Shown: positions 1 through 64,000 of the stretch, in pieces
Position numbering within the stretch: the stretch's first letter is position 1
How the letters are laid out: each line of letters opens with the position of its first letter
NCBI GenBank assembly: GCA_949317995.1
Contig: OX439045.1
Span: 44,163,693-44,227,692 of the forward strand
Length of the DNA: 64,000 bases
Direction of reading: 5' to 3'
From: Acholoe squamosa
Lineage: Eukaryota > Annelida > Polychaeta > Phyllodocida > Polynoidae
Notes under the pieces: model-generated
Database searches by the model: none
The model's input: the letters and a program-made list of their open reading frames with translations, nothing else
Told to the model about the DNA's origin: nothing
Translations under genes and position numbers: made by a program

Positions 1-559
1 CACATGCAGCTATTCTGAAGATCTTAAACCTGATTAGCCAAGGACACAGATATTACTACTTCGTCAATGAAGCACATTCAAAACTATTGCCTCACTAGTA
101 GTGGATTTTAATTGCTATTCCGATCCGTTCGCTGCCCCTATCAAATTGCCAATCTACCAATGTAATCATCACGAATTCAATGAACAACGTACTATGGAAT
201 GTAATTAAGACTTTTAGAGTGACGGCAGATACTGTTACCACAGCATATTACAAGCAATATCATTATTTTTCAGGATATGCCACCGACTTCTACATCTGAT
301 GAGGTAACTGTATCATTGTACAGGGGAAAAAACTTGATCCAATACTACATAGATGAACTTGCAGCACAAATTAATGTGATAAAGTTATGAGCGGTATGTT
401 CAGTTTTCAGAAGCATATCCATTTTGATCAAGGGTCTGTCTGGGAATGATATGCATGAGTGCATTTATATCATGGTAGCTTGCATAGATCTCAAAAAGGC
501 ACTGTGTACAGGAATTGGGCACTTTCACCACCCTGACAATAGGAAATGTGAAGCAGAAC
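1..559. other. Non-coding, no recognised feature
   Basis: AT-rich unique-looking sequence. I see no open frame of useful length, no tRNA-like boxes and no inverted repeat. It ends at the first MITE. Confidence 0.6.
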
Positions 560-756
560 TACCGTAATGGCCCGTTTAGGCGCCGGGGTCTCAAATAAGC
601 GCCGGTCTCAAATAAGCGCCGGCGGTAGGGGGTATTGAAACAACCCTTAAGCATTAAAACCAGTATTCAAATAAGCGCCTGTCTTGTATGAGCGCCGGGG
701 GTATAGTGATAATGGAATTTATAAGCGCCCGGGCGCTTATGCGGGCCACTACGGTA
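560..756. mobile_element. MITE with TACCGTA ends and TA target duplication
   Basis: The left end TACCGTAATGGCCCGTTTAG and the reverse complement of the right end, TACCGTAGTGGCCCGCATAA, match over about 25 bp. Both termini fall on a TA dinucleotide, which fits the TA duplication of Tc1/mariner/pogo-type transposons. The interior holds several copies of the motif AATAAGCGCC in both orientations and no transposase frame, so it is non-autonomous. The element at 55049-55285 has the same terminal heptamer and the same style of internal repeats. The superfamily assignment is inferred from the TA duplication only. Confidence 0.75.
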
Positions 757-3175
757 TGCCATATTTCTTGCACTGTCTGTGCTCCAGACCAAATTTTCTC
801 TGGATGTGCCCTGCTCTTCAAACCACCCCCCCCCCCCAAATGTATAGGGGTGAATGTCTCCCTTCAATGCTATTCTTACCCATGTGGAGCTGAAGAAAGA
901 ATAAAAGAAAGTAGTTTATAGAGAAAAATAGATTTGATAAATCCTAAACTATACACGTTAGAGGGGCAGGGTAAACACTACAGTCACATCCCCTGGAGTG
1001 AAGCGCGTGGGTGCGTCCGGGCGTGGGAGTGAGGGAGGCGACCCACTCCCTCCCTGCTGGAGATGGAAGCATGGTCATGGGAAACACCTGGAGTGGGGGT
1101 TTAGGATCAGAAGGGGTGCACCCCAAGCCCCCTCCAGGGTGACAATGATCATTTTGTGTGAGAGGTAAACTTGCACGTAATCAAAACCATGTTGAACATG
1201 TTAAGTCCTGTACGTGCCTGGGTGTGGCTTGTCTTTCTGCGGGAGAAGCTTGGCTCTACTGACCCTACACACCAAACGAGCTGGATGATTGAAGCGGATG
1301 CTAACCTGTCCACGGTGTATATTCTTATAAATGTTCTCATTTATTCCCATGAAATAATGATTACGCCAGTTCACATAAGTTAAAACAGATTCAGCTTATC
1401 ATGAAAGGTGTTCAATTGGAATCATACTGATCACATCGAGCAGCTGCCCATTTGGATCTATTCGTAATCACCTACATGGGATTCACAATCATGTTGAACT
1501 ATCTGATGGAACCAATGTCCAATGCTGCAGGCGTCACTGTTATCAATGTACCAGCATGATATCACATACCATATAGCACCAAAGATACTACATGTGCCGG
1601 CAGCCATGAAACTACCAAATTTCCAAGAATCACTGGTAGCTGATTAGTGAATCGGTATGTCCGTGAACTTGACATATATGATTACCTAGACAGATTATCA
1701 CTCATCCAAACTGTATAATCTCATTAAGATATAAATTAGCCAAGACCACTTAATACATGCCAGATACCAATATAAGCGGTACCTTCCAACAACACCAACA
1801 TCATTTTAAACTAGGAGTGAGTCTACAAGGATGCAGCCCAGTATGATCTACTGGGACGTTAACCTTAACATAACACTGCGAAGATGATATGTAAAACCTC
1901 CTCCTAAGATAACCTGTTGATAAGTAATAGGGATTTTCTACACCAGCACCACATATGGCACCACTCCCTAGGGTGGGAAGCCAGTACTGTACATATAGCC
2001 TGCCCACTAAGGTTTCCTTGAAGAGGAAAATGGTCTTTAGAGTAGGAAGTGGGAGACGCGCGGCAGTACCAATATGTGGTGCCTCCAGGGTGCATAAGGA
2101 GTTTTCCCACGCTCCTGGAGTCACTGTGGATCGGACAGGCGAGCAAGGGGGCAATTGAAGGGTGTAGGGTAGGTGGGGTCGTGGTAAGTACTGGGGGAGG
2201 GACTGGGGACTGCCTCTCAGGGGTCGCCGACCTGGACACTATGCCACTGGTTCTGTTTTCCACGACAGATGGCACGCTTGTCAGCGAATAAGCTCTAACA
2301 TCACCAGGGAAGGTCCCAAGTCGACCCGAAGCTCTTAGTTCAGCATGGGGTCCAGGAATATCCTGTAAGTAAAGGTTTTTCATTTCTATTTGTCATAGGC
2401 CCATGCTCCAAAAGGAAAACTGGCATGGTTCTAAACCACAGTTCTACAACATGTTTTGCTAAATCACACTTTTGAGATAGAGAGAAACCAGTGGATGCTT
2501 CAAACAAACTATCTTGTTTGAACAAACTGCATGATCTATATAATTATGGCCCTTTTAGGTTCGAATGATTATGTACAGATATCGCACATCATCGCTCTCG
2601 AGAAATCGAAGTGAAAGAATAGCATGTGTTCATCAATGGAATATTTCTCATCTGCTAACATTCTGGTGTCAAACTATGTATATAGTCTGGTAAACCATAG
2701 CATTCTCCAAGCATTCAACTGTACCCAGGCATTTAGTAATCCCTAATACATTTTACGCTGTCACAGTATGCACACCAGATGACATGACAGGTCATTTCCT
2801 ACACGTACCACATCAAAGAATGCACAGTTGCTCATTGTATATTATGAAGAATGCAGAATTGCCCTAGGTTAATGGTCTCTTTTGATCTAGAATGTGCTCA
2901 CGGAAAGCTTGTAAACTCCACATTATTTCTCCTACATAACTCACACAGACAGCTAACTCTGCCGGGTGTATGAGCTATACAGTTACACGCTGGTCCTTTT
3001 TGTCTTGCCAGAAACAGAGACCAGAATGTAGCGAGCAGCTCACCTGAGGGCAGCACTCCTGGAGCTGCTCCACCAATATTGGGTACAACCAGGCCACAAG
3101 GTGGACTGCCCAGGGTATCTATAGGCCGGTGTAAACACCCAGGTAATTGCTTATAGATCCCAGGGCTGACTACCC
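757..3175. other. Non-coding stretch with fortuitous ORFs
   Basis: Contains a run of 13 C at about 826-838 and moderately GC-rich patches near 960-1130 and 2150-2300. The longest open frames (117 and 159 codons, both minus strand, 1801-2383) overlap each other in different frames, lack splice context and have no recognisable domain. I treat them as chance frames. Confidence 0.5.
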
Positions 3176-3687
3176 CCCCGGTCCCTGCACTTCCTGTACA
3201 TTCAGACACCATCCTCGTTAGAAAAAACGCGAATTTAGGGTCATATTTCAGTAAGTTTGCATGTCTGCGTTTTTTCAAAAAAAGGGGTTGTTTTTTTCTT
3301 GTAAATTTAGTGGAATCTGAAGAAAAGGGTATGAACTTCTTGCAGCCTTTGTTGGAGATAAGAGCAAATTGTTTATAATGAAGGAAATAGGGCTTTATAT
3401 CCATGCGTGACAATCCATATGTATGCTGCATTCTAATAATGATGATTTGATATACATCTATATGTATATTCATTAATAAAACATGTACAATTCATTATCT
3501 AAAGGATAGTGTTCACAGAAATGTCAGCGTTTTCAAAGAAAAAGGGGTAATTTTAGGAACCCCAAAATCAGCGATTTCACTATAAAAAGGGTTGCTTTTT
3601 GTCTCAAAAATCAGTGGAAAAGGGTCATATTTGGAAAGTTTTAACGAGGATGGTGTCATGTTTGATATGTGAGTGCGGGGACCGGGA
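3176..3687. mobile_element. Degenerate foldback element
   Basis: The segment near 3178-3260 is repeated in inverted orientation near 3610-3687. Both arms share CCGGTCCC followed by a GCACT motif, then GACACCATCCTCGTTA, then a degenerate GGGTCATATTT motif. The arms are about 80-170 bp with indels around a loop. The interior carries AAAAGGGGT-type motifs like those in the G-run-ended element at 56215. No transposase is present. A 191-codon minus-strand open frame (2898-3473) runs through the left arm and is not considered a gene. Confidence 0.55.
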
Positions 3688-6429
3688 CTACCCCCAGACC
3701 CCTCCACTCCCACATCCGCACACACCTTGCATATATCCTCTACCTTCCCACAATGTACTCTTCAACCCAATCTAACCAGCAACACCAAAGTTCGATGTCC
3801 ATAGCACAGGGGATGCAGCAGGTCAAAAACTGTTTATCTGTTGCCTAGCTTGGACAACATCCACAGCCTAATCAATTTTTCTTTGAAACGCTGTTCATAA
3901 TTTCCTTTAACTTTACTGTACCTTCACTTTTACTCTTATTTCTGTACAAGAGGTCTTTGATTGATGGGCTCGAGAGCAATGAGTTGAACTTGGTGTGTTT
4001 GCTGCGTGGATTAAATGTGGCGATAGGTTAATCAGACTGCCCAATGTGTTTGCACCCGGAAGCTTTGCTTGGGAACACTGTTGACAGAATTATAATGGAG
4101 CACAGTCTGAATTTTCCCATACTGAATTCATGAATAATTTCGGTAAAAAGCAAGCGAACATCAATGTTGTATTATTCATTTGTACATAAGAGGTGAAAAT
4201 AATTATGGCTTGTCCGGTTTTGTTAATGTTAGTTAGCCATTACATATTATTGTTAAGAGTATGACTTTTGTTTCATTTATATATATTGATAAAGATCTTT
4301 TTTTTCGGATTTTTAGTATATTGGTATTGAGAGTCCAAAAATGCTTCCTCCATTTCCCGGAAAAGAAGATGCCTCCTTATATCATAATTATCAGAACTGG
4401 TGGTTGATAAGTGATCACTAAGTCTTTGATAATTATGAACACATCAATGGCCATTTCTTTGTGGTTCAAAGTAAATGATAAAGCATGTTGCATTAACCGC
4501 AAATTCAAATATGAACTTTATAACATCAATTATAAAGCATGACTACCTGAAAAAGGTCATATATAGGCCAGGGACCTACCCTTTACATGCAGACCTTTAG
4601 CAGTATTGATAACAGATCTTTTAATCAAGTGTCTACATTTAAGGTACGTGAGAATCTTTAATTAAGGGGACATCATCTGAATGTCAGTCCGTCCCAATTA
4701 ACTGACCATGGCTCTTTGGAAAGTTTTTGGAACCCCTAGCCTTTGATGGCCTCATGACAGAAGAAGGAGGAAGCGAGGAATTCCTTTCATGATCCAACAA
4801 CAGAGATTGGCCTTGGAGGGGCGTGGAGAGGTTATAGGGTGCATTGTAGAGGTGAAAAGAGAGTATTTGTATGGATAGAGGGATGGAGAGGGTGGTGATG
4901 ATAGTCACAAGGAGGGAGTGGAGATGGGAAAGGCGGAGGTAGGTGGACATGGGGATTGGAAGTGGGAGGGCGGGATGAAATCTAGGGTGAAATGGGTAAC
5001 GCTGGAGAGGGTAGGGTTTGTCAGGACACGGCTTCACTCTACTGGCACCAAGTACTAATCAATTGTACCTACCATCAGGGTCGGCTTTGACCAGTGACAT
5101 CAAAAGCACCATGACCATACAACTTCGTAGCGCACAAAGCCTCCCTAGGCTGGTGCCTAAGCCTCGTAAAAGATCCATACTGAGAGGTGATGAGGGGGCC
5201 TTCCCCCTGATCAGATCCCTCAACACTAAGTGCGTGCGGCCAATGGTCCTTTAGTACTTCTCCCTCCTGTTATCTCAGCCACAGGTGAAGGGTTCAAAGT
5301 AGGGGCATGGAACCCTATCCAGGTGCAAACACTACCCTTATCAAAACAAGGCGGATAACAGTGGAAAGCCAAGCCTTTTGTGGTCTTTGAATTTTGTGAG
5401 AACTTTGGCACTGACATATATTTGCAGAAAGAAATTCCAGGTGAGTGGGTCAGTGGAAAATAGTTCACGGCACTCCCTCGATAATTTGGATCCTTTATAT
5501 TGAATGCAATCCAAATGTTATTTGGGGTGAAGGTGGATATTAGGTCCTTACAAATTGTCAGAGGTGTTATCCTTGGCGCTCAGAAGTCCAGGAGTTATGA
5601 GTAAAACCCCGTATATATCCTATAGTGTTAATTGCCAATATTGACGAAGCTGGAAATTATGATAAACGGTCCTAATTTCACGCTCGGTGCTTCCAATTAT
5701 GGTCTGCTAATTATGCACCCCACGAGCGATTGATCAGCAACTTTTGACCACGCCCGGTATGATGAGAATGCAGCTGTGGTATTAAAGGTAACAACCACTA
5801 TCTCCCCTATCCTCTGCAGTAATCCCCATGCACACCCAATAGTAGCTAGCGCGGGAATGCCTGGCCTCCAGCCTCACTGGTTTAGTTATAGTCGTTGCCT
5901 CGTGCACAACTGCCACTCTATGATTGCCTCGCGACGCAAACGCCACCACTAGGGCCTTTTAGACTCTACAGCGCTTGAGCAGCTCTGAGGTGGGCGTTCC
6001 AGGCTCTGTCCCTCTGGCGGCAGGCGAGGGTACTAACACAGCTGGATGCAGTCACTCGGAGCTTCCGCCATCGACTGAGAGTCTCTGGCGGTCCACATCG
6101 CCTTTTGTGTAACGCGCCGTCGACGTTTGGGGGAGCCACCAGCGTAATCGGTGACATCTGCCACCGCCGTGAAACCAGGCGAAGTATCGTCTGTTCCGCG
6201 AACTCCTGAGACCTCAATTCTTTATCATAGCTTCCACGTAGAGGGGATATGAAACAACTGCGTTGCTGTTCACGGATATTGTGTAGTATGCCTTTTCTCT
6301 AATCTATGCAATATCTAGAGTTATACCATGACTTCTGTGATTTTGGGTGCTTTTTCTGGATATTCCCATGCACATACCTGTCGATATTGCACAGCATCAA
6401 GGCTGAAGCATCAATTTTGTAAGGCGTGC
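3688..6429. other. Non-coding stretch
   Basis: Mostly AT-rich unique sequence. A GC-rich patch at about 5940-6220 carries an 83-codon minus-strand frame with no recognisable domain or splice context. I cannot assign a function to it. Confidence 0.45.
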
Positions 6430-6477
6430 GGTTATCCATGGATAACCTGCACGCCATGTGGTTATCCATGGATAACC
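6430..6477. repeat. Two copies of an 18-bp perfect palindrome
   Basis: GGTTATCCATGGATAACC occurs at 6430-6447 and again at 6460-6477, a 30-bp period. Each copy is self-complementary and is flanked by GGCGTG/CACGCC-like arms that extend the hairpin of the first copy to more than 30 bp. It lies at the edge of the composite SINE region. Confidence 0.8.
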
Positions 6478-6534
6478 CACACGCCTCTCATGTCCTTACA
6501 TGTCATATGTTACATGTTAAAACCCACAAATTTT

Positions 6535-6612
6535 TCAAGGCCAGGGCAGGGCTCGAACCTACAGTCTCACATCCCAAATCCAACTCCCTATGCATTGCTC
6601 TACAGGGACTGA
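6535..6612 (-). mobile_element. tRNA-derived SINE head, minus strand
   Basis: Read on the minus strand, an A-box-like GTAGAGCAATGCATAGGG is followed about 45 bp later by a B-box GGTTCGAGCCC. This is the internal Pol III promoter of a tRNA gene. It does not fold into a clean cloverleaf and continues into repetitive sequence shared with 18664, so it is a SINE head and not a functional tRNA gene. Confidence 0.55.
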
Positions 6613-6731
6613 CGAGAAATGCTTGGTTCGAACCACGTCTCGATATGATACAAAGCCTGGGAAGGCGACGACTGCGGGTTGTCCGCTACCATAACGCATT
6701 CAAACATAGCCAAGCCGAGACGGCAGCTGAA

Positions 6732-6810
6732 GGAGGCGCACGGTGGTCTGGTGGTTAGCACATTGCACTCAGCCATTAGAGGTACGCGGGTCGAGTCCCG
6801 GTCCGGGTGC
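6732..6810 (+). mobile_element. tRNA-derived SINE head, plus strand
   Basis: A-box-like TGGTCTGGTGGTTAGCAC and B-box GGGTCGAGTCCC are spaced as in a tRNA gene. They are followed by GGTGCATCTTTTTTTT and the CGCCGTGTGCGCTGTCGCTG module that recurs through 6823-7035 and 18718-19190. The same head recurs at 18806-18890, which shows a SINE family. The T run after the head could stop Pol III. Confidence 0.65.
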
Positions 6811-7144
6811 ATCTTTTTTTTGCCGTGTGCGCTGTCGCTGTCCGCTGTCCGCTGCAGGGCGATGAGGTGTATTATACCATAGATGTATATCCTCACGCTT
6901 GTATACCTTCCCGATTATACACAAACATAACCGCGAGACGCATTCAAAGCTATTTTTCGCCGTGTGCCGCTGCCAAGCCGAGCCGACATGGGCGCTGTCG
7001 CTGTCCGCTGCCAGGCGATGAGGTGTATGTACCTGTTCACACACTATGGCTGGCTTCGAGTCCTGGGGAGGGGGAAGAATTTTTGTTTTCAACTTGAATT
7101 TATTGGTATTCTATTGATTATTTATTGGTTTCGTGGTATAAAAT

Positions 7145-7271
7145 AAGTAGTCAATGGATAACTCATGACTTGTGTGTGTTAGCAAAGGCTAATTACACTC
7201 GGGCTACACCCTCATGTAATTATCCTTCACTAACACATAGTTATGCGTCATGAATTATCCATTGATTACTT
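7145..7271. repeat. Hairpin (TIR-like) within composite repeat
   Basis: The left arm AGTCAATGGATAACTCATGA and the right arm TCATGAATTATCCATTGATT are inverted copies. Further inward, GTGTTAGCAAAGG pairs with CCTTCACTAACAC. The arms are about 55-60 bp with a short loop. A second copy starts at 19306 but is split by a 162-bp insertion. Confidence 0.75.
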
Positions 7272-8776
7272 GTTCAATAATATATGGTTATGGAAATGAT
7301 GCTATTGATAAGCATGAAGAGACTTGGAACTGCCTTAACCAAAGTATCACTATACATCTCACGAATCAGTGCAAATGCCACGAATGGAGTTGTTCTGAAG
7401 TTGAACGAATTTTGTTGTGAAAGTAGCAAAACAGCAAAGATAATTACGAAATATGTGTGCATTTTCACTTAGTCCATACAATGCCACCCTTCCTCTCTGG
7501 TGCCTCTGTTCTCCAATTTCGTGGAAACGTCTTTGACTCTCAGAATCTGGACATGGCCATTACGCATGCACGTTGACAAATGCCACCTAAGTTCCACAGA
7601 TGTCTCTGCCACCCCACTAGAGGTCGCCACCAGAGGGAGAGGTCATACTTGAGGTCCCACACCAGCGTATTATCTTGTAGGTCTAAGGTCTTCGCTTTGA
7701 AGACAGCAGCTGTGACAGGGTAAAACTTGTGTATGGATGAAAAGAGGGTGGGGCTGTGAACCCGTGAACCGTATGCAGAATGTCCAGTTCACCCCAGGGG
7801 AGTGGCGACCTCCACATTGGACCTGTCTGAATTTGCTTGTTTAATCTGCCTTTAATTAACCGTCCTTATGTCGAGAGTCATGTTTGAAGATTTAGATTAA
7901 ACACCTTGGTGTAGTAGAATTAGCTTGTAAGTGATCTAATCGAAGTGGACAAGGCAATTTCACCATGATAGGGCCAGGTCTCCATTAAAGATGCAATGTT
8001 TAATTGGTTCACTTCTTGTCCAGAGTGAGTGTGTGCAATAGGGGGAATTATATGTACGTAGAGGTAATTCAATTTCTCGGGAGGGGAGGGGGATTGCTTT
8101 CAAATGCATGTGCAAGTTTACAAATGTATACCCAAAAAGAATCTGCTTTTGGAGTACGCATACATCATGACTAAACTTTATGAGAATGTCACATTTGAGA
8201 ATCAGACCTGTTTTGGAATCTGAAAGTTCTGCGTATTGTTTTAGATTCAGAGAACTATAATTGTTGTGCTTTGCTTCAGATTTTACATCTACTCATGGAT
8301 CGTGTACTTAGGTGCCAGCTAGTATAGTAGCTCAACGTAGATTCACGATGTGTGAGGCCTTGGTTGAGCTGGAGGATTTATTTTTAGTTTCAATCCAAAG
8401 CAGCTTCAGCTGTTCGACCTAAGACAGGAGGGCCTACTTTACGTGGTCCTTCCGGGGTCACGTGACCACGTCTTATCGGGGCCCTGAGACCCCAGCGACC
8501 CCTGGGGGAAAGGCCTGACATTGAAAACGAGGCGCTGGAAGGGATGGGAGGAGGGGGAGGGGCATGGGAGCTTGTGGGGGGCGACAGGAACACGACAGCT
8601 GGGGGACGGATACAGTCTCGTCACGCCACGTCCTGACTGAGAATTCACGGGAGTTGACCGGACAGGAATCGGAAACAAGAGGTAGAGACTAGAACCTCCA
8701 CTTTCCAAGTATCGATGTTGGTTTGAATAACCAGATAAACTGCCTTGTAGTTATGATCAAGAAGAATATGTAACTG
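7272..8776. other. Non-coding stretch
   Basis: Apart from the CTCF-like pair at 7613 I see only AT-rich unique sequence and a GC-rich patch at about 8400-8640, with no supported exon. Confidence 0.45.
7613..7640. promoter_or_regulatory. Two overlapping CTCF-like motifs
   Basis: CCACTAGAGGTCGCC and CCACCAGAGGGAG lie in tandem. Both resemble the core of the bilaterian CTCF site (CCASYAGRKGGC). The match is by eye and function is inferred. Confidence 0.3.
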
Positions 8777-9574
8777 CACTGATAATAAAACCCATAGTCA
8801 GTAGTGACTATACCAGCATATTTAGAGCCCTGTAGTCTGTTGACTATGTATCTTAGTCATATATTAGTCACAAGAATAGTCATTCTGACTATATGTAAAG
8901 CACACAGATTGATGATGTCACAGGTTCCTGTGCACAAAAAACGTCATCAACAAAGAACACATGCTTTCTGGATGCTTAGACTAAGTGGAGGCTTATATAA
9001 TCAGACTTAATCTTCATTTTAACAAGTTCATCCATTGAAACTCAATATGTCTGGCTGTTGATAGATAGGTAAGCCATCTGTTTGTCACAATATTGTTTGG
9101 TATTGCAAGATAAAACATGTTATATTGGCTTGAAATATCCATCGATTGGAAGGCATGTGGCAGCCATCTTGGAAATCTGTCTACATTGTTCTGTGTCAGA
9201 CCTCTATATATTTAGCATTACAGGGCAATGAACATTGATGACAAAGAAGGATATTGAAAGAGAGGGATGGACGAAGAGAGGTCAAGAACCAAGACAGGTA
9301 GAGGGAGAGATAGAGACACAGATAAAGAGACAGAGACATAATGACAACGGAGACAGAGAAGAAGACACAGGGCTATAGTCAGAGAGACTATACACATCAG
9401 TCAGTGTGACTAAGTTTGTGATCCTAAGCATCAAGTATGACCATATGCTGACTATATGACTAACTTAGGTTAGTCATAGGATACTATAGAGGGATAGCCA
9501 TAAATCGCACCATCACTTGACTAACTTAAGTTAGTCACTACTGACTAAGAAATTTAGCCATATTTCTATCAGTG
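8777..9574. mobile_element. Foldback element built from TGACTA motifs
   Basis: CACTGATA at the left end is mirrored by TATCAGTG at the right end. Just inside both ends is TAGTCAGTAGTGACTA in inverted arrangement. Dozens of TGACTA/TAGTCA hexamers fill the left (8800-8900) and right (9375-9560) parts, around an A/G-rich core (9240-9370). There is no open transposase frame. No matching target duplication is seen. CACTG ends occur in several DNA transposon superfamilies, so I leave it unclassified. Confidence 0.65.
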
Positions 9575-9688
9575 TGGTTCAGGTAACTGTCATGAATACA
9601 GCAGCATGAGTAGATGGCTCTGGTAGCTGCTATGAAGAATGCATCATACCTATATGACTCCGGTAGCTGCCGTATTCCTGGTTAGCGG

Positions 9689-9836
9689 GATCCTTAGTGG
9701 GGTGACCCCTGCTGAATCTGGTAGGCTACCCTGAGGGATAACACTGATAACGGTCTGCATGGTGGGGACCAGTTATTACGTAATTCACCCTAAACAGTCT
9801 GCACTGAATGAAGGGAATTTTCTGATTGGTCAATAA
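9689..9836 (+). repeat. Dispersed repeat, copy A (partner at 55591)
   Basis: This 148-bp segment begins GATCCTTAGTGGGGTGACC and ends GATTGGTCAATAA. A 146-bp segment with the same order of motifs lies at 55591-55736, including CTGCACTGAATGAAG and GAATTTTCTGATTGGTCAAT. It interrupts the minisatellite. I see no coding capacity or terminal repeats and cannot class it. Confidence 0.75.
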
Positions 9837-10683
9837 TGTTTCACGCTAGATCGGAATAGACTGCTACATACCTGAAGGGACCCTCTATACTTGCTATGAA
9901 GACTGTCGCATATGTATTTGGCTCTGGTAGCTGCCTCGGAGACTGAAAAATGAGTAAGTGACTATGGTAGGTGCCACGAAGAGTACAGCAAGTGTGGAGG
10001 GTTCTGGTAGCTGCTTTGAGTACCACAACATGCATGGAGGGCACCAGTAGCTGCCATAAACTTAAAGACCACAACATGAGTTGAGGGCTCTGGTAGTTGC
10101 CACAACGACTGTAGCATGAGTAGAGGCCTCTGGTTACTGCCATGAAGACTGCAGCATAGTAATAAAGTAGATGGCTCTGGTAATGCATGAAGACTGTGTA
10201 CAGCATGAGTAGATGGCTCTGGTGGCTGCCATGAATACTGCATCATGAGTAGATGGCTCTCGTATCTGCCATGAAGACTGTGCACAGCATGAGTAGATGG
10301 CTCTGGTGACTGCCATGAAGAGTGTATCATGAATAGATGGCTCTGGTATCTGCCATGAAGACTGCAGCATCAGTAGAGGGCGCCGCTCAGGTTATTGCCA
10401 TAAGGAATGCAGCATAGGTTTGTAGTTCCGGTACCTGTCTTGAAGACTGCATGCCTGATGGGTATCTTTATAGCTGACTGCTGCATGATATTATGTAGAT
10501 GGCCCTGTTAGCTGACATGAAGACTGCATCATGAGTAACTGACTCTGGCAACTATGTACAATGAAGACTAAGTACTGCAAATGTGGTGGGCTCTGACAGC
10601 TGCCACAGGACAGCAGCAGGAGTAGAGGGCTAAGGTAGCTGCCACGAGTAAGGCAACATGTGTAAAGGGCTCCAGTAGCTGCC

Positions 10684-10865
10684 CGGGCTTCCCTAGCCCA
10701 CTTAAAAGGGTCTATATCTCCTCTTTTCTATCCCCTTGGATGTGTGTGGTGCACATATGCGCAGGCACTGACACATGCCTCTGTAAATTTGTGTAATGTC
10801 GTTCTCGCCATGAATATAACCTTAGCTGTCAAAATGGCGTTAACCATCTATTACTCACTCACTCA
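10684..10865 (+). mobile_element. TCAC-tailed SINE, full-length copy with 14-bp TSD
   Basis: Begins GGGCTTCCCTAGCCCACTTA and ends in (ACTC)n. It is flanked by the exact 14-bp direct repeat CTCCAGTAGCTGCC at 10670-10683 and 10866-10879, which is the target-site duplication of a retrotransposition into the minisatellite. Other copies: 24055-24238, 33525-33618, 13350-13430 and 52901-53084 (minus). There is no obvious tRNA A/B box, so the 5' head is of unknown origin. The shared 5' boundary argues for a SINE and against random LINE tail truncation. Confidence 0.85.
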
Positions 10866-11045
10866 CTCCAGTAGCTGCCACAAAGACTGCAGCATAAGTA
10901 GATGGCTCTGGAAGCTGCGATGAAGACTGCAACATTCGTGTACGGCTCCAGCATCTGCGATTGATACTACAGTTGTGTATGCAGAGGGCTCCAGTAGCTA
11001 CCATAATGACCAGTCCACAACATGACATTGTGTAGATGGCCGTGG

Positions 11046-11650
11046 CCTTAAGCTCCATCGAGTCAGATGTCTAGAATGATTAATGTAAAGCCTATGAAGA
11101 AGTGTCAGTAGTGAATATAAAGTTCAAAGTCAATTATAAGTTTTTCACTGATTTAGCCGCTGCTGGTCCCTTCCCCATTTGTCTAGAAGGCTCAGGAGGA
11201 GCCAGCACCAACCACACTCAGGGTGCGTGTAATAGAGTCAGACCCCAGGGCCCTGGTCATGCGTAAGGGTATCTGTGTACAGAAGTAGTTACAGCTTATG
11301 GATCTTTTACCACCATCTATTATAACCTGGCATGTATTTTGATGAAGTGGATACTAGGTAATATTAAGGTCGCCTGTGACTCAAACATTCTAGCAAGTTT
11401 GTGTAATGGAAAACCTAAGCAGAGCTGGAGGATTTGCTTCCGCTTCATCTCGGAGGTTTTATGGAAAATCCTCAAGCCTCAAGGAAGTTTTCTTACTTAT
11501 ACTCCATCCACAGAAGTTTATATAACAGTAAAACCATGAATATAAGCATAGTTTGACATAAACTGTGGAGGCCTAAAAGAGGATTTGGATCTACACTGGC
11601 TGTGATACAAAGCTATGATAAATAAATGGTGTTCCAGGCTACAACCACCA
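11046..11650. other. Non-coding stretch
   Basis: Unique-looking sequence with a 66-codon frame at 11339-11539 and no domain, splice or repeat signal that I can support. Confidence 0.45.
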
Positions 11651-11721
11651 GCAATCCCAATAGAGTAATGGTTAGCATGTTTGACTTGGAATCATGAAAT
11701 GTGGGTTTAAGATTGCATGGG
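11651..11721 (+). mobile_element. tRNA-like relic
   Basis: A-box-like TAGAGTAATGGTTAGCATG and B-box-like GTGGGTTTAAGATTGC have tRNA-like spacing. Acceptor arms do not pair well. Probably a SINE head or tRNA pseudogene. Confidence 0.4.
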
Positions 11722-11992
11722 AAAAAGGTTTTGCTTCCACAGCATCGGTGGGGTCCATTTTCTGCTAATCCAACGATTTTCCTCCATACATTTGCTATAT
11801 AAAAATCAGTCGGATTAGCAACAACAAAAAAGATGACCGACACTGTGGAACTAGCCCTATACACATCCAAGGTAAAAGGGGTCTTTGTAAAGGGGCTCCC
11901 TGAAGCATTCAGGTGATATTCATTTTAATACATTATTTTTAGAATTTGTTGCAAAAATTACAGTGACCAACTGAGAATATAAATTAAATCAC

Positions 11993-12062
11993 ATCAGGGG
12001 TTTGAACCTGTGTGGTCTGGGTTTCTAGTCCAAGGCCTTAACCACTACACTGCATTACACTA
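11993..12062 (-). mobile_element. tRNA-like relic, minus strand
   Basis: On the minus strand, GTAGTGGTTAAGGCCTTGGA (A-box) is followed by GGTTCAAACCCC (B-box) at tRNA spacing. No matched acceptor stem is evident, so it is called a tRNA-derived SINE head or pseudogene. Confidence 0.5.
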
Positions 12063-12183
12063 CACTGACTGTTCAAACATTCAAGGTGAAATTACATTTT
12101 TATCTATACTTGATTACTAAGTCATAATACTAGTACATGTATATGGCCATTCAGTAGATGTTCTAATACCCACAGTATCAGCT

Positions 12184-12266
12184 GAGGTTCCATGGTGTAA
12201 TTGTTAGCACATGGGAATCTAGATCCTAGCACTCTCTGGTCCATGGGTACCAATCCCATATGGAAG
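12184..12266 (+). mobile_element. tRNA-like relic
   Basis: GGTTCCATGGTGTAATTGTT starts like a eukaryotic glutamine or glutamate tRNA, with A-box TGGTGTAATTGTTAGCAC. The B-box region GGGTACCAATCCC is degenerate. Probably a decayed tRNA-derived element. Confidence 0.45.
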
Positions 12267-12302
12267 AGCATTTTCTCAAGAATTTCATCCGGTCTTCAAA
12301 AA

Positions 12303-12428
12303 TGACCTTATTCATAAAACCCTCCTGCTACAATTGACCTATTTCACAAAACCTCCTCCCAGTCCTGACCCAATTCACAAAACCTCATGCCAGAACTGAC
12401 CTAATTCATAAAACCTCCTGCTGGTCCC
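12303..12428 (+). repeat. 31-bp tandem repeat, four units
   Basis: TGACC(T) recurs at 12303, 12335, 12366 and 12397, each followed by TTCA(T/C)AAAACCTC. Unit length is 31-32 bp and units are imperfect. Confidence 0.8.
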
Positions 12429-12556
12429 CCTACTGTTAGATGTGAAAATAAACTTACAGTAGGAACAATGGGGAACAGAGCCAGGTGGAGTATAATACCT
12501 AAAAACTGGATATTTCACATTTAGACAGATAGCCTTTGAAATCTTAGAGTATTGTT

Positions 12557-13267
12557 TTAACCCTTACGTGCCCAGATTAGCAAAAGTGCGCTCTTAAGCA
12601 GGTATATATGTCAAATAGACCACCATGGGTTTAATATTTGTCAGAATAAGTTAATTCTAACACCAGAAGACTCCTAGGATCAAGGGCTTTCCAACGATAA
12701 CAAAATTGGCATGGTGAATGGTAAATAATTATTAACAGATCCTATTGCAGAAAATAATTGATTGAAAATAGGCTTAAAAAAGTGCGCACTCTGGCCATGA
12801 GAATAATGATAAAATACAGAAAATTCATTAGATATACAAAAATATTGATAAGAATACCAAAAATATTGATGAAATATTTTTCCTGTGATTTTCTGCAAGG
12901 AATCCATTTATAATACATATCTTTTTCATTTTCCATCAATATAGCTCTCTTTGAAATGTCAAAATAATGCTTTATGAATTGAAAATAGTCTATTCCCCAC
13001 CAAAATCTAAAAAAAAAAAGATTTCCAGGGCACCTTCATCCAAATCAGCCCATTTCAACATCTTTTGACTTCATCATTCCCTAGTGGCTCATATAAAACT
13101 CTAAACTATGCTTTGTATTACATTTCCTGAAAGCTATTGTACTGCACTCTTTGTTATCATTTGAATAAGTACTTAAATCTGGACATAATATAGGTAATAG
13201 TCGCTAGTATCTCAAGTTTGTTGAAAAATCAGGTTCCTCAAAATAATCCTGGGCACGAAAGGGTTAA
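12557..13267. mobile_element. piggyBac-like non-autonomous element, 711 bp
   Basis: Left end TTAACCCTTACGTGCCCAG; the right end is the inverted TTAACCCTTTCGTGCCCAG. TTAA flanks both sides and the element proper starts CCC and ends GGG, the hallmarks of piggyBac integration. The interior is AT-rich without a transposase frame. A possible left end of a related copy is at 30867 (TTAACCTTTTCGTGCCCAG). The family assignment rests on TTAA and terminal motifs only. Confidence 0.75.
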
Positions 13268-13349
13268 ATCTTGATCAAGGCTTCTCCCCTGCAATTGATG
13301 CAATTGATTGTCTGCTGTACAATATTTGAAAAGGGTTAGTCGTGAAATT

Positions 13350-13430
13350 GCCTAATGTAATTTTCTCGTCATAGATATGGCCTTAGCTTTTAAAATGACG
13401 TTGGACATCTATTACTAACTCACCACATGA
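13350..13430 (+). mobile_element. TCAC-tailed SINE, 5'-truncated relic
   Basis: TTCTCGTCATAGATATGGCC, then TTAGCTTTTAAAATGACGTT and ATCTATTACTAACTCAC, align with the 3' part of the 10684 copy with many substitutions. An older, truncated member of the family. Confidence 0.65.
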
Positions 13431-14750
13431 ATTGTCACAATTGCTTTTACCATAACACTTGTCATGAAATGACGTGACACCAGCAACTGTATTGACAGTC
13501 ATACAGGAATGGCAAATTTAGCAGAAATGAGGACTGTTAATACCACCAAGAAATAGACTTGTTGACAACACATGGGACAACACTATCCCTGTTCAATTAT
13601 AATTAATCCAGACCATAATTATTCAGATATAAAAAAAAATACAATACGCCTTCGAAATCCATTCAAATAAAGCCTCTCGGATATTGAAATACATTTTAGA
13701 ATTAATCTTGATGAAAAAGATCTCGCCATAAGAGAAAGCATCTCTTTCATTTTTCAGGATGGGAAGTATTTGAGTTTATTTCTGCATGATTAAGTCCAAT
13801 CCAACTTCCTTCATACCTGGATTTCCATATCGGGAAAGAGCGTAGGTGCTAAATAACATTTTAATGTTCTACTGCAAATCCCAATTGTATTTTGAAAGGT
13901 CATATTTTGAAAGGCCAAGTTTTTTTTTTTACAATTCTCAGAGAAGGTCTTATAAGCACCTGGTTCGTTCAATGCACTATACTCTTTAACCCTTTCTCCC
14001 CTGGATTTCTGTTACTCTATGGGATTTAAACTTACTAATCTACAAATATTATTCATATTGCAAGACATACTCAGCCCATATCTGGCAATTCCTAGATGAA
14101 AAGTGGCATCCCCTTTTGCTGGAAAGTACATGGGCCAGGTATTGATTCTGTACTCTAATGCTATACGTCTAGTTTACTGTTTCTGTGGGTTTTTTTTTTC
14201 TTTTGTGAATTGGAGGATAGATTCACCTCATAGATTTAATCACCATCGTTGTCGTCGATAGGACACCAACTGTTATCAAAGCAGAAAGCAACCAACACAA
14301 CTAAACCAACCTCACATATAATGGAACCTATTGGCTGAAAGCGGGACTGCAGCTCTGGTGTCTGGCGACATGCACGATAAGAGCTGATAAGATGGAACCA
14401 GCATGTCCCTGGAAGTGGGTCTTAACCAGGGACAAGGTACCCATCATGGGTTGTCTTTTTCATTGGGTTTTACTCAACCAGCGAAATTCAAAATGGTGGA
14501 CGCACTATAGTAGTCCATACTGAGCCCTATATCATGGACACTGGAGGTTAAGCCAGCTGTAGGCTGCATCCTTAGTAAATGTAACAAAGCAGACAGGGAG
14601 ACACTGGAGGATGGACAGCACCCACCAACCTACCTCACCCCCAGATGCAAGGGGAACCCCCTGGAGACCCTGTTCGAGCCTCCATTTATTTCCGCCCTGC
14701 ACCCTCACAGACAGAGTCACTTCTTTACCTTCAACATTAATTAGCGGGGC
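13431..14750. other. Non-coding stretch
   Basis: AT-rich. A single piggyBac-like end (TTAACCCTTTCTCCCC) at about 13987 has no partner that I can find. No exon is supported. Confidence 0.45.
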
Positions 14751-15010
14751 GCCTTACCTCTGGCCTACGGCGAAAGAAATGCGAGAAAAAAAAGACGACT
14801 CTTCCGCCGCGCGCTAGACATACTAGGACCGGGCCCAATTAAAAAGGCTTTTACTTTCCGCTGCCCGACCGTAGCGGAAGTCTGTTAACACGACGCATGC
14901 GCGGACGTCATCTTCCGGTTATTACTCTGCCTTGATACGAAAACATCGACAGCAGTAACCGTGTAATGCCGTGCGCGTTGCCCATTGGGTTTCCGGCGCC
15001 GCCTTTCCAT
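14751..15010 (-). promoter_or_regulatory. CpG-rich candidate promoter with NRF1, CRE and ETS motifs
   Basis: Within 25 bp are an NRF1-like CGCATGCGCG (14894-14903), a CRE-like GACGTCAT (14904-14911) and an ETS/GABPA-like CTTCCGG (14912-14918). More GGAA-type sites and CpGs lie on both sides, and a CCATTGGG CCAAT-like motif is near 14981. Such a cluster is typical of metazoan CpG promoters. On the minus strand a consensus donor GAG|GTAAGG at 14758/14757 lies about 150 bp downstream, so a non-coding first exon of about 14758-14890 on the minus strand is possible. There is no downstream coding exon that I can recognise. Confidence 0.4.
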
Positions 15011-17794
15011 CAGACCTACAATATCAAGCCCTCGTCCATTCCTTATATCACAAACGTACACGTATTTTGATTGATACATAAAGCTAGAATCGAGATATCT
15101 GAACTGATTGTACTCTATTAAAATTTCGTAAAAAGGTACAGTCTTTTTATAAAAAAAAACACAGCGTAAGCTTGTACGAGCAGCTAATGTCAAATGTGAG
15201 TAACTCACATATATGTTATACATGTATTATCTATTCTATTACTTAGGATTTCCGAAATATTACCTGTCACTTCCATATCAATATCTCCCTTTTATACACA
15301 TCCAACAGCGAGGACATGCAACTACATTCTCTGATCTTCATCTTTAATAGGAATTCAATAACTTGATGTTGATTAAGTTAAAATCTCGTAATTTGATGTC
15401 TAGGCCTCCAGGTGATTTAGCTAATTGAGTAAGGTTTATGGAGGGAGGGCATTTTAAAGTTGCTGACGTGAAATATTTCCAAACTGTCTTTTATGACACC
15501 TGGATACCTTCTCAATTAACAGTTCGGTGGTGAGTACTGAATTGTAGCCATATTTTATGGTTTACATGCTGTATGATTTCCCCTGGTTCTCTATCCTCCG
15601 AGCCCGAGGTTGATCACACGCCATCCTAGATATAAAGTAGAAAGAATAAGCATCGAGATACATATATTTTCGTATAATTCAAAGTACCTGCACCCATACC
15701 CCAACATACTGTCGTATTTTGACAAGGATGGTAGTGCTTTACTCTTCACATAAGCATAATTGATACAGGGTATTCAAGCTTTCAAAATAGTATATGGCTG
15801 ATGAAGTAATATAACAGTGAACATAACAGTTCCCGGGGTATGGGACAAATGGTCCAGCACCAGCGACAAATTGAACAGTGTCATGACCTAAGCACAAGCC
15901 AGACCCGACTTGTGGCAGTCCCTATTCGCCAGATGTAATTTGAACTTTGATGGAGTGGTTCCATCTTACGCGCATGCCCAGTGACACATCCAATGGGAAT
16001 CCAGTTCATAACGCATAGAGTGCTCAATCTCTACACCATCACCACCCCCCCTCCTTTCACTAACACACCTTCACCTACAAGTAGGCGTTTCTCTTTTTAA
16101 AGGGAATGGATTGTTATTTCTAATATACGTCAATCGTCAACGTTGGAAGGTAGTTTTTCACCTTTATTATTGGCCCATGTCAAATGGCTTTGCCAGAAGA
16201 ACTCCTAAAAGTCAGCACAGCAAAAGAAAAGCAGGAAAAACATAGTAGTGCTCACAAGCGGGAGCATGCTAAAATTGAAGCCTCGTTATATTACTTCTAC
16301 TTTCACGAGTCAAAATCTGTAATTGCCGACAGCGTCGAGTGCGGTTTTTGCTGATTGCGTTCCTCAGGGGTCCAGTTTTAGAGGCAGCTTCTTTCTTTTT
16401 CACCCTTGTCGTGTCGACTTCATGGATGGCTCTGATGAGGCTCTGGTTGGTTTTGTAGAGAGGGAGGCTCGATCTCTGGTCGAAACATGACACTGTAGGT
16501 AGGATTGGTTGATGGGTATTGGTGTGGAGTTTGGTGAGGGAGGGGGTGAGGATGAGGAGGTTGGTGCACTGGGTGCGAAGGGTGTGTGTGTGATCGGTGG
16601 AGGGGAGGAGGGGGGTGGGGGCCATGGCAGGGTGAGCAGGGCATATTGGTATCGTGCTGCAGAACCGTTCATTTTAAACCATGTATTATTTGCACACAAA
16701 CTTTCAATTTTTTTTTCTCACTGGGTTCCTGTTTTGTTCTCAACCGAGGGTATCAAATAGAACGGATATGAGACAGAAGCATGGCTACAGAACATGATAT
16801 TTTTGCGCTGTTAGTTTTCCTTCTTTCTACATGTTGATATTTGGGTCGCATCAAATACATTGAAATTTGTCGGGTGATTTTCTACCATGTTGCCCCTTCA
16901 GAGTTCCTTTCGATTCAAGTTTTAGTCATGAAGCCAAAATGGGAGAATTATGGTTTATTTAATTGTGGAAATGGTGTAATACGACAGTCTCAGAGCTTTG
17001 ACCTTAGAGCTCCGTATTCCACCCCCTGGGATAACCCTGTCCCGTATTCCACGGCCTTTAGTAGCATCCAAAATACTCATCTAACTATGTTAAAATAACG
17101 TTTGCGGGGTAATTTAATATAAAATCGTGAGAAAACCCTCATTCAGACCCACTGCTCGTGAACCTTTGTCTATTTCTTGTAGTGGGAAAATGACGTCACT
17201 GGTACTAAGTAGAATCTAGTGTTTTAGGGATACCTTCAAATAATATGAGTGAATAGGGCTTATAAAGTTCCAAACACTTCAAATATCGCTGACACATTAA
17301 TTTACTTTACCCACAGGTCGTCGCCATGACAAAGTGCTGGAGAGTCTGCTAATCTGGGGCTAATCTGCTCTCCGTTTGTACATCATACCGACCCTTCATG
17401 CCTGCATTTCTCCTGTGAAGTTGCCATGGTGCATGGACACAAGACTTGCATCAAGTATTAGGACGACCAATGGGCAAAATGCTTAAATGCACTTTTGGCC
17501 CTCCGAGGGTTAAGCTTGTTTTGTTTGTTTTTGTTTTGTTTTTATTCAATACCTACATGAATGATATGATAAGTGGGATTCCATTGGGATCAGAACACCT
17601 GTATCTCAGTCCACCGAAAGAAGTGTGTTGAATAAAATAGATGACTGAATGGCAAGAGCGCTGGCTAAGCGATGGGCATCCCTCCGTTCATATCTCCCAC
17701 ATCTGGGATACTACTTGACGGTAATACAAGACAGGGACATTGGCTATATGGGGGTCCCCTTTGGGCAATGAGGGGAAAAAAGACTCCCAACTGA
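15011..17794. other. Non-coding stretch
   Basis: AT-rich, with a G-rich strand bias at about 16500-16640. A 118-codon minus-strand frame (16269-16625) overlaps two other minus-strand frames and shows only Pro/His/Thr low complexity followed by a basic tail. I do not recognise it. Confidence 0.4.
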
Positions 17795-17855
17795 CCTGTA
17801 CGTGCTGGACAAGTGAAATCACGATCGTCGGCATCACTTGTCCAGCACGTACAGG
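17795..17855. repeat. Perfect 22-bp hairpin
   Basis: CCTGTACGTGCTGGACAAGT GA at 17795-17816 pairs without mismatch with 17834-17855 across a 17-nt loop that contains CGATCG. Arms of exactly 22 bp in AT-rich flanks could be a short MITE, a protein-binding palindrome or a small-RNA hairpin. The flanks do not extend the stem, which argues against a canonical pre-miRNA. Confidence 0.85.
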
Positions 17856-18190
17856 CCATACCTACATCCTTTCAGCCGTCCTGTTATTGAAGAGGTTATT
17901 CATTATCAATACGAAGGACATGTATTTTGATAGACTAGTATCATACCGTGTCATACTAAGATTGAAATATTTTGTCATTCCATCCTGTAAGGTTGTTATA
18001 TCATGTGTAATGGGACCAAAGCAGGATTAATGGGGTGGACTTGTATACCACGATACCAGTGAACCTAACTGACCAGTCAAATTGGTTGATGTTTTTGCTT
18101 TCATGGAGGTCATAACCAATATGATGACCACCGATCATGTCCTATCTGGCTTGTTCATCATGGTTTTGTATTCTGAATTAGAGGGAAATC

Positions 18191-18330
18191 AGGGGCGGAT
18201 CCAGGATTTTGAAAAGGGGGGTCCATCCCTGGGAGTGCTATCGGCACGACCTCATAAGCACAGTGCTGCGACCTTGCAAGCACAGCGCTGCAACATATAT
18301 CTAGGGGGGTTTGGTATGCCCCCAAGAAAA
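18191..18330 (+). mobile_element. End of a CAGGGGCGGATCCAGG-type transposon
   Basis: CAGGGGCGGATCCAGGATTT is followed by a G run, a terminal sequence seen in inverted form at 19481-19494, 20628-20640 and 26276-26290. It marks the left end of a non-autonomous DNA transposon (hAT-like by terminus, inferred). The following GGGGGGTTTGGTATGCCCCC at about 18303 is a further short palindromic block. Confidence 0.5.
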
Positions 18331-18663
18331 TTTTGAAATCTAGACATCAATGGTGCATTCTGATGCATTTCTTGACCCCAATCCAATAAAGCATTTTGGT
18401 GTACCATCAGCAGTAAACCCATGATTTTGAGATCAGGCAATGAAAATCTTATTAAATTCTGACTGCACAATGGTGTTTGAGGGAGGCTTGGCCCGGACAT
18501 CTCCCCCTAGAAAATTTCAGAAATATAAATATCAAACTCCAAATTTTAAAGCATTTTGGTGTAAACCTGGGGTGGGCAGGTTTTCCATACAGGGGATGCA
18601 AATCTTAGGCCTATGTGGTAATGATTTGTCGTTTGTGACGTTTTGGGGGCTCTATGCAGTGCG

Positions 18664-19600
18664 CCACAGGGACTGACGAGAAACGCTTGGTTCGAACCAA
18701 GTCTGGATATGATACAAAGCCGTGTGCGCTGTCACTGTCCGCTGCCGCCATGCCGGGCGAGGAGGTGTATTTAGTATAGAAACATAACAGCGAGACGCAT
18801 TTGTAGGAGGAGACGTGGTGGTCTAGCGGTTAGCGCCTTGCGCTCAGCCGTCAGAGGTACATGGATCGCGTCCTGGTCCGGGCGCATCTTTTTTCGCCGT
18901 GTGCGCTGTCGCTGTCCGCTGCTGGGCGCAGAGGTGTATTATACACAAACATAACCGCGAGAAGCATCTTTTTTGCCGTGTGCGCTGCAGGGCGATGAGG
19001 TGTATGTATAACTAGTCTAACAGTTAGTAACACGGTCCGGGCGCATCTTTTTTCGCCGTGTGCGCTGCAGGGCGACGAGGTGTATGTACTGATCGTGTAC
19101 AAACACTATTTTTCGCCGTGTGCCGCTGCTAAGCCTAGCCGAGACCGGGGCTGTCGCTGTCCGCTGCCGGGCGCCGAGGTGTATGTACCGATCGTGTACA
19201 CACAATGGCTGGCATCGAGTCCCGGGGAGGGGGAATAATTTTTGTTTTCAACTTGAATTTATTGGTATTATATTGATTATTTATTGGTTTCGTGGTATAA
19301 AATAAGAAGTCAATGGATAACTCATGACTCGTGTGTGTTAGCAAAGGCTAATAACACTCGGCCTATGGCCTCATGTCCTTATCCTTCACTAACACACACT
19401 TTCCCCTTTCGGGCCCCCTATTTGGACATGTTATATGGGTGGACCAAAAGGGGGGGTCCTGACCCCCAGGACCCCCCCCCTGGATCCGCCCCAGGAAATT
19501 CTGGTCTTCATGGCATATCATTCAAACCTGGCACTAGTGAGCTATATAGACAACAAAATCTATTTGTATCTACATGAGTTATCCATTGGTTACTTGTTCA
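18664..19600 (+). mobile_element. Composite repeat, copy 2, with nested insertion
   Basis: Same order as 6601-7272: CAGGGACTGACGAGAAA, tRNA-like head at 18806-18890 (A-box TGGTCTAGCGGTTAGCGC), five CGCCGTGTGCGCTG...GAGGTGTAT modules, an AT-rich linker and the left hairpin arm (19306-19398). The right hairpin arm (19574-19600) is separated from the left by the 162-bp repeat at 19402-19563. The linker (19230-19310) is close to identical to 7076-7150. Confidence 0.65.
19402..19563 (+). repeat. Direct repeat, copy 1 (partner at 20551)
   Basis: A 162-bp block from TCCCCTTTCGGGCCCCCTAT to ACAACAAAATCTAT is repeated at 20551-20710 with only a 2-nt difference in a C run and very few other changes. 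It contains the inverted CTGGATCCGCCCC terminus of the 18191 element family. It interrupts the hairpin of composite copy 2. Confidence 0.85.
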
Positions 19601-20207
19601 CTATACCACTCAAACTCAACATATAAGGCTCACACAGGATGGGTTTAAGAGCCTAAGCCAAGCACTATCTATATGTATGATATGACGGTGCTATTTTCTG
19701 GATTGGCTCATGTTAGAAAATTTTGAGAAATCTTTATGTATTTTAGATACTGTAGATTCACAAATTGTAACCAGGTGATGGAAAACATGCCTCCTGGGGG
19801 GAAATGGCTTTTAAGGTTTAAGTCATTGGCTTTAAAATGAGATATCTTGAGCTAAAATATCCCCAGCAGTTTTGCTGTAATTGCTTGTCAAACCTAGGTT
19901 GGTGTTTACAACTGAAAATGGGAAATAAGGCCTAATGTGCACTAATAGTGCAAAAATTACAGGTTTTTTTTTTAAAGAAATGTGATGTTTTTGTCATAAA
20001 ATTGGTTCTAGAGGGAATTTTTTACTTCTGTTTTTGGTTCTGGGGTCCTGAAAGAATTTCAAAAAAAGGTTTGTGGCAAAAATTACCAATTGGAATAGGG
20101 GAGTGGTTTCCATGGCAACCATAAATGGCCTTATCTATCAATTTCCTATGTTTCCATGGCAACCAAAGTTCCAAAAATGGAACATTATTAGTGGAGATGG
20201 AATCATT
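19601..20207. other. Non-coding stretch
   Basis: AT-rich, with repeated TTTCCATGGCAACC motifs near 20106 and 20150. No exon is supported. Confidence 0.45.
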
Positions 20208-20430
20208 TTAACCCTTTAAGGGCAGAGCAAAAATTGTTGCCCTGGCCATGGGGACGGCCTCTGAAAAAAGTAGAGTTCCTAGAGGACGAGCCTATTTTCA
20301 ATTCCTATACTAATCCTATATGACTGGCATCGACTATAGTCGATGCTAGGCCTGCCATGGTGTCGACTATAGTCGATGCTAGGCCTACCATGGTGTCGAC
20401 TATAGTCGATGCTAGCCCTCAATGGGTTAA
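20208..20430. mobile_element. piggyBac-like MITE carrying palindromic 33-bp repeats
   Basis: Left end TTAACCCTTTAAGGGCAGAG; inverted right end TTAACCCATTGAGGGCTAGC. Both sides sit on TTAA. Inside, a 33-bp unit containing the palindrome CGACTATAGTCG occurs three times at 20331, 20364 and 20397. No transposase frame. The CCC...GGG ends and TTAA fit piggyBac. Confidence 0.8.
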
Positions 20431-20550
20431 GCATACCACTGGATTCCTTATCAAAAATTGGTCTAAAGCTTTTTTTAGCATATTTGTCAGTATTTACCCA
20501 TATACTACCCCCTGGTGGCCAAGACCAGTACTAACCCCCCGGAGGGGGGG

Positions 20551-20710
20551 TCCCCTTTCGGGCCCCCTATTTGGACATGTTATATGGGTGGACCAAAAGG
20601 GGGGGTCCTGACCCCCAGGACCCCCCCTGGATCCGCCCCAGGAAATTCTGGTCTTCATGGCATATCATTCAAACCTGGCACTAGTGAGCTATATAGACAA
20701 CAAAATCTAT
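20551..20710 (+). repeat. Direct repeat, copy 2 (partner at 19402)
   Basis: Nearly identical to 19402-19563. Preceded by CTAACCCCCCGGAGGGGGGG, a G/C palindrome. The high identity 1.15 kb away implies a recent local transposition or duplication. Confidence 0.85.
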
Positions 20711-22394
20711 CTGTTTCGTTGCCTGTCCGTCTGTCAGCCTATTTGTCAGTCTCCATTTATTTATCATTCTCCGGCCATAATCTGCCTTCCTCTATGTTTA
20801 GCTGTGTCTGCCCTTTTCTGTCACTCTTTGCCTCACTCTTTCTCAATCCCACCCTTCCCCTTTCCTCTTTTCGATCCCTCTCCACCCACACTTTGCTTGG
20901 GTTAAAGTTCACACTTAATGCAATTTAATAAGCTCAAATTCATGATTTGATTTTAATTGAATTTCAGTGACGTACCTGGATATGGATCAGGTGAAGGTGT
21001 TAAATAAATTGCTCATGTTAATCCGCCATGTGACTCCTCTGTGGTATTGGTGACCAGGGCCACATGGGCAGTTCACATCGAGTAATCGATAATGGTAATG
21101 TCAGCTGGCAAATGGAGCAATGAAGCGTTGACTGGCAATAACATGATTAACAGCGATCGCGACAAACCTAGGACAATTATCGACTGAATCAATAGTGCTC
21201 CAACGAAGGCTTATAAAAGGAATATCTAAATTAAACAATAGAAAAGAATGAGTTGTATTGGGAGCTGTCTGTGTTGAGAAATGCTTTGGTACGTTGGCAG
21301 GGACACGTGCTTTTATGGCTTGTCATCTCAGGCCTTTCCCACTATGACTATCTTATTTCCAATCACAAAGTATGACGATGCTCAGATTCATACCTGTTCC
21401 GAAGAAAGAATGAGAGCGTCTTTGTCTCAGGAACATAACACAGGCAACAGGTTTCCTAAGATAGGATGAATGATTTGCCGGAATAGTATATTATGGGTAG
21501 CCACTTTAATAAATAGCCTGATATAAGTTCAACATTATGCAACCACATAATGTCATACCTTTGCCACCCTCGACCATACCGCCCTTTGCCCCATGTTCTC
21601 TATTCTTCCTTCATTCCCTCTCCCTCCCCCCGGGGAACTCAGTTCTTCCTCCTGTTGATTCAGCCGCCCTGGTCATCGACCACCTCAGGGTCTGGGTACC
21701 CTCCAGGGTGGACTGCTCTGAGCTGCTCATCAGATCACAAGCTTTATCTCTACCCCTCCACACCACCCGGCGTATCAGCTAAGCTGTACCAGGCCTTTCC
21801 CTTTTATGTTCCATCTCTTTCTATTTTGGAGAAAATATATGTATTTCAGTGAAGTTGCAGCTCCGTATGCATCTTGACTTAAAAAATGCTCTGAGCAAAA
21901 TCTAATTTTGGTTACTACATTAATTAAATATAGTACCGACATTGTAGTCTCCATGAATATCAGTGGTTTTCCCATAGAGTTGTGGATGATATAGGACATA
22001 TCGAATGAATTATCACTTTTTATCAAATCCAATGGTACTGCGATTCATCAAGATGTTTTTTCATGTAAAATGATGGCACAGCAGGCAACACAGGCAAACA
22101 TAAAGACAACTAAAACAAAATACATATTCCGCAGTGTGGCTGATGTAAAACCATATTCTACTTTGGAAAATACTTACGACTAAGATTATGATACAGAGAT
22201 AATGTTATGAGTTCGCCAGGTTTATGTTTCTTTGTCGTTATTATGCAATTTCTTCACATGAATCAGCCATCATGGTATACTTACACCTTTTCCTGTTTCT
22301 TAATGCAGTTCTGGGGAAGTCTACTAATTATTGCTATAGCGATTGTATTACATTAATTCATTGAGAGTGTTTCAGGCCCTTCGGATAGGTGTGA
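20711..22394. other. Non-coding stretch with possible conserved-element character
   Basis: The 21040-21190 segment is rich in ATTA, ATCGAT and GCGATCGC-type motifs and lacks simple repeats. This is the kind of composition seen in developmental enhancers, but conservation cannot be judged here. No exon is supported. Two overlapping frames at 21537-21852 look fortuitous. Confidence 0.3.
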
Positions 22395-22443
22395 TGCATG
22401 AATGCAGGCATGGCGAGTAACACAGCAGGCCTGCATTCACGCA
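22395..22443. repeat. Short hairpin, 15-bp arms
   Basis: TGCATGAATGCAGGC (22395-22409) pairs with GCCTGCATTCACGCA with one mismatch across an 18-nt spacer. Confidence 0.7.
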
Positions 22444-24042
22444 ATGCTTATGGAAATGGCCATCAGAGCTCTATTTATTCATCTTAACGAAAAGCTGGTC
22501 CATGCAGCTGTTACCTACTTTAGGGACGGGGATGGTCTAGTCTCTCCTGGAGGACTTTTAGTCCCACGATATTGATAGATAAATTAAGGAAGGCTGCTGG
22601 TAACCACTTAAAACATGGACTGTTTATGTTATTCTAATAGTGGAGAATATGGCAGGTTGATAAGGTTCTTATACCAAAGGAGGCGGTTCTACCCAATTAA
22701 ACTATGACAACTAGAAGAGTAAATAGTACCTAGGCCTTCACTATATCAACTCTTCTTTGTCTGATAATCTCCCAGAAGGGTCCTGGGCTTATCTATGACT
22801 GACAATATCACCCAGCTACCTCCCTAAACCCTGAGCTATCCAGATATCTAGATCAAAGCGCTTATAGATAATCAGCTTTGCGGCTTAATAAAGAAGCATT
22901 TTTCAAACGGAAGTCAAGCGTCCCCGGCAATTAAGGCCAGGCGTTTTTATCCCATCCTTGAAAGTTGTCCCTTTTTTTTAATCCGACGTGAATTGATTAG
23001 TATTTGAAATCATCGTTTTAGTGAGGGGAGGAACCTTTTTAAGTTCTTTAACAAGCCCTGAAGCTACGTCAGCCCTGCCCAGCTGTGTGGGGATGATAAA
23101 GTTTTTTAGTGGCTGAATCTCTCAGGGATTCCAAGAAGTTTGCCTTGTCCACATCCACTCATCTTCCCAGTCCTTTATCCCATGTTGCAGACTTATGCAT
23201 AGCACTGTTAAGACGGGCTGCAGCATACCACAGCAATTTGCATACATGTACCAGAGTGCCATATGCTTCAGCTTAATGATCCTCAATCCAGGTTGTAAAG
23301 CACTGATGTTTAATTAGTATTCCATCATGTATTCCCCATCCCTGGTGCCCCTCGTCATCGTACAGACCAATACACAACGCAGGCAGATTGGATCTCTAAT
23401 TTACCGCCCGTGGAGAGACAGACGAGGGGATGAGGGGATAGGGTGGTTTCAGAGAAGGGGTGGGGGGTTGAATGTCCGCCGCCCACCGACTGCAAAAAGG
23501 GCCATCCATTATTTATTGAGTGTGTTTGAATTTGATTAAAATTCGTTCCGGCTCAAGGGGCCGTCGCTTCCCGGAGGGGCGGGTTCACAAGAAATGGGCG
23601 GCTGGGTGCGGTGTTGGATTTTTTGCCCACTTGGTCCCAAGAGTGAAGTTGGTGCGACCAGGCAGTACCTGGGAAATCGCACGGCCTCCCGCAGTGGAAC
23701 CCGTGTTTTAACGCGCACGTTGGGCCAAGCCATATTCATCTTTACGTTTGATGATATCTCAGAGCTTTGTGTCAATAATTGTTAATTGTTGTTCTTGAGG
23801 TACCAATACCATTGAGCTACGTTGGTGTGTCTTGCCGACAGACTATCCAGGTCGGGGTGATGTAATTTAAAAAATCACACAGATTTCATGAACCTGGTCG
23901 CTATATACTCACCAGAATAGACCTGTCACGTAAGTCTCAAGTGCACCCCCAATACACTAGGATCATGTTCGTTAGAGGGGGATTCTGACTAGCTGGGTTG
24001 TTGTTAACCCATAAAAGTGCTCCCCCTTGGTTCAGGCAATTT
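22444..24042. other. Non-coding stretch
   Basis: A GC-richer patch at 23540-23720 has overlapping 63-79-codon frames on both strands and no recognisable domain. A partial tRNA-like A-box on the minus strand at about 23800 lacks a B-box. Confidence 0.4.
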
Positions 24043-24054
24043 ACTGCATATAGA

Positions 24055-24238
24055 TGGGCTTCCCTAGCCCATTTAAAATGGTCTATTTCTCCTCTTTCCT
24101 ATCCCCTTGGTGTGTAGTGCATATATATGCACAGGGACCGATACATTCCTGTGTGAAATTGTGTAGTGTAGTTCTCGCCATGAATATGACCTTAGTTGTC
24201 GAAATGGCGTTAAACATCTATTACTCACTCACTCACTG
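24055..24238 (+). mobile_element. TCAC-tailed SINE, full-length copy with 12-bp TSD
   Basis: GGGCTTCCCTAGCCCATTTA to (ACTC)n, collinear with 10684-10865. The exact 12-bp repeat ACTGCATATAGA flanks it at 24043-24054 and 24235-24246 (overlapping the last tail unit). This confirms retrotransposition and sets both element ends. Confidence 0.85.
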
Positions 24239-24246
24239 CATATAGA

Positions 24247-26104
24247 ACTGCACAGAACCCTTATTATACATGGATGCATAATAATGAAAGGAAACCAAAA
24301 TGATTTAAGGACAATACGCTCTCCTTAAAGTGTTGAAGGTCCTAAGTGGAAGATCTGGTAATGATATTATGATAAATAGGTCCCGCTGGTGGATCTTTTG
24401 AAAAAGATAGGAGAAACATGGATTCAATCATTTATATCTATGGCAAGAATAACCTGTATGCATGGTTATTCTTTTCCTGGATAATGTCAGGTGTTTCTTT
24501 CCAGGTGAAATTATTGAACATAGTTTATTAATTAATGCTGTTTTGCAAGTTCCAAAGCGCTCGAAAGAAGAATGCCCTTACCCGACATAATTATGTTTGA
24601 CGGTTAAATTCGACCGCAAAAGAAAGAAAACACAACAATAAGAATAACGTATAAGCATTAGTCTGCAAGCTGTAAATAACCTAAACTTAGTGAGTGAATC
24701 TGATATATATTTGAGAAATAAGCAAATGAAGGTTTATTAGCACGGCGACTAGTGAGTACTACTCATGAGATGAGTAGACGAGTGCATGGTTCACAGTCGC
24801 CACGCTGTAAGGGATAGGGATGCCTTGCAATCTATTTTTGTTTGTGGCTCCCCTGCTATGGACTATTCCTGCCCACTATGCTAATGTAATAACAACAGTG
24901 TGTGTACTTTACTTATCAGTGAAGGAATTTTCAGAATATATCTCATACTTTTGATTTATTCTCAGATAAGACATTTCATCATTTGGAGCCCTATGGCAGA
25001 TTAGCATTAGAGCATTTTAAGATTCAGAAATGCATCTCTGTAGCCTTTGTTTTAGAATTGGTCGTTCTGAAACTACTATATATATATGTAGTACAGGTTT
25101 CATCTCAGTGGGTTATGGTACAATTGGATCATATTTTCTGTTTTTTAACAAAGTATTCACTGTTAAAGATCTCTATGGAGAAATCAGTGCTAAAGTGTGT
25201 GTTGCCATATGTGCATTTTTGTAAATCAGAGGAGGTTGAATTGTAAGGACACCTTGTGGTACTGCTACATTCTTTTTTGTGTAAACTTATTTAGTTTACA
25301 CTGAAATAATGCTTTCTCAGAATATGTATCTGCTATCGGTGATGAGACATTAATTTAATTACTCCTTTCATTATATAAATGATTTTGTGGAAGACTGTGA
25401 AAACATACATGTAGCGAGGTACTTGCACTGTGCTCCCCCTCTACAGAGAGGTGGAGTGATCTGGCCGGTTTGCTGACCACTGGCCCGTGATGAGGTACAG
25501 ACCTATTATAAGGTGATTGGCAGTTGGGTGTGTGTGTGTGGGGGGGGGGGGGTTGAGACATAGCAGGCTCCTAGCGATCTGTACACTCATAATGACACAC
25601 CTGTTGACTATGGCATTGAACATTAAATAGGACAGGCCCCTGTGACAGCTGAGTGAGGTGCATGCAGAATCGATAGTCTACAGGCTATTAGTGCATAGCT
25701 GCAGTGGGTAGTTCAGGTTGAATTTGTGTTATATACTACCAAAAGCCCAGATGATAGTATGCCCTATCTATCAGTCTCACCAACTGAAACCAGACACAAG
25801 TCGCCGCGCCATGTCTCACAGGACTATTCGCTACTATTGTATTAAAATCTACAACGCTATAGTTTTATTTATAAATATAATTATTCAGGCTAATCCTAAC
25901 TCAAAGCAAGGTATCTGTATATCAAACGCCCTATTGGTGTAATTAGATAAATAGGAAAATGTGTCTATCATGATTCCCTCTTTCATGCCATTTTTTTAAA
26001 ACTATTTCTTATATAAATCAATTCTAATTAGATCCATTTAGGGTGAATGCCCAACTGATTGGATGTGACTAAATGTGTTGGAATATCCTTGATATGTAAC
26101 CTCT
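24247..26104. other. Non-coding stretch
   Basis: Includes an imperfect hairpin at 24739-24808 (AGCACGGCGACT versus AGTCGCCACGCT) and a (GT)n/G13 run at about 25530-25552. Open frames of up to 87 codons at 24983-25246 show no recognisable domain. Confidence 0.4.
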
Positions 26105-26105
26105 A

Positions 26106-26291
26106 TGCACTAGCGAATCCAGGGGGTGGCGTAGGGGGCACGTGCCCCCCCCCCCATAGACCCCCTGAAGATGGGCCTTGGTTAAACTCTTAACTATGGG
26201 GAATGTGGGGCCAAATCTGGCTGTGCCCCACCTAGTCCAAATTTTCTTGGCTGCCCCCCCCTAGACCTCCGCTTCTGGATCCGCCCCTGCA
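26106..26291. mobile_element. Short MITE with GGATCCAG-type ends
   Basis: Left CACTAGCGAATCCAGGGGG and inverted right CAGGGGCGGATCCAGAAGC form imperfect 15-bp terminal repeats, continued inward by G runs against C runs. About 185 bp, no coding capacity. The right terminus matches the ends at 18191 and 19494, so all belong to one superfamily. I do not see a clean target duplication. Confidence 0.6.
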
Positions 26292-26991
26292 GTATGATCA
26301 TAATGGTTTAAGGTCCACATACTCAACAATTCAACTCAACTAAGCTATATTAGAAAGCACCCACACGGTGAGTAGTATAGGAAGACGAGCCTTATCCGCG
26401 GGCATCTAAATCCCATCAACTGCCACCTCCCCTCTCATATTGCTTCTGGTCTATGGTGACAGACAGAGGAAATTAAATATCTCGGGCGTACTTTAGTGGC
26501 TTTCCACAATGAGAATCAATTCTTCATAATATGATCCTGCCATAATTCCTTTGCAAATGCATGATAATTCGCCAGATATGAAGCAGTACCTAGGCCAGCG
26601 ATCCAGTCGCTCCTATTGCAGGCTTTGGGCAGCGTGAGCAAATTCGTTCTGCTCACTGACACTCATCGTTATCGATATCGTCACGACCACCTCATCACTA
26701 TAAATACTCCCCCGAGCATCTCACATCACCATGCACTGAACACTGCTGAATAAAAAACGCATCTGTCCACAACCCTTCCTCGGTTTGGAGATCACTTGGA
26801 CAAACCACATTAATGCAGCATCTATAGAAAAGTGATGCTGGCAGCAGCCAAGTGCCATAATGCACATGGAGACAAATAGTTGTACTTTGTGTACAGGGCG
26901 GCATAGCACTTTAGTGCACAATACAATTGGTTGTCAGTATAGATATATAGTGGTCACAATGGGCCAACTTGCTAGAGCTGTGCTCATGCAT
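26292..26991. other. Non-coding stretch
   Basis: No repeat or exon that I can support. Confidence 0.45.
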
Positions 26992-27080
26992 TGGTGCAGG
27001 TGATTTACTGATGGGCACAGTGTGATGCAGCCATATGGTGCAGGTCATTTACTGGTTGGCACAGTATGATATACCAAACG
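26992..27080 (+). repeat. 44-bp tandem duplication
   Basis: TGGTGCAGGTGATTTACTGA at 26992 recurs at 27036 as TGGTGCAGGTCATTTACTGG, both followed by GGCACAGT(G/A)TGAT. Two units. Confidence 0.75.
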
Positions 27081-28969
27081 TATGGTATTGGCATGCTGCT
27101 GGAGCGAAGGTATGATGTACCAATGCAGTACTTTTTCCATACACTCGTCACCATTTAATTGATGCATACTACATGTATTACATGTGCAAAGGAGCATGCA
27201 TATGGGGGAAGATTGTGACCTTTGAGGTATTCAGCCCTATGATATACTCATAAAATAGATGTCAAGAAGGGGGAATCAAGAGTTGGCATGCTTACATATA
27301 GTGCTATGATACACTTTAACCAAGGGACCATTTATAAGGTTGTTATCGGTGGTATGAAGAGGGATGTGCAGGAATGGTAGATGGTTTCTCTATAGCCTCT
27401 ATAATCTCTCCCCACCCCAAACAGATACTTTTTAGGGATAACGGTCAGGGGACTGCTGCGCTGGTGGCTTCCATCCACCAGGCAATACGACCGATTGATT
27501 ACCTGTAGCAGGCTGTTAATAGTGTCTGTGGCCACCTAATGGTCTACCAGACAGGGCGAATTTCCCCACCACCGAAAACATTCTCGCTCAATTTAGCGAT
27601 AACCCTCATTGCCACTCTCCACCCGAGCACTGCTGGAGATTAGGCACTGAGTGCTATGGGGTCTATACTGGAGGAAGGTAGAAGCGTTGCGGTGGAGCTT
27701 GCAACCGGATCGGCTATTGCAGGCGGTTTGCTGATACTGCTGGTTTGAGAACAATCTGGAAGAGAACGGAGACAGATGATGTGAATCTCTGGTTGGTTGG
27801 AACAGTGTCATTCTACATAGGTGCTTTTCCATCAGAGATGAAAGCTGGCCTGGTTTTCTGCTGCGTCCCATCTCATCACAGTGAAAGGTAGGCTGGGTGG
27901 GTGGGTTGTTGGTGGGTAAGGGTAAGGGAAGTGCTTACTACTAGACATATTTATAGGATGGAATCATGTACAGAATGAGGCTAAAGGATACAATCCTGAT
28001 GCTGGATGAACTATTGATGCCTAATCCTTGATCCAACATTGGCATTTACTTACAGACCAGAGCTGTTGTTAGAAACCGATAGACATATAGACACTATTTC
28101 AGTAGTCTATATCCCATATAGATCTAGACTCAACTGACAATTGACAGACAACGTAAGGGTAGGGCAGAAGGAAACAAGCCAGCTTCCCCCTAATGACTAG
28201 AGGTATCAGCTAACACATCCTTCGAAGAGAAATAATTGAAATATAGCTGAAATAACACAGCTCCGCTATCCCAATCATCAAAGCACGCCATTCCATCAGG
28301 GAGACCATGGAAATTCAAAGGTCGACCCCAGTGAAGAGCAAATGTCCCTGTGTGAACAAAACAGAATAAACACAAGCAATATACTGATGATGGCAAAATG
28401 AAAATTGGGAGTTGTGTCTATCAATTAACATTTGAATAGGAGAACAGATGGAAAGTATGAGATAACGTCGAAGTCTGTTGCTGTAATAACTTCACTATAC
28501 GGCTGTAAATTACAATATTAATTGTTCCTGTGGGTATTAATTAGCATATTGCATGCTCCTTTGATGAGTTGTTTGTGATAAGAACTTTAAATAATAACCA
28601 CCAAAATTTCCCAAGCGAAGATGGCATTTAGAATAAGATGCCTGTATAATTATAATATGAAGATTCACCGTTACTGACATTTATTGTAAAGGTTGTATTG
28701 TGTCAGCAATAATATTGAGTTTCATGTGATAATTGTCGCAACATCGAGGGTCCATTTAGAGGTACAATTCCAAACTTTGCTTAAACATATTAAAATAATG
28801 AATTCGTAAACCTACGTAAAGCCAGCTTTATATATGAAAAGTAATTTGATGAGATAGAGGCAGACACTAAGTGCCCTATAGAATAGTTCCTGTACGTCTC
28901 GCACTTTACATGCCCCTACTTACATGTGGAACTTAGTTATCTCCGGTTGACCAAATAGTTAGAGCCTAC
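27081..28969. other. Non-coding stretch
   Basis: No repeat, RNA gene or exon that I can support. Minus-strand frames of up to 92 codons (27593-27871) lack recognisable domains. Confidence 0.45.
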
Positions 28970-29250
28970 GCTGGCTCGACTTCCGGCGCCCTCAAGCGGC
29001 CTTGAATGAACCTCATCACCCACAATTCGTATCACGTAAAAGGGCACGTAACGCGTAACGTAACTGCCGACGTAAGGTATGCGTGAGGCGCGTGCGGGGC
29101 AAGACGGGTGCTTACCAAGGTATTACGCACCCATGAATTATTTACCCGCAGTTTCCTAACCGCCGACCAGGGGGTAATACCCTCGGCCTACCCAAAGGGA
29201 TCGTGTATAAACCTTTAATGCCTAGAGGCAGGTCCTTAACCGACCATCTA
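28970..29250. promoter_or_regulatory. CpG-rich segment with CTCF-like motif
   Basis: GGCGCCCTCAAGCGGCC at 28985-29001 resembles an inverted CTCF core. The following 200 bp are rich in CG and ACGT words (ACGTAACGCGTAACGTAAC at about 29046). It lies about 220 bp upstream of the Kozak-context ORF at 29475, so it could be a promoter. This is inferred from composition only. Confidence 0.3.
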
Positions 29251-29474
29251 TCCTATTATTAGAGAATAACACTGAACATCCTAAAATGCATGTCCTCACG
29301 AATTGCTATTCAACAGTCGTTTAGACTGAGAAGGTAGATCTTGAAGAAGGGTTATGAAAGATAAGTTTGCAGACAAATTATTCTCATTTTTAAGTGACCA
29401 TTTTGAGTAATTTGATTGAGCTGCTCACTCTGAGAGCAATTCAGGGCTGTAGTGTTAAGAACGCGGTCGCCGCC

Positions 29475-29702
29475 ATGCGAAAGCTGGATCTGGCGCTAAG
29501 AGTGTATTGGTTTTTAATAGAACGGGTCAGTAACCTCTCTCAGCAACGCGCCTTCGGTCGGCAGGTCACCAGGGCGGCCCCACGTGCATGGGGGTGCATC
29601 GGTTTAGCTATTTTAATATGGTTGCCACGTGCGAATGCTTCTCTACTGTTGTTATTGTTGGGGAGAAATATTACTGTGTATACCCACGTGTGTGCTATGT
29701 AA
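29475..29702 (+). CDS. Weak candidate small ORF or first exon
   Basis: The ATG at 29475 sits in a strong Kozak context (GCCGCCATGC). The frame runs 75 codons to TAA with a hydrophobic stretch (WGCIGLAILIWLP, then ASLLLLLLG). A CAG|GTCACC about 95 nt after the ATG could be a splice donor. No family is recognised. It follows the CpG-rich segment at 28970-29250. Chance occurrence is quite possible, since similar-length frames abound in this window. Confidence 0.15.
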   Translation: MRKLDLALRVYWFLIERVSNLSQQRAFGRQVTRAAPRAWGCIGLAILIWLPRANASLLLLLLGRNITVYTHVCAM

Positions 29703-30866
29703 ATAATATGTATATTTGGACCTGCCGGGCAATAATATTTTTATGGGGGGCATTATTTGTCAGGGTATATGGTGACCGATAGTGTTTACGTAGAATGCCG
29801 ACATAGTGTCTGGTGATAAGCAAAGGCTAAGCGCGTAGTACTATCATATCGTATTGCATCGTATTGCATTTTTGACGGCTCCGACTACTATAGTTCATAA
29901 CCGTCCCGAGATGAGGTTTCCCGACCAATGATTTATCAGTCTCATGAATACAATAGCTAAGTATTGCAGCAAGTATCTTGGGGGAGGTCCTAGAATACAG
30001 TAAGTAAGTTTAAAATACACTGACCCCTGAGAAGTTAATTCGGATTTTGATCATCAATATGCTATTAGTTCTTCAAAAATGCGAACTGATGATACTAAGT
30101 AGCTCCTTGGGTTACATAGGGTACACAATGACAGATTTGAAGACAATCTAAGATGTAGTATGAGATATAAAGAAAAATAAATATGATATCATATTCTGTT
30201 GCACCTTAGATGAGAAGAGCCACCATCTGAGGAGCATATTTTGTAAAACTTATCTAGATTCCCACCCTGCTATGTAAAATTACATCAAAGGTTAGCCTTC
30301 TTCAGACAATAACACTCTTTGTTCTGACCATGAGTCTTGGAAACCAATAAGGAAAGTGACCACAAAAAGTCACCATCAGGCAATAACGCTCCTGGCTTTA
30401 GTAAGAGGCTCTAATGGAGGACGGATAAGGATTTGGCTTCGTTACGGCGGCATTACGAGCTGCTCAGGGCGACCCGCAGCGACTCACAACGACTCAATGC
30501 CTAGTCATTGCCCTTTAGGATTTGGCACATCTAACGCCGTCCCATTTCCTCAGACGGAAGCCTGTTGTCTGCCTGTCTGTGATGTGTGGTGTTGACCGGT
30601 GGGCGGGAGGGTGGGAGTCCAAGGTTTTGTGCCCAATGGAATTAGATTGGGGTAGTAGTATAGGGATAGTCCATTTGGTACAGGTAATACATTTATATTG
30701 TCTATCTAGATACTAAAGGTTGAGCCGTTTGGAAAGATTAATGCATTAGACTAGCTATTGGATATGATATTAATAAACAGTAACATGTTCTCGGGAATGG
30801 CCAATTTGGAAGGTGATTTGAGTTATAATATGATTACCTTTCTTGTGCAATAGATGTATCAGCAGT
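29703..30866. other. Non-coding stretch
   Basis: A GC-richer patch at 30420-30620 has two overlapping plus-strand frames without domains. No repeat recognised. Confidence 0.4.
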
Positions 30867-31175
30867 TTAACCTTTTCGTGCCCAGAACTATTTGGTGATT
30901 TTTGGGTTATTTCATACGATTATGGCTTAATTGAGTAAGACCATGTCTTAGTATGATATCCTCTTTTGGCTTTATATTTTATGTCATGGCAGATACGACC
31001 GTTACTATATAACAGTACTGGACATGTTGTATTCAATGGGGGGCATAGAATACAATGTGGCCGTGTTCAATGGGTATTCGCCATCTTGAATTTTGAACAG
31101 AGCTGAGCCATTTTTTCTTTATTTAAAAGCAATTTAGCCCTGTAGGCCATGACATAAATGCAAATGTCATGGCCT
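30867..31175 (+). repeat. Dispersed repeat, copy A (inverted partner at 43728)
   Basis: The block 30979-31168 matches the reverse complement of 43728-43917: ATGTCATGGCAGAT, then GACCGTTACTAT, then TTCAATGGGG, then GGCCATGACATAAATGCAAA. It is preceded at 30867 by TTAACCTTTTCGTGCCCAG, which resembles the left terminus of the piggyBac-like element at 12557, so this may be part of a larger piggyBac-derived element whose right end I could not find. GGCCATGACAT/ATGTCATGGCC at 31147-31174 forms a hairpin. Confidence 0.65.
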
Positions 31176-33524
31176 TATATATCTTCCGAAGGCTCCTGAC
31201 TTAGACTTTCAGTTAAGTAATGGCATATGTGGGTCATACTTGGTTACCATGGTGACCAAAACATTCCATTTCTTGTGATCTAATATAGTTTGGCCTCTTT
31301 AGTGCTGTAGATCTATCAATTATTCCATCCAGCCAGGGATTTTTCAAAACTATACAAAGCTCTTTCTAGGTGCATGTCTATTGCTGCTCAGAAAACATGT
31401 GTTGTGAACCTTGCATAAAGGAGTTTATGGACATGTCCAATTTGTGTTAATGGAATGGCTGTAGTTGGTAGGATACAATGAGTGTTTAGGATAATGGGGG
31501 GTATATGATCTTGCATCGGTTTAGTAATATGTTTGATCAAAACTCCTTGGAGGGCTGCTCTGTGATGGCTCATAAAACTGACAACTCATTTTCAAGTTCT
31601 ATCTACTTATACCAACAATAATAGAGATACAATGAAACGAATTATTGTAATGGATTCAGGAGCTCATGGCCATTCTATAAAGGGTATAAGCCTGCAGATT
31701 GGACAAGTAGAAGTTTCTTGATGATATTTTCTTTCAATATGCATATAAATACATGTATTTAAAGCCAAAACCGTGCTTTAAAGCACCCTTGGGCACCTAT
31801 AGTGTTTTATCCTACAAACCATTGCTAGAAGAATTATTTATCCAAAAGGGAAATGCCTGACAATAATCTCTAACACAATTATCCAGGGAGATAGGGAACT
31901 CTTGGCATTACTATGTCACATTAATATCCCTCTTGCCGAAGATATTGAACACGCACTACGTGTGGTAAAGGCGACAGAACTGTTTGCCTAAAGCATACCT
32001 GGATGTTAACTGTGGTTACAGAAAACAGACACTGCATGTCAGTTGTTTCGCATTGAGACACGTCATAGAGCTTGCAAACTTCAAAAATGGAATTGGAAAG
32101 ATGTGGTTCCTGTCTGGCCATCCTGTATGTAACCACTACATTAATATATACATCCAGACCTCTCCAGGGGAAGCGTTAGGGGACTACTCACTGAGGGGGC
32201 TGGGCGGTCGTTAGGTGGTTGGCTTCAGCCCTGCCCTGTCAACCATGAAATAATATAGTATACGCCAGAGGACCGCCTTCTGAGGATGTCATTTCAGGGA
32301 TGACTGGGTATCTGTGCGAGTTCTATGCCATAGATCCCGACAGGTCCTCGGAGTAGCTCGGAGAGCAGGTCGGGAGCAGTTCACTGGGTGCCGCTCAGGG
32401 CGGCCCGAGGACGACCTCAGGTCAGGACTGGGCTTCCCTGGTGGGTGAGCAGGTCAGAGCACCCCTGACACGTAATCACACTGAGAGTTTGCCTTTTGTG
32501 ACCGTATGGTGATCAGGAGCAGCTCATGGGAGCAGCGCAACCAACTGGCTGAGTGAGTGGGTGAGTGACTAAGCCGCTCTGTGCCCCTGTCTGTCACTGC
32601 TGGGAGAAGCTCAGTGTAACTCAGGGGAGGTTGATTGTGCAACGTTCATTTCAGCCTCTGCAGATGTGTCCATACATTCAGTCTGGCTGACTTCAGGGTT
32701 CATACGTTTCAGACCCATCCAAGTGATAGAAAGGTCAGGTTGGTTCAATGTTCAAGTATGGGCGTAGGTGGCTTTTATGGACAGAATGATTAGCCCAAGG
32801 GATACGTGTACTCTAAGAAGTGTAGTGTTTTCAGATACTACAAAATAGTTGAAAAAGTGGATATTGTTTAGGCACCCAATACGATCTGCTTAATTGACGC
32901 CCTGCGATTGACGCACAGTGCGGATGGATATGATACTCTATAAGAGAAAGAAAAAGGAAGTTGAAAGATAAAGAACTGAATATAAAAAAGAATAACAAAG
33001 GAACTGGGGACCTTTTTTTTAAACAATCTCATTTACTGTCTTAATGATCTTTTACTTTGGATTGAGTTAAGAACAGTATTCTTACTAGAACACAGCCAAT
33101 ATTTGTAAAACGTGCTTGCCAGAACATGCAAAATATATAAAACTGCTTTTCGAAGTTTTAGTACAGTAGTTGTGTACCCTTTACAAGTATTATCTTATAT
33201 TAAATGTGCAAAATAATGGCCTTTAAAGGTGTATTACAACTGAATGAGCTACTGATATTGAGATTCTGGTACAGTGTGGGAAATCAGCCATTGGAAATCT
33301 ACTCACCCACAGTCAATGTCTCACCTCTGTCTGTTACATCAATAATTCATTCTTGATGTGTATGTATTTCTGAACATCAGAATGTGTCCATGTAGATAAA
33401 GGTATAGACCCATTTTATTAGTCAGTCTACAATGAGATTGTTGGCAAAAATAGAACTGATTACTCTTCAGAAGATAAATGGCAATTTGATATCAAATTCC
33501 AATTAATTGTTTGGAGCACTGAGG
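31176..33524. other. Non-coding stretch
   Basis: The 32330-32460 patch has repeated GAGCAGGTC(G/A)G words. No exon or mobile element is supported. Confidence 0.4.
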
Positions 33525-33618
33525 AAAAAATGATATGCGCGGGTACTGACACATTCCTCTGTGAAATTGTGTAATCTAGTTCCCGCCATGAATATGACGT
33601 TAAACATCTATTACTCAC
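33525..33618 (+). mobile_element. TCAC-tailed SINE, truncated copy
   Basis: ATATGCGCGGGTACTGACAC, then AGTTCCCGCCATGAATATGA, then CGTTAAACATCTATTACTCA. It aligns with the 3' half of the family but lacks about 18 nt (CCTTAGCTGTCGAAATGG in full copies), an internal deletion. Confidence 0.75.
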
Positions 33619-34464
33619 AGATTTCTAGTGGGAATTGTTAACCTTGTGATAATAGTTGTGTTCATCGGGTATTCTAGGACAACATGACATTGCAGGTCCT
33701 GTGGTATGGCGACAAATACAATATGAAATAGAATATTCTTTAACTTCTTCAAAGCAATGACTTGTAGGGTTGGCTTTTGATATGCGTTGTGGTATCAAAA
33801 TAAGTGCAAGGAAATTCGTGTCAGTACTTTTCAAGGGGTTATATTTGCATGAAGACAGGGAGGTGCCTCCAAATGTTTGGGGTTTGTTATAGATGGAATG
33901 GTCAGGATGCCACAGAGATGATAGAGTGAAAAGTGGGATGGGAAGACGCATTTACGAAGGAAGCATTAGGGTAGTGGCTTGGGGGTTAGGCTGATTAGGG
34001 CAGGGCAGATGGAAAGAAGTAGATTTAGTGATGGAGACTTGTACCGCCAGCAATCAGCCATCACCGATGGCCCTCCTCCAGTAATACCCTTCATGGCTTC
34101 ATGCTGATTGGTGTGATATTGAGCATGGGGTATCTAGTGAACCTTGAGAGAAGGCAGCGCTGGGTCATGAACGAAAGGCAACTATCAAGCCCACTCACTG
34201 AGGATGCTGTTTGGCAAGACCAATATTATGGCAACACATTATCCTCAGTCATATTCCCAGATTAATTTGATTTCCAGATGGCTAAAATGATGTCTTGATT
34301 TTCTAAATTCTGTCTGTCAAGTTTTACTTCCCCTCACTTCTTACGAACTGCATAACAGGGAAATGCTGCCTAAACTCTCCATTACAGTCCCTTATAAAAT
34401 CCTTATTAAGTAGCCATTGGCAGTGGTGAACACCTAGAAAAGTAAATATAGATTTGTATTTATG

Positions 34465-34502
34465 TCATCCATCCATCCACACTGTAGTGGATGGATGGAT
34501 GA
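34465..34502. repeat. Perfect 16-bp hairpin of ATCC units
   Basis: TCATCCATCCATCCAC, loop ACTGTA, GTGGATGGATGGATGA. A (TCCA)n microsatellite mirrored across a 6-nt loop. Confidence 0.85.
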
Positions 34503-37434
34503 ATTTGCTTAATTGACAAGCCTCATACTGAGATTTCCCATTCATTACTACTTGCTACTGATTAATTTGAAAATAGTTTACTTAAGATTGCTGTGATATA
34601 TGTTGGGGATGTAAAGGGATGTGAATAAAATGATTGACAACATAGATTCAATGAGTATTAACCAAAGTACCCATTGTCTATTATAAGCCTCCAGTCTTCT
34701 ATTTCTGTGCCCTGTGGTTCACCTCTTGGGCTGCCCTCTGGGTTGTCTGAAGGTGTGAGTGACCCCTCTCCTACCCCCTCTAGGTGTTAACCCCCGGGCA
34801 GCACCAGAAGCAGCGTAGTTGTTGATGAGGTGCTAATTAGGTTACCTCCCATCTTCACCTTTACAGGCAGACCTGATATAGGTGATTACCGAAGGTGTGG
34901 CTATAATTGTCCACGTGCCCTATGGACATCAGCTGTTATCAACATGTGATGGAGACCTAGTGCCCTTCTCTAAATGGGGTTAATTTATTCATCAGCAAGT
35001 ATAATCGATATTGCATAGAAAAAGAGAACACGTGAAGGACTTGTGACCTAGAGATGCAATTGATAAGAAAGGTGTGGTTTTTAAAACAGTTTGACCCTTA
35101 AAACTCCCAAAACCATATAAAGCATGGTTTTCATGTTAGATGGTCCGAAGTACAGTAGTCTGGGCTAGAATATATGGTTTCATTTAAATAGAATTATAAT
35201 GAAATTGTGTCCTTGGTACAACTTGTCATATACCCTGTAATACAATGTAACTATACAATAGACTACATCTGGAAATTATATCAAGAATGACTTATATCAG
35301 TATGTTATGTACGCGGTTCTGCAGGGCATTTCTCAAGATGGTCCAACTAGACAGAACCAGTACGTCTTGAAACCCTCAATATCAGAGTGGGTGATTGTAG
35401 GTAACACACTACGACTACTCTGTATGATCAGCACTTAAGGCAGTAATTACATATGGTTTTTTAGGGCAGTTGTACCGATGCAATTATTAGCGACTACTAG
35501 ATGCAGGGCTGTAATGGCATTTAACTGAGGGATCTCACTATAACTTGAAGGGAGTCTAGTCATACCATCTTAAGAAATGCCTTCCAGACACGATGAGAGA
35601 AAGTACGGTGGAAGTATTGGGATTAACAACTTCTTTGATCATCATTCCTGGTAAACATATCAAAACTGCGTGTTATGCACTTCTTTGGACAGAGTACACA
35701 GACTATTCACAGACATTGAGAGCTACGTTCACCGTGAATATGCCAATTATATTTCTCTGGCCTTTATACTTACAAAGATACTGCCTACCAGCACGATTAC
35801 CCTTTGTGATAATGAGGAAATAGTTGGAAGCCTGTCCTTCCATTCCTCTCCCTTTTTACTGCCATTGAACTAGTGTTCCTCTTCCATGGTGCTTTGTTTG
35901 TTAGGATCGCTAATAATGAGAGCTGGATAGGTATAGCCTTCACAATTGGCCTCAGTGTATCTAATGTGACATGCTCTTGGAATTTCAAAGAAAAACAAAT
36001 CTGAGAAGAAAAATTCCATCACTTAGGATCAAGGTTTGTAATGATTATCTAATAAAAATGTAGATGTCAATGTTACATACGAAAAAGGGGAAACACTTGA
36101 TTTTGAGGAAAACAGCCATTTTTTTTCTAAAATTAGCGCCAGTTATTGTTTTGAAAAGATGTCCAATGTAAAAGGTTTATAATGTCAAGTTGTAGCTTGC
36201 CATATATGTGGCCACTAATACATCAAATCATGCAGTGTTTTACCTGTACATCATAGACTACCTTATGCACATGCACCTGCGGTCTACCCTCCTAGACCCA
36301 TTGTCCATTGTCTGTGACCATGCAGTGTCAGCTGGTGTCTGCCCTCCAGGGTCAGCCTGCATGTAACAGGGTCTGTGTGCACTCTTAATGCTCCCTTTGT
36401 AGTCTGAGGATAACTTTACATCACTATCATATCCACCATAATGCATAACATGTACATGGATTTCAAGCGAAGATCAGTTTAAAATGTCATTGAGCTTTCG
36501 TGCCCTCTGGACTTTTTCAATTTCACTCATGCATACCACTTTTAACTGTTTCAGTGTTGTGTCCATTTATTGATAGAGATTAAATTGTTATGAAGAACAT
36601 TTCCATAATTATTGAAGACGTGTCTTATATCAGAGAAAGACTTTGTCCACAAGCTTAATCACTACATAATATGGGCCAACTAAAATGTCAGTTATTCCTA
36701 GAACATTGTCTTCAATTTCACATCATGCAGGATATCAATATTCCATGGTTCATCCGCTATCAACTGTCGACCATAATACGATCTCAGCTCAGTTATGAGA
36801 GGTTCGAATTACAGTAGCATTTGATGTGTTTCAATTAGGGTTCTTTCAATATGAATGCATACAGTTGGAACTACTTTATTTGGTTAAAAATGTTAATGTA
36901 GCATTATTGATAGATGTAGTAATTTCTTGATTTCCCACTAGAATTATATTTGCATTTGATACATATACTTACGTGACAGCCTTCAAAATGAATCCCAAAC
37001 ATAGTAGCCCTACACAATCATAACCTCAAAAGGTGATCCTTAGGCAGTAAATGTGCATATGTATGTATACATGAGATGGATTCTTCCAAAATGTCAAAGT
37101 GAAGAGGCATTACAACACTGTTGCTGTCAATAAGTTGATGAATAAAAAAGTACTTTGTAACACTTTGGTGAATATTGCGCAGGGTATAGGGAGGGAATGG
37201 GCAGTGGTGTGGGAGACTGGGATGGCCGGCGGGGCTGAGTCACTTTACGGTATCAAACTGGATCAATCGGGAGCCACTTTAGTCTCATCCCCCTGCCCGC
37301 AGGGGTGCACAGAGGTTACACCACCCGATCACCAGATATTGACCAGCGTCCCAGGTCAGACGTCCCGATAACCAATCAGCCCCAGGCCATACGGCCCACG
37401 TTCCCAACTCACCCCAGACCGTGCAGATGGTCAG
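34503..37434. other. Non-coding stretch
   Basis: AT-rich. Frames of up to 90 codons (37099-37371) have no recognisable domain. Nothing else is supported. Confidence 0.4.
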
Positions 37435-37650
37435 AAGAGAGTTGATGTGATGGGATGTGTTGTGGTGTGATGTGGTGTTTTGCTGTATGGTGAGGTGTGG
37501 TGTTTTGCTATGTGGTGTGATGTGAAGTATTATCTGTTGATGTGTTGTAATGTCCTGCGTTGCCTGTGATTTGACAAATGGTGTATATGGTGTGTTATGA
37601 TGTGGGATGTTATGTTGGGCTGTGATGTATTAGGTTGTGGTACATTATAA
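37435..37650 (+). repeat. TG-rich low-complexity region
   Basis: Irregular GTGATGTG, GTGGTGTTTTGCT and TGATGTG words with no fixed period, a decayed minisatellite. Confidence 0.65.
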
Positions 37651-40159
37651 AATATAGCTGCTGAATCTGCCAGGGATCCTAGTAGAACTGAAAAATTAAC
37701 CACTGTAACTGCATTGCAGTGAAGTGGAGTAGTTTCTACAATAAAGCAGTACAGACAGTGCACATAATTATAATGGTTAAGGAATCTCTGTAAAAATAAT
37801 TATGGGTCCCTAGCGACTTTTGGACAAGGATGTTACTGTTATTTAAATGACAATTTTTGCAGTGTATGGTTTTAGTGTGCTGTAGTGTGGCATGGTGTTT
37901 TTTAGGGAACTTTATTCAGATCAAATGAAATGAATAAAGAGATCCACCTGAATTGCTCCAAACTGAATATTCCTTTACCTGTTAGCCTAAAAGCGTATTT
38001 GACCTGGCTCCGCCTCATGGAACACTGCTTTAAAAACGAACTAAATCATGAGGAACATTCAGTTTGGATCGATTCTTGTGAATCTTTGTCTATCGATTGA
38101 CCAATGGGCACTGGTGATCTAAAGTGACCCTACTGACGTTTGATTTAACTAATTTAATCGACGGATGCTTGAAATAACCAGAGCTTAAATATTTATTTTG
38201 TTCAAATGTGTCAACCCATTATTATGACTGAATTATTCCCAGAAAGCGTCGTTATCCATTTAAGATGTTGGCACTTTTCTTTTATCTGAACACTTCCATA
38301 TTTCGCAGTTTACTACTTGGTCCCCTATCACGCCATTTCTATCCCCTAAAGCCATAGTAACAGTGACGCCCGATTTATATTTCCGGTAGCACTGTTTCCG
38401 TTTCCTGGGCCGCCATCTAATCAAGTCCATGAAAAACTATCCCCATATAATCCACATACCAATCCACCCACTCTTCCGCCCATTTCCAAAAGTATTTACC
38501 ACGTCCTCTGTACCAGTGTGCATACACCCACCAGCTCTGAGTCAGTTACATGTAGTTCTAAACACACTGGTGGACATCACGTCAGGAGCAGAGTGGAAAA
38601 CACAGTAGCGCATGTCCAAGCTGTCGTTAATGTGTTCAGACCCATGCACTCTGGATGCAACCTCCAGACAGGGGATGGTTTTTTAGTGAAGGGAGGGAAA
38701 GGTTAGGGCAGGGGGTAGACAGGAGAGTATGGGTGGGTGGGGGAGGGGTTAGAGGGAGTGGTGAGGTAAGGGAGGAGGAGGCAGGTGACTAATACAGGGG
38801 GTGGGTCAGAGGTGAGACTGGTAGCGACCCCCAAGGACTCGTGGCGGGCTTTGGGGCCAGGGTTGAGTCCTGCAGGGTCAGGGCATGGCCGGGCTGGAAT
38901 GAGAGAACCCCGACAGCTGATTGATTAGCGGTTATTGCGTTAATTCTCATGTCCAAGTTGGGGTGCCATCAGTCCCGGTGCACATGCAATTTCTTCATCT
39001 CTTATCACACTTCAGATTAATTTTGGTCTATAAAGGCCATGAAGAAATCAATATTCCAAAACAGACCAAACCCACCAAAATACGTGTATTTATAATGACA
39101 TCAATACATGCACACACTTGAGAGTGAGAATGATATTTCATATATAGCCTGGTAGGATTAAGTAAAATGTCATTAGTGTCGCCCTTAATTTTTTTGTTTT
39201 GCAATCTGAAATCAAGGTTAATATTAATTAATAGCTGAACAAGATCAGCTGAGTTTGACAAAATATCATATCAATATTGGCAGTCACTCTTAGAGGCTAC
39301 TGCTAGATAAGAGTTACTAAAACACTACTCACGACCACCAAAGCTTTCGGGGGCAGTCCCCACAGAGCCCACAAGGATTGTTGGTCTGTCACTCATTTGA
39401 AGCCATTCATTACAGTCTCTGGCGGCCCGTGCCAATATGGCGGGTGATCAGGTATCACAACACAAACCAAAGTCCCAACACACTCCTTTTGATGTCGCCC
39501 ACCTGAGCGTGGTGGACCCACTTTGAGTTGGATCCTAGCCTCTGGATCCTCTTGATCCTCCAGCACTGACTGTAAGGCCTTCGTGCCAGACAGGGGGAAG
39601 CCCCCAAACTCCATCACCCCGTCATTTAGCCCTTCAATGAAGGCATATTGTATAATGCTTTATGGATTTGACCTTCATGAAACATGGATGCAGCCATTAC
39701 GAGCCTGCTTGCCAATTCTGCAACAATTCTGTATACCATGATGAAGTGTAAGCGGCATCCTCCAATGCTGTGCTAGCAACTGCATTCAAAAAGCACTGCC
39801 TTATGTGTATTGTAATCGACGGCAAAGGCACCTGAATTTGAGAGCATTATGGGACCCTTAGAGGGTTAACAACCACTCCCTCACCACTACACACATACAC
39901 AAGCTCCCCCTCCTCATCAGTACCAATCTCCTCAAGTACCATTGGCGGAAGTTGCTCCAGCGGCGGGTGGCGGAATTAAACAGTGGCATTACTAGGAGTC
40001 TTTCATGTCAGTGCTGGAATAGGGAATAGTAACACCAGTCCCCCACCCCCATCGGTCCCCTACGTAGGAGCCACATCTCACTGGTCCTTTTTCCGCCCCA
40101 AAGGACCTGGAGGGCACGTGGGGACAAGCAGCCGATGATTACAGGCGCCTAGTTTCAAT
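37651..40159. other. Non-coding stretch
   Basis: 37900-38260 is unique AT-rich sequence containing ATCGATTGACCAAT and TTAACTAATTTAATCGA, candidate enhancer-like composition. 38690-38800 is a G-rich, purine-biased block. No exon is supported. Confidence 0.35.
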
Positions 40160-40420
40160 ATTTTGGCCCGCTTTTGTCGGGAGTTTCGGGAGGTCCTTTA
40201 TGACAAAAATAGGAGGTGGGGCGGTGGGGATAAAAAAGAGGGGATGAAGTCGGGTGATGCAATCGGCGGGGCGAGGAGGCCAGGCCCCCGAAGGCCTGCC
40301 TTCGGACAAAGAGGGTGGGAGGGCGGGCTGAAGGCCGGGGGGCTCAGGGCTCAGGGCTGGGACAGGGGGCATGGCAGGGCAAGGGGCAGGGCAGGGTCGT
40401 GGTGGGTCTGAGAGACGGTG
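40160..40420. other. GC-rich purine-biased segment
   Basis: G-rich on the plus strand with open frames on both strands (77 and 82 codons). No domain, splice site or promoter signal is convincing. CAGGGC repeats occur at about 40345-40395. Confidence 0.4.
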
Positions 40421-41384
40421 GATTCATACGACTTCGGGGCCAGGATGGGATGGTCCCATCATGAGTAAGTGAAACTGGCAGGATAGGGCATGGCTAGGGT
40501 AGATACAGAGCAGAATGAATTTATAACTTTGGGTGATATCCTAGATGTAATTCTTCCTCTTGTAACAGTAGTAATGGAATATATAGATCCCCATTATCCC
40601 TTCTAGAGCAGGACGGACAGTGTATATTTATAGATACCATACACTGTAGAAAATGTCTGTTAAATCTACCAGGCATCTCTGTAAACTTTACAGTAACCAG
40701 CATATTTGTGATGCATTGAATTAATGTAATTCCCACACTCTGAAGCTCCGGTAAGCAGTGTAGTATAGCACCATGTCACACAGAATACCCGTAAAAATAT
40801 AGTCGAAAGCTTTGCCTCAAAGTTGCTGGAGAACAGTCAATATTTTGACAGCATCAACAATTTTTCTTTTTTTTTCACTGTGGAGATCCTTCGATACAAA
40901 TAATTATGACAACCAAAAAAAAATAAAAATACCACAAGGTAAGCCGGGCATCATAATAGACGTAACTAGTGTTAAGCCTAGTAGCAATCATGTTATTTCA
41001 GTAGTGACCATATAGGCCTACATGCACTTCGGATCCCTTATATGCCAGTATTTTTGTTTTCACTAAAGATTAAAGCTCTGGAGATCTCGACCTTGAGGGA
41101 GACGGTTGGGATGTTGTTGTGGTATTGGTAAGGTGCCATTAGCTTTTGTACGTGTCAGGGACATACAGATGCATTGCTGTTTGCCCTTGACTGATATGTT
41201 TATCCATTGACACGTGTTGTCCAACCCCTGATTAACCGATGTACAGGGGTACGTGAGTACGTCTCTATTTCCTGTGTTTGGATAAACTTGATGTCCTCTA
41301 TATGTGCATTATAAATGCAGATAAAAAAAAAGTAAATTCTCATGGCGTGCTTTGGCGAATATAGTGAAAAATTGTATTGGGAGA

Positions 41385-41460
41385 TAGAGAGGGAGAGGCG
41401 AGGGCAGACGTAAAGAGAAAGAGAGACAGAAGAAAGAGAAAGAGAGACAGAGGAAAAGAA
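41385..41460 (+). repeat. GA-rich microsatellite
   Basis: Repeated GAGAGGGAGAGGCGAGG, AAAGAGAGACAG and AGAAAG words. Confidence 0.75.
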
Positions 41461-41609
41461 AGCATATCGCCGAAAATTTACGCCATATTGTGTTCCGTTA
41501 CCTCTGCTGGTGTCGTATTTAAATGGGCAATTATTCTTAACTAGAATGTATGAATGAAACAACCCTATCGCCTCCAAATTCGCACCATCGCAAAATGTGT
41601 CGGGGATAT

Positions 41610-41629
41610 ACTACTAGTATACTAGTAGT
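41610..41629. repeat. 20-bp perfect palindrome
   Basis: ACTACTAGTATACTAGTAGT is fully self-complementary and lies 6 bp before a (TA)40 tract. Confidence 0.85.
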
Positions 41630-41630
41630 T

Positions 41631-41634
<4 letters not shown>

Positions 41635-41714
<80 letters not shown>
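41635..41714. repeat. (TA)40 microsatellite
   Basis: Uninterrupted TA dinucleotides for 80 bp. A second tract follows 160 bp later. Confidence 0.95.
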
Positions 41715-41715
<1 letters not shown>

Positions 41716-41873
41716 CATGTGAGTAGTATATAGAAATGTGACCCTGCGCCTGTCAGGAAGAGGACAGGACGCTGGTCTATGCTACCAGCTACCAGCACTG
41801 GTCTCAGTGACTCAAACTTAGTCTCTCTTTACATTATCCTTTGAATAAGGGTTCCCACACAAAGTACAGTACA

Positions 41874-41874
<1 letters not shown>

Positions 41875-41947
<73 letters not shown>
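41875..41947. repeat. (TA)n microsatellite
   Basis: Uninterrupted TA for 73 bp. With the 41635 tract it brackets a 160-bp unique spacer. Confidence 0.95.
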
Positions 41948-41949
<2 letters not shown>

Positions 41950-43727
41950 TCTACAAAAACACTGTTTAGCACCTGTACCAACATGAGCCCACATCCTGAA
42001 GCTGCACCCATGCCTCGATTGGCACATGTCAGTAGTATAGCAGCTTGTCGGTCTGCAGCAGGCATACATCTCCATATACCTAGAAGCACGTGTCAGTGGC
42101 CTTATCCACGCCCACCCTATCAGAACACCACCATCACTATTCCCCACCCCTTGTCATGCCAGCCCCTGGAGTTCCTCCAGGCGTATACAGTGAGCCTTCC
42201 TCCGGAGAAAATTACTGACCTCCAGGTCAGAGCTCTAAGTGGAAGGCGGTGTCTCGGCTCGTCCCGGCCCGCCCTGTTGACTACACCCCTGTGCCTCGTG
42301 GAGGGTTATGGTTGTGGGTATGGTAAGTCAGTGTTGTAAAATAAATTGGGGTAGAGTAACCCATATAGTGGAATATTCATATTTGATTCCGTCAGGCTAC
42401 ATGATATGACGACTCGATTGATACAACCCAATCAAAACCGTCTAGCGGTTCATGATAATTACTATCATTCGTCAGTATTATCCACTCAATCATATTCCCC
42501 AGAATAATGATACATGCATTTCGCAATAATGTGTGTAACTCCTCTGATGCATGACTAGTAGTAACATGGAAACAAGTGACGAGTTTCCACCAAATCGCAC
42601 AAGATTTTCTATTGAATCGATCTGAATTTAATATGATTTCCCAAAAGTTGCTTCCAGGTATGATACCACAGACCCTACCAGTGGTAGGTCCAGGCATATG
42701 TAGAAGGAGAGTGTGGGCCTCCCTGGATCCGCAACTGCCTTATTATTAGTACGAGATATGTGGGAGCCCTTCAGCGGAATATCTTTTTCCCATGCTTTTC
42801 ATGTCGGGATCTCTATTACATTTTGTGTAGGATATTAAAACTTTTTGCCCTGATGGCTCACCATAGCTGAATTGCTACATGGGGTGAGACAGTGAAAGCC
42901 TTTGTACCTGTCAGTGTATACCATCTTGGGGATTAGAGCTCTCTATGTGCGCTCACCCAATGTGACAGGCGCCTATTTGCGCCACCTGTCAGCCAAGTGG
43001 GATACTAATCTCTGTACCAAATAGGGCCATCTCCTTTGGGTGCGCCACAGCAATGTGTGTTTACGTTTTGGGAATACTGTGAGGTGTCTTAGCACTGAGA
43101 GAATTGCTACGGTTCTGTATGTATGGCAAAGGGGGGAAATTGGCGATATGGCAGTCATGATTTGTGGGAAGGAAAAAATATGTAAATGCTATTGTGCTCG
43201 TCACGTTTAAACCGCTACATCTATTGTGAGTTAGAATCAGCAGCAATTCTTTACAAAGGCATTAGGCACATACTTGAATTAAACATACACCTTTACAGCA
43301 GTGCTCTTGTTGATCTGTGACTTTTGGTCAATAAGACGTGTCTAAATCAACTGCACTAATTCTTAGCGTAATGTCTCATTATGTAATCAGGAGTTTGATG
43401 TAGCAAAGCACTACGTGTGTTCGTCCCAACGGTAAGGATCGATACTCCCATCTGGCATGTATATATTGCACACTACTGTATTAAACCAAAATAAAAAAAA
43501 AAGGTCTCAAAGGAGTCTTGCTATCGAGATCTTAGGGACATATTACATTTAGCACTATTTTGTTGTTATATGATATTGTAGAAAACATACAAACAAAAGA
43601 AATACAGCGCAATCATCATTATTGGGAATGATGGAGGTTAAGTGGGGGGGGGGGAGGTAGATGGGCGGAGTTAAATGCGGACAGGCCTCATCGAGGTGAA
43701 TGCGATGCAAGAATGTTCCATGGGAGT
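41948..43727. other. Non-coding stretch
   Basis: A 118-codon plus-strand frame at 41983-42339 starts at the end of the TA tract. I recognise no domain and its codons show no clear bias, so it is not called as a gene. A G10 run lies at about 43647. Confidence 0.4.
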
Positions 43728-43917
43728 GGACATTTGCATTTATGTCATGGCCTACGGGGTTAATTTGCTTTTAGATAAAGAAAAACAGCTCAGCTTCGTT
43801 TAGAATCAAAGATGGCAGACCCCATTGAATAAAATCACATTGTATTCCATGCCTCCCATGGAATACGGCTGTTCTAGTACTAATCTATAGTAACGGTCTT
43901 ATCTGCCATGCCATAAA
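43728..43917 (-). repeat. Dispersed repeat, copy B (inverted partner at 30979)
   Basis: Reverse complement of the 30979-31168 block with scattered substitutions and small indels. It starts GACATTTGCATTTATGTCAT on the plus strand. Confidence 0.7.
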
Positions 43918-44247
43918 AGAATGTATACAATTCTTGTTAGAAGTTGATTATACAGTTGGCCTCGTGAAACCAGCAATGGCTACATCATGGCAAACCATGT
44001 CAATTGACAATCCGTACACTGTAAAAATCTCCTAATAAATCGAAATGGAAAAATTAATTGGTAACGACAATCAAAAAGGGAAAAAAGCATAACAAAATCA
44101 GGTGGACAAAAACACCCAATAACATTGCAGTCTGCATCATCGTTAAGCTCGCTCAAGATTTAAATTAACGGGTTGCCTTGATGACGGACTTCCGGACGCC
44201 GACGTGACCCTTGGTGCCATGTGGGAAGCCCCTGTTGGGTCGATCGA

Positions 44248-44306
44248 TGACGTCACGTCACGCCAAGACGCTCTCCAGTTGCCGTGAAGGCTACTAGAGG
44301 GCGCCA
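44248..44306. promoter_or_regulatory. CRE palindrome and CTCF-like motif
   Basis: A full CRE palindrome TGACGTCA at 44248-44255 is followed by an overlapping ACGTCACG, then the CTCF-like GCTACTAGAGGGCGCCA at 44290-44306. They lie in a CpG-richer patch (44180-44310). Function is inferred from motif match only. Confidence 0.35.
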
Positions 44307-44450
44307 TCAGGGTTGGAGTTAAGGGTTGGTCCGTGAGAGGGACAAGGGGCGAGGCCAGGGGGGCAGGAACGAGCATGAGCAGGTGGGGAGAGAGGGTTGA
44401 AATCCTTTCTGGTTGACTTCTAGATATGGTCCTGATGGTATCCTCTTCTT

Positions 44451-44454
<4 letters not shown>

Positions 44455-44522
<68 letters not shown>
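44455..44522. repeat. (AT)34 microsatellite
   Basis: Uninterrupted AT dinucleotides. Confidence 0.95.
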
Positions 44523-44524
<2 letters not shown>

Positions 44525-45884
44525 TTTTTTTCTAGTGTTAAGATTCGTTTTGTATAAAACTGGATGGTGGAATTTTGAACTTAAAGAACACTGTTTAGCC
44601 CCTAGATATTAGTTAGTGTATGGCTACTCGAAGCCATCAATGAGTTAGGATATGGTACCTAGATGAGTTAGTGCTGAGTTAGTCTTAGCAGACATACTAA
44701 TGTATAACAGATCATCGTGTATTACATTGGATGATCTCAGAATGATGGTGACCGGAGAGGGTTATCGTCTTTGATAAGATTCTGGCCTACTCTAACATTA
44801 CATGAACGCGTTTCTATCTAGTCCTTAACTAGATCATGTCCGACCTTCAGAGTACACTACCAAATGAATAACAAACGTCCAGTGTATCACAGGGGACAGA
44901 GCTGATGGGGTCTACAGAGGGTCGGTGGTGGATTGGGTTTAAGAGTCCACAGTCGGAGTGGGATGGACGTTGAGTGTTTGTCTCTGTGTGGCGCAGTGGA
45001 GAGTGGGCCCTCTCCGCCATTGCTGAAGTCAGGTTAATCAACTCTCGCTGCGTCCGAGAGGCTGCGTGATGTGGGGAAGCCGCGCAATTTCGAGTCTATT
45101 GTCCGGTGTGCAGACGACATTTGACGTAAACTTTGCCCCCAGGCTGACGTCATTCATGTTGTGTACATGCGGGGATGTATAGGTCCATATTGACAAGATA
45201 AGAGGCAGATTTATAAGGAAAATTGTCGTTTTTATAGAACAGTGTGAGTGGTGAAAAGTAGGCCAAGCCACGAAAATTAAATTTTGTGCTGCTTTCTTGA
45301 AGCTTCAGATCAAGATCCCCACCTCACATACCTTTTACATATCCGATCGATCTAATGCAATTTTAATGATAACAGGTGAGGATTTCTGCCTCCATCATCA
45401 CCAAAAGCCCCCCCCCCCTCCACACACACATAAACACAAATCAGTCTAAATAGCTTTCAAGTCCGTCCTTAAGACGTCATCTAATTTGTCATCCTACACA
45501 ATTCAAGCGCCTTTCCTAAGTGCTGAGCAATGTTTTGACTTTTTTTTTGTCTATAACATGAAAAAAAGCGACAGTAGGTGGATTTAGAATCTATTGGTCC
45601 CAATTATGCTATGCCCTTTGAACAGTATTCTTTTGGGTTTCCATTGCTATACCAGAATTAAAACAATATGCCAAAAGTCAAATATCTTATTGGAATCACC
45701 AAATTTCCCCTCCCCTCTATGAAGCTGTAAGAAGGGACAATTTCAGTAACTGTTAAGGTTTGATATAATCTCGTGCCATTTGCTCTTTGATAATCTATTT
45801 TCTGCTTTCGGCGAACCTTCAGTGAATACTGGTATCAAAATTATACTTTGTTTAGGCAAAAAAAAAATATATATATAATTGTAA
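44523..45884. other. Non-coding stretch
   Basis: AT-rich with a C9 run and (CA)n at about 45410-45432. A GC-balanced patch at 44880-45130 carries only short frames. Confidence 0.4.
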
Positions 45885-46242
45885 GTTTCCGGTAACACGG
45901 TACAAAAAGTTGAGGTAGGTAGGTCGGACTTTTTTTTTAATTTTTTTGTTTTTTGCTGACAAATATGTTGGCCGAAATATTGAGTTTTTATGATTGATAA
46001 CGATCAATATTAGCTATCATACCTGCCAAAATGTATAAAGCTTCAGTATAAATCTAGGGTCCCTTGCTTGGATGGAAGGGAAATCTTAAGATACTAGAAA
46101 TATGAAATGAATGTGAAAAATTATGAATAATATTGAAAAAATTATGAAAATATATGAAAAATTTTGAAAAATTTATGAACAATTTCTTCAAAAATTCTGA
46201 GGTCAGCCCTGTTTGGCTGAGGTAGGTCGGGTTACCGGAAAC
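45885..46242. mobile_element. TIR element with GTTTCCGGTAAC ends
   Basis: Left GTTTCCGGTAACACGG and inverted right GTTTCCGGTAACCCGAC are terminal repeats. Both arms also contain GAGGTAGGT(C) words. The interior (46090-46190) is a degenerate array of ATTATGAAAAAT-like units. No transposase. Non-autonomous DNA transposon of unassigned superfamily. Confidence 0.7.
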
Positions 46243-46838
46243 CGACCTTTTTATGGCCTTATATAACGGATTGGGCATTTTAAATTCTTTATCTTAATTT
46301 CCTTGAGATGCGTATATGGTATGTTAGCGTATGAGGGAAATGAATTATACAAGTGGGAGACACGGAACAGACACCGTAGACAGGTCTTCATTCAGAATTA
46401 CAATAAATCAACCAGAATCCATGATTTCAATCCAATGCGAATACATTAAGCGTTTCACCTCCCATAACTATAATATACTCCAGCGTTGCTTACTTCAAAA
46501 TTGCACACAGTATTCCTTCCCATGATTCCAACTCTACACCTACCTGGTCGTAAACCCCCATACATAACCATGAAAACCTTGAGATAACCTCTCTGTAGGA
46601 GCCATATGGAAGGAGACGGCGCTGTATCACTTGGCCAGTTACTATTTTTGACGTGAACGTTGCGGTGGATGAAACTGTCAGCACCATTAAGGTGAAAGGG
46701 TGATCAATCCGACTGAGGTTATAAGGAGGAGGTGTATTGGGGGATGGCAACTGATAGCCGCATATCACCTCCCAAACACATGTCACCATATCAACACGGG
46801 TCAGGGACTCAGGGCAACTCCAAGACCACCCCTCCCCG
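46243..46838. other. Non-coding stretch
   Basis: No supported feature. A 99-codon minus-strand frame (46490-46789) has no recognisable domain. Confidence 0.4.
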
Positions 46839-47082
46839 CTAACCCTTTAAGAACGAGACAGTAACCCAATGATTCATACTCAATTCATGTCCACTGGATA
46901 TTGTGATGCCTGAATGGACTCCTGTGAGGATCTAATACTTTATAATGAATTGTGTTAAACGTATTGGATTGACACACCTTGATAGACTGCTGTAATGTCG
47001 GGATATACTTGCAGTCGCTGCATCCTTGTAATGTGCCAATGAAACATTGAGGAATGTGACCATGTCATCCCTAAAGGGCTAA
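46839..47082. mobile_element. piggyBac-like MITE with CTAA target
   Basis: CTAA occurs immediately outside both ends. The element starts CCCTTTAAGAACGA and its inverted right end starts CCCTTTAGGGATGA. CCC...GGG ends resemble the TTAA-flanked elements at 12557 and 20208, but the duplicated tetramer is CTAA. Could be piggyBac using a variant target. Confidence 0.55.
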
Positions 47083-48529
47083 CCCCCTTTCCACCACCCC
47101 CTCCCCTTTGCCATGCCTATGTGAGGCATGTAGAAATCCTAATAACCTCCAGCTGCCGCTTGCCATGCCAAATACATTAAATCTGGCTGCATGGAGCAGC
47201 CCTAACCACACATAGAGTGACCCACCCCCAGCCCCACCCCTCACCCCGCCCCTTTCTGTAACCCTTCCATGACCCAAACCTTGCCCCTCCCCCATTTTTT
47301 CCCCTACCCTTTCTGCCCCCCCCCCAACTTAACATATTCCATATCAATCAAGGGAATAACCCCAGCGCCGAATCCACAGACTCAAATGCACTGCAGAGAT
47401 ATAGATGAGAAGCCAGACCCACCAGACCTGCCTGACCCACCAGACCCCTTGCATGTCTTTCCAAACCGACCCAAACCAAATGAATATGCACCTACAGTCC
47501 CAAGAAACATACACATGGGGTCTAACACGAGCATATATACTACCGGGCGGCCATACTGGGCGTGACAGATAGGGTCCCAGTCAATGTCCCTCCCTGACCC
47601 GGAAGCAGTCAACCCCCAGTCAGCCGGCCACGTGACCTGCCATGGTGTCGTGAGTCGTTGTCGGACTGCTCTAAGACAGTGCCAGACACAGAGATGCCGG
47701 TGTTACATACAACTTTAACGACAATATATCATGGCCTCTGTTGTGTTCTGCTTCTTCACTTTCATGCACTAACTTGTCTCAGTGGTCCGCAATAAAAGAC
47801 TTTTGCAGGTTTCGTTGACAATTCTCCGATCCCTTTCTCCCAAATCCCTTCTTCGCGATCCCACCTTTTGCTAACGTAAATTCCTAAAAGACCTATAATA
47901 ATACCTCGCGTACAAGGCGCGTATCACATATAAATGCACATTATACCCTGGAGGACGTTACGAAAAGATTTGGGGTTGATTCTGCTGGACGTGCTATTCC
48001 TAAAACGGAACCAACTGATCCCAGGGAAGCAATTCCCTGTCAGGTTGCCAACAGATAATTGGCCATAGACGTGGTCGGGAAGTGGTGAATGCTTCCCAGG
48101 TGAGAACCAATTCCCGACTGATTCCCCGGGCCATCGAAGTGTTCAGGTGGAACCAATCATGGAAGCAGTTCCCCCAACTTTTCGCAATGCAGTCTAATTC
48201 AGAGCAAGTCAATTCCATTTCCATTATAGTATAACGTGGTAATAGGTCTCAATGGGTGGAAAATTGGGGGGGGGGGCTGGAAGGTGCATAATAGCTATAG
48301 TGAGAATGGAATTCCCAAACTTTTTGCAATTCTATGTGCACCGTATACACGACTTATTACCATAGGTCTTTAAATCGATGATCTAGATAAAGGGTATTCA
48401 ACTCTCAAAGTAGACCTAAAGCCCTCTGAACAGAGGACTTTCTCATGGGTCAGTTTTCAGTGCAGGCTCCCTTGCATGTCCCATGTGCATTCTGCCGTCA
48501 CTCCTCTGTCGTGCGACAACCACAACAAC
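47083..48529. other. Non-coding stretch
   Basis: A C-rich block at 47080-47330. A Pro/Asp-rich plus-strand frame at 47269-47565 (PDPPDLPDPPDP) arises from a short CCAGACC repeat. No gene is supported. Confidence 0.4.
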
Positions 48530-48545
48530 TGACCTAACCTGACCT
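48530..48545 (-). promoter_or_regulatory. DR4 nuclear-receptor half-site pair
   Basis: TGACCT AACC TGACCT, that is, two AGGTCA half-sites as a direct repeat spaced by four bases on the minus strand. DR4 is the known preferred arrangement for TR/RXR and LXR/RXR-type heterodimers. A third related TTTGACCTCA follows at 48560. Occupancy is inferred. Confidence 0.35.
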
Positions 48546-48803
48546 AGCGTCCTGCCGACCTTTGACCTCACCTTTTAAAGAACCTATCGCCATCACGTGA
48601 CCAGGGCCGAGACCGAAGCTGATTTTTCGCTGAGGCACGAGTCAAGAGGTCAGAGAGCTTCTCCTGCACTATTTAGTTTGTTAGAGCGTGCTTTCGTTTT
48701 ATAACTTAAGAATTAAAAAAAAAAAGAAAGCAACGCTCTTTGTAAGTAGGGCCTCTGGACCGCATTTTTCGGGGGAGTGTTATGGTTTGTGATCATTTTT
48801 TAT

Positions 48804-50595
48804 ATTAAAAGACATGTCAGACCTAAAAAGACTTTTCCTTGTTTTTCTATAGATATTAATAGGCCGGGGGCTGATAGGGCCCACCATGCACCCCCCCACA
48901 TCCCAACGCGACGGGTATTTTGTCGACCCTTAGGGTCCACTGAACAAGATTCAACATTGATTATCTTGGGATGCACTACCGGTTTTGGCTCATTATCCAT
49001 GTGCGGGTTCAGACCACTTTTGGGTCAATTTTTGTACCATGTTTTTCAAGGGGTAGCTCAATCTCCAAGCTCTAAGACTATCTTACCTTGTCTGGATCCT
49101 GAAGCTATTGGTCTTGTTGGAAAGAAGACATAATAAGCTTTTCATTAAGCCCTAATACATGTTTCTAAGCTCAGATTTGAGTGTACCAGACAGTCAGGAA
49201 GACGGAAGATTGAAATTACTAAGTTCCTTTTTTTTACTGAAAATCTTAAATGCGCTCCAGATACATGTATAAACTTGCCCTTATCCCCATCTAAGCACAA
49301 TATCTAATATGATTTATGTAGGCCAAACCTCTCCGAGTAATATGAGACATTCTGCAGAAATCCTTGATGACTATGACACACATTATTGCCTTGGACGCAA
49401 AGACACTACCTTGAGCCAATACAATGCTGTTCCATTTTAATAATCTCCCTCTTTATGTAAATGGATGTTTTTCCATGCTAAATCTTTATCAATCCTCCTG
49501 ATTCTTATGCTAAAAAGAGTGCTGATTAAGAATATGTATGTTTCTACTTCATAAAATTTAATGGCGAGGCTGTGTATGGCTGAAAATCAAAATGGCTGAC
49601 AATAGATTCAGATGTCACTTTGAATTACATAAATGTGCAGTCTAGAAAGTATCTTGTGGGCCCTATCCCCTATAAATCAGCTTAGTAGAATACAGTGCTG
49701 CTTTTGTTTTGTTGCTAAGTGATGTGGCTGCCTAGCAACAGCAGCTTTGCAGAGCTACCAAGCCTGAAAATATTGATGTAATTCAAAGTGACATCTGAAT
49801 CTATTGTCGGCCATTTTGATTTTCAGCCATACACAGCCTTGCCATTAAATTTTATGAAGTAGAAACATGCATATTCTTAATCAGCACTCTTTTTAGCATA
49901 AGAATCAGGAGAATTGATAAAGATTTAGCATGGAAAAACATCCATTTACATAAAGAGGGAGATTATTGAAATGGAACATCATCGTATTGGCTCAAGGTAG
50001 TGTCTTTGCGGCCAAGGCAATAACGTGTGTCATAGTCATCAAGGATTTCTGCAAAATGTCTCATATTACCAAATGTCTCATATTACCTACTCAAAGAGGT
50101 TTGGCCTACATAAATCATATTAGATATTGTGCTAAGATGGGGATAAGGGCGAGTTTTATACATGTATCTTGAGCGCATTTAAGACCTTCAGTAAAAAAAA
50201 GGAACTTTGTAATTTTAATCTTCCGTCTTCCCGACTGTCTGGTACACTCAAATCTGAGCTTAAAAACATGTATTAGGGCTTAATAAAAAACTTATTATGT
50301 CTTCTCCCAACAAGACCAATAGCTTCAGGATCCAGACAAGGTAAGATAGTCTTAGAGCTTGGGGATTGTGCATACCCCTTGAATAACATGGTACTAAAAT
50401 TGACCCAAAAGTGGTCTGAACCTGCACATGGACAATGAGCCAAAACCGGTAGTGCATCCCAAGATAATCAATGTTAACATCTTGAATCTTGTTCAGGTGT
50501 CGGGGGGGGGGGGGTGCATGGTGGGCCCTATCAGTCCCAGCCTATAAGCTTTAATTTCAAGTGCAAGTTTCTTAGGTTTTATGTCAACTTTTAAG
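48804..50595. mobile_element. Large foldback element, arms about 820 bp
   Basis: The left arm 48804-49630 and right arm 49776-50595 are inverted copies over nearly their whole length: CTGATAGGGCCCACCATGCA, then GATTATCTTGGGATGCACTA, then TAAGCCCTAATACATGTTT, then AGATTCAGATGTCACTTTGA. By eye the arms are highly similar with substitutions and small indels, so this is not an assembly mirror. The loop (49631-49775) has its own GTTGCTA/TAGCAAC hairpin. No transposase is seen; a 118-codon frame in the left arm (48777-49133) is not preserved as such in the right arm. A transcript through it would form a long hairpin RNA. Confidence 0.85.
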
Positions 50596-51074
50596 AGTTA
50601 CATTCCATCAAAAATAAAAAGGGTGTGCGCTCTAATTGAAGTCAATGTTAAAGTGGAGAAAGAAGACGGTAGCCTAGGCCTAGATATCGGTCGCTTTGGA
50701 CGATTTTCCTTTTATGGATGGTCCGTTCTTTGAAATGGAGAATACTATACAAACTAAGGATTCCTTTGCTGCTGTTATTCTTTTAGTAATGAAGAGAAAA
50801 ATAAAGGACCGTAGGGAGTAATAGCCTCGCCCATGACGTTGGCTGTATGTAGTAATAGTAGCAGCATGCGACAATGATTTCGACGGTAGCGAAGGTGTAT
50901 TTGCATCATATCTGCTCTAATTTGAAAGGAACCTTACTTTATTGTCGCAGTACAGATGGATTATTATTACAAGTCATTTGTGTTGGTCGCATTGTACCAA
51001 AGAATCGGAAGAAATCAATGTGTTTTGACGAAACTTGTGGGCGATAAAACAAGAAATGGGGCGCAAAAGCAATG

Positions 51075-51125
51075 GGTGGACAGATGTCCACTTGGATGTC
51101 CACTTGGGGTGGACATCTGTCCACC
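51075..51125. repeat. Perfect 16-bp hairpin
   Basis: GGTGGACAGATGTCCA pairs perfectly with TGGACATCTGTCCACC at 51110-51125. The spacer holds another GATGTCCACTTGG copy, so the unit is also tandemly repeated. Confidence 0.8.
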
Positions 51126-51338
51126 TTGGCGAGCGTAGACAGACGCGCAGCCCGCCTGGCAAAAGCAGTGTCCCTGGTGGAAAGATGCCCACCTGGGTAG
51201 GGATGATGCACACCCTTGGGCTGGGAGGGCAGATCGTCGCCTCAGCTCATCTACCTCAAAATTGTAATGTTTGCTCGGGGGGGGGCACATTCCTTTCTAA
51301 GGGCTTGTTTGGGCCTTCCTTCGGCCTACTCGTGACGT

Positions 51339-51713
51339 TTGCTGCCTTGTCTTAGACCTGACCTGCCTTGAGTTGTATGCCTTGTCTTAGGGAGTGGTCA
51401 TTATTCATCAACAGAGGGGGGCTTTGGGCTCCTTTTTGCACAGATGCATGAAATATATTTATTCCCCCCCCTCGATGGCAGTCAAAAATTTTTGTGCACA
51501 TGGAGAATTTTCGCGCCCCTCTTTGATCTATAGGTGGTAGCACCACATATGCATTTTTGCTAAAAAGAGAGTAATTTTTTTTACGCCCGCCCCCTCAAGA
51601 GGGACCAAATCTTTTTACACCCCCCCTCAGGAGGGGTCTACAAATTTTACGCCCCTTATCCAGGTCTTGTCTTATACCTGACCTGCTTTGTCTCAGACCT
51701 GACCTGCCTTGTT
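51339..51713 (+). repeat. 20-bp CCTGACCTGCCTTGTCT tandem repeats (left block)
   Basis: Units CTGACCTGCCTTGTCTCAGA and variants occur at 51339-51390 and 51665-51713. The C-rich middle (51570-51660) has CCCCTCAAGAGGG and CCCCTCAGGAGGGG palindromes. The array continues at 52638-52710 beyond the foldback at 51714. Confidence 0.65.
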
Positions 51714-52437
51714 GTAAGGGGGAGATTCCTCAAAAACAAATTTTCATGTAAAATAAATGTAAAACACATCAAACCTGTCCATAATATACATGGTTGGAAG
51801 TGTAATCAATGCCTCTATCAATTTCCTTCCATCCTGTAATATTTTGTTGTCTATGGAATGTTTATAGAACAAAAACATTCTTTTTTAGTTCTTTTTGCTT
51901 AGAACAGCACTAATTTTCAATTTTAATGAGTGGAGAACAGTTTTGGAGGGATTTCGGAAGGCACTTTTTTTTCTTTTGATGATACTCCAATTATTAAGGT
52001 CTACAGAGCTGTTCAAAGCTGGGTTGTCATTCAGAAAGTGTAATTTGCAAGGGAAAATGGGCGAAAATAGGTGAAAATTACACTTTTTGAATGACAACCC
52101 AACTTTGAACAGCTCTGTAGACCTTAATAATTGGAGTATCAAAAGAAGAAAAAAAAGTGCCCTCAGAAATCCCTCTAAAATCCATCTGAAATCATAAGAA
52201 GTAACATAGATGACAGATTCTTATCCTATAATGATGTTCTAAGAATAAGGAGGCTAAAAAAGAACATTTTTGTTCCATTCACATTCCATAGACAACAAAA
52301 TTTACAAGATGGAAGGAAATTGATAAAGGCATTAATTACACTTCCAACTATGTATAATATGTCCAGGTTTATTAAGATTTTCACTTATTCTACATGTCAA
52401 AATGTTTTTGTGGGAGCTGCCCCTTACGACCCCTTAA
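51714..52437. mobile_element. Foldback element, arms about 340 bp
   Basis: Left terminus GTAAGGGGGAGATTCCTC, inverted right terminus GTAAGGGGCAGCTCCCAC. The arms then pair along their length (GGAAGTGTAAT, ATCAATTTCCTTCCATC, TTTTGTTGTCTATGGAATG, TCCAATTATTAAGGTCTACA, GGGTTGTCATTC) to a loop of about 28 nt at 52047-52074. No transposase. It sits in the CCTGACCTGCCTTG array. Confidence 0.85.
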
Positions 52438-52637
52438 GACCGTGCCTAGACATGGGTGCTCAAAATTTTTAGGACGTAGGCCTAACGTCGTTTTTATATA
52501 TATATGCCCATGTATTGCAAACTTTTGATATTATTGCCGTCACTTTTAAAACCCCTGTGTCACGAGCATCACTTCTTAAAACCCTTGCATCACAGCGTCA
52601 CATTTTACCTACATATAGGCACAAGCCCTAATCTGCC

Positions 52638-52710
52638 TTGTTTGAGGCCTGAACAGTCTTGTTTCATACCTGACCTGCCTTGTCTCAGACGTGGCCTGCC
52701 TTGTCTGAGC
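52638..52710 (+). repeat. 20-bp CCTGACCTGCCTTGTCT tandem repeats (right block)
   Basis: Continuation of the array at 51339-51713 (TGACCTGCCTTGTCTCAGAC), ending at the G-run-ended element. Confidence 0.6.
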
Positions 52711-53330
52711 CCCGGGGGGCACTCAATTTTTTTTGACATGGGTGTACGGCTGGAGGTTCTGCAACCCTTGCCTAGGGAGATTCCGAAGAAAATGGACCCT
52801 TGCCTAGGGAAATTAGAAAGAAGAATTTCTATTTTTCATGCCATTTCTGGAAAAATAGACCTTTTCTTAGAGAACCTTTGGAGAAAATGGAAGAATTTGG
52901 GAGTGAGTGAGTGAGTAATAGATGTTTAACACCATTTCGACAGCTAAGGTCATATTCATGGCGAGAACTTCATTACACAATTTCACAGGTGAATGTGTCA
53001 GTGCCCGCGCATATGTGCTCCACACACATCCCAAGGGGATAGGAAAGAGGAGAGATAGACCCTTTTAAGTGGGCTAGGGAAGCCAGAAGAATGTTGGGGA
53101 AAAAAGTTTAAAATTGACCTGCATTTTGAGCAATTTCATGAAAAATAATCTGCGTTCGCAGCATTACTCAAAATGGACCCTTGCCTAGGGAGATTTTCCT
53201 AAAAGTGTCCCTTGCCTAGGGAGATTTCCGAAAAGTAGTCCCTTGCCTAGGGAGATTTCCGAAAAGTAGACCCTTGCCTAGGGAGATTTCCGAAAAGTAG
53301 TCCCTTGCCTAGGGATATAAATTGCTCTAT
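52711..53330 (+). mobile_element. G-run-ended element with 31-bp CCTTGCCTAGGG repeats, split by a SINE
   Basis: The left end CCCCGGGGGGCACTCAA matches the terminus of the 56215 element. The interior has CCCTTGCCTAGGGAGATT units at 52767 and 52797, then, after the nested SINE, five further units of 31 bp at 53174-53316 (CCTTGCCTAGGGAGATTTCC). There is no inverted right end, so the element is truncated or incomplete. The repeats have no spacers and are not a CRISPR array. Confidence 0.65.
52901..53084 (-). mobile_element. TCAC-tailed SINE, full-length, minus strand
   Basis: GAGTGAGTGAGTGAGTAATA at the left is the tail; the head GGGCTTCCCTAGCCCACTTA lies at the right on the minus strand. The flanks GAAGAATTTGGG and GAAGAATGTTGGGG look like a slightly diverged target duplication. 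It is nested within the 52711 element. Confidence 0.85.
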
Positions 53331-54707
53331 TTTTAGTACTGCAGGTACACATGTAGTTACTTTTAATACATACTGGGTATATTGTGTCCTTATGAACTGC
53401 ACTTCTATAGCTTTAAAACTGAATGATCATAGTGAGTTGCTCAGATGATGAGAAACATTAAAGAAATATGTTCAAACGTCTTTTCAAATACATGTATGTC
53501 TATTAGGTATACACAGTCCAATATCAAATGCACGTGCATGATCACGTTGCACTCCATATACAAAAGTATGTTCCGTGTTCAGCATAGGTCAAAAAGGAAA
53601 TCTCTGCATGAAGGTAATTCCAGTGGGAGAAGGAGCAAAGGCGGAGATGGGGCCTGACAATCGGATGTTATGTTGGATTGTGGGATTGACCAGTCAGGCC
53701 TATTGCTGTCGCTTCAGTACTGCATCGTATAGACTCATTTTTCTAAACTAGTCAAAACAAGGTCCTTGATACTTAAATATAAGTTGACTCTTTTGAATGA
53801 TGTTAGTTTTCATCTGGCCTACACTGAATGTCTGTATGAGATAATCCCTTCTAGTAACCTTAGTAAGGAAGTATCAGTTATACCATTAATAATGGAGGGA
53901 TCACATGGAGGCAATAACTTATTCAGATTTGCAAACATAACCCAGAGCTAATTCCCACCAACGCATAGGCCAATTTTGAATTGTCCTTTTGGAACAATTG
54001 CCAATGTTTTATCCTCTCACTTCTGTTCACAGAGATTTTGTTGGACGACGTCGTGAATAGCCTTTACGGTTTTGACTGACATGGTCGATATGGCAGTGAA
54101 TCATGACAAGACGTTGGGCAGGACGATCATGGACTGCCTCCAATGGCCAACTGTCCCAACCCCTGACCCCCTCCAGCTTGCTCCAGCCTCTCACTGACCC
54201 TCTGGACACATCCCTTCCTACCTACTCCCCTCCTGACCCTCAACCCATGCCCTAGCCTAACCCTCATGCCGCCCTGTCCCGCCTCTGTCCTCCCCCACGG
54301 GGCAGCCTGTCAGGGGCCTTATGATTTGGCATGATTTCTGTGTTGTGGTCGGTTTGAATCAGTGACATGACGTAATGTGTCATCTCCCTGTATTGACCAT
54401 ATGCTAATAGAAAAATAGACCTCAAAGGGACATGGCCACAAAGAAACATTATGACAATGTTCTGTGGATCGCCTTATCTTATTCCCAGTGTGAGTCCATT
54501 CTCTATCCACACGAGAAGGGCCTACATCCTTTCTAGCAATAAACATCGTTAGTTTTCTAACTGCTTTAACTGCAAAATCATGGAAATGTTAGACTTCGAT
54601 TTGCTTCGCGAGTTAAAGTGATAAGATGGCGGTACAGAATAATTACTTCCATCTTCAATATAGAGAGATCTAGAAACCCTTAGCAGCTTAGAAAGATATC
54701 AAATAAG
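53331..54707. other. Non-coding stretch
   Basis: A YY1-like AAGATGGCGG at about 54624 starts a 15-codon frame. No gene is supported. Confidence 0.4.
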
Positions 54708-54782
54708 ATGTTTTGCCGATATTGCTGCAACTGTTCGTGTGAGGAGTGTATATGTGTGAAGCAATGTGGAGTAAATCATTAA
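54708..54782 (+). CDS. Tiny cysteine-rich ORF (24 aa), unproven
   Basis: ATG to TAA encodes 24 residues with eight cysteines at positions 3, 6, 7, 9, 11, 14, 16 and 20, giving the order C-x-C-x-C-x2-C-x-C-x3-C over the second half, reminiscent of metallothionein spacing. An in-frame stop lies at 54681, so the frame is at most 33 codons unless spliced. A possible acceptor (TTAGCAG) precedes it. I recognise no family. The TGT/TGC-rich run may be chance. Confidence 0.12.
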   Translation: MFCRYCCNCSCEECICVKQCGVNH

Positions 54783-55048
54783 TGAAGAAATTCGATATCA
54801 GGCATTTATTATGCACAGTAACATTCATACAATGAAGTTACTGGATATGCCACAAACAAGACTAGTGTCCCTTCGATTCGAGCCTTGGTTTAGTACCACC
54901 TTCCACTACTAGGTGGGCTGGCCTGTATGCTGGAGCTGCCTCTGGTCTGTAGGTGGCGCCACTTGAGGATTTCTGTTCCTAGCCAATCTGGCCCCAGCTC
55001 GACCACTAGTGTAAGTCCTCTCTGGCGACCAGCGTTTCTGGGTAAAAG
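54783..55048. other. Non-coding stretch
   Basis: No supported feature. Confidence 0.4.
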
Positions 55049-55285
55049 TACCGTAAACTCCCGCGTATAAGACGCGTCCTCTACACCAAACAAAATGATG
55101 GGGAGTCTTATAGCTTTATCTCAAGTTGGGGGTGTGTCTTATACGAGGGGTAATTTTTCTATAGAAATGTACTAATCTTACAAAAATCACCCTTAAAATG
55201 TGCGTCTTATACGCAAAAATGCATGTGCTAAGTTTGGGGTGCGTCTTATACGCGCAGTGCGTCTTATAGGCGGGAGATTACGGTA
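55049..55285. mobile_element. MITE with TACCGTA ends and CGTCTTATA repeats
   Basis: Left TACCGTAAACTCCCGCGTATAAGACGC-type end and inverted right TACCGTAATCTCCCGCCTAT match over about 27 bp, with TA at both boundaries. The interior has five (G/C)GTCTTATA(C/G/T) motifs. Same terminal heptamer as the 560-756 MITE. No transposase frame. Confidence 0.8.
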
Positions 55286-55436
55286 GTTCTGGGCGCTTGT
55301 TGCTGTAGTGGTTAAATGTAGCCAGGTATAGTGCATAGTAATATTCCCCAGAATGTGGGGACCCACAATCCCCAAACACGAGAGAGGGAGTTCCCTGAAT
55401 CCCGACCGGACTAGACTGGTTCCTAGCTTATCTAGA

Positions 55437-55454
55437 TTAGCAGTAGAGGGCGGC
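55437..55454 (+). promoter_or_regulatory. CTCF-like motif
   Basis: AGCAGTAGAGGGCGGCA resembles the CTCF core. A similar CAGTAGAGGGCGCCG occurs at 10371 inside the minisatellite. Confidence 0.25.
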
Positions 55455-55590
55455 ACAAAGCACGTCTGATCTACAATCTCACGTGAGGCCCCCTAACTAT
55501 TCTGTTCTCCCTGTTCTTCAAAAAAGTATGTTGGCGGAAAGGAAACTCAAAGCGAAGATTCCACATACTTGTCCAATTCCCGCGAAGCGT

Positions 55591-55736
55591 GATCCTTAGT
55601 GGGGCGACCTCTGCTTTACCTGGTACCTTGCAAGATACGGACTCAAACAGCCAGCATGATAGAAACCAGTTGTTACATAATGCACCGTAAAATCATGTCT
55701 GCACTGAATGAAGAGAATTTTCTGATTGGTCAATAA
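55591..55736 (+). repeat. Dispersed repeat, copy B (partner at 9689)
   Basis: Collinear with 9689-9836. Starts GATCCTTAGTGGGGCGACC and ends TTTCTGATTGGTCAATAA. Confidence 0.75.
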
Positions 55737-56214
55737 AAATTATTGTATCCCCCTATTTTTTGTCGGTATAGCCATGGCGTATACTACACATCTCTAGTAT
55801 TCCGAGGTAGCAGGTTGTCCCATGGGCGCGGCGATTGCTGGAGCTTTTTACCAGTGAATTCTACAAATAAGACCTATCAGATGGGTACCAGTTGGCCCGA
55901 GAGGGCAACAGTGAATAGTTGGGATTATCTCATTGGCTAATAATTAATCCTGCTAAGTCCGTTAGCCCCCCCCCCCATCCACCCACCAAAAAGAAGGGGG
56001 AAAAACAACCAAAACGCACACATGGGTTAGGTCTAATACTTAGTGTATCACTGCTCCTCAGGCTCATGTATACGTGTGCATATATTATCGTTATAGAAAC
56101 GTTTTATTCGACATAGATTAACACAAATTCACACCATAATTTGGAACACCGCGCGAAGACACTTATTCAATCTCCCTTGAAAAGCAGAAACATAGACCAT
56201 ACATATACCAAAAC

Positions 56215-56703
56215 CCCAGGGGGGGGGGCACTCAAGATATTATGGATACCATGTGCGTACACAAACTAGCGGGAAAGGGGGGCGTTTTTGGGTTCTATAG
56301 GAGCGGATCCTGCAGGATCCTCTATAAGGGGTCTGATTCTGATTCAGTTTTTTCCAAAAGGGGTACCTTTTTCAGGGTTGAATTGTTAAGGGAATTTTTT
56401 GAAAATTCTGGGGAAAGGGGTACAATATTCTGGAGCATTTTCCCTCTGTAAGGGTCCCAAATCTAGAATGATGTAAAATTTATTGCATATTTCTTTGTCA
56501 AATTTTCAATGCTTCCCCATCATAGGGGTATCAAGCATAGTCTGATGCTATTGGTGTTAAAAAAATAGGGTACAATATGAGGGCTATCCCGCCCAAATGG
56601 GTACATTTTTGGGAATATTTGCCCCGTCATAAGGGGTACCAAGTGAATGGTCGTGTACACACATGGTTACTATAGAATACATAGGGAGTGCCCCCCCCCC
56701 GGG
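56215..56703. mobile_element. G-run-ended TIR element with 8-bp TSD
   Basis: The left end (CCAGGGGGGGGGGCACTC, then TACCATGTGCGTACAC) and inverted right end (CCCGGGGGGGGGGCACTC, then ACCATGTGTGTACAC) form imperfect TIRs of about 50 bp. The exact 8-bp direct repeat ACCAAAAC flanks it at 56207-56214 and 56704-56711. An 8-bp duplication fits hAT- or P-type transposases. The interior has repeated AAGGGGTACC motifs and a 69-codon frame without domains. Confidence 0.85.
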
Positions 56704-56711
56704 ACCAAAAC

Positions 56712-57449
56712 GCAATTGAACCAAGGCAGACATGTTACGACAAAAGCTGTTAACCAAAAATGAGGACCGTTGCTTGCAAATACACCCATTCTAACAATAG
56801 CCGTGTACAGGGAAGTTGCATTTGATTAAGAAAAAAATAATAATTGGCACATGCCCAATATCGGACTAGGTAGTTCTGTGTTTGAACTTTTTATCGTAGT
56901 CTTACAAATTTAACCTTTTTAAAGCCACACAGTATAAAATGGGCTGTACACCTCAGAGAGTCATCATGATGCACTCGTCATGATGCACTCGTCATGATGC
57001 ACCTATATCTACAACCCTTGATGCTATCCAACCGGTGCACAGCATTTAAGCATAACATGTTTGATGCACTCCAAAACCGTTAGCGTGATGTAGCAATGAC
57101 AATAACTGCATGGCCATTAACGTAAATGATTGTATACGTCAAGGCATTATACTTGTACAGTGACATAGGTTTCCATGTATCATAATATCATGTCGTAGAG
57201 ACAGGTCATTCAAGTACAAAACACAATAAACTACGGATATATCATGTTCCTCTCGTCGTGCATGTAACGGTGGTGTCCGTCTCCTCTTCCTAGCATGTCT
57301 GACTGTGCCCGGACATTCCAGACCCCTGCTGGCGGTTCGGAGGTCGCCGCGCCGAAGACTTTCCCCCAAGTTCTACATCTTTTCTTCCATAGGGATGTAG
57401 TCGGTCCAAACAGGGAGGTTATAGAAATATAGAACACTGAAAAAGATTC
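56712..57449. other. Non-coding stretch
   Basis: A short tandem CTCGTCATGATGCA occurs at about 56965-57000 (two to three units). A GC-rich patch at 57250-57370 has overlapping minus-strand frames without domains. Confidence 0.4.
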
Positions 57450-58115
57450 TTACTCACTTGAGTCTGCGTAGTACGGAGCCCCTAACGGGACATACCAAAT
57501 AATTATTTTTCTACAAAATTAATCTTGCAGGTACTAGGACATGATTCTTGAGTAAAGAAACATTCTTTTGGGTACAGAAACTATTTCTAGGGATACAGAA
57601 ATACTTTTTGCGGGTACAGAAACAATTCATGCAGGTACAGAATTAGTTCTGTAAGGTGTAGAAACCATTCTGCTGGGTGCAGAAATTATTCTTGCATTTC
57701 CGGGATCCAGAGAATTCTTGCAGGTAATTTTGTTAGTGACCATATAAGGACATCTCTTGAATATTCGGCAATATCTATGAGGGTAATTATTCAATTTTAA
57801 ACCAGCAAAATGTAAGAATGTTCCTGTACCTGCAATAATTCTCCTGTACCACCAGGAATGTTCCAGTAACTGCAGGAATGTTCCTGTATCCGCAGAAATG
57901 TTCCAGTTTAAAAATCTTTTTAGTATGTCCTTTTAGGGGCTCCGTAGTACCAAGACTCAGTCAATGTCGCCAAAAGGAGTATGTTTTGAGACTCAGCCTC
58001 AGTGATACTCTGGCAGATCCTGAGGCTGATCCTGGGGTTATACTCTGGCTCTGCCTGAGCATCATACTCATTTTGGCAACATTGCCTGGGTTTAGATCCA
58101 GACTCAAGTGAGTAA
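57450..58115. mobile_element. Nested foldback elements
   Basis: Outer arms TTACTCACTTGAGTCTG (57450-57466) and CAGACTCAAGTGAGTAA (58099-58115) are perfectly inverted. Inside, 57472-57946 has its own ends, TACGGAGCCCCTAACGGGAC and inverted TACGGAGCCCCTAAAAGGAC. Its left half is an array of GGTACAGAAA units of about 20 bp and its right half carries the same motif inverted (TTCCTGTACC). The 57951-58098 part has short GCCTGAGxxT repeats. No transposase. Confidence 0.75.
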
Positions 58116-59812
58116 TATTTTTTTTTTTTTCAATGGACCTCTCTGGTCCAAAGGAGAGCCTAGTTAGTAGCACAGGCAACTACAAAATACATGTACGGGG
58201 GGTCCCCCTAAAAAACTGAACTGAAGGGTATAACCTGCATAAGCTTATATACATTGCAGTCCCCCCAAATAACAAATTATGACCTAATACGCATCTGGTC
58301 CTTGAAAACTATGCCTTCGGGAATCATATACGGCCCTTATAGGGTTACAATGGTACTGGCAATGGTTACCCTTTCCTTGTGTCTAAATTTGTAATCTTGC
58401 CCATCAGTGCATGGAATAACCGGTTCTTATACACTGATTCAAAAGATTATATTAAAGTTGTCTGAGAGGGGACAAGATGGTTATATTCTGTACCTAACAA
58501 GTCACAGAGCTGCTTCTGCCCGCTGCACCGTGCGCTGAATGCTGGCCGTCACGGCCCACTTCCGCCCGACCGGCGCATGCTCACTGACCCATGTGACCAA
58601 ATCACGCACTTCCCTGCAAGCAGTCCTCTCTACCTGTTCCCATAGGTTCCAAAATGTCAAATCTTCTATCAATTAACAATCCTCTCATCAATTGTGTCAT
58701 GATATGATCGATATCACTGGCTTACTTGTAATCATTGTGAAGTGTAGATCTACAAATGTCGGTATGCAAATGAAAATAACTTTTTGGGAATATCCTGAGA
58801 GCAACTCCCCTACTGAGAGGTTCTGCCATAGAGGAGGCTCACCATACTGGCACAGGTTGTGGTTAGGAATGCATAGGGGTGGTGGGGTGCTAAGGGGGTG
58901 CCATAGTAAAAACACAGTGGTATGGTAAAGGGGGGGGGAGGGGTGACTGGCAGAGAAGGGGTACCCCTCACCGTCCTATTTGGCAGAGGATGATACCACA
59001 GACCAAGTGTCCCGTTAACACGTTAATGTGTCATAAATACTTTGCACCCTTCTAACATGACAGATACTCCTATATTTTAGTGGACATGTACATATTATAT
59101 ACACACAGTTTTCTCCCTCAACTTGGAACACCAAGAGCTGTTGACACAGTGCATGGGAGTGGTGGTTGTGAAAGGATAATGTAGCTTTGATCAATGGTCA
59201 ATTGTGGATTTTGCACCAACGCTTTGGTCAGAGAACTGGTATTTTGAGGACTGCATGGTACCAACCAGCGTAAGGGAACTACATGAAGAGCCATTGGTGA
59301 TAGTTCACCTCTCAAGGATGTATGGAAGACGTAGGATGCAGAGAAAGCGCAGGTGCAAGAATGTATATAGATAGGGTTTCTTGATCACCTCCAAATGCTT
59401 GGAAATCACCGACGACTTATTTCCAAAGGTAGGATTATTCTGCTGTTCAATATTTCAATCTGAAAATGAAAGCTTTATCATGTATATTGCATCTTCTTAG
59501 ACTTCTGAGTTAAGTTGTAATCAATATAATTTTCTTCTATTTCCATCACTCTCTGAATGTTAGAACTATGCAAATCAATGTCAACCCTTCAGTGCATAGC
59601 AGATGTAGAGGAATTTTGTTGGTTTATTCATGCAATGAAGAAAATCTACCAAATCTGCAGGATTCACGCTGTTGACTACTTACTCCTTAACATAAACATT
59701 GCTGAAGTGAGATGGTTGTTTTTTTTTTGTTTTTTTTTTTCTAGTCACCCGTGTTCAGATAAACAGAAAACGGTTTCTCTTACTCCATCCTGGCCTATAC
59801 TGCTCTTACACA
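58116..59812. other. Non-coding stretch
   Basis: No repeat or exon that I can support. G-run at 58929-58937. T-rich tract at about 59718-59740. Confidence 0.4.
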
Positions 59813-59837
59813 CACTGAAAAACTGAGAGGCATGAAA

Positions 59838-60034
59838 CTCGTCAGTGTAGATGACTTTAAGTCCTCAGGTTGACAATACCTAAAACTACAGCTTTAGGTT
59901 GTCAAAGTGGCGACTTTAGGTCGTCATCCTGATCACCTAAGTCGTCAGTATGATGACTTTCTATTATCAGTATGACAAGTGTAGGTGGTCATTTGACCTT
60001 GACTACCCTAAACTCGTCTGTATTGACGAGTTTT
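59838..60034. repeat. Palindromic region of GACGACTTTAGG/CTAAAGTCGTC units
   Basis: AAACTCGTCA at the left is mirrored by TGACGAGTTT at the right. Between them are repeated words GATGACTTTAAGTC, GCGACTTTAGGTCGTCA, CACCTAAGTCGTCA and GATGACTTT in both orientations. Probably a foldback MITE about 300 bp upstream of the aquaporin start. Confidence 0.65.
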
Positions 60035-60256
60035 AGGCGGCGGCATGCTTTAGTTTCTGTGCAGCATGATCCTAAATCTGGTTCACAATTATGTATTATA
60101 ACTTCCCAAATCAAAAGGTGGCCTTTATACTAAACGTATATCTATAGGATACCTGAGTAGTACCTATGGCCTATGAGATATGATCAATAATGATAATATT
60201 GATAGATTTTAATTTCAGGCCGATATATGAACTTCAAAACTGATTATCTGATTTTC

Positions 60257-60270
60257 CTATATATTCCAGT
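60257..60270 (+). promoter_or_regulatory. Possible 3' splice site upstream of the aquaporin start codon
   Basis: TTTTCCTATATATTCCAG ends at about 60270, 75 bp before the ATG. If used, the exon with the start codon also carries the end of a 5' UTR from an upstream non-coding exon. The pyrimidine tract is modest. Confidence 0.35.
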
Positions 60271-60345
60271 TACTGTTGAGCGTTTCGGCTCACCGGGTAT
60301 CAGCCAACAGGATGTTTTCAACTAGAAGTCATACCGGAAGTGAAC

Positions 60346-60982
60346 ATGCCCTGCAGCCAATACCTGGGACTCTGGCGGGCCGTCCTGGCGGAGATTCTTG
60401 GTACCTTTCTCGTGAACCTCCTCATAGGGCCTATTGCTGGACAGCTTCAACAGACGCGTACCATAGACGTCTTCTTGTATGGAGCCCTTTACGCATGCGT
60501 ATCCGTTGCCATGACACTAAGCATGCGCGAAGTGAGTGGCGGGCATCTTAATCCCGCCGTCACTATTGCCATGTTGGTATCCAGACGCACTAATGCCGCC
60601 AGGGCTTTGTTGTATTTTACCGCGCAATGTTCTGGAGGGGTGATGGGGTCAGCACTTCTCTATGCCTTACTAAAGGACAAGTATGTTGGGGCTACACTAG
60701 TGGATGATAAACTAGACATTGCCCAGGCATTTGGTATGGAAACTATGGGGACATTCATGTATGTGTTTTCATATTTCGCCGCCATGGATAAGAGCAGAAA
60801 AGAAGGACCCTCTGGAGGATCGCCGTCCATATTACTCACATCCATGTTTACAGCCATTATTTTTACGGTAAGATACAGTATTTTATTATACATTTCAGGC
60901 GTTTGTAGACTGAAAAATGCATGTCAAATAATACTGGTTACAAAGTTTTTCTTATTGTCAATAACACTTGAAGCAATGTCAG

Positions 60983-61056
<74 letters not shown>

Positions 61057-62431
61057 GAGAGGGAGAGGGAGAGAGAGAGACAGAGAGAGACAGAGAGAGA
61101 CAGAGAGACAGACAGACAGACAGACAGAGAAAGAAAGAGGGACAGAGAGACAGAGACAGACCGATCCAAGTGATCGACAAGTCTAACGATTACAATCCAA
61201 TAATTATGACATTCACTGAAGGACTATCCTAATAGGCTAGAAACTGGAGCTATTGAATAAGAATGTAGCACATGGTGAAAAATTTCCAGGGGTGAAATGG
61301 AAAAAAAAGTTTTTATGTGTTGTTCTAAATTTGTGTATTTTGTTTCCTTTTCTTTCCTCATTCGCTCACAATACCACTTTCTACCCATCCTTGCACAATT
61401 TCTCTAACGTTTCGAAGCTTCCAAGAATTATTACTAGAATACGTAATGGACACTCCTATCTGGCAATGAAGACCCCTGTCGATCATATAATTTGCTTTCC
61501 TTGACGACCTAAAGGAGGCAGCATGGAAGAAATATTTAGTACTCCCCTGTCACACTAGGTGCCTCTTTTGCTTGTCGGGAGAGGGCGAAGTTCTTTTCTC
61601 TATGGGAGTAGCAGCGAGTGGAACCCATTGGGAGAGCACTTTCTATTATTTATTCCCCCAACAAAGGCTTCTCAAATCATTAGCACTGTACTTATTGTGC
61701 TCTTTTGCAGAGACCCTACACAGGGGGGAGTATTAATCCTGCTCGGAGCTTAGGGCCAGCCATTATAGAGGGAAGATGGAACCGACATTGGGTAGGTGCT
61801 ATTACACGTGATATATGGGCAATGATGCCATGGCAGCCATATTTAGGTCTACTCTGTCCATCATAATTTTCCCTTTGTTTTCATTTCTTCAATTTGCACA
61901 GCTGTTGCAGTAGCATATATTTTGTGTACACATGCTGACACTATTCTAGTGATATGTACATGTATAAAATCTCACTTTTATGCTAGGGCTTAGAGAGTGT
62001 TTTTTTTTTATTTAGGAATTACTTCATATAGAAAACACCTCTCTACTCCTGTACATATCAATAATAATCATTTAAGATTGTAGCTTTTAATAACATTTCC
62101 CTTCAATCGACAGGTATTTTGGTTGGGACCTCTGGTTGGAGGATCTGTTGGAGGCTTTCTCTACGACCTTGTCTTTGCCGCAAATGCATCACGACGTCGC
62201 GCCTTATCTTTTATCTCTGACGGCGACTATAACGCTGACAATGATTATGGTGTCAAATCCAATGTTGTGACGTCATCAACGTCGGGTCATTCTTATCACC
62301 CTCGACGTCATCAACACACGCACAGAACTGACCGGAACCGGAAGGGGCATCGTGACCAAAAGTCAAGGTCCTCTTTACATCTCGGAGTTGACGAGACTTC
62401 ATTGACTTATGAAAAAATGAATGCTGTGTGA
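60346..62431 (+). CDS. Aquaporin (MIP family), three coding exons, 306 aa
   Basis: Membrane channel for water or small neutral solutes. Exons: 60346-60867, 61711-61791, 62114-62431, all joined in phase 0 with GT-AG introns (ACG|GTAAGA, TTGCAG|AGA, TGG|GTAGGT, GACAG|GTA). The ATG is the first in frame after an in-frame TGA at 60277. Start-site features: WRAVLAEILGTF (helix 1 with Glu16), HLNPAVT (first NPA, N69), ETMGTF (helix 4 Glu132), GGSINPARS (second NPA, N183, with Arg186), WLGPLVGG (helix 6). Length and order are typical of classical aquaporins, followed by an Arg/His/Ser-rich cytoplasmic tail of about 80 residues. By alignment to AQP1 the filter is Tyr49, Ile171/172, Gly180, Arg186, so the water-type His and the mercury-site Cys are absent. 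Intron 1 holds a long (GA)n tract. The subfamily is uncertain; AQP8-like permeability is inference. Confidence 0.93.
60986..61161 (+). repeat. (GA)n/(GACA)n microsatellite in aquaporin intron 1
   Basis: GAGA runs with interspersed GACAGA, about 176 bp. It produces artificial RERERE and SLSLSL frames on the two strands, which are not genes. Confidence 0.95.
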
Positions 62432-62646
62432 ATTTCGATAAGAATGCATGACTTTTATGTATCAAATAATAATACCAATAACGATGATAAGCTCAGTGTA
62501 CTTGAGGCAAAGGGGTATTGTTAGAATACGGATGATAAGGACGGATCTATATTATCATGTACCTGTTTTGTTCATAGCCAAGGGTGTGTTAATATGCGAA
62601 GGTTTAGGAAATGTTATTTTTTCCTATTGATGGAAATAGAAAACTA

Positions 62647-62707
62647 ATTATGGTGTCAAATCTAATGTTGTGACGTCATCAACGTCGGGTCATTCTTATC
62701 ACCCTCG
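62647..62707 (+). repeat. 61-bp duplicate of aquaporin exon 3 in its 3' UTR
   Basis: 62244-62304, which encodes the tail segment YGVKSNVVTSSTSGHSYHPR, recurs at 62647-62707 with one visible substitution (AAATCC to AAATCT). Both contain the CRE-like TGACGTCA. It lies after the stop codon and before the AATAAA at 62855, so it is predicted to be within the 3' UTR. Confidence 0.9.
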
Positions 62708-62854
62708 TCCATTTGATTTCCTTGTTATCTTACTCTTTAGATGTAGGAGTATGCCTCACAGGTTTATGTATGTTTGCCATCATGATGTATTGCATGATAG
62801 GCACTTATACAGCACCTTTAGAGTGCATCCTCATCCCTGGATGGTCGAAACTTG

Positions 62855-62860
62855 AATAAA
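62855..62860 (+). terminator. Aquaporin poly(A) signal
   Basis: AATAAA 424 bp after the aquaporin stop codon. No other canonical hexamer precedes it on the plus strand after 62431. Confidence 0.6.
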
Positions 62861-63106
62861 TTGGCCAGTTACTCGTTATCGGGCACGCCCACATTATGTT
62901 TACAAACTGTCTTTATAATATATTGCACCCTAGTCTACCCAGAGTTATGGCAGGAAGGCCTTATATTCCATTACATGTATTGTCTAAGTGATGTCTTTAG
63001 ATATCATCTATTCTCTGAAACACGTCAATCTAATGTTTCTCTCATCTGCCAGCCAGTCAGGTTAACTATCAGCTAGAACGAACAGCCAGATAACATATCA
63101 ACAATT

Positions 63107-63112
63107 TTATTT
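63107..63112 (-). terminator. Poly(A) signal of the minus-strand gene
   Basis: TTTATT on the plus strand is AATAAA on the minus strand, about 560 bp after the minus-strand stop. Faces the aquaporin poly(A) signal about 250 bp away, a convergent gene pair. Confidence 0.5.
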
Positions 63113-63670
63113 AATATACAACACAGTCTGAATCAAAGAACATCTGCTGTAATATAAAATACATGTTATCCATTCGATTTATACAGGGTTACCTTTTACA
63201 CGACATAATCATAAAGTTGGGCACACGTGGAATGTGGTTTTTATAAAAAGAAAAAGAAAAGAGACGAGACATATAATACATATATATTCATTGTTGCACA
63301 CATATTTTGGTAATACAATACATGTATAAAATATAACATATAGCAGAGTATATCGCTGACAGATGAGACATAAATAAATGGAACCTGAGGGTAAAAGCAA
63401 GGGGATGACCACAAATTTCAGATTATGATCATGATTATTAATTAAAATTTGTTAAAATTATAGATTACTTCTTATGTAACAAAAACACAACAACAATATA
63501 AAACTGTTCAATTTATATGCGTAGTCAATAAAAAAAGACCTAAATAAAATATAGCTCTATAAAGGGAGGGGGTTTACGTTTCAAAGGGTGTCTATTTCGT
63601 GCAGTCGGCATCCAATCCATCTTGTCTGGCAACAGACGTTATATACACAACATTTCCAACGGCATCCTTA

Positions 63671-63909
63671 TTATCTAGAGACTCTTTTAACTTTGAATGT
63701 TTTTCTTTGCTTCTTCATGGCTATTTTCATCCATATGTCAATCAGGTCAAGGCATATGATACAAAAGATTACAAAACACATGAAGCTAACAGCCACATAA
63801 CCTGTAACAATGTTGGAACGAGTTGTGTCAGCGACCTTCATCTCAACAGCGACTTTGACTACCACTTCCTCATCGTCACCAGTTTGGCCTAAACTCTCCG
63901 CATTTTTCT
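63671..63909 (-). CDS. Last exon of an unidentified membrane protein
   Basis: On the minus strand a strong acceptor (TTTTTCTCCTTCTCTAG) at 63910 opens a frame of 79 codons to TAA at 63671-63673. The exon enters in phase 1, so its first codon is split. The peptide is acidic at first (GDDEEVVVKVAVEMKV), then TTRSN, then a transmembrane helix (GYVAVSFMCFVIFCIICLDL) and a short basic tail (MKKQRKTFKVKRVSR). This looks like a type I or multi-pass protein with a basic cytosolic end. I do not recognise the family. The rest of the gene lies beyond 64000. Confidence 0.65.
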
Positions 63910-64000
63910 CTAGAGAAGGAGAAAAACAGGTCAGCAATGATATTAGCATTCATTTCAGGGGAGGTTGTGTTTGTACATTAAACACGTTGCCAGTTGCTAC

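Follow-up and report, generated by a model that had tools for sequence, protein, structure and literature searches.

A foldback in the genome of Acholoe squamosa, very probably an old copy, shortened by internal deletion, from a non-autonomous transposon family with long terminal inverted repeats

The window analysed, a stretch of 64,000 nucleotides of the genome of the polychaete A. squamosa (contig OX439045.1), contained a foldback consisting of two inverted arms (48859-49634, 776 bp, and 49772-50545, 774 bp) on either side of a spacer of 137 bp, as retrieved by local alignment of the window. The initial annotation had correctly seen inverted arms at this place, although its outer limits (48804 and 50595) lay about 50 bp too far out at either end and its sizes, arms of about 820 bp and a loop of 145 bp, were slightly too large. 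The alignment of the arms that it had proposed gave 708 identical positions over 743 ungapped columns (95.3%), with 64 gap columns, 23 transitions and 12 transversions, a match that is by inspection far beyond chance. Divergence did not change significantly along the arms (permutation with four cut points, p 0.19-0.26). The shape alone would be compatible with an assembly mirror or a foldback-read artefact, but the 35 substitutions, showing no significant gradient, argue against a mirror, as had been concluded earlier from the divergence of the arms. Together with several indels between the arms and the occurrence of similar structures with target duplications elsewhere in the genome, they leave an artefact with a nearly negligible probability. 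Comparison with related copies set the bounds of the element proper at 48860-50544, about 1.7 kb (Table 1). Among ten ORFs of the window that were compared with Pfam, the seven of this foldback gave zero matches; the initial annotation had recognised neither a transposase nor a gene fragment inside the arms. Furthermore, Rfam returned no matches in the window at the gathering threshold and a scan for viral-contig patterns returned none.

Table 1. Features of the foldback element, in positions of the window.
Feature	Position	Strand	Basis
Left target-site duplication copy, TAA	48857..48859	+	Flank comparison among copies
Left TIR remnant, TIR positions 1 to ~927 (L009 numbering)	48860..49771	+	Arm alignment, fuller copies
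'Loop': inner left TIR, positions ~790-927, right partner missing	49635..49771	+	Both arms of eight other copies contain it
Deletion junction, left TIR ~927 to right TIR ~789, AT shared	49771..49772	.	Comparison with L009
Right TIR remnant, TIR positions ~789 to 1	49772..50544	-	Arm alignment, fuller copies
Right target-site duplication copy, TAA	50545..50547	+	Flank comparison among copies

Several other features were present in the window. A second foldback lay 1.2 kb downstream (arms 51711-52049, 339 bp, and 52072-52430, 359 bp; spacer of 22 bp), with arms identical in 287 of 335 ungapped columns (85.7%); of its two ORFs compared with Pfam, one had a single match, below cut-off. A short dispersed repeat occurred at 10733, 13363, 24103, 33533 and, inverted, at 52900, in copies about 80-89% alike, and two direct repeats about 1.15 kb apart (19402-19570 and 20551-20717) were 98-100% identical. 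An aquaporin-type ORF (MIP; Pfam, E 4e-29) was located at 60280-61170, followed by a 61-bp direct repeat (62244-62304 and 62647-62707, 403 bp apart, 98% identical).

The origin of the arms, left open by the initial annotation, became clear from matches in the window's own genome (1.48 Gb in 63 contigs). The left arm as query retrieved at least 44 matching places, the window included, with 40 of 1,753 candidates scored. Among the matches listed, those other than the window itself were 88-95% identical to the query, and 39 of the 44 started within query bases 50-58, corresponding to window positions 48853-48861. Genome-wide, the 26-bp terminal sequence occurred 1,352 times with at most three mismatches (659 and 693 times on the two strands), compared with zero occurrences of its reversed control. 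A first sample of 20 copies with flanks, followed by one flank and two copies and then by four more copies, was fetched, and the arm matches inspected were copies of the element. Of the 20 copies in the first sample, 15 had an inverted arm or arm fragment inward of the query arm, and no inverted partner was seen within the sampled stretches of the other five (L011, L017, L020, L021 and L022). Four well-preserved copies possessed terminal inverted repeats (TIRs) of about 1.31-1.32 kb, with own-arm identities of 97.4% (L009), 93.9% (L010), 97.6% (L014) and 96.0% (L024), enclosing a middle of about 1.4-2.3 kb. Such well-preserved copies were about 4-6 kb long and had the termini TAGGCC...GGCCTA, and their inner TIR contained two diverged units of about 180 bp (67-70% identity). 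The middle of L009 was dispersed too, with at least 124 matching pieces when 40 of 4,730 candidates were scored. Among the extra segments present in the longest copies, one of L036 and one of L009 matched other repeats of the window; for the other segment of L036, the second of L009 and those of L037, L038 and L039, no match was found in the window or the fetched loci. In addition, the copy in L039 (105-522) measured 418 bp and had both TIR ends but unequal 3-bp flanks, and its inner 157 bp had no other match in the window or the fetched loci.

The longest stop-to-stop frame comprised 102 codons in L009, L010, L013, L014 and L024 and 138 codons in L036-L038, and a Pfam comparison of six ORFs from other copies yielded one match below cut-off and none above it. 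Because of these short frames and the lack of a Pfam match over cut-off, the copies examined are taken as non-autonomous. The family displays the features of cut-and-paste transposons with TIRs, namely TIRs at both ends, a target duplication of fixed length and dispersed copies with the same ends, and the arm of the foldback is the outer part of the approximately 1.3-kb TIR of this non-coding family. Of the two possibilities considered by the initial annotation, a foldback transposon or a hairpin-RNA locus, it is the transposon structure that is borne out, by the many long-TIR copies, the 3-bp target duplications and the absence of coding capacity in the copies examined.

An exact 3-bp direct repeat, never a longer one, was found immediately outside the termini in 18 of 20 two-ended copies, including the window. 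The duplicated triplets were TTA (five copies), CTT, CTA and TAA (two each) and TAC, ATA, TCA, TTT, TAT, CAA and CAG (one each), that of the window being TAA; the flanks of L028 and L039 showed no 3-bp match. As a control, the left flank of one copy was compared with the right flank of another, which gave a 3-bp match in 30 of 380 comparisons, a rate at which the match of the window, taken singly, could be due to chance. For L013, L014 and L025 the outermost ends were used, a choice made after the data had been seen; leaving these three copies out gives 15 of 17. For L013 and L014, a duplication at the inner arm ends had been tried first and had failed, whereupon the outermost ends were taken. 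The count excludes the loci with one end or none (L011, L017, L018, L020, L021, L022, L030, L033, L034 and L035), L029 (flank only), L032 (the same place as L009) and L001-L008 (the place of the window or those of L009-L014).

The 137-bp spacer of the window was complete in both arms of L009, L010, L014, L015, L018, L019, L024 and L025 (85-96% identity). Because the 'loop' thus continues the arm in fuller copies, the structure in the window is interpreted as an internally deleted copy, its 'loop' being left-arm sequence whose inverted partner is missing. Compared with L009, about 3.25 kb is missing, with a 2-bp microhomology (AT) at the junction, and this junction was not found in any other fetched locus, L001 being the window's own place. 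Further shortened copies, each with its own breakpoints, were L012, L023, L026, L028 and L031. The breakpoints at L014 1217, L016 3826, L025 7250 and L031 1001 all fell at TIR positions 346-362, at different bases, and this interval is possibly a fragile site. An exact inverted copy (12 bp) of the terminal motif GATAGGGCCCAC was present at 49656-49667, inside the part of the TIR that forms the spacer. Twelve bases common to a shuffled spacer and the arm ends occurred in 0 of 2,000 shuffles, and common to a shuffled spacer and the whole arm in 26 of 2,000, and the inner copy is possibly a second transposase-binding site. This spacer motif had also suggested that the left arm could be a complete element of about 810 bp with its own inner TIR, an idea abandoned on the evidence of fuller copies, in which the arm extends to about 1.3 kb.

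The history of the arms was approached with a tree of 40 arms, in which a copy's own arms were sisters in six of 14 two-armed copies, five of them with starred support. The arms of the window were not sisters, and their identity (94.5%) lay close to the family median (94.3%). This pattern is as expected of an old insertion stemming from a star-like burst; by itself it would also be compatible with arms brought together by chance or with recombination between two copies. Two solo repeats of about 800 bp could have inserted independently head to head, or two full copies from different places could have recombined, which would account for the non-sister arms, for their identity near the family median and for the five of the 20 fetched copies in which no inverted partner is visible. 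However, the two-arm architecture recurs in the other 15 fetched copies, the spacer is continuous arm sequence and the matching TAA occurs only at the outermost ends. On these three grounds, a chance juxtaposition was decided against, and the independent insertion of two solo repeats, named in the initial annotation as the case that would overturn its reading, is not favoured; this whole group of explanations is considered improbable. Very probably, then, the foldback belongs to a large family of non-autonomous cut-and-paste elements whose TIRs measure about 1.3 kb, and is an old copy that has undergone an internal deletion. Its history would begin with the transposase of an autonomous relative, a postulated component, recognising the TAGGCCGGGGGCTGATAGGGCCCACC ends and inserting the element with duplication of 3 bp, the ends and the duplication being observed. 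A break within the element, whether it preceded or followed this insertion, would have been repaired by a presumed pathway such that position ~927 of the left arm was joined to ~789 of the right one, as seen at the junction. This joining would have removed the middle and the inner parts of the arms, leaving the 137-bp spacer, and point mutation would then have separated the arms.

A long hairpin was predicted for either strand of the foldback (-1293.5 and -1303.1 kcal/mol, with 739 and 753 arm-to-arm pairs), and transposon TIRs can give rise to siRNAs. An arm transcript could accordingly form long double-stranded RNA, diced into endo-siRNAs directed against the transposon family or a host target. 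However, the strong predicted fold follows from the inverted repeat and says nothing of use, the same potential exists in many other copies, and the arms are a transposon TIR and no copy of a known gene, with no Pfam match for the seven ORFs. A hairpin-RNA locus is therefore regarded as very improbable, and double-stranded RNA or siRNA from this element would be a physical possibility of low prior probability. The foldback is not a gene-derived hairpin; it is of an ordinary kind, a foldback-like transposon copy with an internal deletion and no evident function of its own.

As to classification, FB elements have a target duplication of 9 bp and Harbinger elements prefer TWA as target; seven of the 18 duplications found here were TWA (TTA five times, TAA twice). 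The 3-bp duplication argues against the Foldback/Mutator type, the Galileo/P type and the TA type of Tc1/mariner, as none of the 18 matching copies had the 8-10 bp of the first or the 7-8 bp of the second, and duplications outside TAGGCC...GGCCTA such as TTA, CTT, CAG, TCA and others differ from the TA of the third. Tetris, a Foldback-like element of Drosophila assigned by its authors to Mutator (PMC4079207), resembles the present family in its long TIRs, non-coding copies, subterminal repeated TIR units and many rearranged copies, and an autonomous partner was found in neither; it differs in its target duplication of 8-10 bp instead of 3 bp and in its arrays, whereas the inner TIR here contains only two diverged units of about 180 bp. 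Similarly, Galileo of Drosophila (P superfamily; PMC4168063) has long TIRs of variable length into which non-TIR sequence can enter, but it has target duplications of 7-8 bp and a P-type transposase, in contrast to the 3 bp of the present family, for which a transposase was not found. In the pogo group, TAA duplications occur in some Fot elements (PMC7386202), but a fixed TAA does not fit the varied triplets observed here. Zator shares the 3-bp target duplication, and 3 bp also falls within the 0-4 bp of Harbinger and its relatives (PMC10045372), so that Zator, Harbinger or another 3-bp group is a possible superfamily; the difference from both is that searches with PF07592 and PF13359 did not link a matching transposase to the TIRs of the family. 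PF07592 (Zator/ISAzo13-type) gave no matches, the control being equally silent (0 of 14 control genomes). PF13359 (DDE_Tnp_4) gave at least 151 matches in the genome, with 150 of 2,936 candidates scored; the TIR of the family was absent within about 1.5 kb in all eight loci fetched. Among the PF13359 matches listed (L040-L047 and other places), a large group had an open frame of 304 codons, and most were free of stops. These Harbinger-type matches apparently represent a separate, recently spread family.

Three sister copies displayed rearranged arm ends. In L013, the right TIR end was followed by a segment of 863 bp (4738-5600) and then by a leftover piece of TIR (5601-5827); over its full length, this segment matched the left host flank in reverse complement (seven substitutions and six gap columns in 869), and the outermost ends carried matching ATA. 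L014 was its mirror image, with a TIR fragment (858-1217) followed by 458 bp (1218-1675) that inverted the right host flank (five substitutions and one gap column in 459) and by the full element, the outermost ends being CTT and CTT. In L025 an arm end was repeated over about 346 bp with no captured flank, and the outermost ends were likewise CTT and CTT. The simplest account of the structures observed in these three copies would be that a break in one arm was repaired by copying the opposite arm and that, in L013 and L014, copying overshot the element end into host DNA and then rejoined. More generally, the family may rebuild broken arms on the opposite arm, with overshoot capturing host DNA between the outermost ends and with L013, L014 and L025 as snapshots of the process, a tentative proposal whose chances are put at slightly below even.

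Capture by TIR elements is known, since animal Pack-TIRs have been described, which according to Tan et al. arise by gap filling and template switching (PMC8277862). L013 and L014 resemble them in having non-element DNA, often from nearby, within a TIR element; they differ in that the filler is their own flank, inverted and adjoining a full TIR end. This layout, in sister copies and not in the window copy, is as expected with the opposite arm as template. Capture of an element's own flank by way of the opposite arm was not found in the passages of PMC8277862 and PMC4168063 drawn on here, a statement that makes no claim of its being unpublished. The family is useful in this respect, as it is abundant, its exact 3-bp duplications mark the original ends and some of its arms look repaired from the opposite arm, with capture of flanking DNA, which opens one path of TIR lengthening and host capture to testing from sequence alone. 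The flank capture in the sister copies deserves more interest than the window copy itself; if the proposal is true, it would be one way for foldback transposons to grow longer and acquire sequence from the host.
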